DNA of 64,000 bases from Methylophaga sp. OBS1 (GTDB taxonomy: Bacteria; Pseudomonadota; Gammaproteobacteria; Nitrosococcales; Methylophagaceae), in NCBI RefSeq assembly GCF_026319365.1, contig NZ_JAPDMS010000004.1, positions 310,001-374,000 of the forward strand, in the 5' to 3' direction. A program made the translations under genes and the position numbers. The notes below the pieces were generated by a model that was not told where the DNA came from, did no database searches, and saw only the letters and a program-made list of their open reading frames with translations. Within the stretch, counting starts at the first letter, position 1. Every line of letters begins with the position of its first letter. Of this stretch, positions 1 through 64,000 are shown in pieces.

Positions 1-1
1 A

Positions 2-2194
2 CTGATGCCTTTGTTGAAAAAACAACTGGAAATGGACACGGTAGTGCTCGACGGGCTGGTGCTGAATCTCGAGACCAACAAGCAAGGCCAGACCAACTGG
101 GACGATCTGACCCAGGCCGACGAAGTCGTTGAAGAAAAGGCCAAACCCAGCGAAGAAAAAGCCGGACCGGCATTGGCCGCGGTCAGCATTGCCGGTGTCA
201 AACTGACCAATGCCAACATTTTATGGTCTGATGCCTCTCAGGGCGTTAATTATCAGCTGAGAAATCTCAATCTCACCACCGACCCGTTGGTACCGGGGGA
301 ACCCACCTCACTGGATATGGCATTTGATTTGATCAGTGCCAAACCGGAAGTGAAGGCCCATGTCACGCTCAACTCCGAAGTAATGGTCGACATGGAGAAA
401 CAGCAATACGCACTGACCGACTTGAGTTTCACCACTATCGCTCAGGGTAAGGCATTGCCTTTTACTCAGGCTGACGTGGCACTGGAAGGTGATATTAACG
501 CGGATATGGCACAGCAACTGGTCACCCTCAGCGATATGGCGCTGACTGCCAAAGCCAACAATGAGCAGCAAACGATTGATGCCAAGCTGACCGGTAAAAT
601 CAACAGCAACCTGGGCAGTCAGCAAACCACCATCGATGGGCTGAACCTGACGGCAGATATCACTGATCCGTCTCTACCGGGTGAACAGGCCCAACTTGAG
701 CTCACTACTAACGTCAGCGCCAATCTTGAACAGCAGACTGTCACGCTCACTGCATTGCGGCTGTCGCTGCAGGAGCTGCTGATGGAAGCCGACATCAAGG
801 CGAACAACATTCTGTCTGACAACCCGGGTTTTGCCGGTAGTGTCCATATTCAGCCATTTAACCTGCGGCAACTGGCAGATGATATGAATGTTGAACTGCC
901 GGCAATGGCCGATAACAGCACACTGGAAAAAATCGAGCTGCGATCAGAATTCGAGGGCTCAACTTCCAGCATCAATGCCAAGCAACTGGACCTGACCCTG
1001 GATCAGAGCAAGCTCACCGGGCAGTTTGCAGTCAACAATTTCAGCAAACCCGGCTTTAACTTTAATCTGAAACTGGATCAAATTGACCTGGATCGTTACC
1101 TGCCACCTGTTGAAGAAAACGAGGACAAACCAGCGGCTTCACCGGCTACAGCGGCGACGGGTGGTTCCAGTGCGCTGCCACTCGACACGCTGCGTCAAAT
1201 CAATGCCAAAGGCAAAATTGATATTGGCAAGATGACGGCGAGTGGTCTGACCAGTGAAAATATTCACGTCACTATCAACGCTGAAAACGGCCTGGTAAAG
1301 CTGACACCGATGCGCGCTGACCTTTATCAGGGTCAATACAACGGTAACGTCAGCCTGGATGCGCGCGGCGACAAGCTCAAACTCTCAATCGATGAGAGCG
1401 TCAAAGGGGTCCAGGCCGAACCCCTGCTGAAAGATATGACCGGTGAGGCTAAGATCACGGGTACCGCCAATGCTAACGCCAAACTCAGCGGCAGCGGTGC
1501 TACCGTTGAGGAGATCAAACAAACCCTGAGTGGTAATGGCGGTTTCTCCTTCAGCGAAGGCGCGTTGAAAGGTATCAATATCGCTGAGGCGATCCGCAAA
1601 GCCAAAGCCGCGCTCTCCGGACAAAAACCGGCAGCATCAGATGAGCCGGTGCAGACCGATTTCTCTGCGCTGAGTGGCACTTTCACTGCAAATAATGGGG
1701 TGATTGACAATCAGGATCTGGCACTGAAATCACCATTACTCCGGATCAATGGCGCGGGGCAGGCCAGTCTGCCTCAGGAGACCATAGACTACAGCCTCAA
1801 GGTAGCGGTGGTTGGCACTATTGCCGGACAGGGCGGAAAAGAACTGGCTGAACTCAAAGGGCTCAGTATTCCCGTCAAAATTACCGGCACTTTCAGTAAT
1901 CCCAAGCCAACCGTTGATCTGGCGAGTATGGTGAAAGACAAAGCCAAGGAAGAACTCAAAGGCAAGGCCGAAGAAAAACTTAAAGAAAAACTGGGTGATG
2001 ATCTCGGTGGACTGCTTGGCGGTGCTTTAGGCACAAAATCAAAGACTGAAGATTCCGCTGCCAACGGCGAGCCAGAAAAAACTGAAAGTAGTGATGAGCA
2101 GTCCGGTTCGGAGGCGGCGCCGGCGGAAGAAGAAAAATCACCTGAAAAGCAACTCGAAGACGCGGTTAAGGACAAACTGAAAAACTTCTTTTGA
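2..2194 (+). CDS. AsmA family protein, 5'-truncated by the window edge
   Basis: The reading frame is open from the first base, and its first residues (a segment ending NWDDL) resemble the interior of AsmA proteins rather than an N-terminus, so the true start lies upstream of the window. AsmA-type proteins are large inner-membrane-anchored periplasmic proteins linked to outer membrane phospholipid and LPS homeostasis. The body shows the usual long beta-rich stretches. The conserved C-terminal AsmA block is visible around residues 520-640 (sequences near GNGGFSFSEGALKGINIAE and IPVKITGTFSNPKPTVDL). The last 85 residues are a Lys/Glu-rich low-complexity tail that predicts as helical and highly charged. 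A strong intrinsic terminator follows. Family call is firm; exact paralogue is not. Confidence 0.85.
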   Translation: MMPLLKKQLEMDTVVLDGLVLNLETNKQGQTNWDDLTQADEVVEEKAKPSEEKAGPALAAVSIAGVKLTNANILWSDASQGVNYQLRNLNLTTDPLVPGEPTSLDMAFDLISAKPEVKAHVTLNSEVMVDMEKQQYALTDLSFTTIAQGKALPFTQADVALEGDINADMAQQLVTLSDMALTAKANNEQQTIDAKLTGKINSNLGSQQTTIDGLNLTADITDPSLPGEQAQLELTTNVSANLEQQTVTLTALRLSLQELLMEADIKANNILSDNPGFAGSVHIQPFNLRQLADDMNVELPAMADNSTLEKIELRSEFEGSTSSINAKQLDLTLDQSKLTGQFAVNNFSKPGFNFNLKLDQIDLDRYLPPVEENEDKPAASPATAATGGSSALPLDTLRQINAKGKIDIGKMTASGLTSENIHVTINAENGLVKLTPMRADLYQGQYNGNVSLDARGDKLKLSIDESVKGVQAEPLLKDMTGEAKITGTANANAKLSGSGATVEEIKQTLSGNGGFSFSEGALKGINIAEAIRKAKAALSGQKPAASDEPVQTDFSALSGTFTANNGVIDNQDLALKSPLLRINGAGQASLPQETIDYSLKVAVVGTIAGQGGKELAELKGLSIPVKITGTFSNPKPTVDLASMVKDKAKEELKGKAEEKLKEKLGDDLGGLLGGALGTKSKTEDSAANGEPEKTESSDEQSGSEAAPAEEEKSPEKQLEDAVKDKLKNFF

Positions 2195-2214
2195 TCACAC
2201 CAGCATTAAATCCT

Positions 2215-2247
2215 GCCCGCGACTGAGGATCGGTCGCGGGCTTTTTT
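2215..2247 (+). terminator. Intrinsic terminator after the AsmA-like gene
   Basis: A perfect 9-bp stem (GCCCGCGAC at 2215-2223 with GTCGCGGGC at 2233-2241), a 9-nt loop and a run of six T (2242-2247). It sits 20 bases after the stop codon and 10 bases before mutY, so mutY must start transcription close to or within this region. Confidence 0.9.
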
Positions 2248-2257
2248 CTGTCCGACT

Positions 2258-3304
2258 ATGACCGCGAAATTCAACTTTTCCCAAGCCCTACTCAACTGGT
2301 ATGACCAGTACGGCCGGAAGGATCTGCCCTGGCAACAGGATCCAACACCGTATCATGTCTGGTTGTCCGAGATTATGCTGCAGCAAACGCAGGTCAGCAC
2401 CGTTATTGATTATTACCAGCGCTTTACGCGACGCTTTCCCGACCTGCAAACACTGGCAACTGCCCAGCAGGATGAAGTCTTAGCTTACTGGTCCGGCCTG
2501 GGTTATTACGCCCGTGCCCGTAACCTTCATAAAACCGCGCAGCTGATTGTTGAACTTTATGAAGGAGAGATGCCGGCCAGCCTGGAAGACCTGACCAGCC
2601 TGCCAGGCATCGGTCGATCCACCGCTGGTGCGATTATGAGCTTGGCTTTTCATCAACGATTCCCGATTCTGGATGGCAATGTGAAACGGGTCCTGGCGCG
2701 TTATTTTGCCGTTGATGGCTGGCCCGGCGTCAAACAGGTGGAAAACCGGCTCTGGTCATATGCTGAACAACTGCTGCCAGAGACGCGGATTGCCAACTAT
2801 ATCCAGGCGCAAATGGATCTCGGTGCTACCTTGTGTACCCGTACTAAACCCGATTGCCGCCATTGTCCGTTGAAGACTGATTGCCAGGCCCATGCTCTGG
2901 GTCAGCCAGAAGCTTTTCCCGGTAAAAAACCCAAAAAAGCCATTCCTATCCGCAAGACATGCTGGCTGGTATTACTCAACATGTCTGGCGAGGTGCTACT
3001 GGAGCAGCGCCCGCAGCAAGGAATCTGGGGTGGCTTGTGGAGCTTCCCGGAAATCAGTGATGATGAAAACATTAACCATTATTGCGAGCAGCACTGGAAA
3101 ATCGAGGTCCAATCCACTACGAATCTGACACCACGGCAACATGTCTTTACCCATTTCAGGTTGGATATCCACCCCGTACTGCTGCGTTGCAGAATCAAAG
3201 GGGTTGCCGACAAAGACCAGGGCAAGTGGTATAGAATAGAAGATACTTATGAACTGGGCCTGCCGGCACCGGTGAAATCATTTTTGAAAACGTTAAATTA
3301 TTAG
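2258..3304 (+). CDS. mutY: A/G-specific adenine DNA glycosylase MutY
   Basis: Removes adenine mispaired with 8-oxoguanine or guanine in base excision repair. At 348 residues it is the usual MutY length. Visible features in order: catalytic Glu38 in the [10 protein letters not shown] segment, the helix-hairpin-helix [12 protein letters not shown] at 115-126, catalytic Asp139 in LDGNVKR, the 4Fe-4S loop with Cys193, Cys200, Cys203 and Cys209 (C-x6-C-x2-C-x5-C), and a C-terminal NUDIX-like 8-oxoG recognition domain (WGGLWSFPE). It is followed 9 bases later by yggX, the same pairing as in enterobacteria, which argues for a shared transcript. Confidence 0.97.
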
Positions 3305-3313
3305 AGGGTACTT

Positions 3314-3580
3314 ATGGCACGCATGGTTCATTGCGCCAAACTCAACAAAGAGGCTGAAGGTCTCGATTTTCCACCTTATCCCGGTGAGATGGGGAAAAAG
3401 CTTTACGAATCCGTTTCCAAGGAAGCCTGGCAGATGTGGTTGAGTCAGCAAACGATGCTGATAAACGAATATCGTCTGTCCCTGGCTGATCCCAAATCGC
3501 AGGCATTTCTCAAAACTGAAATGGAAAAGTTCTTCTTTGGTGAAGGCTCTGCGCCACCTTCTGACTATGTGCCGGAATAA
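3314..3580 (+). CDS. yggX: Fe(II) trafficking / oxidative damage protection protein YggX
   Basis: Small cytoplasmic protein (88 residues, the normal family size) associated with iron trafficking and protection of Fe-S clusters. The N-terminus [10 protein letters not shown] contains the conserved Cys7, and the body ([21 protein letters not shown]) is typical of the family. A clear GAGGGTACTT ribosome-binding segment precedes the ATG. Position directly behind mutY, itself an Fe-S enzyme, fits a DNA-oxidation/iron operon. Confidence 0.96.
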
Positions 3581-3891
3581 GCTTCTTCATTCAATTTTCC
3601 GCTAAAAGTCGAAATTTCGATATCCTCAGGCCAATTTCTGACTGTAACGACTTCATGTCGATACTGAAGCCTGGCACTGCCCAAAGCCCCTGCCATTATT
3701 GACTTAATGACATAACCAGCCCATGGAAAGCTCAGGACGTCGGCTGCTTACAAACAAAAAAATTTGCATTTATTGACGCAAAATGCTGACTTCTTTGCAT
3801 TTTTTAGGGTTACAATGCAATAAGCTTCCTCTGAAGCTGATTTTCGCTGGCGCTGGAAAGCACCGGTATAGTTTTAAAGATTGAGGTTGAT
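3581..3891. other. Intergenic region, yggX to cold-shock gene
   Basis: About 310 bases with no supportable gene. It contains a 12-bp palindrome TCGAAATTTCGA (3609-3620), an imperfect inverted repeat CTTCA/TGAAG just after it, and the putative promoter and leader of the downstream cold-shock gene. No terminator with a clear T-run was seen for yggX, although the CTTCA/TGAAG repeat could pair weakly. Confidence 0.5.
3811..3891 (+). promoter_or_regulatory. Putative -10 and leader of the cold-shock gene with a 5' stem-loop
   Basis: TACAAT (3811-3816) is a candidate -10 element; no convincing -35 lies 17 bases upstream, so the promoter call is weak. If transcription starts near 3823, the mRNA begins almost exactly with the hairpin AGCTTC-CTCT-GAAGCT (3823-3838), followed by about 50 bases of leader. 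Leaders with 5'-terminal hairpins are known to stabilise some mRNAs, and cold-shock genes are commonly controlled through their leaders; both points are inference here. Confidence 0.35.
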
Positions 3892-4101
3892 ATGGCAGAT
3901 CAAGTAACAGGAAAAGTTAAATGGTTCAATGATGCTAAGGGATTCGGCTTTATTGAACAGGTGGATGGCCCGGATGTCTTTGTCCATCACACTGCGATTC
4001 AGGCAGAGGGCTTTAGAACATTGAAAGAAGGTCAGAGCGTGACCATGCAAGTGACCCAGGGTCAAAAAGGACCACAAGCGGAAAACGTTGTCCCCGGATA
4101 A
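3892..4101 (+). CDS. Cold-shock domain protein, CspA family
   Basis: A 69-residue single-domain OB-fold nucleic acid chaperone. RNP1 is KGFGFI at residues 16-21 and RNP2 is VFVHH at 29-33, with the aromatic surface residues Trp11, Phe12, Phe18 and Phe20 in place. The family melts RNA secondary structure and may or may not be cold-inducible; the paralogue letter (cspA/C/D/E) cannot be decided by eye. The RBS is TTGAGGTTGAT before ATG. It stands alone, with a long leader upstream and a strong terminator downstream. Confidence 0.95.
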
Positions 4102-4410
4102 TCTATCCCGCAGATAAGAATTCAAAAGCCGGTCGGCACAAGCTGACCGGCTTTTTTTATGTTGCAGATTGGTTCAACCGCCATGATATCGCTTCAGCAT
4201 CGGTTGGTTTCGCGTCTGGTCTCTTGATGCTGCTCAACTGTCGTTTATTGACAAGTAGGCGCCGTCATACAAAGTTCCAGATTTGACCTCTATCTGTCAT
4301 CGGTATTATTCATCATCACATTCCGAATTTAACTTGACTGCAAAAGCGCATCGGCGACAATGAACCAGAGTATGACAGCAATGCCGCTGCCACAAGCAAA
4401 GGATACCGCG
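4102..4410. other. Intergenic region, cold-shock gene to DUF4197 gene
   Basis: After the terminator at 4127-4158 no gene is visible until the DUF4197 start. A possible promoter is TTGACC (4283-4288) with TATTAT (4304-4309), but the 15-base spacer is short, so confidence is low. An ATG at 4360 in frame with the downstream gene is judged not to be its start. Confidence 0.45.
4127..4158 (+). terminator. Intrinsic terminator of the cold-shock gene
   Basis: Stem AGCCGGTC (4127-4134) with GACCGGCT (4145-4152), 10-nt loop, then a run of seven T's ending at 4158. It lies 26 bases after the stop codon. Confidence 0.9.
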
Positions 4411-5166
4411 ATGAAAGCCAGAACATTCGTAACCATATTGCTTATCACCCCGCTGTTGACGATCAACAGCGCCAGCGCCGACTGGAACACGATGCTGAAT
4501 GATCTGAAAGACGCAGGTAAAACCCTGTTGCCTGGTGAGCAGGCCAACAGCAACTCGCTGGACAGCGGCACGTTGGTGTCAGGCCTGAAAGAAGCCCTCA
4601 ATGTCGGCAGTCAACGCGCGATAGACAGGATCAGTCAGACCGATGGCTATCTGGGTAACCCTGAAATCCGTATACCTCTGCCACCGCAAGTAGAAAAAGT
4701 CGGCAATCTGCTACGCCAGGTCGGAATGAGCGAAATGGCTGATGAATTCCAAACCAGTATCAACCGTGCCGCGGAAGAAGCTGCCCCTGAGGCGACTTCG
4801 ATTATTGTTGATGCCATCCAGCGCATGACGATTTCAGATGCCAGGAATATTCTCAATGGACCCGAGAATGCTGCCACTCAGTATTTCCGGGAACAGACCA
4901 GCGGTCGACTGACAGAACTGTTCCGTCCCAGCATCAAAAACTCTCTGGACCAAGTTGGCTCAACCCGCTACTACAATCAACTCAGCGACAGGGTTGCCAA
5001 CGTACCGGTCGTCGGTCAGGAACTGAACGTTGATTTGCCTGATTACGTGACGGAGCAGGCACTCAATGGCCTATTCACGATGCTGGCAATGGAAGAGAAA
5101 AAGATCCGCGAGAATCCTGCAGCTCGAACTACCGAATTATTGAAAACCGTATTCGGTCAGCAGTAA
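4411..5166 (+). CDS. DUF4197 family secreted protein
   Basis: 251 residues from the preferred ATG at 4411. This start is chosen over an in-frame ATG at 4360 because it opens directly with a signal peptide (MKARTFVTILLITPLL, cleavage probably after ASA) and has AAAGGATA 6 bases upstream. The rest matches DUF4197, with blocks such as SGLKEALNVGSQRAID, NPEIRIPLPPQVEKVGNLL and ATQYFREQTSGRL. The family is a helical periplasmic protein of unknown function, widespread in proteobacteria. No operon partner is obvious; it stands alone between two intergenic gaps. Confidence 0.88.
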   Translation: MKARTFVTILLITPLLTINSASADWNTMLNDLKDAGKTLLPGEQANSNSLDSGTLVSGLKEALNVGSQRAIDRISQTDGYLGNPEIRIPLPPQVEKVGNLLRQVGMSEMADEFQTSINRAAEEAAPEATSIIVDAIQRMTISDARNILNGPENAATQYFREQTSGRLTELFRPSIKNSLDQVGSTRYYNQLSDRVANVPVVGQELNVDLPDYVTEQALNGLFTMLAMEEKKIRENPAARTTELLKTVFGQQ

Positions 5167-5238
5167 TTGGGCCGTTTGCTACTCTTACGGAGCCGAATGT
5201 AATAACATAATGCCCGCAAAAACTGTAAAGGAAAAACC

Positions 5239-6000
5239 ATGGCTTTATCGCATAACCTCAACCTGGCTAGTCAGGGAACATCCCTTAAAGCACTGTTCAG
5301 CGGCTACTTGATCGTTGTTGCTGTCGGTTATCTGATGGCCGTCGTTCAGATTCAACTGACCCACGGTCTTGCCGACGGTGAATATGGCCTGTCAATTGAT
5401 GACATCGTCTACAGCTATTATGGGAACCGCAGTAACTCATTACTGGAAAACAAACTGCACGGCTCCATGAAGCCGATGGCTACCGATGAGGAACGGGATG
5501 CGATCATCAACTGGATTCATCAGGGCGCGACCGAAGAAGCTTATCAGGAACAGGGTATTCAGAGCATTTTTGAATCCAAGTGTATTGTCTGTCACAACGC
5601 TGATGGTGGTGGTATCCCTGATTACAGCGATTTTCAGAACATCAAAGACCGCGCCCTGGTTGATACCGGTGTCAGCATCTCGGCGCTGGCTCGCGTCTCG
5701 CACATTCACTTGTTCGGTATCGCCTTTATCTTTATGTTTGTCGGCCTGATCTTCAGTTTGGCCGCTGGCGTACCCAAGCCGCTCAAGGTGATTGCCATCT
5801 CCACACCGTATGTTTTTCTTCTGGTGGATATCGCCTCCTGGTGGTTAACCAAACTGAATCCTAATTTCGCCTGGCTTGTTATCATTGCCGGTGGGTCAAT
5901 GGCCTTGTCATTTGCCTTTATGTGGACCGTCTCCATGTACGAAATGTGGATCCTGCCACGCCGCGGTGTTGATGACCGCGATGCGCTACTGGATGAATAA
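5239..6000 (+). CDS. Membrane protein with a single c-type haem motif, family not recognised
   Basis: 253 residues. One membrane span near 18-40, a soluble segment of about 110 residues with a haem c motif C115-I-V-C118-H119, then three membrane spans near 156-177, 183-203 and 211-238. If residues 41-155 are periplasmic, as haem c attachment requires, the C-terminus is cytoplasmic. His155 and His157 lie at the membrane edge of the second span and are candidate haem or quinone-site ligands, which is inference. The layout suggests an electron-transfer protein but no family was recognised. AAAGGAAAAACC provides the RBS. It is monocistronic and ends in a strong terminator. Confidence 0.75.
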   Translation: MALSHNLNLASQGTSLKALFSGYLIVVAVGYLMAVVQIQLTHGLADGEYGLSIDDIVYSYYGNRSNSLLENKLHGSMKPMATDEERDAIINWIHQGATEEAYQEQGIQSIFESKCIVCHNADGGGIPDYSDFQNIKDRALVDTGVSISALARVSHIHLFGIAFIFMFVGLIFSLAAGVPKPLKVIAISTPYVFLLVDIASWWLTKLNPNFAWLVIIAGGSMALSFAFMWTVSMYEMWILPRRGVDDRDALLDE

Positions 6001-6027
6001 TAATTAGTTTCCGAACTTAATTCAGGA

Positions 6028-6061
6028 AAAGCCATTGTTTTAATAGCAATGGCTTTTTTTT
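6028..6061 (+). terminator. Intrinsic terminator after the membrane haem protein
   Basis: Stem AAAGCCATTG (6028-6037) with CAATGGCTTT (6047-6056), 9-nt loop, T-run to 6061. A second, weaker hairpin, ACACC/GGTGT at 6088-6103, followed by a T-run at 6106-6112, may act as a backup. Confidence 0.88.
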
Positions 6062-6192
6062 ATGCTTTTCATGACCTTGCCTTAATCACACCGCCTCGGG
6101 TGTCGTTTTTTTAGCTGCGACAAACGTAAATTTCTTGGATTTTTCTTTTTTCTTGTCGTAAAAAATCATGAGGCGAATAAGAAAAGGAGGTC

Positions 6193-9100
6193 ATGGTGGA
6201 TAATCTCTGGTTGCTCTTATCGGCATTCCTGGTTTTTACGATGCAGGCCGGCTTTCTGTGTTTGGAAAGTGGTCTGGTCAGAAGTAAAAACAGTATCAAT
6301 GTCGCGGCCAAGAATATCACTGACTTTACCCTGGCCAGTGCCATATTCTGGCTACTTGGCTTTGGCATTATGTTCGGCCATTCTGCTGTAGGATGGTTCG
6401 GCACCAGTGATTTTGCCTTTGGTGGTGACAGTTCGGCTGGTGTCATTACCTTTTTTATTTTCCAGATGATGTTCTGCGGAACAGCAGCAACATTAGTCTC
6501 CGGTGCCGTTGCCGAGCGAACCAGTTACATTGGTTATGTGTTTATTACCATTGTTATTTCACTGTTTATTTACCCCGTTATCGGTCACTGGGCGTGGTCG
6601 GGCATTCTGTCTGGGCAAGCCACAGGCTGGCTGGAGAAACTGGGTTTTATTGATTTCGCCGGTTCCACTATCGTTCACTCTGTCGGTGGCTGGGTCGCGC
6701 TGGCAGCAATTATGATTATCGGTCCCAGAATCGGCCGTTATGATCTGTCCGAACGTCGTATTCCGGGCAGCAACCTGCCATTAGCGGTTCTGGGTGGGCT
6801 GCTGATATGGTTCGGCTGGTTTGGTTTCAACGGTGGCAGCACACTGGTCTGGGATAATACGGTGCCCGGGATCATCCTCAATACCCTCCTCGCAGCTGTT
6901 TGGGGTGGGATCGCCACCACACTGATCAAATACCTCTCTGACGGCTATATTGATGTATTGATGATCATTAATGGCGCACTGGGTGGCCTGGTATCAATCA
7001 CCGCGAACTGTCATGTTGTTACCCCGCTGGAGGCAATGTTGATAGGCGTCATCGGTGGTGCCATCGTGTTTTATGGTGATCGCCTGATGGATCGGAAAAA
7101 GCTTGATGACGCGATCGGGGTTGTACCGGTTCATCTGTTTGCCGGTATCTGGGGCACACTGGCTGTCGCCTTGTTCGGCAGTACTGAAAAAATTGGCAAT
7201 GGTTTAACCTTGTCAGAACAGCTGATGGTGCAGGGACTGGGCGTTATCAGTATTGGTCTCTACAGTTTTTGTGTTGCTTATTTTCTGTTCAAAATCATCA
7301 ACCGCTTTTATTCTTTTCGGGTTGATTCTCAGTCAGAACTCATTGGCCTCAATGTCGCCGAGCACAGAGTCAGCACCGAGGTATTTGACCTGCTGGCTGC
7401 GATGCAGAATCAGCAAAAACAATCTGACTTTTCATCGCGCGTTCCTGAAGAACCTTTTACCGAAGTCGGACAAATTGCGCAGCAATATAATCGCGTTATT
7501 GACAAGGTGAACCAGGAAATTGATCAACGGGATCAGGCCTTTAATGCCTTCAAACAAAGCGAGTTTCGTAAGGGCGCTATTCTTCAGGCTGCAATGGACT
7601 GCATAGTCACCATCAATGCCCGGGGTAAAGTCATTGAGTTCAATCCGGCTGCTGAACAGTGTTTTGGCATGTCGCGTAAGTCAGTATTGGGCGAAAACTT
7701 CTTCAACCTGTTTATCTCAACCGACTCCCGGACAGCAGCTTTAAGCAGTTTGTCACAGGGTTTTGTTGCCGGGGATGGCTTAGTCTTAAAACGGCAGAAT
7801 ATTACTGAGCTCGCGCGCAGCGATGGTGAGGAATTTCCGGCCGAAGTTGTTATCACGCAAACAACGGACAGCAATCATCCACAAGTTGAGTACACACTGC
7901 ACATCCGGGACATCACAAAACAAATTAAACTGCAAAATCGTCTCAAACAACTGGCTTACAACGATCCTCTGACCGGTTTGTATAACCGCACCTACTTCCT
8001 TAACAATCTCAAGCAGCGGATTGAATACCACCGTCAGGTGGCTGGGTCAGTGGTTCTGATGTTTCTGGATCTCGATCAATTCAAAAAAATTAATGATAAC
8101 CTCGGGCATCAGGCCGGTGATGATCTTCTCTGTGAAGTAGCAAAACGGCTGTCCGCCGTCACCAGAGAGCTGGATCTGGTTGGTCGTTGGGGCGGTGACG
8201 AGTTTGTTGTTGTTTTATCTGGTGAGATAAACCAGCAGGATGCTGAAAACAAAGCGATTCAGATTCTTGAAGCCATGCAGATGCCGGTACATCTGAGTCA
8301 AGAGACACTGATAGTCAGAACCAGCATCGGGATTGCCATTTCAGAACATGGAAAGATTAACTCTGAACAACTCATGCAGCAGGCAGATATTGCGATGTAC
8401 CGCGCGAAGCAGGCAGGACGAAATACTTATCGCATTTATCTCGAAGAAATGAGTGAAAAGAACAAGCAACAGTTTGAGCTGGAAAATGCACTTCCTGAAG
8501 CGATTAAACAAGATCAACTGCTATTGCATTACCAGCCCAAAGTCTCAATTGAAACCAATGAAGTAGTGGGCTTCGAGGCATTGATTCGCTGGCAGCATCC
8601 AGAATACGGGTTAATCATGCCCGGCGATTTTATTCATCTTATCGATGGCTCGAACCTGATTATTGAACTGGATGAATGGGTTATCACAACCGTAATAAAA
8701 CAGTTGGCCTCATGGCGAGAAAGTGGTTCTCCACTGTTACCGGTAGCCATTAATGTCTCCGGCCAGCACCTGCATACCAAAACGCTGTCGACATTGATCT
8801 CAGACCAGCTGCAACAATATGAGCTTAATGCAGAGCTATTGGAGATCGAAATTACGGAAGGCGTGCTCACCGGCAATACCGATGAGAGTATTGCGGCGAT
8901 GAAGGCCCTCAAAAGAACAGGTATCAGACTGTCAATTGATGACTTCGGAACCGGCTATTCCTCATTGAGCTACTTGAAAAAATTTCCGGTTGATATTCTG
9001 AAAATTGATCAGGCCTTCATTCGCGAATGTCAGAGTAATCGCGAAGATGCTGCAATCTGTAAAGCCATCATCACACTGGGGAAAAGTCTTGGTCTGATCA

Positions 9101-9243
9101 TCATCGCCGAGGGCGTTGAGACCGAGGAGCAGCTAAGCTTTTTGAAGCTTAACCATTGTGATATTTACCAGGGATATTATTACAGTCGTCCGATACCGGT
9201 CGACAATATTGCCGCGCTCCTGGAACAAAGACTTCCAGCGTGA
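6193..9243 (+). CDS. Ammonium transporter domain fused to PAS, GGDEF and EAL domains
   Basis: 1016 residues. Residues 1 to about 385 are a complete Amt/Rh domain with the signature DFAGSTIVHSVGGWVALAA and the twin pore histidines His162 and His314. A linker (about 390-455) resembles a HAMP-like helix, a PAS domain follows (about 459-575), then a GGDEF domain with GGDEF at 667-671 and an RxxD inhibitory site at 658-661. The EAL domain has EAL at 795-797, DDFGTGYSSL at 916-925 and the EGVETEEQ and QGYYYSRP motifs, so both cyclase and phosphodiesterase sites look intact. The inferred role is coupling of external ammonium to cyclic-di-GMP. AGGAGG is only 2 bases before the ATG at 6193; the second codon, GTG at 6196, has better spacing and may be the real start. 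No glnK is adjacent. Its stop abuts the convergent uup gene. Confidence 0.95.
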   Translation: MVDNLWLLLSAFLVFTMQAGFLCLESGLVRSKNSINVAAKNITDFTLASAIFWLLGFGIMFGHSAVGWFGTSDFAFGGDSSAGVITFFIFQMMFCGTAATLVSGAVAERTSYIGYVFITIVISLFIYPVIGHWAWSGILSGQATGWLEKLGFIDFAGSTIVHSVGGWVALAAIMIIGPRIGRYDLSERRIPGSNLPLAVLGGLLIWFGWFGFNGGSTLVWDNTVPGIILNTLLAAVWGGIATTLIKYLSDGYIDVLMIINGALGGLVSITANCHVVTPLEAMLIGVIGGAIVFYGDRLMDRKKLDDAIGVVPVHLFAGIWGTLAVALFGSTEKIGNGLTLSEQLMVQGLGVISIGLYSFCVAYFLFKIINRFYSFRVDSQSELIGLNVAEHRVSTEVFDLLAAMQNQQKQSDFSSRVPEEPFTEVGQIAQQYNRVIDKVNQEIDQRDQAFNAFKQSEFRKGAILQAAMDCIVTINARGKVIEFNPAAEQCFGMSRKSVLGENFFNLFISTDSRTAALSSLSQGFVAGDGLVLKRQNITELARSDGEEFPAEVVITQTTDSNHPQVEYTLHIRDITKQIKLQNRLKQLAYNDPLTGLYNRTYFLNNLKQRIEYHRQVAGSVVLMFLDLDQFKKINDNLGHQAGDDLLCEVAKRLSAVTRELDLVGRWGGDEFVVVLSGEINQQDAENKAIQILEAMQMPVHLSQETLIVRTSIGIAISEHGKINSEQLMQQADIAMYRAKQAGRNTYRIYLEEMSEKNKQQFELENALPEAIKQDQLLLHYQPKVSIETNEVVGFEALIRWQHPEYGLIMPGDFIHLIDGSNLIIELDEWVITTVIKQLASWRESGSPLLPVAINVSGQHLHTKTLSTLISDQLQQYELNAELLEIEITEGVLTGNTDESIAAMKALKRTGIRLSIDDFGTGYSSLSYLKKFPVDILKIDQAFIRECQSNREDAAICKAIITLGKSLGLIIIAEGVETEEQLSFLKLNHCDIYQGYYYSRPIPVDNIAALLEQRLPA

Positions 9244-11142
9244 TTACTCACCCTGTTTGGCCTCCAGCGTTTCCCAGCGTTCATAAGCAGCTGCCAGTTC
9301 TGTTTCCAGTGCCGCAACCTGCTGCTGGACCTCAGTGATCCTGGCCGCGTCCTGCTGGTAAAAACCGGGATCGGACATCTGGTCGTTAAAAGCCTGTTGT
9401 CTGGCTTCCAGTTCTTCAATTTTGGCCGGCAGCGCTTTCAGATCCAGTTGCTCCTGATAGGTCAGCTTGGATTTCTTTTTCTGTGCGACGGGTTGTTCCG
9501 CCTGCTTTGTTTTGGCCGGTGCAGCCGTCGATTTTTGTTTCTGCGTCTGTTGCCACTGGCGCTGCCAGTCCTCATAGCCACCAACGTATTCGCGCAGGCC
9601 GCCATCTGGATCAAAAACGATACTGCTGGTGACGACATTATTCAGGAAAGCCCGGTCATGGCTGACCAGCAGCAGCGTGCCACTGTAATTCAGCAGTAAA
9701 TCTTCCAGCAATTCCAGGGTTTCGGCATCAAGATCGTTGGTCGGTTCGTCCATCACCAGCAAATTCGCTGGCTGGGTGAATAATTTCGCCAGCAGCAGAC
9801 GGTTACGTTCGCCGCCTGATAGAGCTTTAACCGGCGTTCTTGCCCGCTCAGGTGTGAACAGGAAGTCCTGCAGATAACCGATAATATGCTTACGGCTGCC
9901 GTTGATATCGACGTGGTCGCTGCCCTGCCCGACGTTCTGCACCACGCTCTCCTCTTCATCAAGCTGGCTGCGCAGTTGATCAAAAAAAGCAATCTCCAGA
10001 TTGGTCCCCAGTTTCACCTCACCTTTTTCCGGCGTCTGGCGTTTCAGCAGTATCGACAACAGTGTGCTTTTACCACAGCCATTGGGACCGATAATCCCGA
10101 TGCGGTCGCCGCGTTGAATGACCGTGCTGAAATCAGCAAACAGCATTTTGCCATCGTAGCTCTGACCAATATGTTCCGCCTCAATCACCAGCTTGCCACT
10201 ACGCTCGGCTTCCTGTAGCTGCATGCTGACACTGCCCTGACGCTCACGTCGCTGACTGCGTTCCTGACGCATTTTCTCCAGTGCCCTGACCCGGCCCTCA
10301 TTGCGGGTGCGCCGGGCTTTAATGCCCTGCCGGATCCAGACTTCTTCCTGAGCCAGTTTCTTGTCGAACTGGGCATTTTGTTCGGCTTCAGCCGCCAGCA
10401 TCTCTTCACGTTTTCTCAGGTAATTGTGATAGTCACCGGGAAAGCTGGCCAGCTGGCCCCGATCCAGTTGCACAATCCGGGTTGCCAGCGCCTGCAGGAA
10501 TGTTCGATCGTGAGTAATGAACAGCAGGGTACCGCCATAGTTTTTCAGAAACCCTTCCAGCCAGGTAATCGACTCAATATCCAGGTGGTTGGTGGGCTCA
10601 TCCAGCAGCAGAATATCCGGTTGTTTTACCAGCGCCTGTGCCAGCAGAACACGACGCTTTTTCCCGCCCGACAGGCTGTCAAAATCGGCATCCGGATCCA
10701 GCGACAAGCGTGAAATCACCGTCTCTACCCGCTGTTCCAATGACCAGCCATCAGCTGCTTCCAGTTTGTGCTGGGCCTTCTCCAGTTTGTTTAATAAGGC
10801 CTCACTGCTATCAGTCTGCAGCTCGTGCAGAAGATGGTGATACTCGACCAGCAGCGGTGTGACTTCCCCCAGCCCCGTGGCGACCACATCAAATACACTG
10901 CCGTGGGTGCCTATCGGAACTTCCTGTTCCAGCCGGGCAATTTTGATCGACTGACCACCGACAATTTCACCGCTGTCAGCTTTAATTTCACCCGCGATAA
11001 GCTTCATCAGGGTGGATTTCCCGGCCCCGTTACGGCCGACCAGACAGACCCGTTCCCCGCGATCGAGCTGAAAGTCGACCTTGTCCAGAAGATTGGGACC
11101 GCCATAGCTGACGGTGACTTGTTTTAATGACAAAAGTGCCAA
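9244..11142 (-). CDS. uup: ABC-F ATPase Uup
   Basis: 632 residues with two ATP-binding cassettes: Walker A GRNGAGKS near 36-43 and GPNGCGKS in the second half, with signatures LSGGKKRRVLL and LSGGERNRLLL. A basic inter-domain linker (RTRNEGRVRALEKMR) and a C-terminal coiled coil of about 90 residues identify Uup rather than EttA or YbiT. ABC-F proteins act on the ribosome; Uup is linked to ribosome function, transposon precise excision and branched DNA binding. The start is TTG, with GAGGAA seven bases upstream. It begins 3 bases after the yheS stop, so the two genes form an operon. Confidence 0.93.
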   Translation of the reverse strand: MALLSLKQVTVSYGGPNLLDKVDFQLDRGERVCLVGRNGAGKSTLMKLIAGEIKADSGEIVGGQSIKIARLEQEVPIGTHGSVFDVVATGLGEVTPLLVEYHHLLHELQTDSSEALLNKLEKAQHKLEAADGWSLEQRVETVISRLSLDPDADFDSLSGGKKRRVLLAQALVKQPDILLLDEPTNHLDIESITWLEGFLKNYGGTLLFITHDRTFLQALATRIVQLDRGQLASFPGDYHNYLRKREEMLAAEAEQNAQFDKKLAQEEVWIRQGIKARRTRNEGRVRALEKMRQERSQRRERQGSVSMQLQEAERSGKLVIEAEHIGQSYDGKMLFADFSTVIQRGDRIGIIGPNGCGKSTLLSILLKRQTPEKGEVKLGTNLEIAFFDQLRSQLDEEESVVQNVGQGSDHVDINGSRKHIIGYLQDFLFTPERARTPVKALSGGERNRLLLAKLFTQPANLLVMDEPTNDLDAETLELLEDLLLNYSGTLLLVSHDRAFLNNVVTSSIVFDPDGGLREYVGGYEDWQRQWQQTQKQKSTAAPAKTKQAEQPVAQKKKSKLTYQEQLDLKALPAKIEELEARQQAFNDQMSDPGFYQQDAARITEVQQQVAALETELAAAYERWETLEAKQGE

Positions 11143-11145
11143 AGT

Positions 11146-13035
11146 CTATTCCTCATCGGCTTCAGCCGATTCCAGTTGTTCGCTGGCTTGCAGCCAGTCA
11201 GTTTCGGTTTGTTCCAGGGCCGCTTTGAGATCCGCCTGTTGCGCCAGCAGCGTTTTTAACTTGTCTTTGCCGGCCTCGGAGTAGAGCGAGTTATCGGCCA
11301 GCTGCGTTTCCAGTTGGGTCAGAGAGTGAGTCAGTTTCTCCATCTCTTTTTCCGCAGATTTCAGCTTGTTTCGGATCGGCTGCAATTTCTGTCGGCGCGC
11401 AGCGGCCGCCTGACGATCCTGTTTTTTATTGGATGGCCCTTGTTCCGTCGGCTTTTTCTCCTGCCGCTCCTGCTCTTGCAGCCACTGACGATAATCATCC
11501 AAATCGCCATCAAAGGGTCGGGCCTGGCCGCCAGCCACCAGCAACAGGTCATCCGTCACTGTACGCAGAAGATGCCGGTCATGCGAGACGACCACCAGAG
11601 CACCTTCAAATTCCTGCAGCGCCACTGTCAGCGCCAGTCGCATCTCCAGGTCAAGGTGGTTGGTGGGCTCATCCAGCAGCAGCAAGGCGGGTTTTTGATA
11701 GACCAGAATAGCCAGTACCAGACGCGCTTTTTCACCACCGGAGAACGGCGCCACTTTTTCCAGCGCCTTGTCACCATGAAAACCGAAACCACCCAGAAAG
11801 TCGCGCAGCTCCTGCTCACTGGCACGTGGATCCAGCCGCTGCAAATGTCGCAGTGGACTGTCTTCCGGACGAAGTTGTTCCAGTTGATGCTGGGCAAAGT
11901 AACCTATGCGGATATCTTTGGCTTCACGGCGTTTACCTGCCAGTGGCGTCAGCACCCCGGCGATCAATTTTATTAGCGTCGATTTGCCCGCGCCGTTGGG
12001 GCCCAGTAAGCCCAGTCTGTCGCCCGGAGCCAGACTCAATTCAATATGCTCCAGCAGCGGCGTGTCATGATAGCCTACGGCCGCTTTGTCGAGGCTCAAC
12101 AGCGGTGTCGTCAACCGCGTGGGGGGCAGAAAGTTGAAATGAAACGGCGAGTCCACATGCGCTGGCGCTATCAGTTCCATTCGTTCCAGCGCTTTGACCC
12201 GGCTCTGCGCCTGGCGGGCTTTGGTTGCTTTAGCTTTGAACCGGGTCACGAAACTGCGCATATGCGCGATTTCCCGCTGTTGTTTCTGATAGGCAGATTG
12301 CTGATTGGCAAGATGCTCGGCGCGGGCCAGTTCGAAATCGGAATAATTGCCGGTGTAGAGCTTGATCCGCTCCAACTCGATATGGGCAACATGGGTGACG
12401 ACCCGATCCAGGAAGTCGCGATCATGGGAAATCACCAACAGGGTGCCGGGATAGGCGCGTAACCAGTCTTCCAGCCAGTAGACCGCTTCCAGGTCCAGAT
12501 GGTTGGTGGGTTCATCGAGTAGTAACAGATCCGATCGGCACATCAGCGCTTGCGCCAGGTTCAACCGCATGCGCCAGCCACCGGAAAAAGCGGTCACCGG
12601 CCAGTTTTCCTGACCGTTTTTAAAACCCAGCCCATGCATCAGCTTGCCGGCTCGGCTTTCAGCGGCATAGCCGTCGATACTCAGCAGTTTGTCATGCAGC
12701 TCGCTCTGACGGTGTCCATCGCCGGCTTCTTCCGCCACGGCGAGTTGTTGACGCAGGCGAGTCAGCTCGCTGTCGCCTTGCAGCACATAGTCAATCGCTG
12801 GCGTGTCGACTGCCGGTGTCTCCTGCGCCACATGTGCGATGACCCAGCTTTCGGGCAACGACACTTCGCCGCTGTCGGCGTGAAGCTCGTCGCGTAACAT
12901 CGCAAACAGGCTGGATTTGCCGGTCCCGTTGGCACCGGTCAGACCGATACGCTGTCCCGGATGAATAATCAGGTTGGCGGCTTCAAACAGCAACTTGCTG
13001 CCGCGACGCAGGGAAACCTGGCTGAATTTAATCAT
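11146..13035 (-). CDS. yheS: ABC-F ATPase YheS
   Basis: 629 residues with tandem cassettes: Walker A GANGTGKS at 34-41 and GPNGAGKS in the second half, and signatures FSGGWRMRLNLAQAL and FSGGEKARLVLA. The linker (FVTRFKAKATKARQAQSRVKALERM) is the ABC-F P-site tRNA interaction motif region. The C-terminus is a long coiled coil rich in Gln and Glu. Sequence style matches YheS, a ribosome-associated factor implicated in rescuing elongation on difficult nascent chains. It is the first gene of the yheS-uup operon. A promoter-like TACAAT followed by GCGCGCC lies upstream at 13146-13141. Confidence 0.92.
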   Translation of the reverse strand: MIKFSQVSLRRGSKLLFEAANLIIHPGQRIGLTGANGTGKSSLFAMLRDELHADSGEVSLPESWVIAHVAQETPAVDTPAIDYVLQGDSELTRLRQQLAVAEEAGDGHRQSELHDKLLSIDGYAAESRAGKLMHGLGFKNGQENWPVTAFSGGWRMRLNLAQALMCRSDLLLLDEPTNHLDLEAVYWLEDWLRAYPGTLLVISHDRDFLDRVVTHVAHIELERIKLYTGNYSDFELARAEHLANQQSAYQKQQREIAHMRSFVTRFKAKATKARQAQSRVKALERMELIAPAHVDSPFHFNFLPPTRLTTPLLSLDKAAVGYHDTPLLEHIELSLAPGDRLGLLGPNGAGKSTLIKLIAGVLTPLAGKRREAKDIRIGYFAQHQLEQLRPEDSPLRHLQRLDPRASEQELRDFLGGFGFHGDKALEKVAPFSGGEKARLVLAILVYQKPALLLLDEPTNHLDLEMRLALTVALQEFEGALVVVSHDRHLLRTVTDDLLLVAGGQARPFDGDLDDYRQWLQEQERQEKKPTEQGPSNKKQDRQAAAARRQKLQPIRNKLKSAEKEMEKLTHSLTQLETQLADNSLYSEAGKDKLKTLLAQQADLKAALEQTETDWLQASEQLESAEADEE

Positions 13036-13140
13036 GCCACTGCTCCCGGCTGGCCGAACAAGGGCGCAATGGCACCGTTACCGTCCCAGACGCGTGTTTC
13101 AGATGAAGAATGTAATCCACTGCTATTTATCATGGCGCGC

Positions 13141-13170
13141 ATTGTACCAAGCGCGCGTGACTGGGATCAG
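13141..13170 (-). promoter_or_regulatory. Putative yheS promoter with GC-rich discriminator
   Basis: On the minus strand TACAAT (13146-13141) is followed by GCGCGCC. CTGATC (13170-13165) is a possible weak -35 with an 18-base spacer. The promoter would overlap the end of ung, and transcription would give a leader of about 100 bases. Confidence 0.4.
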
Positions 13171-13865
13171 GATTTTGCTGCTTCAGGCTGCTCGGGGAGT
13201 TGCCAATCCACTGGTGTGAGTCCGTGGTCCCGCAGGTATTGATTCGCCTGACTGAAGTGACCACAACCGAGAAAGCCGCGATGTGCCGATAAAGGTGATG
13301 GGTGTGGCGCTTTGAGCACCAGATGACGGCTGCTATCGATCATGCTGCCTTTACGCTGGGCGTAACTGCCCCATAGCATAAAGACCACATTACGGCGCTG
13401 TTCATTAATGATTTCAATCACTTTATCAGTGAATTGTTCCCAGCCTTTGCCCTGATGCGCATTAGCTCTGGAATCCTCCACGGTCAGTACTGCATTGAGC
13501 AACAGCACGCCCTGCCTGGCCCAGCTTTCCAGATAGCCATGACTGACCGGGCGAATCCCCAAATCATTCTCCAATTCCTTGTAAATATTCATCAGTGAGG
13601 GCGGGATTTTTATTCCGGGTTGCACCGAAAAACACAGTCCATGCGCTTGCCCCGGCTGATGATAGGGATCCTGCCCCAGAATAACCACTTTGACGGCATC
13701 CAGCGGCGTCGCCTCAAGGGCATGGAACCAGTTGGATGAATGCGGATAGATAACTTTTTGCTTGTCTTTTTCGCCGCGCAGAAACTCTTTCAATGCCCGC
13801 ATATAAGGCGCATCAAATTCTTTTTGCAGCGGGGCCTGCCAACTGGGCGCACTCTCCAGAACCAT
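13167..13865 (-). CDS. ung: Uracil-DNA glycosylase, family 1
   Basis: 232 residues, normal for Ung. It removes uracil from DNA. The water-activating loop GQDPYH spans 64-69 with catalytic Asp66, and the DNA intercalation loop [18 protein letters not shown], containing the catalytic His, lies near the C-terminus. The RBS region GAGGAAAT precedes the ATG. It lies upstream of yheS on the same strand, about 130 bases apart. Confidence 0.97.
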
Positions 13866-14033
13866 TTTATTTCCTCAATTTAACCCGTCCCAGATGATAA
13901 CGAATTGCGCTTTTTTTTGCTGCCTGTCCGGCAAGCCGGGAAAACCACCCTGATAAAAGCGGGAGTGAGTCAGATATGAGACTGAATAGATGGCTGCTAA
14001 TCTCCTTGTGTTATTAGATAGGAGGACACACCT

Positions 14034-14519
14034 GTGAGTCGGTCACGCTTAACCCCAATGTTATTGATAATGCTATTGCTGATAGCAGCCTGCAGTGAAG
14101 ATGATTTTGACTTAACCAGCGACAGCACCGTCAATAATCCAAGTAATAAGGAAGAAATACCTCAGTGGCTGGAGTCGCATCATGAAGTCAATCCCGCCGA
14201 CTGGCTGATTATCCGAAGTCACGCTGCACTCGCTGGCGAAGTCACCAGTCAGTCTCACCGGGTCAACCTGCTCAACGAGGCCTCAGACCACTTCCGCGAG
14301 AGCCCGCGGATGATTGCCAATCGTGCAGTGCAATTGGAGGACATGCTGCTGGAAATCGGCATTGAAGAGAGCGCGGTCAGCCTGATTGATAATTTCACGC
14401 ACCTCCCGACTGAAGGTACTCCACATAATTTTTCGGCCTACTGCCAGTATTATTTTAATATCCGCGCCAAGGGCTATCCGCAAGGCTATGCATTGACAGA
14501 ATTATCCAAGCTCAAATAA
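14034..14519 (+). CDS. Small predicted lipoprotein, family not recognised
   Basis: 161 residues from a GTG start preceded by TAGGAGG at an 8-base spacing. The N-terminus has a hydrophobic stretch ending in a lipobox Ile17-Ala-Ala-Cys20, with Ser at +2, predicting outer membrane sorting. The mature part is acidic at first (EDDFDLTSD), then helical, with two cysteine-free segments and a single C-terminal Cys in FSAYCQYYF. No family was recognised. The stop codon overlaps the terminator of the convergent cpxP-like gene. Confidence 0.7.
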   Translation: MSRSRLTPMLLIMLLLIAACSEDDFDLTSDSTVNNPSNKEEIPQWLESHHEVNPADWLIIRSHAALAGEVTSQSHRVNLLNEASDHFRESPRMIANRAVQLEDMLLEIGIEESAVSLIDNFTHLPTEGTPHNFSAYCQYYFNIRAKGYPQGYALTELSKLK

Positions 14520-14570
14520 AAAAACACGGTGCCCTCTGTGCGGGAAAGGAGAGGATCAAGGGCACCGTGT
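14514..14570 (-). terminator. Intrinsic terminator of the cpxP-like gene
   Basis: Read on the minus strand, a perfect 12-bp stem (ACACGGTGCCCT at 14570-14559 with AGGGCACCGTGT at 14535-14524), a 23-nt loop and a T-rich tail from 14523 downward. The tail runs into the stop codon of the convergent lipoprotein gene. On the plus strand there is no T-run, so termination should be one-directional. Confidence 0.85.
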
Positions 14571-14587
14571 CTGAACTCAACGACGTT

Positions 14588-15040
14588 TTACTTGCCGTGT
14601 TTTTCCCTCATTTTTTGCAGCTTAGCTTCCATTAACTGCTGCTGCTCTGCTGTCAGCAGGTTGTAAACTTGATGATGGAAACGGGCCCGTTCCATCGCTG
14701 ACTGTTTTTTCATTGCCATCGACTCATCAACCAGTTTTTCCAGTTCAGCTTCATTGAGGTTGTCGGCACGGGTCAGCGCATAAATGGCTTTTTTGTTGTC
14801 CCAATAGGCTTGCTTATTCGCTTTGCGGTCAGCATGGCGTTTTTCCATCAACGCCTTGATTTGGGATTTCTGCGTCTCATTCAAATCGATATCCCTAAGG
14901 TAAAACGGCACGTCACCGGCTTTTTTGTGTTTCATGTGGTATTTGTGACCATCGCATTGTTTTTTGTCATGGTCACCGGCATGGGCGACTGAAACCAGTG
15001 GCAGCAGGCATAAAGCGATTAGCAGTTTTTTCATATTCAA
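14588..15040 (-). CDS. CpxP/Spy-family periplasmic protein
   Basis: 150 residues. The N-terminus is a signal peptide (MNMKKLLIALCLLPLVSVAHA) and the mature start is rich in His, Lys and Asp (GDHDKKQCDGHKYHMKHKK), which could bind metal. Two LTxxQ-type motifs are present: LNETQKSQIKALM near residue 55 and LTAEQQQLMEAKL near the end, each starting a long helix as in Spy/CpxP. The family acts as a periplasmic chaperone and negative regulator of CpxA. It is divergent from cpxRA with CpxR-type boxes in between, which supports a CpxP role. Whether it is a true CpxP or Spy cannot be separated by eye. Confidence 0.85.
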   Translation of the reverse strand: MNMKKLLIALCLLPLVSVAHAGDHDKKQCDGHKYHMKHKKAGDVPFYLRDIDLNETQKSQIKALMEKRHADRKANKQAYWDNKKAIYALTRADNLNEAELEKLVDESMAMKKQSAMERARFHHQVYNLLTAEQQQLMEAKLQKMREKHGK

Positions 15041-15111
15041 TCTCCGTTTAAAAATAAAAGCGCCCTTAGCGGACGTGTGCAGAACACGCCGCCAGTATCA
15101 TGCAGATAGAG

Positions 15112-15147
15112 GTAAAGAAACGTTAGAGGGAGGTAAAAATAAGTAAA
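15112..15147. promoter_or_regulatory. CpxR-type box cluster between cpxP-like gene and cpxRA
   Basis: GTAAA (15133-15137), five bases, GTAAA (15143-15147) is an exact match to the published CpxR consensus GTAAA-N5-GTAAA. A third GTAAA lies at 15112-15116, 21 bases (two helical turns) from the second. For the cpxP-like gene, a possible -10 GATACT at 15099-15094 would place these boxes about 25-60 bases upstream of its transcript start, an activator position; that placement is inference. Confidence 0.7.
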
Positions 15148-15220
15148 GATGCGTCCTGCAGTCTGGTTGCTGCCCCACTGAATCGCTATGATTGGCACAT
15201 TATCAAAAAGAGAGTGTTCA

Positions 15221-15904
15221 GTGGCCTCTGTACTTATAATTGACGACGATGTGGAGCTGGCAGAACTGTTTGAAGATTACCTGCAGCAGGAACAGTTTTC
15301 AGTTGAAACCCGTTTCAATGGTCATGACGGACTGACAGCAGCCTTATCAGGTCGTTTTGAGCTTATCATCCTGGACATGATGTTGCCCGATATCAAAGGC
15401 ACTGAGGTGCTGCGGCAAATCCGTCAGCAGAGTCTGATTCCAGTGTTGATGTTCACCGCCAAGGGAGATGATATCGACCGTATCATCGGCCTTGAATCCG
15501 GTGCCGATGATTACGTGCCTAAACCCTGCACGCCCAGAGAACTGGTCGCGCGGATTCGTGCCATCCTGCGTCGCACTGAACAGTCAAACAGACAGGAACA
15601 ACTCCAGCTCAGTATTGGCCCGCTGACCATTTTATCTGAGAGTCGTCAGGCATATTGGTTAAATAACGTACTGGATTTAACCAGCACCGAGTTCAATCTG
15701 CTGGAAGTGCTGGCACGTGAAGCGGGTCATGTCGTCAGTAAACAGGCCCTGTCTCAGCAAGCGCTGGGGCGTCCGCTGGCACGCTTTGACCGTAGCATTG
15801 ATGTCCATATGAGCAGTATCCGTCAAAAACTGGGCCAGCATGCTGACGGCCACTACCTGATTCAAACTATCCGTGGGCAAGGCTATCAATTGATCAAGGA
15901 ATGA
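15221..15904 (+). CDS. cpxR: Response regulator, CpxR type (OmpR family)
   Basis: 227 residues from GTG at 15221. An upstream in-frame ATG at 15188 would add 11 residues before the receiver domain (ASVLIIDDD) and is less likely. The receiver has acidic residues at 8-10, the phosphoacceptor Asp52 in ILDMMLPD and Lys in PKPCTPREL. A winged-helix DNA-binding domain follows (TSTEFNLLEVLAREAGHVVS and the FDRSIDVHMSSIRQKLG recognition region, close to E. coli CpxR). It responds to envelope stress relayed by the downstream kinase. The stop overlaps the kinase ATG in an ATGA, implying translational coupling. Confidence 0.92.
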   Translation: MASVLIIDDDVELAELFEDYLQQEQFSVETRFNGHDGLTAALSGRFELIILDMMLPDIKGTEVLRQIRQQSLIPVLMFTAKGDDIDRIIGLESGADDYVPKPCTPRELVARIRAILRRTEQSNRQEQLQLSIGPLTILSESRQAYWLNNVLDLTSTEFNLLEVLAREAGHVVSKQALSQQALGRPLARFDRSIDVHMSSIRQKLGQHADGHYLIQTIRGQGYQLIKE

Positions 15905-17259
15905 GTATGGGCCGTTTGTTCTGGAAGTTCTTTTTCTCGTTTTGGTTGACACTGCTGGCTGCAGCGATCAGTACCGGCAGTTTTGTCTGGCTCAAGCACG
16001 CCACTGATGACGATCCCTTATCACGTGAAGAGCGTCTGATTGACTTCCGTGGCATTCCCTACGTTCAGGTTGCCGCCGATATTGGCCGCAGTCAGGGCGT
16101 CAACGCCCTCGCGAGCTTTTTGAAACAAACGCAACAGGACGGGCTGATACCATTGCTGGCGGTCAACATCGACAATGAGGACTTGCTGGGCCGACCAATT
16201 GATATGTCTGCGCTATCTCAGGCCAGACAGTTGCTTGCCAAAGGCAAAGATCGCATTATTGACCAGGTCCGGCTCGATGGTGAGAACTGGCTGCTCTACG
16301 CCCCTTTGGCAGAACCTGAAAAAGCGCCCGGACCACTGTTCAAGAAAAGCTGGGTGCTGAAACATCTCCCCTTACTCCTGATTATCAGCTCTGCTGTCAT
16401 TGCCAGTCTGCTGTTCAGTGCCTTACTGGCCTGGTATTTCACCCGCCCTATCAGTTCACTTAAACGGGCATTTCAATCTGTCGCCGACGGTAACCTCGAT
16501 ACCCGTGTGGGAGCGGGTATGAAAAACCGTCGTGATGAATTGGCAGAATTGGGCCAGAATTTTGATTTCATGACTTCACAAATCAGTAGTCTGGTGAACG
16601 GCCAGCGTCAGTTGTTGCATGATGTCTCTCACGAACTCCGCTCACCGTTAGCACGAATGCAAGCTGCTATCGGCATTGCTCAGCAACAACCGGAAAAAGT
16701 CACCACTACGCTCAGCCGCCTGGAAAAGGAAGCGCAGAGAATGAGTGAGTTAGTGGGTGAACTGTTACTTTTGTCGAGAATGGAGACCGGTGTTATTCAG
16801 AACCAGCCGACAGAGATCGATATCCATCTTCTGCTCGATGAAATTATCGCCGATGCCCGTTTTGAAGCTGAAGCCAAATCCGTACAGATACGCTATCAAC
16901 ACAACGGTCCTGCCAATTTGCACGGTCAACAGGAACTGTTACACCGGGCCATCGAAAATGTGCTTCGGAACGCCATCAAATTCAGTGATGCCGGTGGCCA
17001 TATCAGTGTGATTGCCGGTCTGGCTGGCAGTAGTAATAAACATTTCGAGATCACGATTGAAGACGAAGGTCCGGGCGTCAATGACACAGATTTGGATAAG
17101 CTGTTCCGACCGTTTTTCCGTGGAGATCCTCAACGGCGTGATGGCATCGGGCTGGGACTGACAATTGCCCAGCGTGCCGTGGCTGCGCATGGGGGGCAGA
17201 TAGAAGCTGAAAACCGGCCAGAGGGTGGCCTGCGTTTATGTATCAAACTGCCGCTATGA
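15901..17259 (+). CDS. cpxA: Sensor histidine kinase, CpxA type
   Basis: 452 residues. First membrane span about 8-28, a periplasmic sensing region of about 125 residues, second span about 155-180, a HAMP domain (FTRPISSLKRAFQSVADGNLDTRV), an H-box HDVSHELRSPLARMQ with the phospho-accepting His, an N-box (ENVLRNAIKFS) and G-boxes (EDEGPGV, GIGLGLTIAQRA). It phosphorylates CpxR in response to envelope protein misfolding. The start overlaps the cpxR stop. The periplasmic domain is shorter or more divergent than the kinase core and could sense something other than E. coli CpxA does. Confidence 0.9.
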   Translation: MSMGRLFWKFFFSFWLTLLAAAISTGSFVWLKHATDDDPLSREERLIDFRGIPYVQVAADIGRSQGVNALASFLKQTQQDGLIPLLAVNIDNEDLLGRPIDMSALSQARQLLAKGKDRIIDQVRLDGENWLLYAPLAEPEKAPGPLFKKSWVLKHLPLLLIISSAVIASLLFSALLAWYFTRPISSLKRAFQSVADGNLDTRVGAGMKNRRDELAELGQNFDFMTSQISSLVNGQRQLLHDVSHELRSPLARMQAAIGIAQQQPEKVTTTLSRLEKEAQRMSELVGELLLLSRMETGVIQNQPTEIDIHLLLDEIIADARFEAEAKSVQIRYQHNGPANLHGQQELLHRAIENVLRNAIKFSDAGGHISVIAGLAGSSNKHFEITIEDEGPGVNDTDLDKLFRPFFRGDPQRRDGIGLGLTIAQRAVAAHGGQIEAENRPEGGLRLCIKLPL

Positions 17260-17312
17260 ACACTGGTTTACTGACCTTCAGCGAGGCTGAATAAAAAAAC
17301 TCAAAAAAATAC

Positions 17313-17341
17313 TTGAAAAGCTAAATACAAATCATTATTAT
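17313..17341 (+). promoter_or_regulatory. Sigma70 promoter with partial Fur-box match before candidate sRNA
   Basis: TTGAAA (17313-17318), 17-base spacer, TATTAT (17336-17341). Within it, 17321-17339 matches the 19-base Fur consensus at 12 positions, with nine of ten in the right half (AATCATTATT). It starts 54 bases after the cpxA stop and points at a terminator-ended segment with no reading frame. Confidence 0.55.
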
Positions 17342-17347
17342 TTATAA

Positions 17348-17450
17348 CCGATGGAGCGAAGATGCCTTGCCAGGCTCGCGCATTGACTCTCCCTCTCTCT
17401 TAAATCTGAAAACCGAGTTTTGCCGGCCTCCTCCAGGCCGGCTTTTTTTT
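17348..17450 (+). ncRNA. Candidate Hfq-type small RNA, possibly iron-regulated
   Basis: A predicted transcript of about 100 bases from the promoter at 17313-17341 to the terminator at 17422-17450. No credible protein is encoded. It has a short 5' hairpin (GCCT-TGCC-AGGC, 17364-17375), a single-stranded C/U-rich segment CTCTCCCTCTCTCTT (17387-17401) complementary to purine-rich ribosome-binding sites, an A/U-rich stretch and then the terminator. Size, Fur-like promoter and anti-RBS seed resemble the RyhB/PrrF group in layout; no sequence homology to either was recognised. The alternative is that this is just the cpxA 3' UTR with its terminator. Confidence 0.5.
17422..17450 (+). terminator. Strong intrinsic terminator (candidate sRNA / cpxRA)
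   Basis: Perfect 8-bp GC-rich stem GCCGGCCT (17422-17429) with AGGCCGGC (17435-17442), 5-nt loop, eight T's (17443-17450). Confidence 0.92.
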
Positions 17451-17532
17451 CAGAGATTCCCCCTCACTGCTGAATTTTTGTACAAGTTTGCTTACAATGT
17501 CGCCCTGTCGAAGCTGAACTGTTGTAGCGAAC

Positions 17533-17928
17533 ATGCCTGACAAACTTGATAAAAGCGACTCTCAGTGGCGAGAACAGCTAACTGAAGAACAGTATTTCGT
17601 GACCCGCCAAGCCGGAACCGAACCGCCTTTTTCCGGCGCTTATGTCGACAAGCAGGACGACGGCACTTACCGTTGCGTCTGTTGCCATCAGCCACTGTTT
17701 AACTCCGAAACCAAATTCGATTCCGGTTGTGGCTGGCCCAGTTTTTATGCCCAGGTCGATGTGGATGCCGTGACTCATCATGCCGATTACAGTCATGGAA
17801 TGGATCGTACCGAGGTAAGATGTCAGCACTGCGATGCCCACCTCGGGCATGTATTTGACGACGGACCGGCGCCGACCGGCCTGCGTTACTGTATTAATTC
17901 GGTAGCACTCGATTTTGATGCAGATTGA
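17533..17928 (+). CDS. msrB: Peptide-methionine (R)-S-oxide reductase MsrB
   Basis: 131 residues, typical for MsrB. It reduces methionine R-sulfoxide in proteins. Two zinc CxxC pairs are present (CVCCHQPLF and [10 protein letters not shown]), as are the GCGWPSFY motif and the resolving/catalytic region RYCINS with catalytic Cys120. No msrA is fused or adjacent. A TACAAT at 17493-17498 followed by GTCGCC is a possible -10 with a weak -35. Confidence 0.96.
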
Positions 17929-17964
17929 ACTTGCCCTGTCGGCCGCTTTTGGCGAGTCTGTTGA

Positions 17965-18234
17965 ATGACAGACGTCACTCAGGTCCAGGACTGGTTCGTC
18001 TACATCATTGAAGCAGATAACGGCAAACTCTATACCGGTATTACAACGGATCTGAACAGACGCTTCGCTCAGCACCAGACGCTGAATGGCGGTGCTAGAT
18101 TTTTTCATACCAGCCCGCCACGCAAACTGGTTTATCAGGAAAAACACCCCGATCGCAGTAGTGCATCCAAACGCGAAGCCGCAATAAAAAAACTCAGCAG
18201 ACAAGCCAAAATCGCCCTTATTCGCGGCCACTAA
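17965..18234 (+). CDS. GIY-YIG nuclease-fold protein, UPF0213 (YhbQ-like)
   Basis: 89 residues forming a single GIY-YIG domain: [18 protein letters not shown] supplies the GIY (VYI) and YIG (YTG) elements, followed by Arg in LNRRFAQH and Glu in the REAAIKK helix. This stand-alone family is annotated as a putative endonuclease of unknown cellular role. It lies 36 bases after msrB and probably shares its transcript. Confidence 0.92.
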
Positions 18235-18241
18235 GTCTGTG

Positions 18242-18247
18242 TATAAT
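18242..18247 (+). promoter_or_regulatory. Putative -10 of ybiT with GC-rich discriminator
   Basis: A perfect TATAAT followed by GGCGGG, starting 8 bases after the GIY-YIG stop. No good -35 is seen at 17 bases (TATTCG). The element lies where an extended in-frame GTG start at 18239 would fall, which supports the internal TTG as the true ybiT start. Confidence 0.5.
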
Positions 18248-18298
18248 GGCGGGTTTTTCACGTCGCCCGTCGACTTTCCTAACGACAGGATTTCTCTC

Positions 18299-19894
18299 TT
18301 GCTAAGCACAGCTAACCTCACCATGCAATTCGGGGCCAAGCCCCTGTTCGAAAACGTCTCGGTCAAGTTCGGAGACGGCAACCGCTACGGCCTTATCGGC
18401 GCCAATGGCTGCGGTAAGTCCACCTTCATGAAAATTCTGGCTGGCGATCAGGAACCGACCTCCGGTAATGTCAGCTGGGATCCGAATGAATCCTTCGCCG
18501 TATTGAAACAGGATCAGTTCGCTTATGAGGATCAGCGGGTCATCGATGTGGTGATCATGGGCGATAAAGCGCTGTGGGAAGTGCATCATGAGCGCGATCG
18601 TATCTATAGTTTGCCGGAGATGAGTGAGGAAGACGGTATCAAGGTCGCTGAACTCGAAGGCCAGTACGCCGAACTCGACGGTTACACCGCCGAAGCCCGC
18701 GCCGGCGAATTATTGCTGGGTGTGGGGATTCCGGTGGAACAGCATTACGGGCCTATGAGTGAAATCGCACCGGGCTGGAAGCTGCGTATTCTGCTGGCGC
18801 AGGTACTGTTTGCCGATCCCGATATTCTGTTGCTCGACGAACCGACCAACCACCTGGATATCAACACCATCCGCTGGCTGGAAGATATTCTCAATCAGCG
18901 AAACAGCACCATGGTCATCATTTCGCATGACCGCCACTTTCTTAACAGTGTCTGCACCCATATGGCGGATATGGATTATGGCGAGTTGCGTGTTTATCCC
19001 GGTAACTATGATGATTACATGATTGCTTCCACTCAGGCCCGCGAACGCCTGCAGGCGGATAATGCCAAGAAAAAAGCGCAGATTAAGGAATTGCAGGAGT
19101 TTGTCTCGCGTTTTTCGGCCAATGCTTCCAAGGCCAAACAAGCGACTTCGCGTCAGAAGCAGATTGAAAAAATCCAGCTTGATGACATTAAACCGTCGAG
19201 CCGCGTTAACCCCTATATTCGTTTTACTCAGGACAAAAAACTGTTTCGTAACGCGCTGGAAGTCAGCAAAGTCAGTCAGTTCTTCGACGGTGACAAACCG
19301 TTGTTTGATAATTTCAGCTTTATCACCGAAGTAGGCGAGCGCATTGCGATTATCGGCCCCAACGGGATAGGTAAATCCACCCTGGTCAAAACCCTGGTCG
19401 GTGATATGCCGCCTAAAAGCGGTGAAGTGAAATGGTCGGAAAACGCCAATATCGGTTACTACGCCCAGGACCACGACCATCTGTTTAAAAACGACATGAA
19501 CCTGTATGACTGGATGGCACAGTGGGCCGGTCCCGAGGACGATGAACAGGTAATCCGCGGTACGCTGGGGCGTCTACTGTTTTCAGGACATATGATCGAT
19601 AAAAAAGTGAATGTCCTATCCGGTGGTGAAAAAGGCCGCATGCTGCTGGGCAAGCTGATTCTGCAACGTCCCAACATCCTGGTCATGGACGAACCTACCA
19701 ACCATATGGATATGGAATCGATCGAATCACTGAATATGGCGCTGGAGCAGTTCGATGGCACGCTGTTCTTCGTCAGTCATGACCGTGAATTCGTCTCCTC
19801 ACTCGCAACCCGCATTTTTGATATGGAAGCCGAAGGTCTGACTGACTTCCATGGCAGCTATGATGAGTACTTGCAAAGCCTGGGCATTGGTTAG
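18299..19894 (+). CDS. ybiT: ABC-F ATPase YbiT
   Basis: 531 residues from a TTG at 18299, matching the family length and its N-terminus ([23 protein letters not shown] region). AGGA lies 9 bases upstream. A GTG at 18239 would add 20 residues but coincides with the promoter -10. Two cassettes: GANGCGKS and GPNGIGKS Walker A, with LDEPTNHLD and MDEPTNHMD Walker B. The linker [25 protein letters not shown] and the sentence-like block [21 protein letters not shown] are characteristic of YbiT. It is a ribosome-associated translation factor of incompletely known role. It is the third ABC-F gene in the window. Confidence 0.94.
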
Positions 19895-19986
19895 GTTCTG
19901 AATTTCTGCTAAGCGCCAGTCAGGCCTCAACTTTTGTCATTTTTTCATGCTACTGTATTGCCATCATTCAATCTGAGGACAACGGC

Positions 19987-20556
19987 ATGAAACAGTGGCA
20001 TAAGCATATTATGAAAAAATGGACCCTCCTGATGACCAGTCTGGGCATGCTGTTTTTTGCCAGCCCGGCACTGACACTGGCAGCTTCCGCTACAGAGATA
20101 GATATCGGCGTCAGCGAAACCCTGAAAGAATTCAAAGTTGAGGTTCCCGGTGGCGAGCAGTTTTTGGAACGCGCCACAGGGGTGCTTGTGTTCCCCAAAA
20201 TCATCAAAGCCGGTTTTGGTATTGGTGGCGAATATGGTGAAGGCGCTTTGATGATTAATGGTGAAACCGTGTCTTATTACAGCACCGCCGCCGCTTCCAT
20301 TGGCCTGCAACTGGGCGCGCAGAGCAAATCGCTGGTGATTGTCTTTCTGGAACAGGAGGCACTGAACTACTTCCGCAACAGTAAAGGCTGGAAAGCCGGC
20401 GTGGATGGCTCAGTTGCAGTCGTGGAGTGGGGCACCGGAGAAGATATCAACACCATTGATATCGAGGATCCTATCGTCGGCTTTATGTTCAGTAACAAGG
20501 GGCTGATGTTCAACCTGACGCTGGAAGGCGCCAAATTCAGCAGAATCAACAAATAA
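19987..20556 (+). CDS. SYLF (Ysc84) domain lipid-binding protein
   Basis: 189 residues with an N-terminal hydrophobic signal-like segment (about 11-34, ending LTLAASA), so exported or membrane-anchored. The rest is a single SYLF domain: FLERATGVLVFPKIIKAGFGIGGEYGEGAL, SYYSTAAASIGLQLGAQ, and the C-terminal EDPIVGFMFSNKGLMFN. SYLF domains bind phosphoinositides or other lipids in eukaryotes; the bacterial role is unclear. RBS GAGGACAACGGC precedes ATG. The next gene starts at the base after its stop codon. Confidence 0.9.
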   Translation: MKQWHKHIMKKWTLLMTSLGMLFFASPALTLAASATEIDIGVSETLKEFKVEVPGGEQFLERATGVLVFPKIIKAGFGIGGEYGEGALMINGETVSYYSTAAASIGLQLGAQSKSLVIVFLEQEALNYFRNSKGWKAGVDGSVAVVEWGTGEDINTIDIEDPIVGFMFSNKGLMFNLTLEGAKFSRINK

Positions 20557-20901
20557 ATGTCAGAACAGCACTCGAATTATCCCCCCAAGACCTGCGACAT
20601 CGACCGACTGGTAACTCATCAACGGCTGGTCGATGTCGCACTCGCCGGGCGGAAAACCCAGCAACGCCGCAATGGCGTGTATGCTTATCCCGGTGAAACC
20701 TTTTTTCTCGGTTCAGCAAAGTTTGTAATTACCGGACTGGAAAGACAGTCTCTGGGTGACATGACGGAAAGCGATGCCAAAGCGGAAGGCTTTCCCGATC
20801 TGAGTACTTACCAACAACTGATCATCAGTATGCATGCCGGTATGGACTGGAATGACGCCCACCAGGTCTGGGTGCATAGCTTCGAGAAACAGAGCAATTA
20901 A
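20557..20901 (+). CDS. ASCH domain protein
   Basis: 114 residues. The core (VDVALAGRKTQQRRNGVYAYPGETFFLGSAKFVITGLERQSLGDMTESDAKAEGF) fits the ASCH fold, a small PUA-like beta-barrel predicted to bind RNA or modified nucleosides; some members are amidohydrolases acting on N4-acetylcytidine. Its start directly follows the SYLF stop (TAAATG), so the two are probably co-translated. The last four bases overlap the end of the convergent flavoprotein gene. Specific substrate unknown. Confidence 0.8.
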   Translation: MSEQHSNYPPKTCDIDRLVTHQRLVDVALAGRKTQQRRNGVYAYPGETFFLGSAKFVITGLERQSLGDMTESDAKAEGFPDLSTYQQLIISMHAGMDWNDAHQVWVHSFEKQSN

Positions 20902-22307
20902 TCCAGCGCCTCGGCACTCATCGCTTCACAGCGGGATAAATCAAAACCACCCTCTGACGAGATTTTCGATTGCAAATCCCGAAGCGCAGTCCGCAATCCC
21001 TCTTCCACTACTGGATGATAAATCGGCATCGCCAGTATTTCGGTCACGGTCATTTTCTGCTGAATAGCGAGTGCCAGTAGATGTGCCAGATGGCCGGCAT
21101 CAGGGGCGGCCATTTCGGCTCCGAGCAGCCTGCCAGTCTGTCTGTCTGCATAGACTTTAAGGTAACCGCTGTTGTTCCGCGCGGCTCTGGCCCGGCCCTG
21201 CTTTGAGAAATCGACTTTACCTGACACATAATCCTGCTTTTCCAACTCTCCGGCAGGCTGGCCGACGACCGCCACTTCCGGCTCGCAGAACACCACACTG
21301 AGAGGGATACGACGGCAATACGAAGAGACCGATTCAGCCATCGCATTGTGACCGGCAATACGGCCATCATCTGCGGCTTCATGTAATAGCATGGTATCGG
21401 CCCGCACATCGCCGGCTATAAAAACCGGCTGGTCTTCAAGCTGCAAGGTATGCGGATCGACATGGGGAAGCCCCTGCTCATCAAGCTCAATATCGAGGTT
21501 TTCAAGGCCAATATTATCGATATTGGGTTTGCGCCCAATCGCGACGATGACCTGTTCAAATTCATCGCTGAAATCACCGGCTTTGACTTTGACGCCATTT
21601 GGAGACTGTTCCAGTTCCGCATCTTCGCCCAGCTTAAGCTTGAATTCTTTGTTCAGGCTCTCGTGAAGCGCATTGTTAACCTGTTTATCACTCAGCCCTG
21701 CCAACATCTTGTCAGACCCAAAGCCCGTGATTTCAACACCGAGGCGGCTCAGGGCCTGGGCGATTTCGAGGCCGATGGCACCGAGTCCTATCACCGCAAT
21801 CCGCTTGGCAAAACCATTTTGATCAAACAGATTATCACTGGTCAGAATATGCTCATGAAAAGCCTGCCAGCTGTCAGGCACCACCGGTCGTGAACCGGTG
21901 GCGATGATAATCTTTTTGCAGTCAATGATTTCACCACCGGCTTTCACCCGATTAGGCCCCAGCAGGCGGGCCTTTTGTTTCAATAGTTGCTGATTGAATC
22001 GCTCAGTGGCTTCCAGCGTACTGTCAACAAAGAAATCCCTGAGCTTTTGAACCCGCTGCATCACCGCGGGCATATCCACTGCCAGCTTATCGGCATGCTG
22101 AATGCCAAACTCTGCAAAGCTGAGCCTGCGATGATAAGCCTTGGCGGCCTCAATCAGCAGCTTGGAGGGCATACAGCCGACCCGGGCACAGGTCGTGCCC
22201 AGCGGCCCCGGGTCAACAAGCAAAAAATCCTCAGTCTGCTTACTGACCTCTCTGGCGGCAGCCAGGCCGGCCGTGCCCGCACCAATAATGACTACGTCGG
22301 TACGCAT
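20898..22307 (-). CDS. Dihydrolipoamide dehydrogenase-like pyridine nucleotide-disulfide oxidoreductase
   Basis: 469 residues. FAD-binding GAGTAG at 9-14, redox disulfide Cys40-x4-Cys45 in TCARVGCMPSK, NAD(P) motif GLGAIGLEIA, second FAD motif (PVFIAGDV), and a C-terminal dimerisation domain with YHPVVEEG, where lipoamide dehydrogenases have the catalytic His-Glu pair. No 2-oxoacid dehydrogenase E1 or E2 gene is nearby, so its partner is unknown; it may be a stand-alone lipoyl dehydrogenase or relative. It is encoded downstream of dodecin and an FNT channel on the same strand. Confidence 0.88.
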   Translation of the reverse strand: MRTDVVIIGAGTAGLAAAREVSKQTEDFLLVDPGPLGTTCARVGCMPSKLLIEAAKAYHRRLSFAEFGIQHADKLAVDMPAVMQRVQKLRDFFVDSTLEATERFNQQLLKQKARLLGPNRVKAGGEIIDCKKIIIATGSRPVVPDSWQAFHEHILTSDNLFDQNGFAKRIAVIGLGAIGLEIAQALSRLGVEITGFGSDKMLAGLSDKQVNNALHESLNKEFKLKLGEDAELEQSPNGVKVKAGDFSDEFEQVIVAIGRKPNIDNIGLENLDIELDEQGLPHVDPHTLQLEDQPVFIAGDVRADTMLLHEAADDGRIAGHNAMAESVSSYCRRIPLSVVFCEPEVAVVGQPAGELEKQDYVSGKVDFSKQGRARAARNNSGYLKVYADRQTGRLLGAEMAAPDAGHLAHLLALAIQQKMTVTEILAMPIYHPVVEEGLRTALRDLQSKISSEGGFDLSRCEAMSAEALD

Positions 22308-22327
22308 CCCTTACCCCGCCTCTTGGC

Positions 22328-22537
22328 TCAGCTTTCGATACGGAAACCGACCTTGATGGTGACCTGCCAGAACTGGACATCGCCGTTTTCAATCGAGCCG
22401 CGGGTTTCAACCACCTCAAACCAGTCCATGTGTTTGACGGTTTCGCCCGCTTTTCTGACAGCGCTACGGATCGCTTGATCGGTGCTCTCAGGCGAGCTGC
22501 CGGTGAGTTCAATGATTTTATAAATATGATCAGTCAT
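22328..22537 (-). CDS. Dodecin (flavin-binding)
   Basis: 69 residues matching the dodecin family: [23 protein letters not shown], the flavin-stacking Trp39 in [12 protein letters not shown], and the C-terminal strand with Gln in [12 protein letters not shown]. Dodecins form hollow dodecamers that store or buffer FMN/FAD or riboflavin. The gene overlaps the end of the upstream FNT channel gene by 8 bases, and the flavoprotein follows 20 bases on, so these three are likely one transcript. Confidence 0.95.
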
Positions 22538-23381
22538 GAGTACTCTCCTTATTTTTGCGCAGGTAAATAAACCAGTAGACCAGGCCGACGAACAAACCGC
22601 CGCCCAGCATATTGCCTACAGTTACAGGCAGCAGGTTGTGCCATAAAAATCCTGTTATGGTGAGATTATCGATATCGACCGGCATCAGCGACTGCAGCAT
22701 GTGGGGCTCCAGACTGGCGAGCAGACCGGCCGGGATAAAATACATATTAGCAACCGAATGCTCGAAGCCCAGCGCCACAAAGGCAGTAATGGGAAACAAA
22801 ATCGCCAGCACCTTATCCACTACGGTCCTGCCCGCATAACATAACCATAAGGCCAGGCAAACCAGCACATTACATAAAATGCCGCGAAACAGCGCCTCCA
22901 GCCAGCTCAGGTTGACCTTGCTGTTGGCAATCGCAATTGCCTTGGCGCCGACGGCACCATCAGCCAGTTGCCAGTGACCGCTGAAATAAATCATCAACAG
23001 CATGCCCATGGCACCGACAAAGTTACCCAGATAGACAATCAGCCAGTTTTTTAGCAGCTGGCCCAGTGTCACCTTGCCGTCGACAAAAGCCATGACAATC
23101 AGGTTATTACCAGTGAACAGTTCAGCCCCGGCAACTACTACCAGGATCAATCCAAGGCAGAACACCAGGCCGCCCATCAACCGTAACAGGCCACCGGCGA
23201 TGCTGCCAGGATCATAGGTCACCACGGTGAAAAATGCTGCACCCAGAGCGATAAACGCACCGGCCAGCACCGCCAGAGCAAACACCTGCAAGGGGTCCCC
23301 CGTCGCCTTGGTGACGCCAAGCTGTTGTACACGGGCTGCAATCTGCTGTGGCGTGTAGGCATCCACTGAAAACTGATCCAT
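22530..23381 (-). CDS. Formate/nitrite transporter (FNT) family channel
   Basis: 283 residues from ATG at 23381, preceded by AAGGAG; an in-frame ATG at 23414 lacks an RBS and adds 11 residues. Six membrane spans are evident, with the FNT signatures [33 protein letters not shown] and the second repeat ([22 protein letters not shown]). FNT proteins (FocA, NirC, HSC) pass formate, nitrite or hydrosulfide; substrate cannot be set from sequence here. Its start is 175 bases from the divergent deaD start. Confidence 0.92.
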
Positions 23382-23488
23382 CGGTGTCTCCTTTACCTCA
23401 CTCAAGTTCATCATAAAGCCTGTGCAGTGCCGCTTGCCAGTTCGTCAATAAACAAATGTTTTTTCTGTCTTTTATTCAGTCAGCATCG

Positions 23489-23494
23489 TATAAT
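23489..23494 (+). promoter_or_regulatory. Putative -10 of deaD with GC-rich discriminator
   Basis: TATAAT followed by GTCGGG and then TTTTACAC, nearly the same string as upstream of ybiT (TATAAT, GGCGGG, TTTTTCAC). No convincing -35. It would give a leader of about 55 bases before the deaD ATG at 23556. Confidence 0.5.
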
Positions 23495-23555
23495 GTCGGG
23501 TTTTACACCCCGCTTATCAGTTTTGCGTTCAAAACTGACCATCACAGGTTTATTC

Positions 23556-25346
23556 ATGTCCACAGAACATCGTGAAACGATGCCCTCATTCAGTGAGTTA
23601 GGTATTGCCCCGGCTATTCTCAAAGCGATTCAGGAAGCCGGTTATGAAACCCCTTCCCCGATTCAGGCACAAAGCATTCCGCCATTACTGGAAGGCCGGG
23701 ATCTGCTTGGGCAGGCGCAAACTGGTACCGGTAAGACCGCGGCCTTCTCACTGCCGCTGCTAAGCCGTCTTGACGGCAAACAGCAGGCGCCGCAACTACT
23801 GGTTCTGACACCAACCCGTGAACTCGCCATCCAGGTCGCAGAAGCCATTCAGGGCTATGGTCGCCATATCAAAAACTTCCATGTGCTGCCGATTTACGGT
23901 GGCCAGAGCATGGGCCTGCAACTGCGTGCGCTGCAGCGTAATCCACAGGTAATTGTGGGCACACCGGGCCGTATTCTGGATCACATCCGCCGCGGCAAAC
24001 TGCAGCTCGACGCACTGCGTTCCTTGGTACTGGATGAAGCCGATGAGATGTTGCGCATGGGCTTTATTGATGACGTTGAAACCATCCTGCAGGAAACCCC
24101 GCAGGAACGTCAGGTTGCGCTGTTTTCAGCGACCATGCCCAAGCCGATTCACCGGGTCGCTCAACGTTATCTGCAAAATCCGGTTGAGGTACATATCAAG
24201 GCCAAAACCTCAACCGTCGATACCATTAACCAACGCTACTGGCAGGTGACGGGGCTGCATAAGCTGGATGCCCTCACACGGATCCTGGAAGTCGAAGATT
24301 TCGATGGCATGATTATCTTCGTACGCACCAAGAACGCGACCGTGGATCTGGCTGAAAAGCTGGAAGCACGGGGTTACGCGGCAGCGGCGATCAATGGTGA
24401 CATGAATCAGGCGCTGCGCGAAAAGACCATCGAAAAAATGAAAGCCGGCCAAATCGATATCCTGGTCGCCACCGATGTCGCGGCACGCGGTCTTGATATT
24501 GAACGCATGAGTCATGTGGTCAACTACGATATTCCCTACGATACCGAATCCTATGTGCATCGTATCGGTCGCACCGGCCGTGCCGGTCGTAAAGGCGAAG
24601 CGATCCTGTTCGTTGCTCCCAGAGAAAAGCGCATGCTGGGTGCCATCGAGAGAGCCACCAAGCAGACCATTGCCCGCATGCAACTGCCAAGCAGCGAAGA
24701 TATCGCTGATCGTCGTGTGATGGCCTTTAAACAGCTCTTGACCGAAACTATCGAATCACAGGATCTGGGCTTTTTTGAAACCCTGATTGCCCAGTATCAG
24801 GAAGAGCATAATGCTGACCCACTGGAACTGGCTGGCGCCCTCGCCTTCCTGGTTCAGAAGCAACGGCCGCTGAATCCGGTGTCGCACACCAGCGAACGCA
24901 AAGCGCCCCGCGACAAGGCTGACAATGGCGAGCGACCTAGGCGCGGTGATAAACCCGCACGTGAACCGAGAGAGCGGACTCGCCACCAGACCGAAGCCGG
25001 CATGATTACCTACCGGGTGGAAGTCGGCAGCGAGCATAAGGTCGAACCTAAACATCTGGTGGGTGCGATTGCCAATGAGGCTGGTCTCGACAGCCAGTTC
25101 ATCGGCCGCATTTCGATTATGGACGATCACAGCTTTATCGATCTGCCGGAAGGCATGCCTAAAGACATCTTCCAGCACTTGCGTAAGATCTGGGTCAATC
25201 AGCATCAACTGCAAATCAGTCTGGCTGAAAACGACGGTGAGAAACGGCCTGCTTCGCCCGGTTCACGCAAAATGCCAAGGAAAAACGGCCCGCGCAAAGC
25301 GGCCAAGGGCGGCAAAGCGCCTCAGGGTCGTCAGAAGCGCCGATAA
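23556..25346 (+). CDS. deaD: ATP-dependent DEAD-box RNA helicase DeaD/CsdA
   Basis: 596 residues from ATG at 23556; an upstream in-frame ATG at 23427 would precede the putative promoter and is rejected. Motifs in order: Q motif (F-x-ELGI...SPIQAQSIP), AQTGTGKT, PTRELAIQV, LDEADEML, SATM, then helicase C with ARGLDIERMSHV and HRIGRTGRAGR. A DbpA-type RNA-binding domain (ITYRVEVGSEHKVEPKHLVGAI...) and a basic tail rich in Lys, Arg and Gly complete it. It unwinds RNA in ribosome assembly and mRNA decay, notably in the cold. Confidence 0.95.
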   Translation: MSTEHRETMPSFSELGIAPAILKAIQEAGYETPSPIQAQSIPPLLEGRDLLGQAQTGTGKTAAFSLPLLSRLDGKQQAPQLLVLTPTRELAIQVAEAIQGYGRHIKNFHVLPIYGGQSMGLQLRALQRNPQVIVGTPGRILDHIRRGKLQLDALRSLVLDEADEMLRMGFIDDVETILQETPQERQVALFSATMPKPIHRVAQRYLQNPVEVHIKAKTSTVDTINQRYWQVTGLHKLDALTRILEVEDFDGMIIFVRTKNATVDLAEKLEARGYAAAAINGDMNQALREKTIEKMKAGQIDILVATDVAARGLDIERMSHVVNYDIPYDTESYVHRIGRTGRAGRKGEAILFVAPREKRMLGAIERATKQTIARMQLPSSEDIADRRVMAFKQLLTETIESQDLGFFETLIAQYQEEHNADPLELAGALAFLVQKQRPLNPVSHTSERKAPRDKADNGERPRRGDKPAREPRERTRHQTEAGMITYRVEVGSEHKVEPKHLVGAIANEAGLDSQFIGRISIMDDHSFIDLPEGMPKDIFQHLRKIWVNQHQLQISLAENDGEKRPASPGSRKMPRKNGPRKAAKGGKAPQGRQKRR

Positions 25347-25360
25347 GTTTTTTTAAACAG

Positions 25361-25391
25361 GCCGGAGAGCGCAATACTCTCCGGCTTCCTT
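25361..25391 (+). terminator. Probable terminator after deaD
   Basis: Perfect 9-bp stem GCCGGAGAG (25361-25369) with CTCTCCGGC (25377-25385) and a 7-nt loop; the tail TTCCTTCC is T-rich but interrupted, so efficiency may be partial. Confidence 0.65.
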
Positions 25392-25421
25392 CCTGCAAAC
25401 CGGCATGCCACAATAAGCCGC

Positions 25422-26651
25422 ATGCTGAATATCATCTGGATCGCCTTTTTTCTGATCGCCTTTGCGGTGGCACTGTTCAAGCTTATCGTGCTTGGCGATC
25501 AGATGGTGTTCTCCCAGTTGATGGAGGCCATGTTCGAACTGGCCAAAACCGCCTTTGAAATCTCCCTTGGGCTGACCGGTATTCTTGCTCTATGGCTGGG
25601 TATTATGAAAATCGGTGAGCGCAGTGGCTTTGTTGATTTGCTTACGCGTGGCCTGACCCCGCTGTTCCAGCGACTGATGCCGGACATCCCCAAAAACCAT
25701 CCCGCCCTGGGTTCGATGGTCATGAATATCTCTGCCAATGCATTAGGCCTTGATAATGCTGCCACGCCGCTGGGCATTAAAGCCATGAAAGAGTTGCAGG
25801 AATTGAACCCGTTCAAGGACACGGCGAGCAATGCCCAGATTCTGTTTCTGGTGATTAATACCTCCGCGGTCACGCTGTTTCCGGTCACTATCTTCACTTA
25901 CCGGGCCCAGATGGGCGCCGCCAATCCCACTGATGTGTTTATTCCCATCCTGCTCGCGACCTACATGTCGACTTTGGTAGGTCTGTTAACCGTTGCCTGG
26001 GTACAGAAAATCAACCTGCTCGACCGCGTCGTGCTTAGCTACCTGGGCGGTTTTACTCTGTTGGTCGTGGGCCTGCTTAGCTACTTTGCCAGCCTGTCAC
26101 AGGAAACCATGCTGAGTCAGTCGGCGCTGATCAGTAATGTGATTCTGTTCTCTCTTGTCGTGATCTTTATCAGTGCCGCTGCACTGAAAAAAGTGAATGC
26201 TTACGAAGCTTTTATCGATGGTGCCAAGGAAGGCTTTGAAACGGCGGTCAGAATTATTCCTTATCTGGTGGCTATGCTGGTTGCAATCGGCGTGTTCCGT
26301 GCCAGTGGTGCACTTGAGCTCATCTTTGACGGTCTTCGTAGCCTGGTTCTGAGCCTGGGGCTGGATGACCGCTTCATCGATGCGATGCCAACGGCATTAA
26401 TGAAACCGTTCAGCGGCAGTGGTGCTCGCGCGATGATGGTCGATACCATGCAGGCGTATGGTGCCGACTCTTTTGCTGGCCGCCTGTCTTCCATCGTACA
26501 GGGCAGCACAGAAACCACCTTTTACGTGTTGGCCGTGTATTTCGGCGCCGTCGGTATCAGAAACATCCGTCATGCGGTCGGCTGTGGCCTCGCCGCTGAC
26601 TTTGCCGGTATTATCGCCGCGATTAGTGTCGCCTACTGGTTCTTCGGCTGA
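25422..26651 (+). CDS. SpmA/SpmB-like nucleoside-recognition (Gate) domain membrane protein
   Basis: 409 residues, strongly hydrophobic with about ten membrane spans in two related halves. The first half carries a SpmA-like block (NHPALGSMVMNISANALGLDNAATPLGIKAMKEL) and the second a SpmB-like block (AMPTALMKPFSGSGARAMMVD...IVQGSTETTFYVLAVYFGAVG). In Bacillus these are two separate spore maturation proteins; single fused proteins occur in non-sporulating bacteria with unknown transport function. It lies just past the deaD terminator. Confidence 0.88.
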   Translation: MLNIIWIAFFLIAFAVALFKLIVLGDQMVFSQLMEAMFELAKTAFEISLGLTGILALWLGIMKIGERSGFVDLLTRGLTPLFQRLMPDIPKNHPALGSMVMNISANALGLDNAATPLGIKAMKELQELNPFKDTASNAQILFLVINTSAVTLFPVTIFTYRAQMGAANPTDVFIPILLATYMSTLVGLLTVAWVQKINLLDRVVLSYLGGFTLLVVGLLSYFASLSQETMLSQSALISNVILFSLVVIFISAAALKKVNAYEAFIDGAKEGFETAVRIIPYLVAMLVAIGVFRASGALELIFDGLRSLVLSLGLDDRFIDAMPTALMKPFSGSGARAMMVDTMQAYGADSFAGRLSSIVQGSTETTFYVLAVYFGAVGIRNIRHAVGCGLAADFAGIIAAISVAYWFFG

Positions 26652-26948
26652 TTGATATTATCCGCTGATTTCGCACATGATCGCTGATTAATAAAAAGTC
26701 AGTAGCCTAATGCAGGCGGCATGATTTATATGGTCTGTTGGCCTGATCTTCCGCTGTTGCTTACTCGCATTAATCTGTGAACATCCCTGTCATCTGCGGA
26801 TAGAGAGTCACTCTGGGAAATAAAAAATATCCTCTTTAATCAGAGAAATATGCTATTTTTAGCACCCCGTTCAAACTCCTGCGCCTCGCCTGTTGCTGAG
26901 ATTTCATGAGCCTCAAAACGGTATAACGTTTGTATGGAGATCCCATGA
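26652..26948. other. Intergenic region before the 2OG oxygenase gene
   Basis: About 297 bases, A/T-rich, with no gene, RNA or convincing terminator seen. It ends with ATGGAGATCCC followed by overlapping ATG (26945) and TTG (26949) start options. The promoter of the following three-gene operon should be here but could not be placed. Confidence 0.4.
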
Positions 26949-27587
26949 TTGAAAGCGCTCATCCAGCCCCTTGAATCTACCTATGATCTGATAGCCGATG
27001 CACTGGCAGACAGAGGCTACTGCATTCTGCCGCAATTATTGCCGCCAGAACTGAATATCGCCCTGCATCGTCGCGTGGCAAGACTGGACGATGCGGATTT
27101 CCAGCGCGCCGGTATCGGCCGTGATCTCGATTTTCAGTTAGACAACAGCGTTCGCCAGGATCAGACCCGCTGGCTGACTGCAGATAACCCCACAGATCGC
27201 GCTTATATCGACCAGATGGCTGATTTCAGGCTGGCGATCAACCGCCGCCTGTTTATGGGGCTGTTTGATTATGAATCGCATTATGCGCACTACCCGCCCG
27301 GCGCTTTTTACAAAAAACATCTGGATGCCTTTAAAGGACAATCCAATCGCGTACTGACTACTGTGCTGTATCTGAATCCGGAATGGCAGGCTGATGACGG
27401 CGGTCAGTTGCTGATTTATGCGCCGGATTCTGAAACCGTCATTGAAACGGTGAATCCCAACTTCGGTACATTTGTGATTTTCCTGAGTGAGCAATTTCCT
27501 CACGAAGTGGTCAAATCTCTGCGTGACCGTTACAGTATTGCGGGTTGGTTTCGATTACAGGATCCGCTGCAAGCCCCGGCGATATGA
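26949..27587 (+). CDS. 2OG-Fe(II) oxygenase, prolyl 4-hydroxylase-like
   Basis: 212 residues from a TTG, the only plausible start in this frame. The double-stranded beta-helix core shows the iron triad His124-x-Asp126 (HLDAF) and His185 (FPHEV), with Arg194 (RYSIAGWFR) for 2-oxoglutarate. Proteins of this P4Hc/PKHD type hydroxylate proteins or small molecules; the target is unknown. GGAG is 9 bases before the TTG. An ATG four bases upstream in another frame opens only a 9-codon reading frame that overlaps the start. The stop overlaps the deformylase ATG (ATGA), so a functional link with protein N-terminus processing is possible but inferred. Confidence 0.85.
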   Translation: MKALIQPLESTYDLIADALADRGYCILPQLLPPELNIALHRRVARLDDADFQRAGIGRDLDFQLDNSVRQDQTRWLTADNPTDRAYIDQMADFRLAINRRLFMGLFDYESHYAHYPPGAFYKKHLDAFKGQSNRVLTTVLYLNPEWQADDGGQLLIYAPDSETVIETVNPNFGTFVIFLSEQFPHEVVKSLRDRYSIAGWFRLQDPLQAPAI

Positions 27588-28129
27588 GTACTGATTTTAC
27601 TATTCACCAGCTCGGTCATCCGCTGCTCAGGCAGAAAGCCGAGCTAGTTGAAAGCATTGAAGATCCGGCATTTCAGCAACAGCTCGATGCCCTGTTGGCT
27701 TTTGTCATCGACAAAGGTGGCATGGGCATTGCGGCGCCGCAGGTCGGTATCAGCCAACGTTTTTTTATTCTGTCTTCTCATCCCAACGACCGTTATCCCT
27801 ATGCGCCCGATGTACCGCCGTTTGCCGTGATTAACCCGGAGATTCTGGCACATTCAGATACCACCAGTAAGGATTGGGAAGGTTGCCTGAGCCTGCCCGG
27901 CATCCGCGGTCTGGTACCACGCTATAACTGGATTGATATGAGCTATCAGACTCGTGACGGCAACACGGTGAAAACCCGCTATCATGACTTTATGGCGCGG
28001 GTATTCCAACACGAACTGGATCATATCAACGGCTATGTTTTTATCGATCGGGTTGAATCCACCCTCGAGCTGATGATGGAACAGGAATGGCAACATCAGA
28101 TCGCCAGTCAGCGTAGCCAGCAAACTTAA
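27584..28129 (+). CDS. def: Peptide deformylase
   Basis: 181 residues from ATG at 27584, overlapping the oxygenase stop. All three deformylase motifs are intact: GMGIAAPQVG (motif 1), EGCLSLPG (motif 2, metal Cys) and QHELDH (motif 3, metal His pair and catalytic Glu). It removes the formyl group from nascent protein N-termini. It is not next to fmt, the usual partner, so it may be a second deformylase copy; the symbol is given for activity, not for orthology to the fmt-linked gene. Confidence 0.92.
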   Translation: MSTDFTIHQLGHPLLRQKAELVESIEDPAFQQQLDALLAFVIDKGGMGIAAPQVGISQRFFILSSHPNDRYPYAPDVPPFAVINPEILAHSDTTSKDWEGCLSLPGIRGLVPRYNWIDMSYQTRDGNTVKTRYHDFMARVFQHELDHINGYVFIDRVESTLELMMEQEWQHQIASQRSQQT

Positions 28130-28130
28130 A

Positions 28131-28685
28131 ATGGGTCAGAAATTTGAAACATTGTCGGAACGCCTGATTGAATTTATCGGGGAACAACACCTGTTTTTTG
28201 TCGGCACGGCGACCGAAGACAGTCGCGTTAATATCTCGCCCAAAGGCATGGATTCATTACGGGTGATGAATAGCCGACGGATAATCTGGCTCAATGTCAC
28301 CGGCAGCGGCAACGAGACTGCCGCCCATGTACAGTTAAATCCCCGGATGACACTGATGTTTGCTGCCTTTAGCGGCAGGCCGATGATTCTCAGAGTCTAC
28401 GGTACGGCCCGCGTCATCCATCAAAAAGACCCGGAGTGGTCTGGTCTGTATTCACTGTTTGATCCCCTGCCCGGCGCGCGTCAGGTTTTCGACCTTGATA
28501 TCGATCTGGTTCAGACTTCCTGTGGCATGGCCGTGCCGCTGTTTGACTATGCCGGTGATCGTGAACAGCTTAACCGCTGGGCTGAAAAGCAGGGGGAAGT
28601 CGGTATCCGGGAATACTGGCGTCAGAAAAACCAGCAGAGTATTGACGGTCTCAACACCGATATCGTTAAAAACAATCTCGATTGA
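28131..28685 (+). CDS. Pyridoxamine 5'-phosphate oxidase-like FMN-binding protein
   Basis: 184 residues with a PNPOx-like split barrel: LFFVGTATEDSRVNISPKGMDSLRV, IIWLNVTGSGNETAAHVQLNPRMTLMF and RVYGTARVI. Members bind FMN, F420 or haem; the substrate is unknown. It starts one base after the deformylase stop and so is third in a tight operon with the oxygenase and deformylase. Its stop directly abuts the stop of the convergent DUF3549 gene. Confidence 0.85.
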   Translation: MGQKFETLSERLIEFIGEQHLFFVGTATEDSRVNISPKGMDSLRVMNSRRIIWLNVTGSGNETAAHVQLNPRMTLMFAAFSGRPMILRVYGTARVIHQKDPEWSGLYSLFDPLPGARQVFDLDIDLVQTSCGMAVPLFDYAGDREQLNRWAEKQGEVGIREYWRQKNQQSIDGLNTDIVKNNLD

Positions 28686-29735
28686 TCAGCCAAACATCAG
28701 ACCGACGAACTCGCTCAGTTTTTTGGACCGCTCCGGGTTGCGTAAGGCCTGCATCACCGGTTCACGCATGCCCGGCACAAACACGAGGTCGGCCAGTAAC
28801 TGGCTGAAGCCCTCATAACCCGCCTCATTATGCGCCAATTGCTCCACATAGCGCTGGCACAAGGACGGCTGCTGTAATGAACGCCAGCAACGCCCAGCCA
28901 GCACCGCCAGTATCTCAATATGCTGACTGCAGGTATGTTTGAGCACGTGCTTGACCATCTGGTCGACCAGTCCTCTGGCCGGGCTGTTGGAAGCAGCACG
29001 CAGGCAGGCGCAGATCATATTGATATCAGGCTGTTTTTTTTCCAGTTGCACATCGACCCGTTGCGCCAGCACTTCGACGATACCCGCGGCTGGCTCAGCA
29101 TTTTCCAGAAAGGTACTGAGTACATTAAATGGCTCAAAAGGAATACGCGGCAGCGTTTCTATCAGTCCCAGTGTTTCCTCGTTATCATCGAGTCTGACTG
29201 CGACATCGGCCACGCCCTGCATGCCCAGCTGATTCCAACTGTCGATTGGCCTTTTGCCTGTGAAATAAGCATAGGCATCGGCGAAATACGATGAAGGCTT
29301 GAGTGCCAGACTTTTGGTCGCCTGGGCATTGAAAGCCGCCATTTTGTCTTCACGCGGGCTAAAGGTATAGGGACTGTCTTTGAGCGCGCCTTCAATCTGT
29401 TTGCCGTCTGCAGCAGCCAGCATGCACTCGCCCACCCGCTCCAGCAGCATCACCAGAAACTCATCGCGGGCTGACTGCAGCAACAGTCCCTGTTCATCCA
29501 GCGGAAACTTCAGAAACCAGACATAGTGCTTACCTGCCGCATCCGGATGCCAGAAGATGACACCGAACAAAGCGCTGCGCTGAAACGGTAAAGGATAGGG
29601 CTTTGTTGCCCACTCAAAACTGACAAACTGATCCGGGCTGAGCTTGGTGACCCGTCGCCCCATATCAAACACGCGATACCTGGCACCACTGTGGTGCAGG
29701 AACTCACTCAGGGTCGTTATCTGCTTTTCTGCCAT
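28686..29735 (-). CDS. DUF3549 family protein
   Basis: 349 residues, soluble, no signal peptide. The N-terminal part (ITTLSEFLHHSGARYRVFDMGRRVTKLS...FQRSALFGVIFWHP) and HEAT-like helical C-terminal half match DUF3549, a gammaproteobacterial family of unknown function. It begins 6 bases after argJ and is probably the last gene of the M23-secA-argJ transcript. Confidence 0.82.
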   Translation of the reverse strand: MAEKQITTLSEFLHHSGARYRVFDMGRRVTKLSPDQFVSFEWATKPYPLPFQRSALFGVIFWHPDAAGKHYVWFLKFPLDEQGLLLQSARDEFLVMLLERVGECMLAAADGKQIEGALKDSPYTFSPREDKMAAFNAQATKSLALKPSSYFADAYAYFTGKRPIDSWNQLGMQGVADVAVRLDDNEETLGLIETLPRIPFEPFNVLSTFLENAEPAAGIVEVLAQRVDVQLEKKQPDINMICACLRAASNSPARGLVDQMVKHVLKHTCSQHIEILAVLAGRCWRSLQQPSLCQRYVEQLAHNEAGYEGFSQLLADLVFVPGMREPVMQALRNPERSKKLSEFVGLMFG

Positions 29736-29741
29736 GCGGTA

Positions 29742-30968
29742 TCAGGTGCGGTATTCAGCGTTGATTTTGACGTAGTCGTAGGAGAAATCGCAGGTCCAGA
29801 CACTATCTTCTGCCTGACCGCGTCCCAGCCAGACGGTGATATCAATCTCGGCTTCATCCATCACGGACTGACCTTTCTGCTCCGTGTAGTCACTGGCAGG
29901 CTGCCCCTTGTCTACAATACAGACGTCGCCGATATGGATAGTCACCGTGCTGACATCAAGATTAGCAATACCGCTACGACCTACTGCTGCCAGAATCCGT
30001 CCCCAGTTGGGATCAGAAGCAAACAGGGCAGTCTTAACCAGCGGCGAATGGGCAATCGCATAAGCCGCCATTCGACATTCTTCCTGGCTTTGCCCCTGCT
30101 TCACATTGATCGAAATAAACTTGGTTGCGCCTTCACCATCACGCACCACAGCCTGCGCCAGATAACGGCAGATCTCTATCAAAGCACTGAGTAAACGCTC
30201 ACCTTCTTCACTGGTAATACTGTCGATAAGTTTGTTATCGGCTTTCCCGGTAGCGACCAGCACGCAGGCATCATTGGTCGAAGTATCACCATCGACAGTG
30301 ATGCGGTTGAACGACTGGTTCATCGCCTTATGCAGCATGGTGGTCAATACGGCATGGCTGACCGCGGCATCGGTGGTGATATAAGCGAGCATAGTGGCCA
30401 TATCCGGACGGATCATGCCTGAGCCTTTGGACATACCGGTTATGGTCACCGTCTTTCCGCCCAGTTCCAGTTGCATCGATCTGGCTTTGGCGACGGTGTC
30501 CGTCGTCATGATGGCCTGAGCTGCCTGCAACCAGTTGTTTTCGGACAGCTTGTCTTTCGCTTCGGGCAATACCGCGGTAATTTTTTCAACCGGTAGCGGC
30601 TGACCAATCACACCCGTAGAGAATGGCAGGACGGCACTGGCATCAACACCGGTGAGTTCAGCGACCGCCTGACAGCATTGTTTTGCCGCCTGCATACCGC
30701 TTTCGCCGGTACCGGCATTGGCATTACCGGAGTTAATCAGCAGATAGCGGCTGGCGGCCTGTTTCTGGTTCTGTCTTGCCAGGATCACCGGTGCTGCACA
30801 GAATGCATTGCGAGTGTAGACAGCAGCTGTTTCGCTACCTTCCGCCAGTTCCATCAGGACCACATCCTGACGGCCGGGCTTTTTAATGCCGGCACCGACT
30901 GTCGCGAGTTTGACACCGGCGACCGGTAGCAGATCTTCTTCGGTAGGTGCAGTCAGATTCACTGCCAT
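29742..30968 (-). CDS. argJ: Bifunctional ornithine acetyltransferase / N-acetylglutamate synthase ArgJ
   Basis: 408 residues from the ATG at 30968; an in-frame ATG 7 codons upstream lies within secA and is less likely. ArgJ recycles the acetyl group in arginine biosynthesis. The self-cleavage site is visible in DMATMLAYITTDA, where the second Thr of the motif becomes the nucleophile of the beta chain. Other conserved blocks: GNANAGTGESG, STGVIGQPLP, SFNRITVDGDTSTNDA and the C-terminal DPNWGRILAAVGRSG. The ATG overlaps the secA TAA stop (TAATG). Confidence 0.96.
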   Translation of the reverse strand: MAVNLTAPTEEDLLPVAGVKLATVGAGIKKPGRQDVVLMELAEGSETAAVYTRNAFCAAPVILARQNQKQAASRYLLINSGNANAGTGESGMQAAKQCCQAVAELTGVDASAVLPFSTGVIGQPLPVEKITAVLPEAKDKLSENNWLQAAQAIMTTDTVAKARSMQLELGGKTVTITGMSKGSGMIRPDMATMLAYITTDAAVSHAVLTTMLHKAMNQSFNRITVDGDTSTNDACVLVATGKADNKLIDSITSEEGERLLSALIEICRYLAQAVVRDGEGATKFISINVKQGQSQEECRMAAYAIAHSPLVKTALFASDPNWGRILAAVGRSGIANLDVSTVTIHIGDVCIVDKGQPASDYTEQKGQSVMDEAEIDITVWLGRGQAEDSVWTCDFSYDYVKINAEYRT

Positions 30969-33685
30969 TAATTGATGGCTCCACAGCAATGTTTGAATTT
31001 TTTACCACTGCCACAGGGACAGGGGTCATTACGGCCGACTTTGCTGCCATCACGTGTGTAGGGTTGTGAAGCCTTTGGAGCTTGTTCTGCAGGTTCTTCC
31101 TGCCCCATTTTCTGCGCATCTTCATGCTGATACTGAACATCTTCAGCAGGCTTGCGTTGCTGGTCCACTGCTTCAACGTCTTCAGGCGCCCTGACCTGGA
31201 CCCGTGACACAATTCGAATGACCTCATGCTTGATATTGTCCAGCATGGTAGTAAACAAACTGAAGGATTCACGCTTGTATTCCTGCTTGGGGTCTTTCTG
31301 CGCATAACCACGCAGATTGATACCGGTGCGCAGGTAATCCATCTGGGCCAGATGCTCCTTCCACTGGCTGTCGAGTGTCTGCAGCATCACTGCTTTCTCG
31401 AAGTGACGCATCAGTTCTTCACCGACCGTTTCTTCTTTGGCTTGGTAGGCTTTCTCGGCTTCTTGCAGAATGCCCTCACGCAGGCTTTCTTCGTGGAGGC
31501 TGTCGTCATTCTCCAGCCAGTCACTGATATCAAGCTCCAAAGCGTATTCGTCGCGCAGCGCCTGTTCCAGACCGGCAACATCCCATTGCTCATCAATGCT
31601 GTTGGGCGGAATGTAAATGCTGATCGTGTCATTGATGACGGTGTCGCGCATGGAAGCAATGGTTTCGGATACGTCTTCGGCAGCCATCAGTTCGTTACGC
31701 TGTTCGTAGACAACTTTACGCTGATCGTTGGCGACATCGTCGAATTCAAGCAGTTGCTTACGAATATCGAAGTTATGGCCTTCAACCTTGCGCTGTGCGT
31801 TCTCAATAGCCCGGGTCACCCAGGGGTGTTCGATGGCTTCACCCTCTTCCATACCCAGTTTCTGCATCAGACCGGCCATACGCTCTGAGGCAAAGATCCG
31901 CATCAGGTTATCTTCCAGTGACAGATAAAAGCGGGTGGAGCCCGGGTCGCCCTGACGACCGGAACGACCGCGAAGCTGGTTGTCGATACGACGGGACTCA
32001 TGACGCTCAGTCCCGATAATATGCAAACCGCCCGCAGCCAGTACTTTGTCATGGCGATTCATCCAGTCGGCACGGATTTTTTCTTTGGTCTCTTCCGATG
32101 CGTCTTCCGGCAGTTCTTCAAGCTCGGCTTCCAGGCTGCCGCCCAGGACAATATCGGTTCCCCGACCCGCCATGTTGGTGGCAATAGTCACTGCACCAGG
32201 ACGGCCGGCGTTCGCGATGATCTGGGCTTCTTTTTCGTGAAACTTGGCATTGAGAACTTCATGTTTGATCTTGGCTTTATTCAATAAGCCCGACAGCAGT
32301 TCTGAGCTTTCGATCGATGCAGTACCAACCAACACAGGTTGTTGGCGTTTCTGGCAGTACTGAATATCTTCCAGGATGGCCTGAAATTTTTCCTGGCCAG
32401 TCAGGTAAATACGGTCGGCTTCATCCTTACGCTGCATTTCCTTGTGGGTCGGGATCACCACTACTTCCAAACCGTAAATTGAGTTAAGCTCGAAAGCTTC
32501 GGTATCAGCAGTACCGGTCATACCGGACAACTTGTTGTAGAGCCGGAAATAGTTCTGGAAAGTGATCGATGCCAGGGTCTGATTTTCGTTCTGGATTTTG
32601 ACCCCTTCCTTAGCCTCCACTGCCTGGTGAAGCCCCTCAGACCAGCGGCGGCCAGGCATACTTCGGCCGGTAAACTCATCGACGATGACAATCTGGTTAT
32701 CCTGCACCATGTAATCGACATCACGCTGGAACAGGACGTGAGCACGCAGGGCTGCTGTAACATGGTGCATCAGGCCGATATTGGCGGCATCATAGAGGCT
32801 GGCATCCTCATCCAGCAGACCTGCTTCGGTCAGCAGTTTCTCTATTTTCTCGTGGCCATCTTCAGTGAAGTGTACCTGTTTGTTCTTTTCATCGACGGTG
32901 TAGTCACCGGGTTTGGTCACTTCCTCGCCCTCACCTTCCTGTTTATCAAGATGAGGAATCAGAGTATTGATCTGCTGATACAGCGCTGAGCTGTCTTCCG
33001 CCGGACCGGAAATAATCAATGGCGTCCGCGCCTCGTCGATCAGAATCGAGTCGACCTCGTCGATCACCGCAAAATTGAGACCGCGCTGGACTTTTTCCTC
33101 GATCCGGAAAGCCATATTGTCGCGCAGGTAATCAAAGCCGAATTCGTTGTTGGTGCCGTAGGTAATATCGCAGGCATAAGCCTGACGGCGATCTTCATTA
33201 TTAAGACCACCGACTATCACCCCGGTGCTCAGGCCCAGAAAGCCATAGAGTTTACTCATCCATCCGGCATCACGACGCGCCAGGTAATCATTGACGGTGA
33301 TGACATGGACACCCTCACCAGGCAGGGCATTGAGGTAAACCGCCAGTGTGGCCACCAGTGTTTTACCCTCACCGGTTTTCATTTCGGCAATTCTGCCATC
33401 GTTCAGGACCATACCACCGATCATCTGTACATCGAAGTGGCGCATACCCAGTACCCGTTTACTGGCTTCACGGACTACCGCGAAGGCTTCGGGGAGGATA
33501 TCGTCGAGACTTTTGCCGTCGCTCAGTTGCTGACGGAATTCAGCGGTTTTGGCCTTGAGTGCATTATCATCGAGTTTTTCGATATTGGCTTCGAGCGCGG
33601 CAATGTCGTCTACCACCTTACGGAGCTTTTTCAGTACCCGCTCGTTACGACTGCCAAATATCTTGCTGAAAAACTTGCTTACCAT
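30968..33685 (-). CDS. secA: Preprotein translocase ATPase SecA
   Basis: 905 residues, typical for proteobacteria. It drives preprotein export through SecYEG. TGEGKT Walker A at 104-109, the DEAD-like [14 protein letters not shown] box, the preprotein cross-linking domain, helicase motifs ([20 protein letters not shown]), and a C-terminal zinc/SecB-binding finger ([16 protein letters not shown]). Overlaps argJ by one base. A possible -10 TATAAT lies at 33752-33747 on the minus strand, about 65 bases upstream. No secM gene is present; an M23 peptidase occupies that slot. Confidence 0.98.
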
Positions 33686-33828
33686 GATTTCGCCTTAGTT
33701 TGTGTTGTTACGGCGCGAACACCGGAAATAATTCTCAAATCGTGTGATTATAGCGCGGACCCGAGGACGGATTGAAGCCTGCCCAGTCGAAATGGAGACG
33801 TACTCCCGGGAATACAAGGGGAGCAGCG

Positions 33829-34737
33829 TTATTTGATGAAGTTGTAGGGATTGACGTGCTGACCGTCACGCAACACTTCAAAGTGCACGTGAGGTCCGGT
33901 AGAGCGTCCTGTTGAGCCCATCAGAGCCAGGGTTTCGCCTTTACTGACACGGTCCCCTTTTTTCACCTTGATGGTTTTATTATGCGCGTACCGGGTGACG
34001 TAGCCGTTACCATGATCGACTTCAACCAGACCGCCGTAACCACCGCGTTCGCCAACCCAGGTTACAATGCCATCGGCGACGGCCATCACGTCACTGCCTG
34101 ATTTAGCGGCAATATCCAGGCCATCGTGAAAGGTTTTTTTACCGTTGAACGGGTCGATACGGTAACCATAAAATGACGACACCCAGCCATCCTCGACCGG
34201 TTTGCCGGTTGGGATGCTGGCAGCAATGGTGTCCTCGGTCAGCAGGTATTGCTCCAGGGCAGCCAGCGCTTCTTCCTGTGTGCGAAGCTCATCGGACAAT
34301 GACTGTATACCGCGGTCGAGGGCTTCACTGCTCAGCGGCATACCATCCTGATCGATACCGCCGAGAGCCGGATGTTCATCAAGCGAAAAAGCCGCACTGT
34401 CGAAACCGGCAATCTCTGCCAGCCGTTCACTGAACATGCGCAGACGTATCGTTTCTGCCTGCAGTCCACCCAACTGGCGGGCATAGAAATCAGTGACAGT
34501 GGCATCATATTCACTGACCTGAACATTATCAGATGGCGTAAAAGTGCTGGAAGAACTGAGAGGGGGTGTGGGCTTGAACTGAGCGGGGTTGGCGTTGTTA
34601 TGCATCCAGTTAGCGAAGCTGTAGCTGCTGATACTGACCAGGCTCACCAGAACGGCTGCCAGCACCAGCAGCTTTGATCGCGTCAGATGCCAGTGCTTAT
34701 GTGTCTTACTGTTTGAGGATATAATGATAACCTGCAT
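33829..34737 (-). CDS. M23 family zinc metallopeptidase, membrane-anchored
   Basis: 302 residues. One N-terminal membrane span (about 24-43), a coiled-coil-rich linker (about 85-165), then a LytM/M23 domain with HDGLDIA (H-x3-D) and HVHFEV (HxH) metal motifs intact, so it should be an active peptidoglycan endopeptidase rather than a degenerate EnvC-type activator. It is immediately upstream of secA, 143 bases away, in the place secM takes in enterobacteria. GAAAGGATAAAA precedes the ATG. The divergent dciA start is only 28 bases away. Confidence 0.92.
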   Translation of the reverse strand: MQVIIISSNSKTHKHWHLTRSKLLVLAAVLVSLVSISSYSFANWMHNNANPAQFKPTPPLSSSSTFTPSDNVQVSEYDATVTDFYARQLGGLQAETIRLRMFSERLAEIAGFDSAAFSLDEHPALGGIDQDGMPLSSEALDRGIQSLSDELRTQEEALAALEQYLLTEDTIAASIPTGKPVEDGWVSSFYGYRIDPFNGKKTFHDGLDIAAKSGSDVMAVADGIVTWVGERGGYGGLVEVDHGNGYVTRYAHNKTIKVKKGDRVSKGETLALMGSTGRSTGPHVHFEVLRDGQHVNPYNFIK

Positions 34738-34765
34738 TTTTATCCTTTCTCAGTGATAGTTAATC

Positions 34766-35206
34766 ATGTCTCAAAAACCCGAGCGTCTAGAGCAAGTCTA
34801 TAAACACAACAGCCAGTTCAAATGGTTGTCTGCACGCGCCCGGGAACTGGACAAGCTTAACATCATTTTGCAGAAAAGCTTGCCTTTACAATTCGTCAAT
34901 CACTGCCGGCTCGCCAACATCAGCGGCGACAAGGTGATTGTGCAAACTGACAAAGCGGCCTTTGCCAGTTTACTGCGTTTCCAGGCCCCGCAAATCTGCA
35001 AAGCACTATCGACGCATTTACCTGAGCCGGTAAGCCGACTCGATGTCAAAGTCCGGCCGTTGACAACCATCAGCCGGCCGGACCAGGAAAATCATTTACA
35101 TTTATCTACAAAAACAGCGGCACTTATCGAAAGCACCGCTGCGGAAATCGAGGACGGTCCGCTAAAAACCGCCCTGAACAAACTGGCGAAACGTCAGAAA
35201 GACTGA
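34766..35206 (+). CDS. dciA: DciA-type DUF721 protein, putative helicase loader
   Basis: 146 residues. The DUF721 core (LDKLNIILQKSLPLQFVNHCRLANISGDKVIVQTDKAAFASLLRFQAPQI) is a KH-like domain, followed by a Lys-rich tail. DciA is the ancestral loader of the replicative helicase DnaB in bacteria that lack DnaC. Its position between lpxC and the M23/secA genes is the one seen in other gammaproteobacteria. It is the only plus-strand gene between 28.7 and 54.1 kb, and its end is 2 bases from that of convergent lpxC. Confidence 0.85.
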   Translation: MSQKPERLEQVYKHNSQFKWLSARARELDKLNIILQKSLPLQFVNHCRLANISGDKVIVQTDKAAFASLLRFQAPQICKALSTHLPEPVSRLDVKVRPLTTISRPDQENHLHLSTKTAALIESTAAEIEDGPLKTALNKLAKRQKD

Positions 35207-35208
35207 GT

Positions 35209-36126
35209 TTAACTGGTGAGTGACGCTGCGGGACGACTGAAAAGAATGGGGGCGTCTTTGTCGTCTTCGAAGCTGACCAGTTCCCAGGCATCTTCCTGAG
35301 CCAGCAGTTTGCGCAAGAGTTTGTTGTTGACTTCATGGCCGGATTTGTAGCCACTGAAGGCACCGATCAGGCTGTGACCCAACAGATACAAATCGCCAAT
35401 GGCATCCAGCACTTTGTGTCGAACAAATTCGTCTTCGTAACGCAGGCCATCTTCGTTGAGGACCCGGTAATCGTCGACGACAATGGCATTATCCATGCTG
35501 CCGCCCAGTGCCAGATTGTTCTCACGCAGTTTTTCGATATCTTTCATGAAGCCGAAAGTACGAGCCCGACTGACTTCGCGGACAAATGATGTGGAGGAGA
35601 AGTCAACATCAACCTGTTGCGGTCGTCCGGTAAAGGCGGGGTGTTCGAAATCGATGGTGAAAGAGACCTTGAACCCATCAAACGGTTCAAACCTGGCCCA
35701 CTTGTCACCGTCCTCAAGCACCACTGGCTTCTTGATACGGATAAACTGCTTGGCGACATTCTGCTCTTCGATACCGGCCGACTGTACCAGGAACACAAAC
35801 GGTCCGGCACTCCCATCCATGATCGGGACTTCTGGCGCATTCAGATCGATGTAGGCATTATCGATGCCAAGACCGGCAAAGGCAGACAGCAAGTGTTCAA
35901 CCGTCGAGACACGCTGACCGTGCTCAATGAGGGTTGTCGACAATGCGGTTTCACCCACGTTTTCGGCCTTTGCCTGGATCTCCACCACCGGGTCGAGATC
36001 AACTCGGCGGAAAATAATGCCTGTATTGGGGGCAGCCGGACGCAGGGTGAGATAGACCATCTCGCCGCTATGTAGACCGACACCGGTGGCACGAATCACA
36101 TTCTTCAATGTTCGTTGCTTGATCAC
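35209..36126 (-). CDS. lpxC: UDP-3-O-acyl-N-acetylglucosamine deacetylase LpxC
   Basis: 305 residues. Catalyses the committed step of lipid A synthesis. Zinc ligands are visible: His in [11 protein letters not shown], His and Asp in [10 protein letters not shown]; the catalytic His is in KSGHEVNN. Start is a GTG at 36126; the nearby ATG (TAATGCACC) is out of frame. GGGGG lies about 10 bases upstream. It follows ftsZ by 85 bases as in E. coli and closes the dcw cluster. In E. coli LpxC is degraded by FtsH through its C-terminus; the tail here ([10 protein letters not shown]) is hydrophobic/alanine-containing. Confidence 0.97.
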
Positions 36127-36211
36127 GGTGCATTACCCCCTTATACAATTACAGATCAAATAATATTACCATAAGCAGAACTTCACCAGCCAACTTTACA
36201 GTTTTTTACAC

Positions 36212-37366
36212 TCAGTCTGCCTGGCGACGCAGGAAGGCTGGAATATCCAGGTAATCCATGTTGACATCGCCATTAGCCACTTGTTTCTGCTGACTGTCTT
36301 TCTCTTTACGGATAACAGTCGGCTCGTCGTAGTCGATATCCACCGGTTTTTTGACAATCTCAATCTGCGGTGACTCAGCTTCCGGTGCTTTGGCAACGGC
36401 AACTCTTTCACCACCCAGACCGGTCGCTACCACGGTGACGCGCAATTCATCCGTCATATCCGGGTCGATGACCGTACCGACCACGACAGTAGCGTCATCA
36501 GAGGCGAATTCTTTGACGGTATTACCGACTTCTTCAAACTCGCCAATGCTCATATCAAGACCCGCTGTAATATTAACCAGCACACCCCGGGCACCGGCCA
36601 GATCGACATCTTCCAGCAGTGGGCTTGAGACAGCCAGTTTAGCGGCTTCACGGGCACGATTTTCACCGGACGCATGACCGGTTCCCATCATCGCCATGCC
36701 CATTTCGGACATCACAGTACGAACGTCAGCAAAGTCGACGTTAATCATACCTTCTCGGGTAATCAGCTCAGCAATGCCCTGAACTGCGCCCAGCAACACA
36801 TCGTTAGCAGCTTTGAAAGCGTTCAGCAGGGTCATGTCTTTACCCAACACTTTCAGCAGCTTTTCATTGGGAATGGTGATCAGCGAATCGACATGCTGAC
36901 CCAGTTCCTCAATACCAGCCTGGGCGATTTTCATGCGTTTGCCGCCTTCAAATGGGAACGGCTTGGTCACTACTGCCACGGTCAGAATCCCCATTTCTTT
37001 GGCGACCTGAGCCACTACGGGTGCTGCTCCGGTACCGGTACCACCACCCATGCCGGCAGTAATGAACACCATATCGGCACCATCAATGACATCCATAATG
37101 CGTTCGCGGTCTTCCAATGCTGCCTGACGGCCGACATCCGGATTGGCACCGGCGCCCAGCCCTTTAGTGATGTCCGTACCCAGTTGCAGTTGCGTGGTCG
37201 CAGAGCTTTTACGCAATGCCTGAGCATCGGTATTGGCACTGATGAAGTCCACGCCTTCAATCTGGTTGACCACCATGTGTTCCAGGGCGTTACCGCCACC
37301 ACCGCCGACACCGATTACTTTGATGACCGCGTTTTCTGTATATGTATCAATCAATTCAAAAGTCAT
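36212..37366 (-). CDS. ftsZ: Cell division protein FtsZ
   Basis: 384 residues. Tubulin-like GTPase forming the Z ring. GTP-binding signature GGGTGTG at 107-113, T7 catalytic loop ([11 protein letters not shown]), a flexible linker of about 60 residues and the conserved C-terminal peptide [15 protein letters not shown] that binds FtsA/ZipA. A GGGGGAG ribosome-binding site precedes ATG. It lies 50 bases from ftsA with a small inverted repeat TTCAG/CTGAA in between. Confidence 0.98.
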
Positions 37367-37416
37367 AGTTTTCTCCCCCTAAAAATTGTTCAATTCAGCA
37401 CACTGAATGACTCAGC

Positions 37417-38667
37417 TTAAAAATTCCCCTGGAACCAGCTTTTCATTCTTGACAACATGCCTTTAAACCCGTCACTTACTCTGATTTCACCATGCCCCGG
37501 GGCATGTTCCTCGTTGCCAAATAACAGCAACCCGACACCCGTGGCATGGATAGGATTACGCACCACATCAACCAGTCCCCCGACGTGTTGTGGTACGCCC
37601 AGACGCACAGGCAGATGGAAGACTTCTTCAGCGAGTTCGATGACGCCTTCCATTTTGGAACTACCGCCTGTCAGCACGATGCCGGCAGCCAGCATTTCCT
37701 CAAATCCACTGCGACGCAGTTCAGCCTGAACCAGCATCAACAGCTCCTCATAACGTGGTTCCACGACCTCAGCCAGGGTTTGTCTGGCCAGTTGTCGTGG
37801 CGGCCGGTCGCCGACACTGGGCACTTCGATGGTTTCATCTTCACGTGCCAGTTGGGTCAACGCACAGGCGTATTTGATCTTGATTTCTTCGGCGTATTGC
37901 GTCGGTGTCCGCAACGCGACCGCGATGTCATTAGTCACCTGGTCACCGGCAATCGGAATCACCGCGGTATGACGAATGGCGCCATCGACAAACACGGCAA
38001 TATCGGTAGTGCCACCACCGATGTCGATAATGCAGACACCCAGTTCTTTTTCATCTTGATCCAGCACTGAATAACTGGAGGCCATCTGCTCCAGAATGAT
38101 GCCGTCTACATGCAGGCCGCAGCGCTCAATACATTTGGTTATATTCTGGGCAGCACTGACCGCACCGGTAATCAGATGCACCTTGGCCTCCAGACGAACC
38201 CCGGACATGCCAATCGGCTCACGGATACCTTCCTGATTATCGATAATGAATTCCTGTGGCAAAACATGGAGCAGTTGCTGATCGCCCGGGAAATGCACGG
38301 CGCGGGCTGCGTCCAGTACCCGATCCAGATCACCCTGGGTCACTTCTTTATCCCGAATCGCCACGGTCCCATGGGAGTTCAGACTGCGGATGTGACTGCC
38401 GGCAATACCAGCAAAGACTGAATGGATCTGGCAGCCTGCCATCAGCTCAGCCTCTTCAATCGCACGCTGGATTGACTGCACGGTGGACTCGATATTGACC
38501 ACCACGCCTTTTTTCATGCCCCGGGCCGGATGCGAACCGATACCGATGATCTCCAGCTGGTTTTCATTGGGGCCGGCATCCAGAATCGGCGCCGCCACAA
38601 TCGCCACCACCTTGGAGGTGCCGATATCCAGTCCGACGATGAGCTCTCTCTCGTTACGTTTCGACAT
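37417..38667 (-). CDS. ftsA: Cell division protein FtsA
   Basis: 416 residues, actin-like. Phosphate loops GLDIGTSKV near the N-terminus and CIIDIGGGTTDIAVF, with LTGGSSKMEG later; the 1C subdomain lies between. The C-terminal amphipathic helix GMLSRMKSWFQGNF is the membrane-targeting sequence that tethers FtsZ. ATG overlaps the ftsQ stop (TAATG). Confidence 0.98.
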   Translation of the reverse strand: MSKRNERELIVGLDIGTSKVVAIVAAPILDAGPNENQLEIIGIGSHPARGMKKGVVVNIESTVQSIQRAIEEAELMAGCQIHSVFAGIAGSHIRSLNSHGTVAIRDKEVTQGDLDRVLDAARAVHFPGDQQLLHVLPQEFIIDNQEGIREPIGMSGVRLEAKVHLITGAVSAAQNITKCIERCGLHVDGIILEQMASSYSVLDQDEKELGVCIIDIGGGTTDIAVFVDGAIRHTAVIPIAGDQVTNDIAVALRTPTQYAEEIKIKYACALTQLAREDETIEVPSVGDRPPRQLARQTLAEVVEPRYEELLMLVQAELRRSGFEEMLAAGIVLTGGSSKMEGVIELAEEVFHLPVRLGVPQHVGGLVDVVRNPIHATGVGLLLFGNEEHAPGHGEIRVSDGFKGMLSRMKSWFQGNF

Positions 38668-39446
38668 TACACAGTCCCATTAAAATCAGGTTGCTGGCCG
38701 TCTTTCCAGACCACGGCCAGCCCGTTGGTATAACGCATATCAATTTCTTTAATCTGTTCTCTGAAGCTGCTCAGACCACTGCGATAGACATCGATAAAGC
38801 GCTGTAGCCGGGCATCGCCCTCAGCACGCCCCAACTTCAGATGCAGCCCTTCATTAAAATCCACTTGCCAGGCACGGCGTTTATCCATGCTGATCGCGGT
38901 CACGCGGAGTCCCAGTGTTTTCAGCTCTTTCTGAATATCCACGAGTCTTCTGGCCATCAGTTCACTGGTGCCCTCCGGGCCATTCATCTGCACCAGACCG
39001 GTGGGAATGGTATTCAGCGCCGGTCTGAATACGCCGCCGAGACTGTTCACCAGACCATCTTCATTCCAGCGCGCCACCGCTTTATGTTCTTCAACCACCA
39101 GATGCAATGTATCCGGCCAGATACGTCTGACCTGAATCTGTTTAATCCAGGGCAACGCTTCACCGGCTGCGCGGATACTGGCGACATCGACATCCAGAAA
39201 GCTGCCACGGACATACGGCGACACCGCCTGTACCAGTTCATCCCGATCCACATGGCGGATATCGCCCTCCACGGTGACATGCTTCACCGGTAGCGTGTTT
39301 GCCTCGTATAAATAGGCACCGCTACCGATGATCATCATGACAACCACTATCGCCACGGCTTGCTTCAGTGACTGTTTCCAGTCTCTGGGCTGGCTGGCTT
39401 TGGCTTCAGTCATGCTCGCACCCCGTTTTGGTCTGGTCACCACCAT
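38667..39446 (-). CDS. ftsQ: Cell division protein FtsQ
   Basis: 259 residues from the ATG at 39446, chosen because AGGGAG is 8 bases upstream; ATG at 39452 is only 2 bases from it. A cytoplasmic tail, one membrane span (about 30-50: AVAIVVVMMIIGSGAYLY), a POTRA domain (VKHVTVEGDIRHVDRDELV) and a beta domain follow. FtsQ links early and late divisome proteins via FtsL/FtsB. The start overlaps the ddl stop. Confidence 0.94.
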   Translation of the reverse strand: MVVTRPKRGASMTEAKASQPRDWKQSLKQAVAIVVVMMIIGSGAYLYEANTLPVKHVTVEGDIRHVDRDELVQAVSPYVRGSFLDVDVASIRAAGEALPWIKQIQVRRIWPDTLHLVVEEHKAVARWNEDGLVNSLGGVFRPALNTIPTGLVQMNGPEGTSELMARRLVDIQKELKTLGLRVTAISMDKRRAWQVDFNEGLHLKLGRAEGDARLQRFIDVYRSGLSSFREQIKEIDMRYTNGLAVVWKDGQQPDFNGTV

Positions 39447-40384
39447 CAGCATGACTCCCTGACACTGGTTTCCAGAATGCGCCAAACCAGATCATCAAAA
39501 TCAATACCAGCCTGTTTGGCTGCCATCGGCACCAGACTGTGGTCGGTCATGCCCGGCACGCTATTGGCTTCCAACAGATAAAACTCACCTTTACCGTCGC
39601 GCATAAAATCAACCCTGCCCCAGCCAGACATGCCCAGTCCGTCAAAAGCTTTCAAGGCCAATTGCTGCATCTGCTGTTCACTGTCTGAATCCAGTCCACA
39701 GGGGCACAGATATTCGGTCGAATTCGATTGATACTTGGCTTCGAAGTCATAAAATTCGCGAGGCGTTTTAAGGCGGATAGCCGGTAAAGGCTCACCATCC
39801 AGAATCGTGACGGTGTATTCCTCACCCTGAATCCACTGCTCGGCAATCACATCGGCGTCGTATTGCAATGCCAGTTCAATCGCCTGCTTGAGTTCATCCA
39901 CGGTTTTGACCTTACTCATACCGATGCTGGAGCCTTCATTGACTGGCTTGATAATCAGTGGCAGTCCCAGACGGGAAACCAGCATCCCGGCATCGCTATC
40001 AGCGCTGACACGGGCAAAACCGGCGGTGGGCAGACCCTGCTGGATCCAGTTGTTTTTGCTGATGCGTTTATTCATTGACAGCACCGAAGCAGCCACACCA
40101 CTTCCGGTGTAGGGCAGATTCACCGCCTGCAAAAAGCCCTGAATTTCACCGTCTTCGCCACCACGTCCATGCAGCACGATAAAGGCCCGATCAAACTGAC
40201 CACTGCCCAGTTTGTGGCAGATATCAAAGCTGACATCGATGCCATATGCATCAACGCCTTTACGCTGTAAACCAGCCAGCACGGCCTTGCCACTGATCAG
40301 CGAAATTTCACGCTCAGCGCTGCGACCGCCCATCAGCACGGCAACCCGTCCGAATTCTGCAGCATTCTCAATACGGCGGCTCAT
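39446..40384 (-). CDS. ddl: D-alanine--D-alanine ligase
   Basis: 312 residues, ATP-grasp enzyme making the D-Ala-D-Ala dipeptide. N-terminal substrate motif LMGGRSAEREISL, Gly-rich loop NEGSSIGMSKV, and metal-binding region GWGRVDFMRD...LEANSVPGMT. This is the DdlB position in the dcw cluster. It overlaps murB by four bases (ATGA). Confidence 0.97.
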   Translation of the reverse strand: MSRRIENAAEFGRVAVLMGGRSAEREISLISGKAVLAGLQRKGVDAYGIDVSFDICHKLGSGQFDRAFIVLHGRGGEDGEIQGFLQAVNLPYTGSGVAASVLSMNKRISKNNWIQQGLPTAGFARVSADSDAGMLVSRLGLPLIIKPVNEGSSIGMSKVKTVDELKQAIELALQYDADVIAEQWIQGEEYTVTILDGEPLPAIRLKTPREFYDFEAKYQSNSTEYLCPCGLDSDSEQQMQQLALKAFDGLGMSGWGRVDFMRDGKGEFYLLEANSVPGMTDHSLVPMAAKQAGIDFDDLVWRILETSVRESC

Positions 40385-41274
40385 GCACTGGCCTCCCCGA
40401 TGATATGTACTTCCGGTGTCAACCGTACGCCCTGCAACTGTTCCACTTTGTCCTGAACCAGATAAATCAGGTTTTCTATATCCGCTGCCGTGGCAGTGCC
40501 ATCATTAACAATAAAGTTGGCATGTTTGCTCGATACACTGGCGCCACCCACGGTCAGTCCCTTGAGCTGACTGCTTTCGATCAGTCGTCCTGCAAAATCC
40601 CCCTCAGGATTGCGAAATACTGAACCGGCGCAGGGCTGATTAGTGGGCTGGCTGGCATTACGTTTTTTCAACAGATCGCGAATCAGATCGGTTTCAGTGC
40701 TGGCATCACCCTGCTCAAACTGCATGCTGGCAGCGACAAACCATTCGCCCTCTGGCAAAGCCACATGACGATAATGCACATCAAAATCGGCCAATGGACG
40801 CTGACGCAGTTCGCCAGATCTGTCTATCGTGGTCACACTGCTGACAAAGTCCCAGGTTTCACTGCCATGAGCACCGGCATTCATTGCCAGCGCGCCGCCC
40901 AGTGTGCCGGGAATGCCAGCAAACCATGCCGCGCCTTTGAGGCCGGCCTTGGCGACCTGCTTGGCGAGTTTGCTGCAATAAAGACCCACTTCGGCTTCCA
41001 CGGTGTTGCCTTCGATATCAATATTCTGCAAGGCGCCTGCAGTCACAATCACGGTGCCGTTAAAACCACCATCACGCACCAGCAGATTACTGCCGAGTCC
41101 CAGCCAGAGCACCGGTTCATCGGCTGGCAACTGCTGCAGAAAGACCGCCAGATCAATCGCATCTGCCGGGCGGTAGAGTTGTTTCGCCTCGCCGCCGACA
41201 CGCCACGAGGTATAGCGCGCCAACGGTTCATGCTTTTTGAGTTCGCCTCTTAAAGTCCGCTGCAAGGCCATCAT
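40381..41274 (-). CDS. murB: UDP-N-acetylenolpyruvylglucosamine reductase MurB
   Basis: 297 residues, FAD enzyme completing UDP-MurNAc. FAD-binding blocks [15 protein letters not shown] and [11 protein letters not shown], substrate loop [19 protein letters not shown] and active-site Ser in GSVFRNP are present. The short form and location inside the dcw cluster differ from E. coli, where murB is elsewhere. It overlaps murC by four bases. Confidence 0.97.
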
Positions 41275-42692
41275 TCAGCACCTCCGCTCAAGACTTCGGG
41301 CAGCGCCTGTGCCATCCGGCCAATATCACCGGCGCCCAGGGTCAGCAGCACATCACCGTCCTGCAACAGGCTTGGCAACACAGTGAACAGCGCCTCTTTA
41401 TCTTCAGCAAACACCGGCTCGACCTGACCACGCAGACGGATTGCCCGACACAGGCTGCGGGCATCAGCCCCGGCAATTTTAGCTTCGCCTGCCGGATACA
41501 CTTCCAACACCACCAGGACATCAACCGATGACAAGACCTGAGCAAAGTCTTCGAACAAATCACGGGTACGGGTATAACGGTGAGGCTGGAAGACCACCAC
41601 CAGACGGTTATCCGGCCAGCCGGCACGGGTAGCCGCTAAAGTGGCTGCGATTTCAGTGGGATGATGGCCATAGTCATCAATCAAAGTCGCTTCACCACCA
41701 TCTGCTTTGACCGGTCCCAGCAAGTTGAATCGGCGGCCAATACCGTCAAATTTCAGCAAGGCTCGCTGGCAGGCTTCAATCTTGACCTGCAGGTTACGGG
41801 CAACGGCCATCGCCGCCGTTGCATTCAAGGCATTATGCAGACCGGGCATATTCAGGGTGATAGGGAAACGTTCACCGCTGTGCTTTTCAATCACAGTAAA
41901 AAAGCTCTGACCCTGACACTGGGTCAGATCCACCAGTTGATAATCCGCCTCTTCATCCTGCCCATAGGTTATGAACGGCCGGGTGACTTCGGTCAGCAAG
42001 TCCTTAATCACCGGATCATCCAGACACATCACCGCGAGCCCATAAAACGGCAGGTGATGCAGGAACTCAACAAAGGTCGCTTTGAGTTTGTCGAAGCTGC
42101 CTTCATAGGTCGCCATATGGTCCTGATCGATATTGGTGACGACCGCGATCATTGGCTGCAGATACAGGAACGACGCATCACTTTCGTCGGCTTCAGCGAC
42201 AAGATAACGTCCGGTACCGAGACGGGCATTACTGCCGGCGCTGTTAAGACGTCCACCGATCACAAAAGTCGGATCCAAATCGCCTTCACTGAGCAGGCAG
42301 GCAATCAGGCTGGTTGTAGTGGTTTTGCCATGAGTGCCGGCGACTGCAATGCCGTAGCTGAAACGCATCAGCTCGGCCAGCATTTCTGCGCGCGGCACCA
42401 CTGGGATATATTGCTCACGTGCGGCCTGTAACTCCACATTATCTTCGGTAACAGCGGTAGTGACGACGACCACATCGGCGCCTTTTAGATAGTCCGGATC
42501 ATGACCAATCATGATGATGGCGCCCAGGGTACGCAGATGCTTGATCAGGCTGTTTTCAGCCAGATCACTGCCCGTCACCTGATAGCCGAGGTTGAGCAGT
42601 ACTTCGGCAATACCGCCCATACCCACACCACCGATACCGATGAAGTGAATATGCTTGACCCGGCTTTGCATGGCTGAGGTTAATCTATCCAT
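41271..42692 (-). CDS. murC: UDP-N-acetylmuramate--L-alanine ligase MurC
   Basis: 473 residues from ATG at 42692, which has GGAG at a 7-base spacing; the longer in-frame form to 42761 would extend 70 bases into murG. Rossmann [15 protein letters not shown] loop GTHGKTTT (119-126) and C-terminal ligase domain with [10 protein letters not shown]. Adds the first amino acid of the stem peptide. It overlaps murG. Confidence 0.96.
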
Positions 42693-43773
42693 GGGCATAC
42701 TCCAGACACAGATCGGCAATCCGTGTCGCACTGCCGATTTTCGCGACTTGTCTCGCCGCATTAGCCATGGTTAATAATCCTTCTCTGTCTTGATCAAACT
42801 GACGCAGGCTGACTGACAACGCGTCTGCTTTGAGCTGATCGTCCGCAATCAGCGTGGCCGCGCCGGCATCGACCAATAGCGCCGCATTGTGCGTCTGATG
42901 GTCATCCACCGCATAAGGATATGGCACCAGAATCGATGCCACACCGGCTGCCGCGACTTCGGCGACAGTCAGGGCACCTGCCCGGCAGATAACCAGATCT
43001 GCCCAGCTATAGGCAGCAGCCATATCAGCAATAAAATCAGTAATTTCAGCTTCCACACCTGCCTGACTGTAAGCATTTCGACAGGCTTCAATATGTTTCT
43101 TGCCACATTGATGGCGCACTTCTGGCCGCTCGTTTGTGTCCATCAGTTGTAGCGCTACCGGCACTACCTCATTCAGGGTTCGAGCCCCCAGGCTGCCGCC
43201 TAAAACCAGCACTTTAAGTCGGCTCATATCCGCACTCTGACGCAGGTGCGGCATCGGCAGATCTTCAATCTGTTTACGCACCGGATTACCTACCCACTCA
43301 GCCTCGACTTTGTTATCAAAACTGTTGGGGAAACCGGTGAGTACCCGTTTTGCGATTTTTGCCAACAGTCGATTGGTCAGACCCGGAATCGCATTCTGCT
43401 CATGAATCAGTAGCGGTTTTTTCAAAAGCCAGGCAGCCACACCACCGGGCCCGGAAGCAAAACCACCCAGTCCGATCACCACATCAGGGTTAAACACTCG
43501 CATCAGATGCCATGCCTGCCAAACCGCCTTGATGACACGAAACGGCGCCATCAGCCAGCCGAGCGTACCGTTACCACGCAGCCCAGCCACCTTGATAAAA
43601 GTCAGCGGGTAGCCTGCCTTAGGCACCAGCTCAGACTCAATGCCTCTCTGTGTACCAATCCAGCTCACTTCTACCTCACGCTGTTTCAGTTCATCAGCGA
43701 CTGCCAGTGCCGGGAACACGTGACCACCGGTGCCACCGGCCATGATCATGACTTTGACTGTCTTCGTCGTCAT
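42685..43773 (-). CDS. murG: Lipid II synthase MurG (UDP-GlcNAc transferase)
   Basis: 362 residues, GT-B glycosyltransferase at the inner face of the cytoplasmic membrane, converting lipid I to lipid II. G-loops [14 protein letters not shown] and GGFASGPGG, later [11 protein letters not shown] and the donor-binding region ([15 protein letters not shown]). Overlaps ftsW by four bases. Confidence 0.97.
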
Positions 43774-44909
43774 CGTCTGATCCTTGCCGAGGCTTTCTCG
43801 GGTAGCCGGGTTTCCATATCGACACGGAACAGCAATGCAATCGCCACGCAGACAATCACCAGACTACTGCCGCCATAACTCATCAATGGCAGGGTCAAGC
43901 CTTTGGTGGGCAATGCGCCCATGTTGACGCCAATATTGACGCAGGCCTGCATGCCCAGCCAAATGCCGATACCGTAGGCCACCTGGGCACCAAATACCTG
44001 ACCTGCCATTTCTGCAGCGCGGCCAATCGCCAGTGCCCGCCAGATAAAGATGAAAAACAGCACAATTACTGCCAGCGCGCCGACCAGCCCCAGTTCCTCT
44101 GCCAGAATGGAGTACAGAAAGTCGGTATGGGCTTCCGGCAGGTAGAACAGTTTCTGCATACTGCTGCCAAGCCCCACGCCCAGCCAGTCACCTCGGCCAA
44201 AGGCAATCAGCGCCTGGGTCAACTGAAACCCCGCCCCGAAGGGATCAGCCCAGGGGTCCATAAAACTCTGCAAACGTTCCAGCCGGTATGGTGCTACCCA
44301 GATCAGCATCGCGAACAACCCCGCCATCACGGCAATCAGTGCGGCGAAGACATCCAGCCTTGCGCCGCCCAGAAACAGCATCGCCAGCACCGTAGACATG
44401 ATCACCACCATTGAGCCCATATCCGGCTGCAACAGCAACAATAATGCCGCTACACCCAGCAACATCAGTGGTGCCAGGACTTTAAGAAAAGAGGTGTGCA
44501 ACTGACCATGGTGACGCTGCAGATAATCGGCAATGTAGAGGATGGCAAAAAGCTTGATAACCTCCGCTACCTGCAGATTCACCGGCCCCAACGGCAGCCA
44601 GCGGCTTGCGCCGTTGACCTCCCGGCCAATGCCGGGAATCAGAACCAGAACCAGCATAAACACACCAAACATTAATAGTTGTGGCGCAATTCGTTGCCAG
44701 ACAGCCAGTCTGATCGACACTACTGCCCAGGCCGCGCCCAGGCCGGCGACTGCAAAGACCACCTGTCGAATGAAATAGAACAATGGCTGCCCGGTCATGC
44801 TGTCAGCAATCGTAATTGAGGCCGAGCACACCATAATCAGCCCGACAAACATCAGGGCACCTGAAGCAAACAGCAGACTACGGTCAAATTGCAGCTTGGA
44901 CTCACTCAT
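43770..44909 (-). CDS. ftsW: SEDS peptidoglycan polymerase FtsW
   Basis: 379 residues, about ten membrane spans. SEDS blocks GREVNGASRWLPLGPVNLQVAEVIKL, LQPDMGSM and the essential AHTDFLYSILAEELG loop with the conserved Asp are intact. Septal glycan polymerase acting with FtsI. Four-base overlaps at both ends. Confidence 0.96.
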   Translation of the reverse strand: MSESKLQFDRSLLFASGALMFVGLIMVCSASITIADSMTGQPLFYFIRQVVFAVAGLGAAWAVVSIRLAVWQRIAPQLLMFGVFMLVLVLIPGIGREVNGASRWLPLGPVNLQVAEVIKLFAILYIADYLQRHHGQLHTSFLKVLAPLMLLGVAALLLLLQPDMGSMVVIMSTVLAMLFLGGARLDVFAALIAVMAGLFAMLIWVAPYRLERLQSFMDPWADPFGAGFQLTQALIAFGRGDWLGVGLGSSMQKLFYLPEAHTDFLYSILAEELGLVGALAVIVLFFIFIWRALAIGRAAEMAGQVFGAQVAYGIGIWLGMQACVNIGVNMGALPTKGLTLPLMSYGGSSLVIVCVAIALLFRVDMETRLPEKASARIRR

Positions 44910-46261
44910 GCCGCCAGCCCCCTTACCGCCTGCTCGAACTTGTCGCCACGCTCAACATAACCACTGAACATATCGAAACTGGCACAAGCCGGTGACAACA
45001 GAACACTATCCCCCTGCTGTGCCGCCTGCCGTGCCTGACTGACTGCGTCATTCAGATCTACGGCTAAACGCGTCTCTACACCCGGTGGCACAATCGCCGC
45101 AATCTTGTCCGCATCTTCACCCATCAGCACGACCGCACGAACGGCTTTTTTCAAGGTTCGTGTCAATTCGCTGAAGTTCTGATCCTTGCCGACACCGCCA
45201 GCGATCAACACAATCGGCCCGTTACCGGCCAGGCCTTCGATGGCTGCTACACAGGCACCGATATTGGTTGCCTTGGAGTCGTTGAACCAGCGCACGCCAT
45301 CCAGTTCTCTTACCAGGCGGCATCGATGCGGCAAGCCCTTGAATGCCTGCAATGCCGTCAACATTGCCGACATCGGCAGCGCCATGGCTGACCCCAGGGC
45401 CAGCGCAGCCAGCGCATTAGCCAGATTGTGGGTACCCACCATTTTCATTTGACTCGCTGCCAGCAAAGGCTCATTGCCCTCGGCCAGCCAGGTTTCCCCG
45501 TCTTTCTGCAGCAGACCGAAATCCACACCTTCTGTTTGATGCAGACTGAAACCGATCTGGATTCGGCTGCCATCTGCCATTGCACTCACAATGGGATCGT
45601 CACGGTTGATGACCATGACACCGTCCCCGTTAAAGATTTTCTGTTTAGCACGCTGATAATCTTCAACTGAATCATAACGATCCAGATGGTCCGGGCTGAC
45701 ATTGAGCACCACGGCTGCGAAGGCATTCAGTGAGCAGACTGTTTCCAACTGAAAGCTTGAGAGTTCCAGTATGTAGAAATCCGGTGCCGTCTCCTCAAGC
45801 AGATCCAGCGCCGGCGTACCCAGATTGCCGCCGGTGCGGGTATTCTTGCCCGCCAGTTGTGCCATCAGCGCCAGTAAGGTGGTTACGGTGCTCTTGCCGT
45901 TAGAACCGGTAATCGCTACCACCGGGGCATCGGCGTAACGGGCGAACAGTTCGATATCCCCGACCATTTCGATACCGGCTTCACGCGCAGCGCGGATCTC
46001 CGGCAGCCGCGGGTCGACACCCGGGCTCAGAATAATCAGGTCAGCCTTGAGCATCCAGTCCAGTTCCAGGGCACCGGTTTTGATCAGCACCTGCGGATAA
46101 TCCTGCTGCAGCGTGGTCAGTGCCGGCGGCTGTTCACGGGTATCCATCACCGCAACACTGAGTGCCCGGTCAGCAAGAAACCGTGCACAAGACAGCCCGG
46201 TCTGTCCCAGACCGATGATCAGGCAGCTTTTATGTGTCAGTTTGTTCATGCTTCTTGTCAT
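44906..46261 (-). CDS. murD: UDP-N-acetylmuramoylalanine--D-glutamate ligase MurD
   Basis: 451 residues. N-terminal [16 protein letters not shown] loop GSNGKSTVT near 118, and NDSKATN typical of MurD in the central/C-terminal domain. Adds D-Glu to the stem. The annotated ATG overlaps the mraY stop (ATGA); a second in-frame ATG four codons later (46249) is possible. Confidence 0.97.
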
Positions 46262-47340
46262 CGTATTTTCAGCGTTGCCAAACCAATCAAAACCAGGAAT
46301 ACCGTCACTATCCAGAAACGCACGATGATGCGTGGCTCTGGCCAGCCTTTAAGCTCATAGTGGTGGTGTATCGGCGCCATCAGGAACACGCGTTTCCCGC
46401 GTAGCTTGTATGAGGCGACCTGTATCATCACCGACAGGGTTTCGATCACAAACACGCCGCCCATAATCAGCAGTACCAGTTCCTGGCGAACCAGCACGGC
46501 GACGGTCCCTAATGCTGCTCCCAGCGCCAGCGCGCCGACATCGCCCATAAACACCTGTGCGGGATAAGTGTTGAACCACAGAAAGCCCAGTCCAGCCCCG
46601 ACCAGTGTGGCGCAGAATACGGTCAGTTCACCGGCACTGGGGATAAACGGAATCTGCAGATACTGCGCAAACTCAAAGTGACCACCGACATAACTGAACA
46701 AGCCCAGTGCTGCCGCCACCATCACCGTGGGCATAATCGCGAGCCCGTCGAGACCGTCGGTCAGGTTAACCGCGTTACTACTGCCTACAATCACCAGGTA
46801 GGTCAGCAGCATGTACCAGCCGCCCAGTGGAATCACGACTTCTTTGAAAAACGGCACGATCAACGTGGTTTCCTCGGGGACGGTTGCTGTCAAAAACAAA
46901 AATACCGCTGCACCGGCACCAAACACCGACTGCCAGAAATATTTATAACGGCTCAGCAGACCGCGCGGGTCCTGCCTCACCAGCTTGATGTAATCATCAA
47001 CAAAGCCAATCACACCGAAGGCCAGGGTCACAGTCAGTACCACCCAGACATATCGATTGCTGAGGTCTGCCCATAACAGGGTGCTGACAGCAATCGCCAC
47101 CAGAATCAGGGAGCCGCCCATGGTCGGGGTGCCACTCTTGCTGAAGTGTGATTCCGGACCATCGCGTCGGACCACCTGGCCAATCTGTTTAAAACTCAGT
47201 TGCCGAATCATAGTCGGACCGATCAGCAAGGCAATGCCCAGCGCCGTCATTGTTCCCAGAATCGCCCGCAGTGTCAGATACTGGAAGACATTAAACCCGC
47301 TGTAATATTGGCTCAGGTATTCACTTAACAGCAGCAGCAT
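46258..47340 (-). CDS. mraY: Phospho-MurNAc-pentapeptide transferase MraY
   Basis: 360 residues, ten-span membrane enzyme forming lipid I. Conserved GFVDDYIKL (Asp pair), [28 protein letters not shown] and the APIHHHYE loop HHH motif are visible. Its start overlaps the murF end by 20 bases. Confidence 0.97.
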
Positions 47341-48694
47341 TGCCCTCTCCCTCTTGCGCCAGCCGATCGGCCAGCTTATCCAGTTGCATAAAACGCGAGC
47401 CTTTGATCAGGCATGTCACATCGCTGCCCAAGTCCTGTTTCAGGCTCTGCTGCAAAGCGTCGAGATCCTCAAAATGTCGTGCACCGCACCCAAACTGCTG
47501 TCCGGCCATTTGACTGCTGGCACCAACGGTGAATAATCTGCTGACACCGGCATCTTGTGCTTGTTTACCCATCTCACCGTGAATCTTGTCAGTGTCTTTA
47601 CCCAGTTCACCGAAATCCCCCAGCACCAACCAGCGCTCGCCAGCAAAGCTGCTCAGGGTTTTCAGTGCCTGTAAGTAGGAACCGGGGTTGGCGTTGTAGG
47701 TATCATCAAGCAGGCGAGAGTCATTAATGCCTTTTCTCAATTGCAGCCGATGAGGTACGGCACGCATACTGGCGAGACCACGCACCATTGCATCTACCGG
47801 CACTTCCAGTGCGCGGCAGACTGCAATCGCAGCCAGAGCGTTGTTGACGTTGTGCAAACCCGGTAAGGGCAGATCAAAATGATGACTGACCCCTTCCATC
47901 TCAACCATGAAGTGGCTGGCTGTAGGATCCGGCTGAATGTAGTCCGCGTGGATATCAGCTTCATTCTCCAGGCCGAAAGTCAGGATTTTTCTATCCGCAA
48001 TCAACGGTGCCCATATTTCCTGATAAGGCATGTCGGCATTGACCACGGCGGTACCCGTTTCCGACAACCCCGTATAAATAGCGCCTTTTTCAACTGCCAC
48101 CCCCGCTTCGGTACCGAAGCCCTCCAGGTGAGCCGGTGCAATGTTATTGATGACCGCGACATCGGGTTGGGCAATCTTGACCAGTTGGGCGATTTCTCCA
48201 GGATGGTTGGTACCCATTTCAATCACAGCGAACTTGTCCTCAGGATCCAGACGGCACAGTGTCAGCGGCACACCCAGTTCGTTGTTGTAGTTACCCTGTG
48301 TCGACAGGACGGGGCCCATCTGCCGCAAAATGGCAGTGACCATCTCCTTCACGCTGGTTTTACCGTTACTGCCGGTAATAGCTACAACCCGGGTCCGATT
48401 CTGATGCAGCCAAGCACGCGCGATTTTGGCAAAGGCCTGGCGAACATCCTTGACCAACAACTGCGGCAGCGGGTCATCACGCAGTTCTGACACCAGCGCA
48501 GCACTGGCTCCCGCTTCACGGGCCTGGGCAAGAAAATCATGGCCATTGACATGTTCGCCTTTAAGAGCGACAAACAGTTGTCCCTCTTTTATCTTCCGGG
48601 TATCAATCACAGCGCCACGCACTTTAACTTCGCCCGCGTTGGTCTCACAGCCCAGTAAATTGCTTAGTTGCGCCAGTGTCATCGATAACGCCAT
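47321..48694 (-). CDS. murF: UDP-MurNAc-tripeptide--D-Ala-D-Ala ligase MurF
   Basis: 457 residues. ATP loop [11 protein letters not shown] near 108-118, [10 protein letters not shown], and DDTYNANP in the C-terminal domain identify MurF. Adds the D-Ala-D-Ala made by Ddl. ATG overlaps the murE TGA (TGATG). Confidence 0.97.
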
Positions 48695-50238
48695 CAGTGC
48701 CCCCCCATGACGTTATAGACACCACCGCTGTGCAGTTCGCCGAGAACATCTGTCACGATCAGCGTATCGCTGAAAGGATATTTAATATGATCGATTTCCT
48801 GATAGGCTTCATGGCCCTTGCCAGCGACTAGCACAATGTCCCTGGTGGAAGCCTGTGACAGGGCATAGCGAATGGCGGCTTTACGATCCAGTTCCACCCG
48901 GACTTTCTCCGGTTGCCGGCAGCCAGCCAGAATATCGTCGACAATCGCCTGATGATTTTCAGTGCGTGGATTATCGTCAGTGATAACGACACGATCTGCT
49001 TCCGCCTCGGCAATCTGGCCCATCAGCGGTCGTTTACCCTTGTCACGATCGCCCCCGCAGCCAAAGACACACCAGAGCTCACCATCCTCCGGCAAATGAC
49101 TGCGTAGCGTTTTCAAGGCCTGCTCCAGCGCATCCGGGGTGTGGGCATAATCTATCACCACACAGGGTTGGTCGGCCTGACCATGGGCTTCCATCCGGCC
49201 GGAGACTGCATGGCAATGTTGCAGTGCTTCACAGGCCTGCTCGTCATCAAAGCCGATCAGTTTCATCACTCCCAGGGTCGCCAGCAGATTATCGACATTG
49301 AATCGGCCCATGACTGGCAGTTGAACAGCTTGCCTGCGTTGATGGATGTTCAGCTCAAAGGCAACCCCATCACGGCGGCATTCAATCTGTGAAGCGGCAA
49401 TGTCTGCTTCAACGTGGCTGCTGTATGTCAGCAACTCGATATCAGCACGCAGTGCCTGTTTGACCTGGAGACCAAAAGCGTCATCAATATTAAGCAGCGC
49501 CTGACTGACCGAGCTCATTTCAAACAGTGTCTGTTTGGCGGCCGCATACTGTGCCATTGTCCGGTGATAATCCAGATGATCGCGGCTGAGGTTAGTCAGC
49601 ACGGCAACATTGACATCGACACTGTTGAGCCGCCCCTGGACCAGCGCATGAGATGAAGCTTCAAGCGCCACATAACGACAACCTTCCTGTTCAAAGCCCG
49701 CCAGCAGGCGTTGCATTGATACCGGGTCGGGCGTAGTCATACCGGTCAGTTCCAGATCACTGACACGCCCGGCCCCCATTGTGCCGATAACACCACAGGG
49801 CTGACCACTGGCTTCCAGTGCCTGAGCGATAAACTGACTGACTGACGTCTTGCCGTTGGTGCCAGTCACAGCAATCACAGTCATGTGTTCAGAGGGATTT
49901 TCGTAGAAACGGGCTGCGATATATCCGGCCTGCTGGGCCAGATTCCTGATCGGGTAGGCTGTGACCACTTCCTCTTCCAGTAATGCTTTTTCAGCGGGTG
50001 TCAGTGGCTGGTCGGCATCAATCAGCACAGCAAAACTGCCTTTATCCAGCGCCTGGTGCAGGTGTTTTTCTCTTTCTGTAGCTTGTTTTGCCAATGCCAG
50101 GAACAGACAACCGGCAGTGACCCGTCGGCTGTCCATGCTGATATCACTCAGCATGCACTCCTGCAAGGCGACATCATCAGCTACCCAATCCTCCAGCAGC
50201 CGGGTTAGCGATTGTCTTTTCACAATAGATGTGATCAT
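48694..50238 (-). CDS. murE: UDP-MurNAc-tripeptide synthetase MurE (meso-DAP adding)
   Basis: 514 residues. ATP loop GTNGKTSVSQFIAQAL near 125-140 and the specificity motif DNPR in ITDDNPRTE, which marks meso-diaminopimelate rather than lysine as substrate. Start overlaps the ftsI stop (ATGA). Confidence 0.97.
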   Translation of the reverse strand: MITSIVKRQSLTRLLEDWVADDVALQECMLSDISMDSRRVTAGCLFLALAKQATEREKHLHQALDKGSFAVLIDADQPLTPAEKALLEEEVVTAYPIRNLAQQAGYIAARFYENPSEHMTVIAVTGTNGKTSVSQFIAQALEASGQPCGVIGTMGAGRVSDLELTGMTTPDPVSMQRLLAGFEQEGCRYVALEASSHALVQGRLNSVDVNVAVLTNLSRDHLDYHRTMAQYAAAKQTLFEMSSVSQALLNIDDAFGLQVKQALRADIELLTYSSHVEADIAASQIECRRDGVAFELNIHQRRQAVQLPVMGRFNVDNLLATLGVMKLIGFDDEQACEALQHCHAVSGRMEAHGQADQPCVVIDYAHTPDALEQALKTLRSHLPEDGELWCVFGCGGDRDKGKRPLMGQIAEAEADRVVITDDNPRTENHQAIVDDILAGCRQPEKVRVELDRKAAIRYALSQASTRDIVLVAGKGHEAYQEIDHIKYPFSDTLIVTDVLGELHSGGVYNVMGGH

Positions 50239-51941
50239 TTGTTGGCCACCTGCATTTGCGTCATCGGTAATGCATCCGGTGCGATATTGAGTAGTCGCAT
50301 CGCGCCGGTCATCACTTCAGCGAAGACCGGGGCTGCCACTGCGCCGCCGTAGTATTCCTCACCACGGGGTTCGTCCACCATGACGACCATAGCCAGGCGT
50401 GGCGCGCTGGCCGGGATAATCCCTGCAAAAACGGATTGATAGCGTTTGTCGGCGTAGCCGCCACTGATTGATTTTTTGGCGGTACCGGTTTTACCGGCTA
50501 CGCGGTAATTAGCCACAGCGGCACGGGTCGCAGTCCCGCCGGGCTCAACCACCTTTTCCATCATTGCCAGTACCTGATGCATCAAATCGGCGGCAAACAC
50601 GCGACGCCCTTTTGGCATTTCACCATTTTTGACAAAAGTTACCGGCTTTAAGATGCCGCCACTGCCGAGCACGCTGTAGGCTCTTGCCAGTTGCAGCGCT
50701 GAGGTTGATAAACCATAACCGAAAGCCATGGTGGCTCGGTCCAGCGTTCGCCATGATGAAGGGTCAGGCATCGTACCCATGACTTCGCCCGGGAAGTAGG
50801 CACCGGTCGACTCTCCCAGTCCGAAACGGGCAAAATCCTGCCATAGGACCTCAGGGTCAAGCTCCAGCGCGATCTTGGTGGCGCCGATGTTGCTGGACTT
50901 CTGTATCAATGTGGTCAGATCGATTTCCCCATAGTCACGAAAGTCGCGAATCGGGTGCCCACTGACGCGAAACACACCCGGGTGGGTGTTGATGATTGAA
51001 GTCAGATCGAATTTGCCGGATTTAATACCGCTGGCGACTGTGAATGGTTTGACGGTAGATCCCGGCTCAAACAAGTCGGTCACCGCACGGTTACGATAAT
51101 GGCTCGGCTTCAACCCTTCACGATTATTCGGATTGAAGGAGGGCTGGTTGACCATGGCAAGCACTTCGCCGTTTTGAATATCCAGCACCACTGCCGTGCC
51201 AGCCTCTGCCTTATGTTCGTCAACGGCTTTTCTGAGTGCCTGATACGCCAGATGTTGCAAACGAAGGTCAATGCTGAGCTGAATATTTTCGCCGGCTTTG
51301 GCAGGGCGAATCAATTCACCGCCCTCAACAAAATTGCCTTTGCTGTCGCGCACCATGCGTTTGAGACCGGAACGTCCGGTCAGTACTGCATCGTAGGTCA
51401 ACTCCAGTCCTTCCTGACCGATATCATCAATATTGGTGAAGCCGAGCATATGCGCGGTCACTTCGCCGGCCGGATAGTATCGTTTGTATTCGCGCTGCAA
51501 ATAAACGCCATGAATACCCAGCGCTTTGACACTCTGGGCCAGTTCCGGGGTGACATGGCGTTTCAGATAAATAAATTCCCGTGACTGGTTACCGCTGATT
51601 TTGTCACGCAGGGTGCTGACCGACAGATTCAACTGCTCGGCCAACTGACTCAGTTTGGGGTGCTGCGTCGGCACATCCTGCGGATTCAGCCAGATTGAAT
51701 GTACCGGCGTACTGATGGCCAGTGGTTCACCACTGCGATCCAGTATCATCCCGCGATGAGCGACAACCGGCACCTGACGCAGATGACGGGCATCGCCCTG
51801 ATTTCGCAAAAATTCCGGGTTCAGGATCTGAATATCAGCCAGACGCCAGCATAAACCCAGCACGAACAGGATGAACATCACCCTGACCAGGTTTAGCCGC
51901 CAGAGGCCGACGTGCTGATGACTCACGCGTGCCGCACTCAT
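50235..51941 (-). CDS. ftsI: Septal transpeptidase FtsI (PBP3)
   Basis: 568 residues. Membrane span about 18-33, pedestal domain, then a penicillin-binding transpeptidase domain with STVK at 295-298 (catalytic Ser295), SSN at 349-351 and KTGT near 480. Partner of FtsW in septal wall synthesis. Overlaps ftsL by four bases. Confidence 0.97.
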   Translation of the reverse strand: MSAARVSHQHVGLWRLNLVRVMFILFVLGLCWRLADIQILNPEFLRNQGDARHLRQVPVVAHRGMILDRSGEPLAISTPVHSIWLNPQDVPTQHPKLSQLAEQLNLSVSTLRDKISGNQSREFIYLKRHVTPELAQSVKALGIHGVYLQREYKRYYPAGEVTAHMLGFTNIDDIGQEGLELTYDAVLTGRSGLKRMVRDSKGNFVEGGELIRPAKAGENIQLSIDLRLQHLAYQALRKAVDEHKAEAGTAVVLDIQNGEVLAMVNQPSFNPNNREGLKPSHYRNRAVTDLFEPGSTVKPFTVASGIKSGKFDLTSIINTHPGVFRVSGHPIRDFRDYGEIDLTTLIQKSSNIGATKIALELDPEVLWQDFARFGLGESTGAYFPGEVMGTMPDPSSWRTLDRATMAFGYGLSTSALQLARAYSVLGSGGILKPVTFVKNGEMPKGRRVFAADLMHQVLAMMEKVVEPGGTATRAAVANYRVAGKTGTAKKSISGGYADKRYQSVFAGIIPASAPRLAMVVMVDEPRGEEYYGGAVAAPVFAEVMTGAMRLLNIAPDALPMTQMQVANK

Positions 51942-52231
51942 CGTTTGATCACCACAGTCATATCGGCACTGGGCACGATCATGTTCAAACGGGTTCTCGC
52001 CTGTTGTTCAACCCGGCTGGGACTGCCCCAGGTACTCTGCTCGAGTAGCAGTCTGCCCCATTCTTCATTGAGCAGGTCACGTTGTTTTTCCAGCTTCTGC
52101 AGTTGGATGAATTCATTGCGGTTAAGGTGCTTGGAATAGATCACACCGACCGCCGAGACGATGACCAGTGATACCATCACCAGCATCGGTATATCGATAT
52201 GCACCTGTTCCAGATAATGCTTCAGCTTCAT
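51938..52231 (-). CDS. ftsL: Cell division protein FtsL
   Basis: 97 residues: short cytoplasmic N-terminus, one membrane span (about 13-32), then a leucine-rich coiled coil ([20 protein letters not shown]). Bitopic divisome protein that pairs with FtsB and FtsQ. The call depends on layout and position between rsmH and ftsI, since FtsL sequences are poorly conserved. Confidence 0.92.
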
Positions 52232-53166
52232 GCCAGCTTCTCCGCCACGCGCATGATGGCGCTACGTGCTCTCGGATTGACAGACAGCTCTGCATCACCG
52301 GCTTTAACCGCCTTGCCGATAATTTTCAGACGCGGATTGAGTTGATCCACCGTAACCGGAAAATGCGCAGGCAAATCATCACCGCGGGCTTCATCACGGA
52401 AAAAACGTTTAACAATTCGGTCTTCCAGCGAATGGAAGCTGATCACAACCAGACGGCCGCCAACAGCCAGCACATCGAGGGCTTGTTCCAGCGCCTGACG
52501 CAGTTCTTCCAACTCATTATTAATATAGATACGTATTGCCTGGAAAGTGCGGGTAGCCGGATGCTTGTTTTTTTCCCGTGACGGACTGGCCTTATCCACC
52601 AGTTCAGCCAGTTGCTTGGTCGTAGTAATCGGCTTGTCATCACGACTTTCAACAATGGCACGGGCAATGCGTTTGCTATAACGCTCTTCACCCAGGCTTT
52701 TGAGCACGTGAGCAATATCGTCCATCTCCGCGGTAGCCAGCCATTCAGCGGCACTGATACCGACCTCGGGATTCATCCGCATATCCAGCGGACCGTCTTT
52801 GTAAAAGCTGAAACCACGCCCGGCATCATCGAGTTGAGGTGAAGACACACCGATATCCATCAGAATGCCGTCAATCTGGTTTTGCCACAGACGAGCGTGC
52901 ACGACTCCCGCCAGTTCGGAGAAGGCGCAGTGCTCAATGGCAAAACGGGGATCATCCTGGGCCAGCTGTTTACCGGTCGCCACCGCCTGGGGATCACGAT
53001 CCAGACCAAGGAGACGACCGTTTTCAGAAAGTTGCGCCAAAATCGCACGGCTATGTCCACCACGGCCGAAAGTGGCATCGAGGTACTTACCGTCGGCTTT
53101 TACAGACAGGGCGTCGAGCGTCTCATCGAGCAAGACTGGCAGATGTTCCGAGTGGATCTCAGTCAT
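52228..53166 (-). CDS. rsmH: 16S rRNA (cytosine-1402-N4) methyltransferase RsmH
   Basis: 312 residues. SAM-binding [14 protein letters not shown] near 29-42, [12 protein letters not shown], and the C-terminal [19 protein letters not shown]. Methylates the ribosomal P-site nucleotide C1402. Overlaps ftsL by four bases. Confidence 0.97.
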
Positions 53167-53175
53167 AATTCCGCC

Positions 53176-53628
53176 CTATATCGACAGGCTTTCGAGTTCA
53201 GCCGTTAGATTCTCGTCAAACTTCTCTTCCAGACAGTCATCCATGAGTTCATTCCAAGTTTGCTCATTCCAGAGTTCAAACTTGTTGCCTTGCCCGGTCA
53301 TCACCATGCTTTTGTCGAGGCCGGCGAATTCACGCAGTTTGGCTGGCAGCAAAATACGACCATTACCATCCATTTCACATTCTGTGGCATTACCGAGCAG
53401 CATTCTTTTCAAACGACGGACTTGTGGATTCAAACTGGGGAGCGCAGTGAGCTTTTGTTCAACTAGTTCCCATTCGGGCAGTGGATATAACTGTAGACAG
53501 TGATCAGAATGATCGATGGTGACAATCAGACGGCCTTCACAACAGACGTCAAGATGCTTGCGGAACTTGGCTGGTATCGCCATCCGCCCTTTGGCATCCA
53601 GATTGAATGTTGCCACGCCTCGAAACAC
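53176..53628 (-). CDS. mraZ: Transcriptional regulator MraZ
   Basis: 150 residues from a GTG at 53628 with GAGGGCGG upstream. Two AbrB-like halves: FNLDAKGRMAIPAKFR and MDGNGRILLPAKLREFAG. MraZ forms a ring that binds spaced repeats in its own promoter region and controls the dcw operon. Three matching repeats lie 22-52 bases upstream of its start. Confidence 0.97.
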   Translation of the reverse strand: MFRGVATFNLDAKGRMAIPAKFRKHLDVCCEGRLIVTIDHSDHCLQLYPLPEWELVEQKLTALPSLNPQVRRLKRMLLGNATECEMDGNGRILLPAKLREFAGLDKSMVMTGQGNKFELWNEQTWNELMDDCLEEKFDENLTAELESLSI

Positions 53629-53650
53629 TTGCCGCCCTCAAAAAAATTGA

Positions 53651-53680
53651 TCCACTTAGATCCACTTTTCCCCACTTGTC
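53651..53680 (-). promoter_or_regulatory. Putative MraZ operator: three 10-bp direct repeats
   Basis: On the minus strand the core AAGTGG occurs three times at exactly 10-base steps, with TGG followed by GG, AT and AT. The known E. coli MraZ site is three TGGGN units separated by 5 bases, i.e. the same 10-base period. The repeats start at about the predicted transcript start and lie between promoter and gene, as in E. coli. Confidence 0.75.
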
Positions 53681-53683
53681 GAC

Positions 53684-53712
53684 ACTATAGGATTGCAAAT
53701 GCATGAAGTCAA
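53684..53712 (-). promoter_or_regulatory. Pmra promoter of the dcw operon
   Basis: Minus strand TTGACT (53712-53707), 17-base spacer, TATAGT (53689-53684): a near-consensus sigma70 promoter. The predicted transcript start is near 53677, inside the repeat array. Confidence 0.75.
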
Positions 53713-54003
53713 GCATCTGGATCAACAAAATCCTCTTTTTATGACAAGGACTTAGCGACATTTGGCAAAAGTGGGAGAAAAGTCTGTGAAGGCAGTGTCA
53801 AGGACATGTTCTTTATCAAAACTGTGGCTGATGAACTTAAAGTAAATTCTAGCTGTTGAGACTTTTTGCTATTCGTTCCAGGATGGCTTCAGAGAATAAT
53901 TGGTCAACAGATTCATCGCCAACAGATCGCCATTGGCATAATCAGGCGCCGATTATACCTATCTGCCACAACAAAATAAGACTTTTCAGACGGAATCGAT
54001 ATT

Positions 54004-54055
54004 GAGCTTTTCTCTTCCCCCTCGCCCCGAAAAAGCCGGGGCTAGCTCCTTTTTT
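54004..54055 (+). terminator. Orphan terminator or attenuator upstream of coxB
   Basis: Inner stem GCCCCG (54024-54029) with CGGGGC (54037-54042), outer stem GAGCT (54004-54008) with AGCTC (54044-54048), then C and six T's (54050-54055). There is no plus-strand gene upstream of it before the divergent mraZ, so it would end a leader transcript of coxB or a small RNA. Confidence 0.55.
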
Positions 54056-54166
54056 AAATCGGACTGGTAAATTCCTATAAAAGGCATATACTTGATTCTT
54101 AAGAGCAAATTATTTTTGCAGCGTGAACGCCAATGATGGCTTCACCCTCGATGCAAGGAGAGTGCT

Positions 54167-55282
54167 ATGTGCCGACGACTGCATCTTTTCTGTCTCGCTC
54201 TTGTTCTGCCCCCCGCGCCGCTCCTGGCGCTGGAATTCAACATGCCTACTGGTGTGACCGACACCAGTCAATCCGTTTTCAACCTGCACATGACCATTTT
54301 CTATATCTGCCTGGCAATCGCCGTGGTGGTTTTCGGCGTCATGCTGTGGTCGATATATCATCATCGAAAGTCGCGGGGGCATGAGGCGGCCCAGTTCCAT
54401 GGCAATATTCTGGTTGAAGTCATCTGGACCACCATTCCTTTCCTGATTCTGGTGGCCATCGCTATCCCCTCCACCATTACCCTCGGTGATCTCTATGACG
54501 CCAGTGAGTCGGATATCGATATCCAGGTCACGGGTCATCAGTGGAAGTGGCATTACAAATACATCGGTGAAGATGTCGACTTTTTCAGCGTGCTGGCAAC
54601 GCCACGTGAAGAGATCGAAAACCGCAAAAAGAAAAACCCCAACTACCTGCTGGAAGTGGATAACCCCGTTGTCGTACCGGTTCACAAAAAAGTCCGCTTT
54701 CTGTTTACTTCCAATGATGTGATTCATGCCTGGTGGGTGCCGGATCTGGCGATCAAAAAAGATGCCATTCCAGGCTTTATCAACGAGTCATGGACCCGCA
54801 TCAAGGAACCCGGTGTGTATCGAGGGCAATGTGCTGAACTCTGCGGCAAACATCATGCTTTCATGCCGATTGAAGTGAAAGCCGTCACCGAGTCGGAATA
54901 TGAGACCTGGCTGGCCGACCAGAAAGCCGCGCAGCAAGCCGCTGTCGCTGCTGCTGACAAAGACTGGAGCCTGGAAGAGCTGGTCAATACCGGTGCCACG
55001 GTCTACGAGAAAAACTGTGCTGCCTGTCACCAGGCGGATGGCTCCGGTATGCCGCCGACATTCCCGGCGCTGGACGGTAGCAGCATCGTTCAGGGTGAAA
55101 AACTGGACCATATGAAGATCGTGACCAACGGCCGGGTGGAGAAAGGCATGCCGGCTTTCGGCAAACAACTCACCGCCGTCGATATTGCCGCAGTCATCAC
55201 CTTTGAACGCAACAGTTGGGGCAACAAGACCGGTGATAGGGTCACCCCTGCCGAAATACAGGACCTGATGGATAAACAGTGA
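54167..55282 (+). CDS. coxB: Cytochrome c oxidase subunit II with fused cytochrome c domain
   Basis: 371 residues. Signal peptide, two membrane spans (about 45-65 and 85-105), the CuA cupredoxin domain with His in DVIHAWWVPD and the CuA loop Cys222, Glu224, Cys226, His230, Met233. A C-terminal class I cytochrome c domain has haem motif Cys284-x2-Cys287-His288 (CAACH) and a likely Met ligand in GMPAFG. It receives electrons from cytochrome c and passes them to haem a. The RBS AAGGAGAG precedes ATG. First gene of the oxidase operon. Confidence 0.96.
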   Translation: MCRRLHLFCLALVLPPAPLLALEFNMPTGVTDTSQSVFNLHMTIFYICLAIAVVVFGVMLWSIYHHRKSRGHEAAQFHGNILVEVIWTTIPFLILVAIAIPSTITLGDLYDASESDIDIQVTGHQWKWHYKYIGEDVDFFSVLATPREEIENRKKKNPNYLLEVDNPVVVPVHKKVRFLFTSNDVIHAWWVPDLAIKKDAIPGFINESWTRIKEPGVYRGQCAELCGKHHAFMPIEVKAVTESEYETWLADQKAAQQAAVAAADKDWSLEELVNTGATVYEKNCAACHQADGSGMPPTFPALDGSSIVQGEKLDHMKIVTNGRVEKGMPAFGKQLTAVDIAAVITFERNSWGNKTGDRVTPAEIQDLMDKQ

Positions 55283-55289
55283 GGTCGTT

Positions 55290-56867
55290 ATGAGCGCACA
55301 CGCAGAGACGATGCATCACGGACCAGCCAAGGGCTTTAGCCGCTGGATACTGACCACCAACCACAAGGATATCGGGACACTGTATCTGGTATTCAGTCTG
55401 ATCATGCTGTTTATCGGCGGCACCATGGCCTTTGTGATTCGGGCGGAATTATTCCAGCCGGGCCTGCAATTGGTGATGCCGGAATTCTTCAACCAGATGA
55501 CGACCATGCATGGCCTTATCATGATATTCGGTGCCGTGATGCCGGCCTTCGTCGGTCTCGCTAACTGGCAGGTGCCGCTGATGATAGGCGCCCCCGATAT
55601 GGCCCTGCCACGGCTCAACAATTTCAGCTTCTGGATATTACCGTTTGCCTTTGCGATGTTGCTGTCGACATTATTCATGCCGGGCGGCGCGCCTGACTTT
55701 GGCTGGACTTTCTATGCGCCTTTATCGACCACTTATGCCCCGCCCAGTGTGACTTTCTTTGTGTTTGCCGTGCATATGATGGGGATTTCTTCGATTCTCG
55801 GCGCCATTAACGTCATCGTCACCATTTTCAATATGCGGGCACCGGGCATGAAAATGATGGATCTGCCGCTGTTCGTCTGGAGCTGGCTGATCACTGCCTT
55901 TCTTTTGATAGCGGTCATGCCGGTCCTGGCTGCGGTTGTAACTATGGTGCTGATGGATGTGCATTTCGGCACCAGTTTCTTCAGTGCGGCCGGCGGTGGC
56001 GATCCGGTGCTGTTCCAGCATGTGTTCTGGTTCTTCGCGCATCCCGAGGTTTACATCATGGTGCTGCCGGCATTCGGCGTGATTTCAGAAATCATCCCCA
56101 CTTTCGCCCGCAAACCCCTGTTTGGTTACCGGGCCATGGTGCTTGCCACGGTGGCTATCGCTTTCCTGTCTTTTATCGTCTGGGCTCACCATATGTTTAC
56201 CGTTGGCATGCCGCTCGCGGGTGAACTGTTTTTCATGTACACCACGATGCTGATAGCCGTGCCGACCGGGGTTAAGGTGTTTAACTGGATAAGCACCATG
56301 TTCAAAGGATCGATGACCTTTGAAACACCGATGCTGTTTGCGATCGCCTTTATCGTGCTGTTTACCATCGGTGGGCTGTCAGGCCTGATGCTTGCCATTG
56401 CACCGGCTGACTTTCAGTATCACGACACCTATTTTGTCGTCGCTCATTTTCATTATGTGCTGGTACCCGGTTCTGTGTTTGGCATCATCGCTGCCGTCTA
56501 TTACTGGCTGCCCAAGTGGAGCGGCAAAATGTATGACGAGAAACTGGGGCAATGGCATTTCTGGCTGTCCTTTATCGGTGTCAATCTGACATTCTTCCCG
56601 ATGCACTTTGTTGGTCTCGCCGGCATGCCAAGACGGATTCCCGATTATGCCCTGCAATTTGCTGATTTTAATATGCTGACCAGTCTCGGTGCCTTCCTGT
56701 TTGGCACCACCCAGCTGCTGTTTGTTTATATCCTGATTAAAACCGTACGCAGTGGTAAAAAAGCTGAGCAATTGCCCTGGGAAGGTGCCCGCGGACTGGA
56801 ATGGAGTGTGCCGACACCGGCCCCGTACCATACCTTTACTACCCCGCCGGATCTGGAGCGAAAATGA
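55290..56867 (+). CDS. coxA: Cytochrome c oxidase subunit I
   Basis: 525 residues, twelve spans. Ligands visible: His in MTTMHGLIMIF (haem a), the HPEVY motif (CuB His, D-channel Glu and cross-linked Tyr, so type A1), HH in WAHHMF (CuB) and HDTYFVVAHFHYVL (haem a3 and haem a His). Proton-pumping haem-copper terminal oxidase. The stop overlaps the cox11 start. Confidence 0.97.
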   Translation: MSAHAETMHHGPAKGFSRWILTTNHKDIGTLYLVFSLIMLFIGGTMAFVIRAELFQPGLQLVMPEFFNQMTTMHGLIMIFGAVMPAFVGLANWQVPLMIGAPDMALPRLNNFSFWILPFAFAMLLSTLFMPGGAPDFGWTFYAPLSTTYAPPSVTFFVFAVHMMGISSILGAINVIVTIFNMRAPGMKMMDLPLFVWSWLITAFLLIAVMPVLAAVVTMVLMDVHFGTSFFSAAGGGDPVLFQHVFWFFAHPEVYIMVLPAFGVISEIIPTFARKPLFGYRAMVLATVAIAFLSFIVWAHHMFTVGMPLAGELFFMYTTMLIAVPTGVKVFNWISTMFKGSMTFETPMLFAIAFIVLFTIGGLSGLMLAIAPADFQYHDTYFVVAHFHYVLVPGSVFGIIAAVYYWLPKWSGKMYDEKLGQWHFWLSFIGVNLTFFPMHFVGLAGMPRRIPDYALQFADFNMLTSLGAFLFGTTQLLFVYILIKTVRSGKKAEQLPWEGARGLEWSVPTPAPYHTFTTPPDLERK

Positions 56868-57409
56868 AACACTGGCTCAAACCTTCAAGCCCCAGTGGTC
56901 TGATTCTCATCGTGGTGCTGATGTTCGGCTTCGGCTTTGCGCTGGTCCCACTTTATGATGTGTTTTGCGAAGTCACCGGCCTGAACGGTAAAACCAAAGG
57001 CGCCTATCAGGGGGACATCAATGCCCTGGCTGCCAATTCAGACCGGACCATCACGGTCCAGTTTGTTGCCAATCGCAATGACAATTTACCCTGGGGCTTC
57101 TACCCGGAACAGGAAGAAATCAAACTGACTGTAGGTGAACGTAAACAGATCCATTTTTCAGTCAACAACAGCTATAACCGGGCGGTGGTCGCACAGGCTA
57201 TACCCAGTGTATCTCCACCTCAGGCGGCCGATTACCTCAATAAAATCGAATGTTTCTGTTTCCAGCGTCAGCCGCTTGCGGCCGGCGAAGCCAAACAGTT
57301 TCCATTGGTGTTTTTTGTTGATCCTGCACTACCGGAGGAGATCAGCAAGCTGACCTTATCCTATACCTTGTTTGATATCAGTGAGCGCGACGCGAGCGGC
57401 GTCGACTAG
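56864..57409 (+). CDS. ctaG: Cytochrome c oxidase copper chaperone Cox11/CtaG
   Basis: 181 residues from ATG at 56864 (ATGA overlap with coxA); a longer form from 56801 lies inside coxA. One N-terminal membrane span with LVPLYDVFCEVTGLNGKT, the copper motif CFCFQ in the periplasmic domain and FFVDPALP. It inserts CuB into subunit I. Confidence 0.95.
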   Translation: MKHWLKPSSPSGLILIVVLMFGFGFALVPLYDVFCEVTGLNGKTKGAYQGDINALAANSDRTITVQFVANRNDNLPWGFYPEQEEIKLTVGERKQIHFSVNNSYNRAVVAQAIPSVSPPQAADYLNKIECFCFQRQPLAAGEAKQFPLVFFVDPALPEEISKLTLSYTLFDISERDASGVD

Positions 57410-57435
57410 CGCTGTCATTTAGGGAGGAACTCATT

Positions 57436-58323
57436 ATGGCCCAACATTCCGCCTACTATGTTCCACCACAAAGTCACTGGCCGATTATCGGTGCTGTCGG
57501 ACTGTTTCTGACCCTTGGCGGTGCCGCCGCCCTGATTTATTCGCTGCAACAGGAGAGCGACAGCCTGCTGGCGCAGATTATGCTCAACTCAGGCGCTTTG
57601 ATCCTGGCAGGCATGATGATTGGCTGGTTTGCAGCAGTGATTGCTGAATCACGCCAGGGTCTTTATTCAGCGCAGATGGACCGCTCCTTCCGTTACGGGA
57701 TGTCCTGGTTTATTTTCTCCGAAATCATGTTCTTTTTTGCCTTCTTCGGCGTGCTGTTTTACATCCGGGTGTTTGCCGTGCCCTGGCTGGATGGTGAGGG
57801 TGATAAAGGCCTGGCCAGCATGCTCTGGCCGCAGTTTCAGGCCTCATGGCCGCTGATGCAGGCCCCCAACCCGGAGCAGTTTCCACCCATCCGGGAAGTC
57901 ATCAATCCCTGGCACATACCGCTGATTAATACGGTGTTACTGGTCGGCTCAAGCTTTACCCTGCTCGCGGCTCACAAAGCCCTGAAACGTGAAGACAGAC
58001 CCAAGCTGAAAGGCTGGCTCAGCCTGACTATTGTCTTGGGCCTGACTTTCCTGGGTCTGCAGATCTATGAATATATTCATGCCTACACTGAACTGGATCT
58101 GACCCTGAAGTCCGGTATTTACGGGGCCACGTTTTTCATGCTGACCGGTTTTCACGGTGCCCACGTCACCATCGGCAGCATTATTTTACTGGTGTTGCTG
58201 TTCCGAGTGTTTCAGGGTCACTTTACCCCGGACAAGCATTTCGGCTTTGAAGCCGGCGCCTGGTACTGGCACTTTGTCGATGTGGTCTGGATTTTTCTAT
58301 TCACCACTGTTTATTTGCTATAG
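57436..58323 (+). CDS. coxC: Cytochrome c oxidase subunit III
   Basis: 295 residues, seven spans. Conserved SHWPIIGAVGLF-like start, RSFRYGMSWFIFSEIMFFFAFFG, TGFHGAHVTIG and the terminal YWHFVDVVWIFLFTTVYL. Stabilises the oxidase core. GGGAGGAA precedes the ATG. Confidence 0.97.
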   Translation: MAQHSAYYVPPQSHWPIIGAVGLFLTLGGAAALIYSLQQESDSLLAQIMLNSGALILAGMMIGWFAAVIAESRQGLYSAQMDRSFRYGMSWFIFSEIMFFFAFFGVLFYIRVFAVPWLDGEGDKGLASMLWPQFQASWPLMQAPNPEQFPPIREVINPWHIPLINTVLLVGSSFTLLAAHKALKREDRPKLKGWLSLTIVLGLTFLGLQIYEYIHAYTELDLTLKSGIYGATFFMLTGFHGAHVTIGSIILLVLLFRVFQGHFTPDKHFGFEAGAWYWHFVDVVWIFLFTTVYLL

Positions 58324-58346
58324 GAAGCCCGATTCAAGGAGATTTT

Positions 58347-59045
58347 GTGACAGCACAACGACTGCTTCAGACTAGGTTTCAGGGCGCATTCACATTGCGT
58401 CCGGCTTATCTGCTATTTGCCGCATTCGCGATCAGTCTGTGTCTGTTTCTCTCCCATTGGCAGTGGCAAAGAGCCCAGGCCGCTGAAGCACGCTACCAGG
58501 TCTACCTGCAGCAACAAAATCAGCCACCCGCATTACTTTCTCAGGACTTGCCTGAATTCCAGCGGGTCGAGACGAGGGGGACTATCGAAAACCTGTTCCT
58601 GCTGGACAACCAGATATATCAGGGACAGGTTGGTTGGCATGTACTCGGTCTGTTGAGAAGTCAGCAGGGTCCAATACTGGTCAACCTCGGCTGGACAGCT
58701 AAAACAGAAACGAAACCATCGCTGACAGCGTTTAGTGATATCAACAGGCTCACAGGCCGAATCAAAACACCGGAGCCCGGCTTGATGCTGGCAGAGGCCA
58801 GAGAAGATCCTGCCTGGCCCGGGGTTTTACAGCAAATCGAGATCCCGTTGCTTAGTCAGCATCTGAATATCAAGCTGTTGCCCTATGTTATCTATGCCGA
58901 TCCGGCACCGGTCGGGCTGGTTGCCGTTGATGCTGCACCTGAAAACAAATATCCGATGCACGCGGGTTATGCAGTGCAATGGCTGCTTATCGGCCTTGCC
59001 TGCGGCATCATCACAGTGATTGCCAGTCGCCGGAGGGAATCATGA
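58347..59045 (+). CDS. SURF1 family oxidase assembly protein
   Basis: 232 residues from a GTG with AAGGAG upstream. Two membrane spans (near 20-37 and 208-226) bracket a periplasmic domain with FQRVETRGTIENLFLLDN and GWHVLGLLRSQQGPILVNLGW, typical of SURF1/Shy1. It aids haem a insertion into subunit I. Overlaps the next gene by four bases. Confidence 0.93.
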   Translation: MTAQRLLQTRFQGAFTLRPAYLLFAAFAISLCLFLSHWQWQRAQAAEARYQVYLQQQNQPPALLSQDLPEFQRVETRGTIENLFLLDNQIYQGQVGWHVLGLLRSQQGPILVNLGWTAKTETKPSLTAFSDINRLTGRIKTPEPGLMLAEAREDPAWPGVLQQIEIPLLSQHLNIKLLPYVIYADPAPVGLVAVDAAPENKYPMHAGYAVQWLLIGLACGIITVIASRRRES

Positions 59046-59575
59046 CACAAAAGCCATGGCTATTCAGAATCATCTGGCTGATCGCTTTATTGCCATTGCT
59101 CTTTGCCTGGGGGCTGGCTTTAATCGGTAATAAGCTGCCACTGGATACCAAAAATAATGGCGAATTAATGCCGGCAGGCATGACTGTGCCTCAGCAGCTC
59201 TCTGACGAGCTGGACGGCAAGTGGGGGCTCTTGATGCTCAGTCAGCAATGCAATAACGGTTGTGCCGAGCAGTTACACCGCTTGCAGCAATTACACACGG
59301 CAATGGGTTCAGACCTGAAACGGGTTCAGCCTTTATGGCTTTCAAGTGACATGGGCAAGGACCGACCCGATAACGTCAACTTCGAACAAGTCCGCTCAGT
59401 CACTGCACCAGCGTTGATTGACTGGTTTAATCAAAATCAGCTTGACTGGCAGGATCACAGCTTCTGGCTGGTTGATCCGGCAGGGAATCTGGTGATGCGT
59501 TTTGCACCCGATTTGAACGGCCAAAAAATTCTGGCCGATATCGACTGGTTACTCAAGGCTTCACATATCGGATAG
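59042..59575 (+). CDS. Sco-like thioredoxin-fold protein, divergent
   Basis: 177 residues from ATG at 59042 (ATGA with the SURF1 gene). One N-terminal membrane span (about 8-28), then a periplasmic domain with Cys70-N-N-G-Cys74 and His139 in DHSFWLVDPAGNLVMRF. Sco copper chaperones use C-x3-C plus a His in a similar DHS...DP.G segment, so copper delivery to CuA is a reasonable inference. The overall sequence is short and poorly conserved compared with classical Sco. Annotators often leave this gene hypothetical. Confidence 0.75.
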   Translation: MTQKPWLFRIIWLIALLPLLFAWGLALIGNKLPLDTKNNGELMPAGMTVPQQLSDELDGKWGLLMLSQQCNNGCAEQLHRLQQLHTAMGSDLKRVQPLWLSSDMGKDRPDNVNFEQVRSVTAPALIDWFNQNQLDWQDHSFWLVDPAGNLVMRFAPDLNGQKILADIDWLLKASHIG

Positions 59576-59579
59576 GGCT

Positions 59580-60578
59580 ATGTCACTCAAGTCTCTCGCC
59601 AACCTCGCATTTGCCCTCGCCTTCATCGTGGTCACCCTCGGTGCCCTGACCCGATTGCTGGATGCCGGGCTCGGCTGCCCTGACTGGCCGGGCTGCTATG
59701 GTCAACTGCTACCGCCGGCAGAGCATGAGAAGCATCTTTTCAGCGGCCTTGATACCGGCAAGGCCTGGATGGAAATGATTCACCGTTACGCAGCGGGCTT
59801 ACTGGGTCTGATTATCCTGCTAATCATGATACGGGTGGAAAGAGACCCGGGAGCCAGCCCGCGCAGTCTCTGGCTGAGCCGCGGCCTGCTTGCACTGGTT
59901 ATCGCCCAGGCCCTGTTTGGCATGTGGACAGTGACCATGAAACTGCAACCCCAGATTGTCACCATTCACCTGCTGGGCGGCATGATACTTCTCGCCTTAC
60001 TCTGGCGGCTGCGTAAGCAGTTTTATCCTCTGGACAGGGTGACTATTCCAGCGACCCTGAAAAACTTAGTGAGCACAGTGATCATACTCACTTTCTTTCA
60101 GATCAGCCTGGGTGGCTGGACCAGCAGTCAGTATGCCGGTCTGGCGTGTACCGACTTCCCTACCTGTCAGGGGCAATGGCTGCCGGCAGCGCCCTTAAAA
60201 GAGGCCTTTAACCTGACAGCGTTTATCGATCAAAGTCACGAAGGCGGTCTGCTATCAGCTGCAGCAAGACAAAGCATTCAGGTGGTGCATCGTTTTTTTG
60301 CGATGATATTGACCCTGTGTCTTATCAGCCTATGCATCGCTTTATGGCGCTATACGATGCTCAGAATGCAGATCTGTCTACTCCTGTTTCTGACCACATT
60401 GCAGATCGCACTGGGCATTGCTAACGCACTGCTGATGCTGCCCCTGACTCTGGCTCTCGCTCATAACACCGGTGCCGCCTTGCTGATGCTGTGTCTGCTT
60501 GATCTTCATCAGCGATTGAAACCGGCTGCCAGCGGTATTGCCCACCGCCGAACTTCTGTCTCACAAACTACGGGGTGA
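59580..60578 (+). CDS. ctaA: Haem A synthase CtaA (Cox15)
   Basis: 332 residues, eight spans in two related halves. LGALTRLLDAGLGCPDWPGCYGQ near the N-terminus, EMIHRYAAGLLG, HLLGGM, SQYAGLACTDFPTCQGQW, QVVHRFFAM and the last-span His carry the haem-binding His residues and the loop Cys pairs. Oxidises haem O to haem A. Four bases separate its stop from the ctaB ATG. Confidence 0.95.
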   Translation: MSLKSLANLAFALAFIVVTLGALTRLLDAGLGCPDWPGCYGQLLPPAEHEKHLFSGLDTGKAWMEMIHRYAAGLLGLIILLIMIRVERDPGASPRSLWLSRGLLALVIAQALFGMWTVTMKLQPQIVTIHLLGGMILLALLWRLRKQFYPLDRVTIPATLKNLVSTVIILTFFQISLGGWTSSQYAGLACTDFPTCQGQWLPAAPLKEAFNLTAFIDQSHEGGLLSAAARQSIQVVHRFFAMILTLCLISLCIALWRYTMLRMQICLLLFLTTLQIALGIANALLMLPLTLALAHNTGAALLMLCLLDLHQRLKPAASGIAHRRTSVSQTTG

Positions 60579-60582
60579 CGCC

Positions 60583-61479
60583 ATGCAAAACTCTATTGTC
60601 ACAACGCCTGCTTTACACCGTGCCAACTGGAAAGATTACCTGGCACTGTGCAAACCCAAAGTCGTACTGCTGATGCTGCTGACTGCCCTGGTCGGCGCAT
60701 TACTGGCACCAGGCTGGCCCGACCCGGGCGTTTTGACCATCGCCGTTATCGGCATTGCGTGTTGTGCGGCCAGTGGCGCTGCCATTAACAACCTGATTGA
60801 TCACAAGCTGGATGCCACCATGGCCCGGACCCGTCAGCGGCCGGTGGTGACCGGTCATCTCACGCCACTTCAGGCGCTCACTTTTGCCTTGATTTTGGCA
60901 GCGTCGGGGCTTTTGCTGCTGTGGTTTCTGGTCAATCCGGTCATCATGTGGCTGACGCTGTTTGCTTTGATTGGTTATGCCGTGATTTACACACTGTTTC
61001 TGAAACGGGCAACACCGCAGAATATCACCATCGGCGGACTCGCCGGTGCCATGCCTCCATTACTGGGCTGGACTGCAGTAAGCGGACAAATTGATCCCAA
61101 TGCCCTGTTGCTGGTGCTGATCATCTTTGTCTGGACACCGCCCCACTTCTGGGCCCTGGCATTGCATAAAAAAGAGGAATATGCCGGTGCCAACGTGCCT
61201 ATGCTACCGGTCACCCACGGCGAAGCCTTCACCCGAGTTCAGATCCTGCTTTATAGTCTGTTGCTGTTCGCCTGCACGCTACTACCGTTCGTCACCGGCA
61301 TGAGCGGTTGGCTGTATCTGACTGGTGTTCTACTACTGAATGCCTATCAATTCCGGGGCGTGAAACATTTGTTTGATGCACAGGATCCGCTCGCTGCCTG
61401 GCGTCTGTTCAAGTATTCAATTCAGTACTTGATGTGGCTGTTCCTGCTGTTGCTGGTCGACAGCATGATATTCGGCTAA
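60583..61479 (+). CDS. ctaB: Protohaem IX farnesyltransferase (haem O synthase) CtaB/CyoE
   Basis: 298 residues from ATG at 60583, preceded by CGGGGTGA; an in-frame ATG at 60538 lies inside ctaA. Prenyltransferase motif NNLIDHKLDATMARTRQRP (N-x3-D-x3-D) and the second Asp-rich loop replaced by the usual WTPPHFWALAL/KKEEYAGANVPM. It makes haem O for CtaA. End of the oxidase operon; only a weak CCC/GGG hairpin follows. Confidence 0.96.
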   Translation: MQNSIVTTPALHRANWKDYLALCKPKVVLLMLLTALVGALLAPGWPDPGVLTIAVIGIACCAASGAAINNLIDHKLDATMARTRQRPVVTGHLTPLQALTFALILAASGLLLLWFLVNPVIMWLTLFALIGYAVIYTLFLKRATPQNITIGGLAGAMPPLLGWTAVSGQIDPNALLLVLIIFVWTPPHFWALALHKKEEYAGANVPMLPVTHGEAFTRVQILLYSLLLFACTLLPFVTGMSGWLYLTGVLLLNAYQFRGVKHLFDAQDPLAAWRLFKYSIQYLMWLFLLLLVDSMIFG

Positions 61480-61569
61480 GCGCTTGAAGATCCCTAAAAA
61501 AGGGCATAAAGTGAAACTGAAGCGGTCCTTGATGTTAATGCTCAGTTAACGACCACAAGGAGGTCTGCT

Positions 61570-62166
61570 ATGTACCATCATCATCGTAAGCACTTCTGGG
61601 GGCTTTTCACCGTTCCACGTGTCGAGTGGAAATCAATCAGTGACGAAAATCTCGATATTACGCAGTTCGGTATCTTGCGTATGGTCATTCTGGCTGCAGT
61701 GCCGGCAGTGGCTTTTTTGATAGGTATTAATCAGGTTGGCTGGAGTCTGGCCGGTAGTGAGTTCAACAAGGTCGTGCTGGCCGATGCCCTGCCAATGGCA
61801 GTGGCATTTTATATACTGATTATCACCTTTACTTCAATGATGGCCTATTTCACCTTTGCCATGGAAAGAGCCTTTGGTGAAGAAGCCAGTTTTGGACGTT
61901 GCCTGTTATTTACCACCTACACTGCAACACCCATGTATATGGCGGGTCTGATTGGTTTTGTACCGATCGTCTGGCTGGCTATGCTGGTGCTACTGTTATC
62001 GGTCTGCTACAGCCTCTATCTGTTGTATCTGGGGATTCCCATTTATATGAATATTGATGAGGGTAAAGGCTATGTAGTCTCGACCTCAATTATTTCTGCA
62101 GGATTGTGCATGCTGGTTGTATTTAACGTACTGACAGTGATCATCTGGAGTACCATCGTCGTATAA
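61570..62166 (+). CDS. Yip1 family membrane protein
   Basis: 198 residues with five predicted spans. N-terminal segment FTVPRVEWKSISDEN followed by membrane helices is typical of bacterial YIP1-domain proteins, whose function is unknown. His-rich N-terminus (MYHHHRKHF). A strong AAGGAGG lies 8 bases before ATG. Not obviously linked to the oxidase operon 90 bases upstream. Confidence 0.85.
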   Translation: MYHHHRKHFWGLFTVPRVEWKSISDENLDITQFGILRMVILAAVPAVAFLIGINQVGWSLAGSEFNKVVLADALPMAVAFYILIITFTSMMAYFTFAMERAFGEEASFGRCLLFTTYTATPMYMAGLIGFVPIVWLAMLVLLLSVCYSLYLLYLGIPIYMNIDEGKGYVVSTSIISAGLCMLVVFNVLTVIIWSTIVV

Positions 62167-62186
62167 CTACTGTCATCACACTGATG

Positions 62187-62227
62187 CGCTATTCTGCACC
62201 TGCGTTCTGAGCAGGCGCAGAATAGTG
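62187..62227. repeat. Long inverted repeat downstream of the Yip1 gene
   Basis: 15-base arms CTATTCTGC-A-CCTGC (62189-62203) and GCAGG-C-GCAGAATAG (62211-62225) with one mismatch and a 7-base loop; two more pairs extend the base. No T-run follows on either strand, so it is not a standard intrinsic terminator. Confidence 0.75.
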
Positions 62228-62252
62228 TTGATCCTGCAGGGTTGCTCTAATT

Positions 62253-62266
62253 GTGATTGAAATCAA
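62253..62266 (+). promoter_or_regulatory. FNR/CRP-like palindrome upstream of the diguanylate cyclase
   Basis: GTGAT-TGAA-ATCAA matches nine of ten defined positions of the FNR/Anr consensus TTGAT-N4-ATCAA. TGTGA in the left arm also matches half of a CRP site. It lies 67 bases before the cyclase ATG. No clear -10 was placed. Confidence 0.45.
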
Positions 62267-62332
62267 TGACTGGCTCTGTATCAATGGTACTGTATGTGTT
62301 TGCGAGATCGCCGCAGACGAAGGCTCTGAGCA

Positions 62333-63847
62333 ATGGATACCGACAATCACAATACGTCTCCCAATAGCGACCTCATTGAAGATCTCGAAAAATATAAACT
62401 GCTAACCGGTTCAATACCGGTCTCTCTATTTATCAGCACCTGTCTCGCGGTCATTATGGCGACTGTTCTCGATGATCAGGTTAACTACGGTACGCTGCTC
62501 TCATGGCTGATCATACTGGTGAGCCTTCACATCATCCGCTTACTGGTCTTTTACCAATTCAACCGCTCAGTGAGCATTGATCACCAACAGATTCAACTAC
62601 ATCTTCAATTTTTCAGGTTTGGCACATTGATGTCCGGTCTGATCTGGGGTTGGGCGGGATTTTTCTTTTCTCAGCAGGTTGAGTTGAGTTACCAATTGTT
62701 TATCACCTTCACTCTGGGCGGTCTGGTGGTGGGTGCGACTTCATCGCTTGCCACCGACAGAGTGGCTGTGGTCAGTTTTATTATGGCAACCATATTACCC
62801 AACAGCCTCCATTACTTCATTGCTGGCAATGAACTGCCGTTGGCAATGGGCCTGATGCTGATGTTGTTTGCCGGTTTCATGCTTAATACGGGACGCTTAC
62901 AGGGAACCAGCCTGCACGAGAACCTGAATCTCAGAATTCGAGCCAGACAAGATGCCAGCCAGTTCCGTGAAGTATTGAATTTCAGTCCGGTCGCGGTCAG
63001 CATTTTCAGCCTGAGTGATGAGCAGACACTCTACGTTAACAGGCGTTATCTGGAGTTGTTCAGTCGCAGTTTTAAACCTTTCGATACTAAAAAACGGGCC
63101 GGGTTCGCCATCGAAGAAACGCAGATTGAATCTATCAAAGAACGATTGCAGCGAAATCAAACGGTTTCCAATCTGTTACTCAAGGTCACGTCGAGTCATT
63201 CAGAGGAGGTGAAGTGGTGCATCGGCTCTTTTCTGAAGGTGAATTACCTTAACACGCCTTCAATCCTGGCCTGGTTCTACGACATCACTGACCGGATTGA
63301 GATGGAACAGAAAATCCGCCATCTCGCCTATCATGATTCTCTGACCGATTTACCCAACCGTACTTTGTTCGAGGATAGGCTGAGTCTGGCGCTGAAGTAT
63401 GCGTCTCGAAATCAGCTGCGACTGGGCGTTTTATTCATCGATCTGGATGGATTCAAAGCGATCAATGACAGCTATGGACATGATGTTGGGGATTTGTTGC
63501 TAAAGGCCGTATCTGAGCGTATCACCTCATTATTACGGCTATCTGACACACTCTCCCGTGTTGGCGGTGATGAATTCGTCGTTCTGCTACCGGAAATCGA
63601 CAGCATTGATGACGGTCTGCATGTTGCCGAGAAACTACTGACAGCATTAGCGCTGCCAATAGATATCGATGATTACAAGCTTCAGGTTTCAGCCAGTATT
63701 GGCCTTGCCCTCTATCCCGAACATGGTGATGACGATCAGACCTTGCTGAAAAAGGCCGATATCGCGATGTACGAAGCCAAGAAACGTGGTAAAAATACGG
63801 TGCGGGTATACCAGTCTGAAAACGGAAATACTTCAACTCAGAGATAG
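62333..63847 (+). CDS. Membrane diguanylate cyclase with PAS and GGDEF domains
   Basis: 504 residues. About six membrane spans in residues 25-190 form an unrecognised sensor, then a PAS-like domain (about 215-330; FREVLNFSPVAVSIFSL...YDITDRIEMEQKIR) and a GGDEF domain with intact GGDEF at 411-415 and an RxxD inhibitory site at 402-405. It should make cyclic-di-GMP with product inhibition. No EAL domain. The stop is 6 bases from the 3' end of the convergent rnpB. Confidence 0.92.
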   Translation: MDTDNHNTSPNSDLIEDLEKYKLLTGSIPVSLFISTCLAVIMATVLDDQVNYGTLLSWLIILVSLHIIRLLVFYQFNRSVSIDHQQIQLHLQFFRFGTLMSGLIWGWAGFFFSQQVELSYQLFITFTLGGLVVGATSSLATDRVAVVSFIMATILPNSLHYFIAGNELPLAMGLMLMLFAGFMLNTGRLQGTSLHENLNLRIRARQDASQFREVLNFSPVAVSIFSLSDEQTLYVNRRYLELFSRSFKPFDTKKRAGFAIEETQIESIKERLQRNQTVSNLLLKVTSSHSEEVKWCIGSFLKVNYLNTPSILAWFYDITDRIEMEQKIRHLAYHDSLTDLPNRTLFEDRLSLALKYASRNQLRLGVLFIDLDGFKAINDSYGHDVGDLLLKAVSERITSLLRLSDTLSRVGGDEFVVLLPEIDSIDDGLHVAEKLLTALALPIDIDDYKLQVSASIGLALYPEHGDDDQTLLKKADIAMYEAKKRGKNTVRVYQSENGNTSTQR

Positions 63848-63853
63848 AAAATA

Positions 63854-64000
63854 AGGTTGAGACGACCATAAGCCGGGTTCTGTCGAGGACAATCATTCAT
63901 CTGGGACTGATGTCACCATCAGCCTCAAGCAACCTACCCGGGAACAGTGCGGGTCGCACATGATGTTCCCCTATTTGGTCTTGCTCCAGGTGGGGTTTAC
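63854..64000 (-). ncRNA. rnpB: RNase P RNA, class A, 3' part
   Basis: Read on the minus strand, the segment contains the conserved blocks GGAGCAAGACCAAATAGGGG, then CCGGGTAGG...TGCTTGAG, AGATGAATGA and CGACAGAACCCGGCTTAT in the right order and spacing for bacterial type A RNase P RNA. The mature 3' end is placed near 63854 by comparison with the E. coli ...TTTCACCT end. The 5' half lies beyond the window. It matures tRNA 5' ends. Confidence 0.95.

What the first reader, a model, noticed from the sequence alone, without database searches (positions are those of the whole stretch)
6193..9243. Ammonium channel fused to PAS-GGDEF-EAL: a possible ammonium receptor for cyclic-di-GMP
A full Amt domain with both pore histidines (162, 314) is joined through a HAMP-like linker and PAS domain to GGDEF and EAL domains whose catalytic motifs all look intact, including the RxxD inhibitory site. 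Amt domains fused to histidine kinases are known; a fusion carrying both synthesis and breakdown of cyclic-di-GMP would let ammonium availability or flux tune motility and biofilm directly. No glnK neighbour is present, so it may be a sensor rather than the main transporter.
Basis: partly seen in the sequence, partly recalled or inferred. Interest (0 to 1): 0.78.

Follow-up and report, generated by a model that had tools for sequence, protein, structure and literature searches.

The report
Ammonium receptor wired to cyclic-di-GMP enzymes
This gene joins an ammonium-channel-shaped sensor to a pair of enzyme domains that make and break the bacterial signal cyclic-di-GMP; it belongs to a widespread bacterial family and is very probably an ammonium receptor of a kind already known, with a richer output.

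Summary
Confirmed: window 6193-9243 (+) encodes an intact Amt / HAMP-like / PAS / GGDEF / EAL protein of 1016 residues. It is not unique: of the 80 best genome loci, 78 carry a full-length copy and two run off contig ends. The Amt half is closest to Sd-Amt1, deposited as a receptor with ON and OFF states, and keeps the two-ammonium site first seen in the Amt-kinase Ks-Amt5. None of 18 stand-alone Amts checked in 12 related genomes has the full site, and all 12 genomes carry a separate PII-linked amt. The GGDEF and EAL catalytic residues are kept in every family copy with letters there. I read it as an ammonium receptor controlling c-di-GMP turnover, not the uptake channel: a new variant of a known kind. 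New here: other Methylophaga-genus genomes carry an Amt-PAS-PAS-GGDEF-EAL fusion whose output is RbdA-like rather than RmcA/MorA-like and whose sensor lies outside this family's clade, so the ammonium-to-c-di-GMP link seems to have been built at least twice. Direction of response and ammonium flux are untested.

The parts
6193..9243 (+). Amt-(HAMP-like)-PAS-GGDEF-EAL fusion gene, 1016 aa (1015 if the GTG at 6196 is the start)
6184..6190 (+). Shine-Dalgarno-like AAGGAGG
   Evidence: read directly
6024..6060 (+). terminator-like hairpin (16 pairs) after the upstream gene; suggests a separate transcript for the fusion
   Evidence: consensus scan only
6205..7368 (+). Amt sensor domain, residues 5-392; pore residues F94, W135, H162, F212, S216, H314
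6244..6501 (+). stretch holding the predicted two-ammonium site: Q18, E25, N41, D44, T100, S103
   Evidence: alignment to Ks-Amt5 and Sd-Amt1; conservation
7378..7512 (+). HAMP-like linker, residues 396-440
   Evidence: sub-threshold; model helices
7597..7920 (+). PAS domain, residues 469-576
7954..8424 (+). GGDEF (diguanylate cyclase) domain, residues 588-744; I-site R658/D661, signature 667-671
8485..9192 (+). EAL (phosphodiesterase) domain, residues 765-1000; E795, N854, E886, D916, D917, K937, E973, Q993

Best explanation
A one-protein ammonium receptor that controls c-di-GMP turnover. Proposed steps: (1) periplasmic NH4+ is selected at the W135/S216 vestibule and settles in a two-cation site inside the membrane (Q18, E25, N41, D44, T100, S103); (2) this moves the cytoplasmic end of the Amt trimer and the HAMP-like helices; (3) the helices and PAS change how the GGDEF-EAL units pair, shifting the balance between a GTP-primed EAL phosphodiesterase (the likely ground state, as described for RmcA) and a GGDEF cyclase. 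By analogy with Sd-Amt1 (recalled) ammonium most likely favours the cyclase side. Shown here: domains, residues, conservation, fold. Inferred: ligand binding, trimer, coupling, direction.
For: Sensor: the best solved relatives of the Amt half are 8qj3/8qpf (413 bits) and Ks-Amt5 6eu6 (304), ahead of AfAmt1 (184) and E. coli AmtB (about 106); the model superposes on 'Receptor Sd-Amt1 (OFF-state)' and '(ON-state)' at TM 0.94, rmsd 1.7 A, 45% identity. At the seven Ks-Amt5 site positions the query equals Sd-Amt1 at all seven and Ks-Amt5 at five (T to F at 45, T to S at 103). Q18/E25/N41/D44 are invariant in 236 of 236 sequences (the query and 235 listed homologues, with several kinds of output); T100 in 232. 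0 of 18 stand-alone Amts from 12 related genomes have the set at 18/25/41/44/100: 12 PII-linked rows read A/E/N/L/S, a 13th V/Y/V/I/A, four others H/E/I/D/A, one T/Y/C/I/A. 12 of 12 genomes have another amt next to a PII gene, and the nearest PII on a fusion's own contig is about 258 kb away. Output: GGDEF 667-671, D626, D628, N634, D635 and the EAL residues E795, N854, E886, D916, D917, K937, E973, Q993 are invariant in every family sequence with letters there, 80 or 81 of 81. The best solved output relatives are RmcA PA0575 (358 bits) and MorA (347).
Against: Nothing was measured. E25 and N41 also occur in 12 PII-linked Amts and D44 in the L107-L110 type, so only Q18, T100 and the combination separate receptors from the 18 stand-alone Amts. 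F21/L24/L28, where Ks-Amt5 has the bulky residues said to close its pore, are exactly as in 12 PII-linked Amts, so there is no sequence evidence that this pore is shut. The AlphaFold pTM is 0.48: domain folds are good, their arrangement is not predicted. One other Amt fusion (L142) has N at 44 and A at 100. The homologue lists are ranked by similarity, and one of the two patterns of the genome scan contains Q18, so those sets lean towards it. MucR, another relative of the EAL half, is described as mainly a cyclase in PMC10874727, against a phosphodiesterase ground state.
Confidence: 0.72

Rival explanations
1. A true transceptor: the Amt half conducts ammonium and the output reads flux through the pore, not occupancy of a separate binding site.
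For: All pore residues checked (F94, W135, H162, F212, S216, H314) are kept in 81 of 81 family sequences, and F21/L24/L28 match 12 PII-linked Amts rather than the bulky Ks-Amt5 trio.
Against: The two-ammonium site of non-conducting Ks-Amt5 is conserved; each of 12 genomes has a PII-linked amt for uptake; Ks-Amt5 keeps the same pore residues yet does not efficiently translocate (PMC5764959).
Confidence: 0.2
2. The Amt half is mainly a membrane anchor; the PAS domain and GTP/c-di-GMP levels set the output and ammonium does not matter.
For: RmcA and RbdA outputs are tuned by GTP and by PAS parts (passages of PMC7825114 and PMC10874727); the PAS ligand here is unknown.
Against: An anchor would not be expected to keep Q18/E25/N41/D44 and both pore histidines in 236 of 236 sequences that include kinase, class III cyclase, SpoIIE phosphatase and GGDEF/EAL outputs.
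Confidence: 0.08
3. Information runs the other way: c-di-GMP or GTP bound by the output opens or closes ammonium transport.
For: Amt pores can be gated from the cytoplasmic side by GlnK (recalled); the GGDEF I-site is present in this copy.
Against: The I-site arginine is kept in only 52 of 81 family sequences, while both catalytic centres are strictly conserved, which fits an enzyme output better.
Confidence: 0.04

Closest known systems
Sd-Amt1 of Shewanella denitrificans (PDB 8qj3, 8qj4, 8qpf; Sci. Adv. 2024 eadm9441, not held; content recalled)
   Same: Amt receptor domain, 45% identity, TM 0.94; identical residues at the seven site positions; sequence match runs on into the linker, to residue 445; c-di-GMP output (recalled)
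   Different: Sd-Amt1 ends in GGDEF only (recalled; chains of 644-661 aa); this one adds PAS and an intact EAL domain, so breakdown is possible too
Ks-Amt5 of Kuenenia stuttgartiensis (6eu6; PMC5764959, parts 1-3 of 8 and some passages read)
   Same: repurposed Amt as sensor, five of seven ammonium-site residues, no glnK neighbour
   Different: histidine-kinase output, no HAMP or PAS; pore closed by bulky residues (F27, Y30, F34), of which only the first has a match here (F21)
RmcA (PA0575, 5m3c) and MorA (4rnh) of Pseudomonas aeruginosa
   Same: closest solved GGDEF-EAL tandems by sequence, 42% and 40% identity, both active sites intact
   Different: other sensors (RmcA is described as recognising arginine in the periplasm, PMC7825114 passage); no Amt
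RbdA (PA0861, 5xgb) PAS-GGDEF-EAL
   Same: same order of PAS, GGDEF and EAL; top Foldseek hit
   Different: by sequence another GGDEF-EAL subfamily: it matches the output of the second Methylophaga Amt fusion (485 bits) far better than this one (214 bits)
AmtB / PII-linked Amt transporters
   Same: Amt fold, twin histidines, Phe gate, Trp/Ser filter
   Different: no output domain, encoded beside a PII gene; the PII-linked Amts examined lack Q18, D44 and T100 (E. coli AmtB itself was not in that alignment)

Membership tests
Receptor-type (sensor) Amt, as in Ks-Amt5 and Sd-Amt1 | Amt fold with pore motifs retained | tested here: met
Receptor-type (sensor) Amt, as in Ks-Amt5 and Sd-Amt1 | intramembrane two-ammonium site residues not found together in assimilatory Amts | tested here: met
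   identical to Sd-Amt1 at seven of seven positions, to Ks-Amt5 at five; full set in 0 of 18 stand-alone Amts and 0 of 23 usable stand-alone Amts among the 30 best-scoring loci of a class sample
Receptor-type (sensor) Amt, as in Ks-Amt5 and Sd-Amt1 | covalently joined cytoplasmic output module | tested here: met
Receptor-type (sensor) Amt, as in Ks-Amt5 and Sd-Amt1 | not encoded beside glnK | tested here: met
   no PII among 13 window ORFs scanned, immediate upstream neighbours included; in 12 relatives the nearest PII is about 258 kb away or on another contig
Receptor-type (sensor) Amt, as in Ks-Amt5 and Sd-Amt1 | bulky residues closing the pore (F27, Y30, F34 of Ks-Amt5) | tested here: not met
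   F21, L24, L28, as in 12 PII-linked Amts; Sd-Amt1 itself has F, F, N, so this looks like a Ks-Amt5 trait rather than a defining one
Receptor-type (sensor) Amt, as in Ks-Amt5 and Sd-Amt1 | ammonium-dependent output activity; binding without efficient transport | not testable with these tools
   needs biochemistry
Sd-Amt1-type Amt-HAMP-GGDEF | HAMP between Amt and output | tested here: inconclusive
   HAMP 13.8 bits against cut-off 25; helix-loop-helix in the model
Bifunctional GGDEF-EAL enzyme | intact catalytic residues in both domains | tested here: met
Bifunctional GGDEF-EAL enzyme | both activities measured | not testable with these tools
   needs enzyme assays
GlnK-regulated assimilatory AmtB | neighbouring glnK and no output domain | tested here: not met

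The most novel reading that the evidence does not exclude
Ammonium-controlled, two-way c-di-GMP switching was assembled at least twice from the same kind of receptor Amt (RmcA/MorA-type output here, RbdA-type output in other Methylophaga-genus genomes, the two not found together in 24 genomes). Such proteins would form a widespread class of ammonium receptors that turn c-di-GMP up or down with ambient ammonium.
Probability: 0.35. Interest if true: 0.62.

Novelty: new variant of a known kind. Interest (0 to 1): 0.47.

Why it matters
If true, ambient ammonium directly sets a second messenger that governs attachment and motility (general role recalled) in many Gammaproteobacteria, without passing through GlnK. 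Two separately built fusions with different GGDEF-EAL outputs in one genus offer a natural comparison of how one receptor drives different enzymes. A downstream read-out exists in part of the genus: c-di-GMP-I riboswitches number 9 and 11 in two of four Methylophaga genomes searched and none in the other two, and PMC12530212 (passages) lists seven c-di-GMP riboswitches in Methylophaga strain GP59, four of them beside PEP-CTERM genes in an exopolysaccharide region.

Tried and rejected
Unique-fusion idea: rejected, the architecture is common. Operon partner: no support. Neighbours are shared within genera (Methylophaga, Marinomonas) but differ between them, no neighbour cluster reaches more than 23 of 81 loci, and 8 of 80 loci have a same-strand ORF within 60 bp. 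Pore closure argued from Ks-Amt5 residues: not supported. Check of the window's own whole genome: none is held. Promoter scan: 5 promoter-like sites against 4.1 expected, uninformative. Literature: searches showed no paper on an Amt-PAS-GGDEF-EAL protein, judged from the listed titles, abstract starts and the passages opened (several lists were cut: 20 of 24, 20 of 231, 8 of 772 and 8 of 14 papers). The key 2024 paper and the 2009 review on Amt fusions (Tremblay and Hallenbeck, seen only as a citation) were not read, so absence from print is not claimed. Other papers were opened only for passages: PMC10433425, PMC2907700, PMC11377263, PMC12530212.
Full report
What is there. Window 6193-9243 (+) is one open frame of 1016 codons; an AAGGAGG motif sits 2 bases before its ATG and 5 before a GTG one codon on, so the start may be at either. 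Pfam gives Ammonium_transp 5-392, PAS_9 469-576, GGDEF 588-744 and EAL 765-1000. The linker scores 13.8 bits for HAMP (cut-off 25) over residues 410-440, and the AlphaFold model (66 sequences, mean pLDDT 85.1, pTM 0.48) shows helices 396-410 and 424-468 with a loop between. The domain folds are dependable; their packing is not. A terminator-like hairpin at 6024-6060 and a converging gene on the other strand that ends at 9244 (an ABC-type ATPase by my reading) suggest a separate transcript.

How common it is. Of the 120 best homologues listed, 116 carry Amt, GGDEF and EAL (the other four are shorter proteins of 577-698 aa), and 115 of those 116 also a PAS accession. In 78 the frame is 1005-1053 aa; L064 is cut at its start and L067 at its end by contig ends. 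By record titles they include Methylophaga, Methylobacter, Methylomonas, Amphritea, Marinomonas, Neptuniibacter, Cycloclasticus, Hahella, Alteromonas, Aliiglaciecola, Paraglaciecola, Colwellia, Psychromonas, Aliagarivorans and Neiella. The nearest seven (76-82%) are Methylophaga records, and the five of them whose gene order I printed share the window's order (DUF4197 protein, 254-aa protein with a cytochrome c motif, fusion, two ABC-type ATPases), which places the window in or near Methylophaga. In an even sample of 114 genomes of the class at least 6, the centre genome among them, have an Amt frame over 700 aa; the listing was cut, so this is a lower bound. The five others are two Amt-PAS-GGDEF-EAL and three Amt-histidine kinases.

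Receptor or transporter. The Amt half scores 413 bits against 8qj3/8qpf, 304 against Ks-Amt5, 184 against AfAmt1 and about 106 against AmtB. Foldseek puts it on 8qj3 'Receptor Sd-Amt1 (OFF-state)' and 8qj4 '(ON-state)' at TM 0.94 and rmsd 1.7 A. PMC5764959 (parts 1-3 of 8 of the text read) reports for Ks-Amt5 two ammonium ions bound by Q24, E31, N47, D50, T51, T109 and T112, kinase output that responds to ammonium, no methylammonium response, and no efficient translocation. The matching positions here are Q18, E25, N41, D44, F45, T100 and S103, the same as Sd-Amt1 at all seven. Q18, E25, N41 and D44 are invariant in 236 of 236 sequences and T100 in 232, across histidine-kinase, class III cyclase, SpoIIE phosphatase, GGDEF and EAL outputs. 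These lists are ranked by similarity and are not a random sample. As control, 18 of the 33 non-fusion Amt matches in 12 related genomes were aligned: none has the full set. Of 30 best-scoring stand-alone loci of the class sample, 23 gave a usable Amt and none has it; 4 of 5 further fusions have it, while L142 has N44 and A100. Against a simple story: E25 and N41 are shared with 12 PII-linked Amts, D44 with the L107-L110 type, and F21/L24/L28 equal those of the 12 PII-linked Amts, so pore closure cannot be argued from sequence.

Genome setting. Each of 12 genomes holds one fusion plus other Amts, at least one of which lies beside a PII gene; no fusion has a PII closer than about 258 kb on its contig. 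Neighbours of the fusion are shared within genera but differ between them, with no neighbour cluster in more than 23 of 81 loci, and 8 of 80 loci have a same-strand ORF of 90 aa or more within 60 bp.

Output. GGDEF 667-671, D626, D628, N634, D635, E795, N854, E886, E889, D916, D917, K937, E973, E976 and Q993 are invariant in every sequence with letters there, 80 or 81 of 81 (the query and 80 loci); A796 is S and T920 is M in one sequence each; the I-site D661 is in 81 of 81 but R658 in 52. The best solved relatives of the output are RmcA PA0575 (358 bits), MorA (347), DosP (269) and RbdA (214). Passages of PMC7825114 and PMC10874727 say that RmcA and RbdA have both domains intact but act mainly as phosphodiesterases helped by GTP, that another group found RbdA to be a cyclase too, and that MorA and MucR can do both, mainly phosphodiesterase in MorA and mainly cyclase in MucR. 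So the likely ground state here is a GTP-primed phosphodiesterase, with cyclase activity available when upstream parts let GGDEF domains pair. That sign is inference.

A second, separate fusion. Among 24 genomes of the genus of M. aminisulfidivorans, 10 have the window's orthologue (76-83%), 6 a different fusion with a 53-54% identical sensor, 8 neither and none both; some of these genomes are small and may be incomplete. I fetched four of the six: two are Amt-PAS-PAS-GGDEF-EAL of 1141 aa, and in two the same parts lie in two overlapping frames. The output of one (L149) scores 485 bits against RbdA and 250 against RmcA, the reverse of the window's order. Across 79 family copies output identity to the window protein is 43-78% (sensor 57-82%), but for L146 and L149 and the related L141 and L142 it is 29-34% at 50-58% sensor identity. 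A simple motif pattern finds E-I-L and DDFGSG in L146 and L149, only DDFGSG in L141 and neither in L142, so the EAL half of L142 may be weakened. In sensor trees the window's family plus three PAS-GGDEF relatives without EAL form a clade (SH-aLRT 100 and 99) that leaves out the second kind, and holding both kinds together is rejected on a reduced set of 45 rows (AU p 0.008). Caveats: quick trees, long branches, a weakly supported backbone (receptors against stand-alone Amts 84 and 88), and the group was named after seeing the first trees. I read this as two separate assemblies of an ammonium-to-c-di-GMP receptor.

Verdict. The Sd-Amt1 paper was not held; I saw its reference and the PDB titles, and the rest about it is recalled. 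New is the PAS-GGDEF-EAL output with both centres conserved across a large family, and the evidence that such a receptor was built twice. No response to ammonium was measured or found reported for this protein in the searches named.

Noticed in passing
L146:1633-5058 (-), L149:4278-7703 (+): Other Methylophaga-genus genomes carry a second Amt-PAS-PAS-GGDEF-EAL fusion with an RbdA-type output; not found together with the window's type in 24 genomes.
   Followed up: yes
window 5239-6000 (+): 253-aa protein with a cytochrome c motif, directly upstream of the fusion; a relative lies just upstream in L001-L007 and about 5 kb upstream in L009.
   Followed up: partly
P0133, P0151, P0195 and relatives: Receptor-type Amts fused to a class III cyclase domain or a SpoIIE phosphatase (several named Leptospira), and one with a STAS domain: a broad set of Amt receptors with swapped outputs.
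   Followed up: partly
P0123, P0125, P0126: 752-759 aa Amt-PAS-GGDEF proteins without EAL that fall inside the window's family in the tree, perhaps losses of the EAL domain.
   Followed up: no
window 62333-63847 (+): A separate 504-aa protein with a GGDEF domain at its C-terminal end.
   Followed up: no
window 63854-64000 (-): RNase P RNA (class A), cut by the window end.
   Followed up: no
window 9244-13035 (-) and 18239-19894 (+): Three genes of one ABC-type ATPase cluster within 11 kb, two of them in tandem; identity as ABC-F is my reading, not searched.
   Followed up: no
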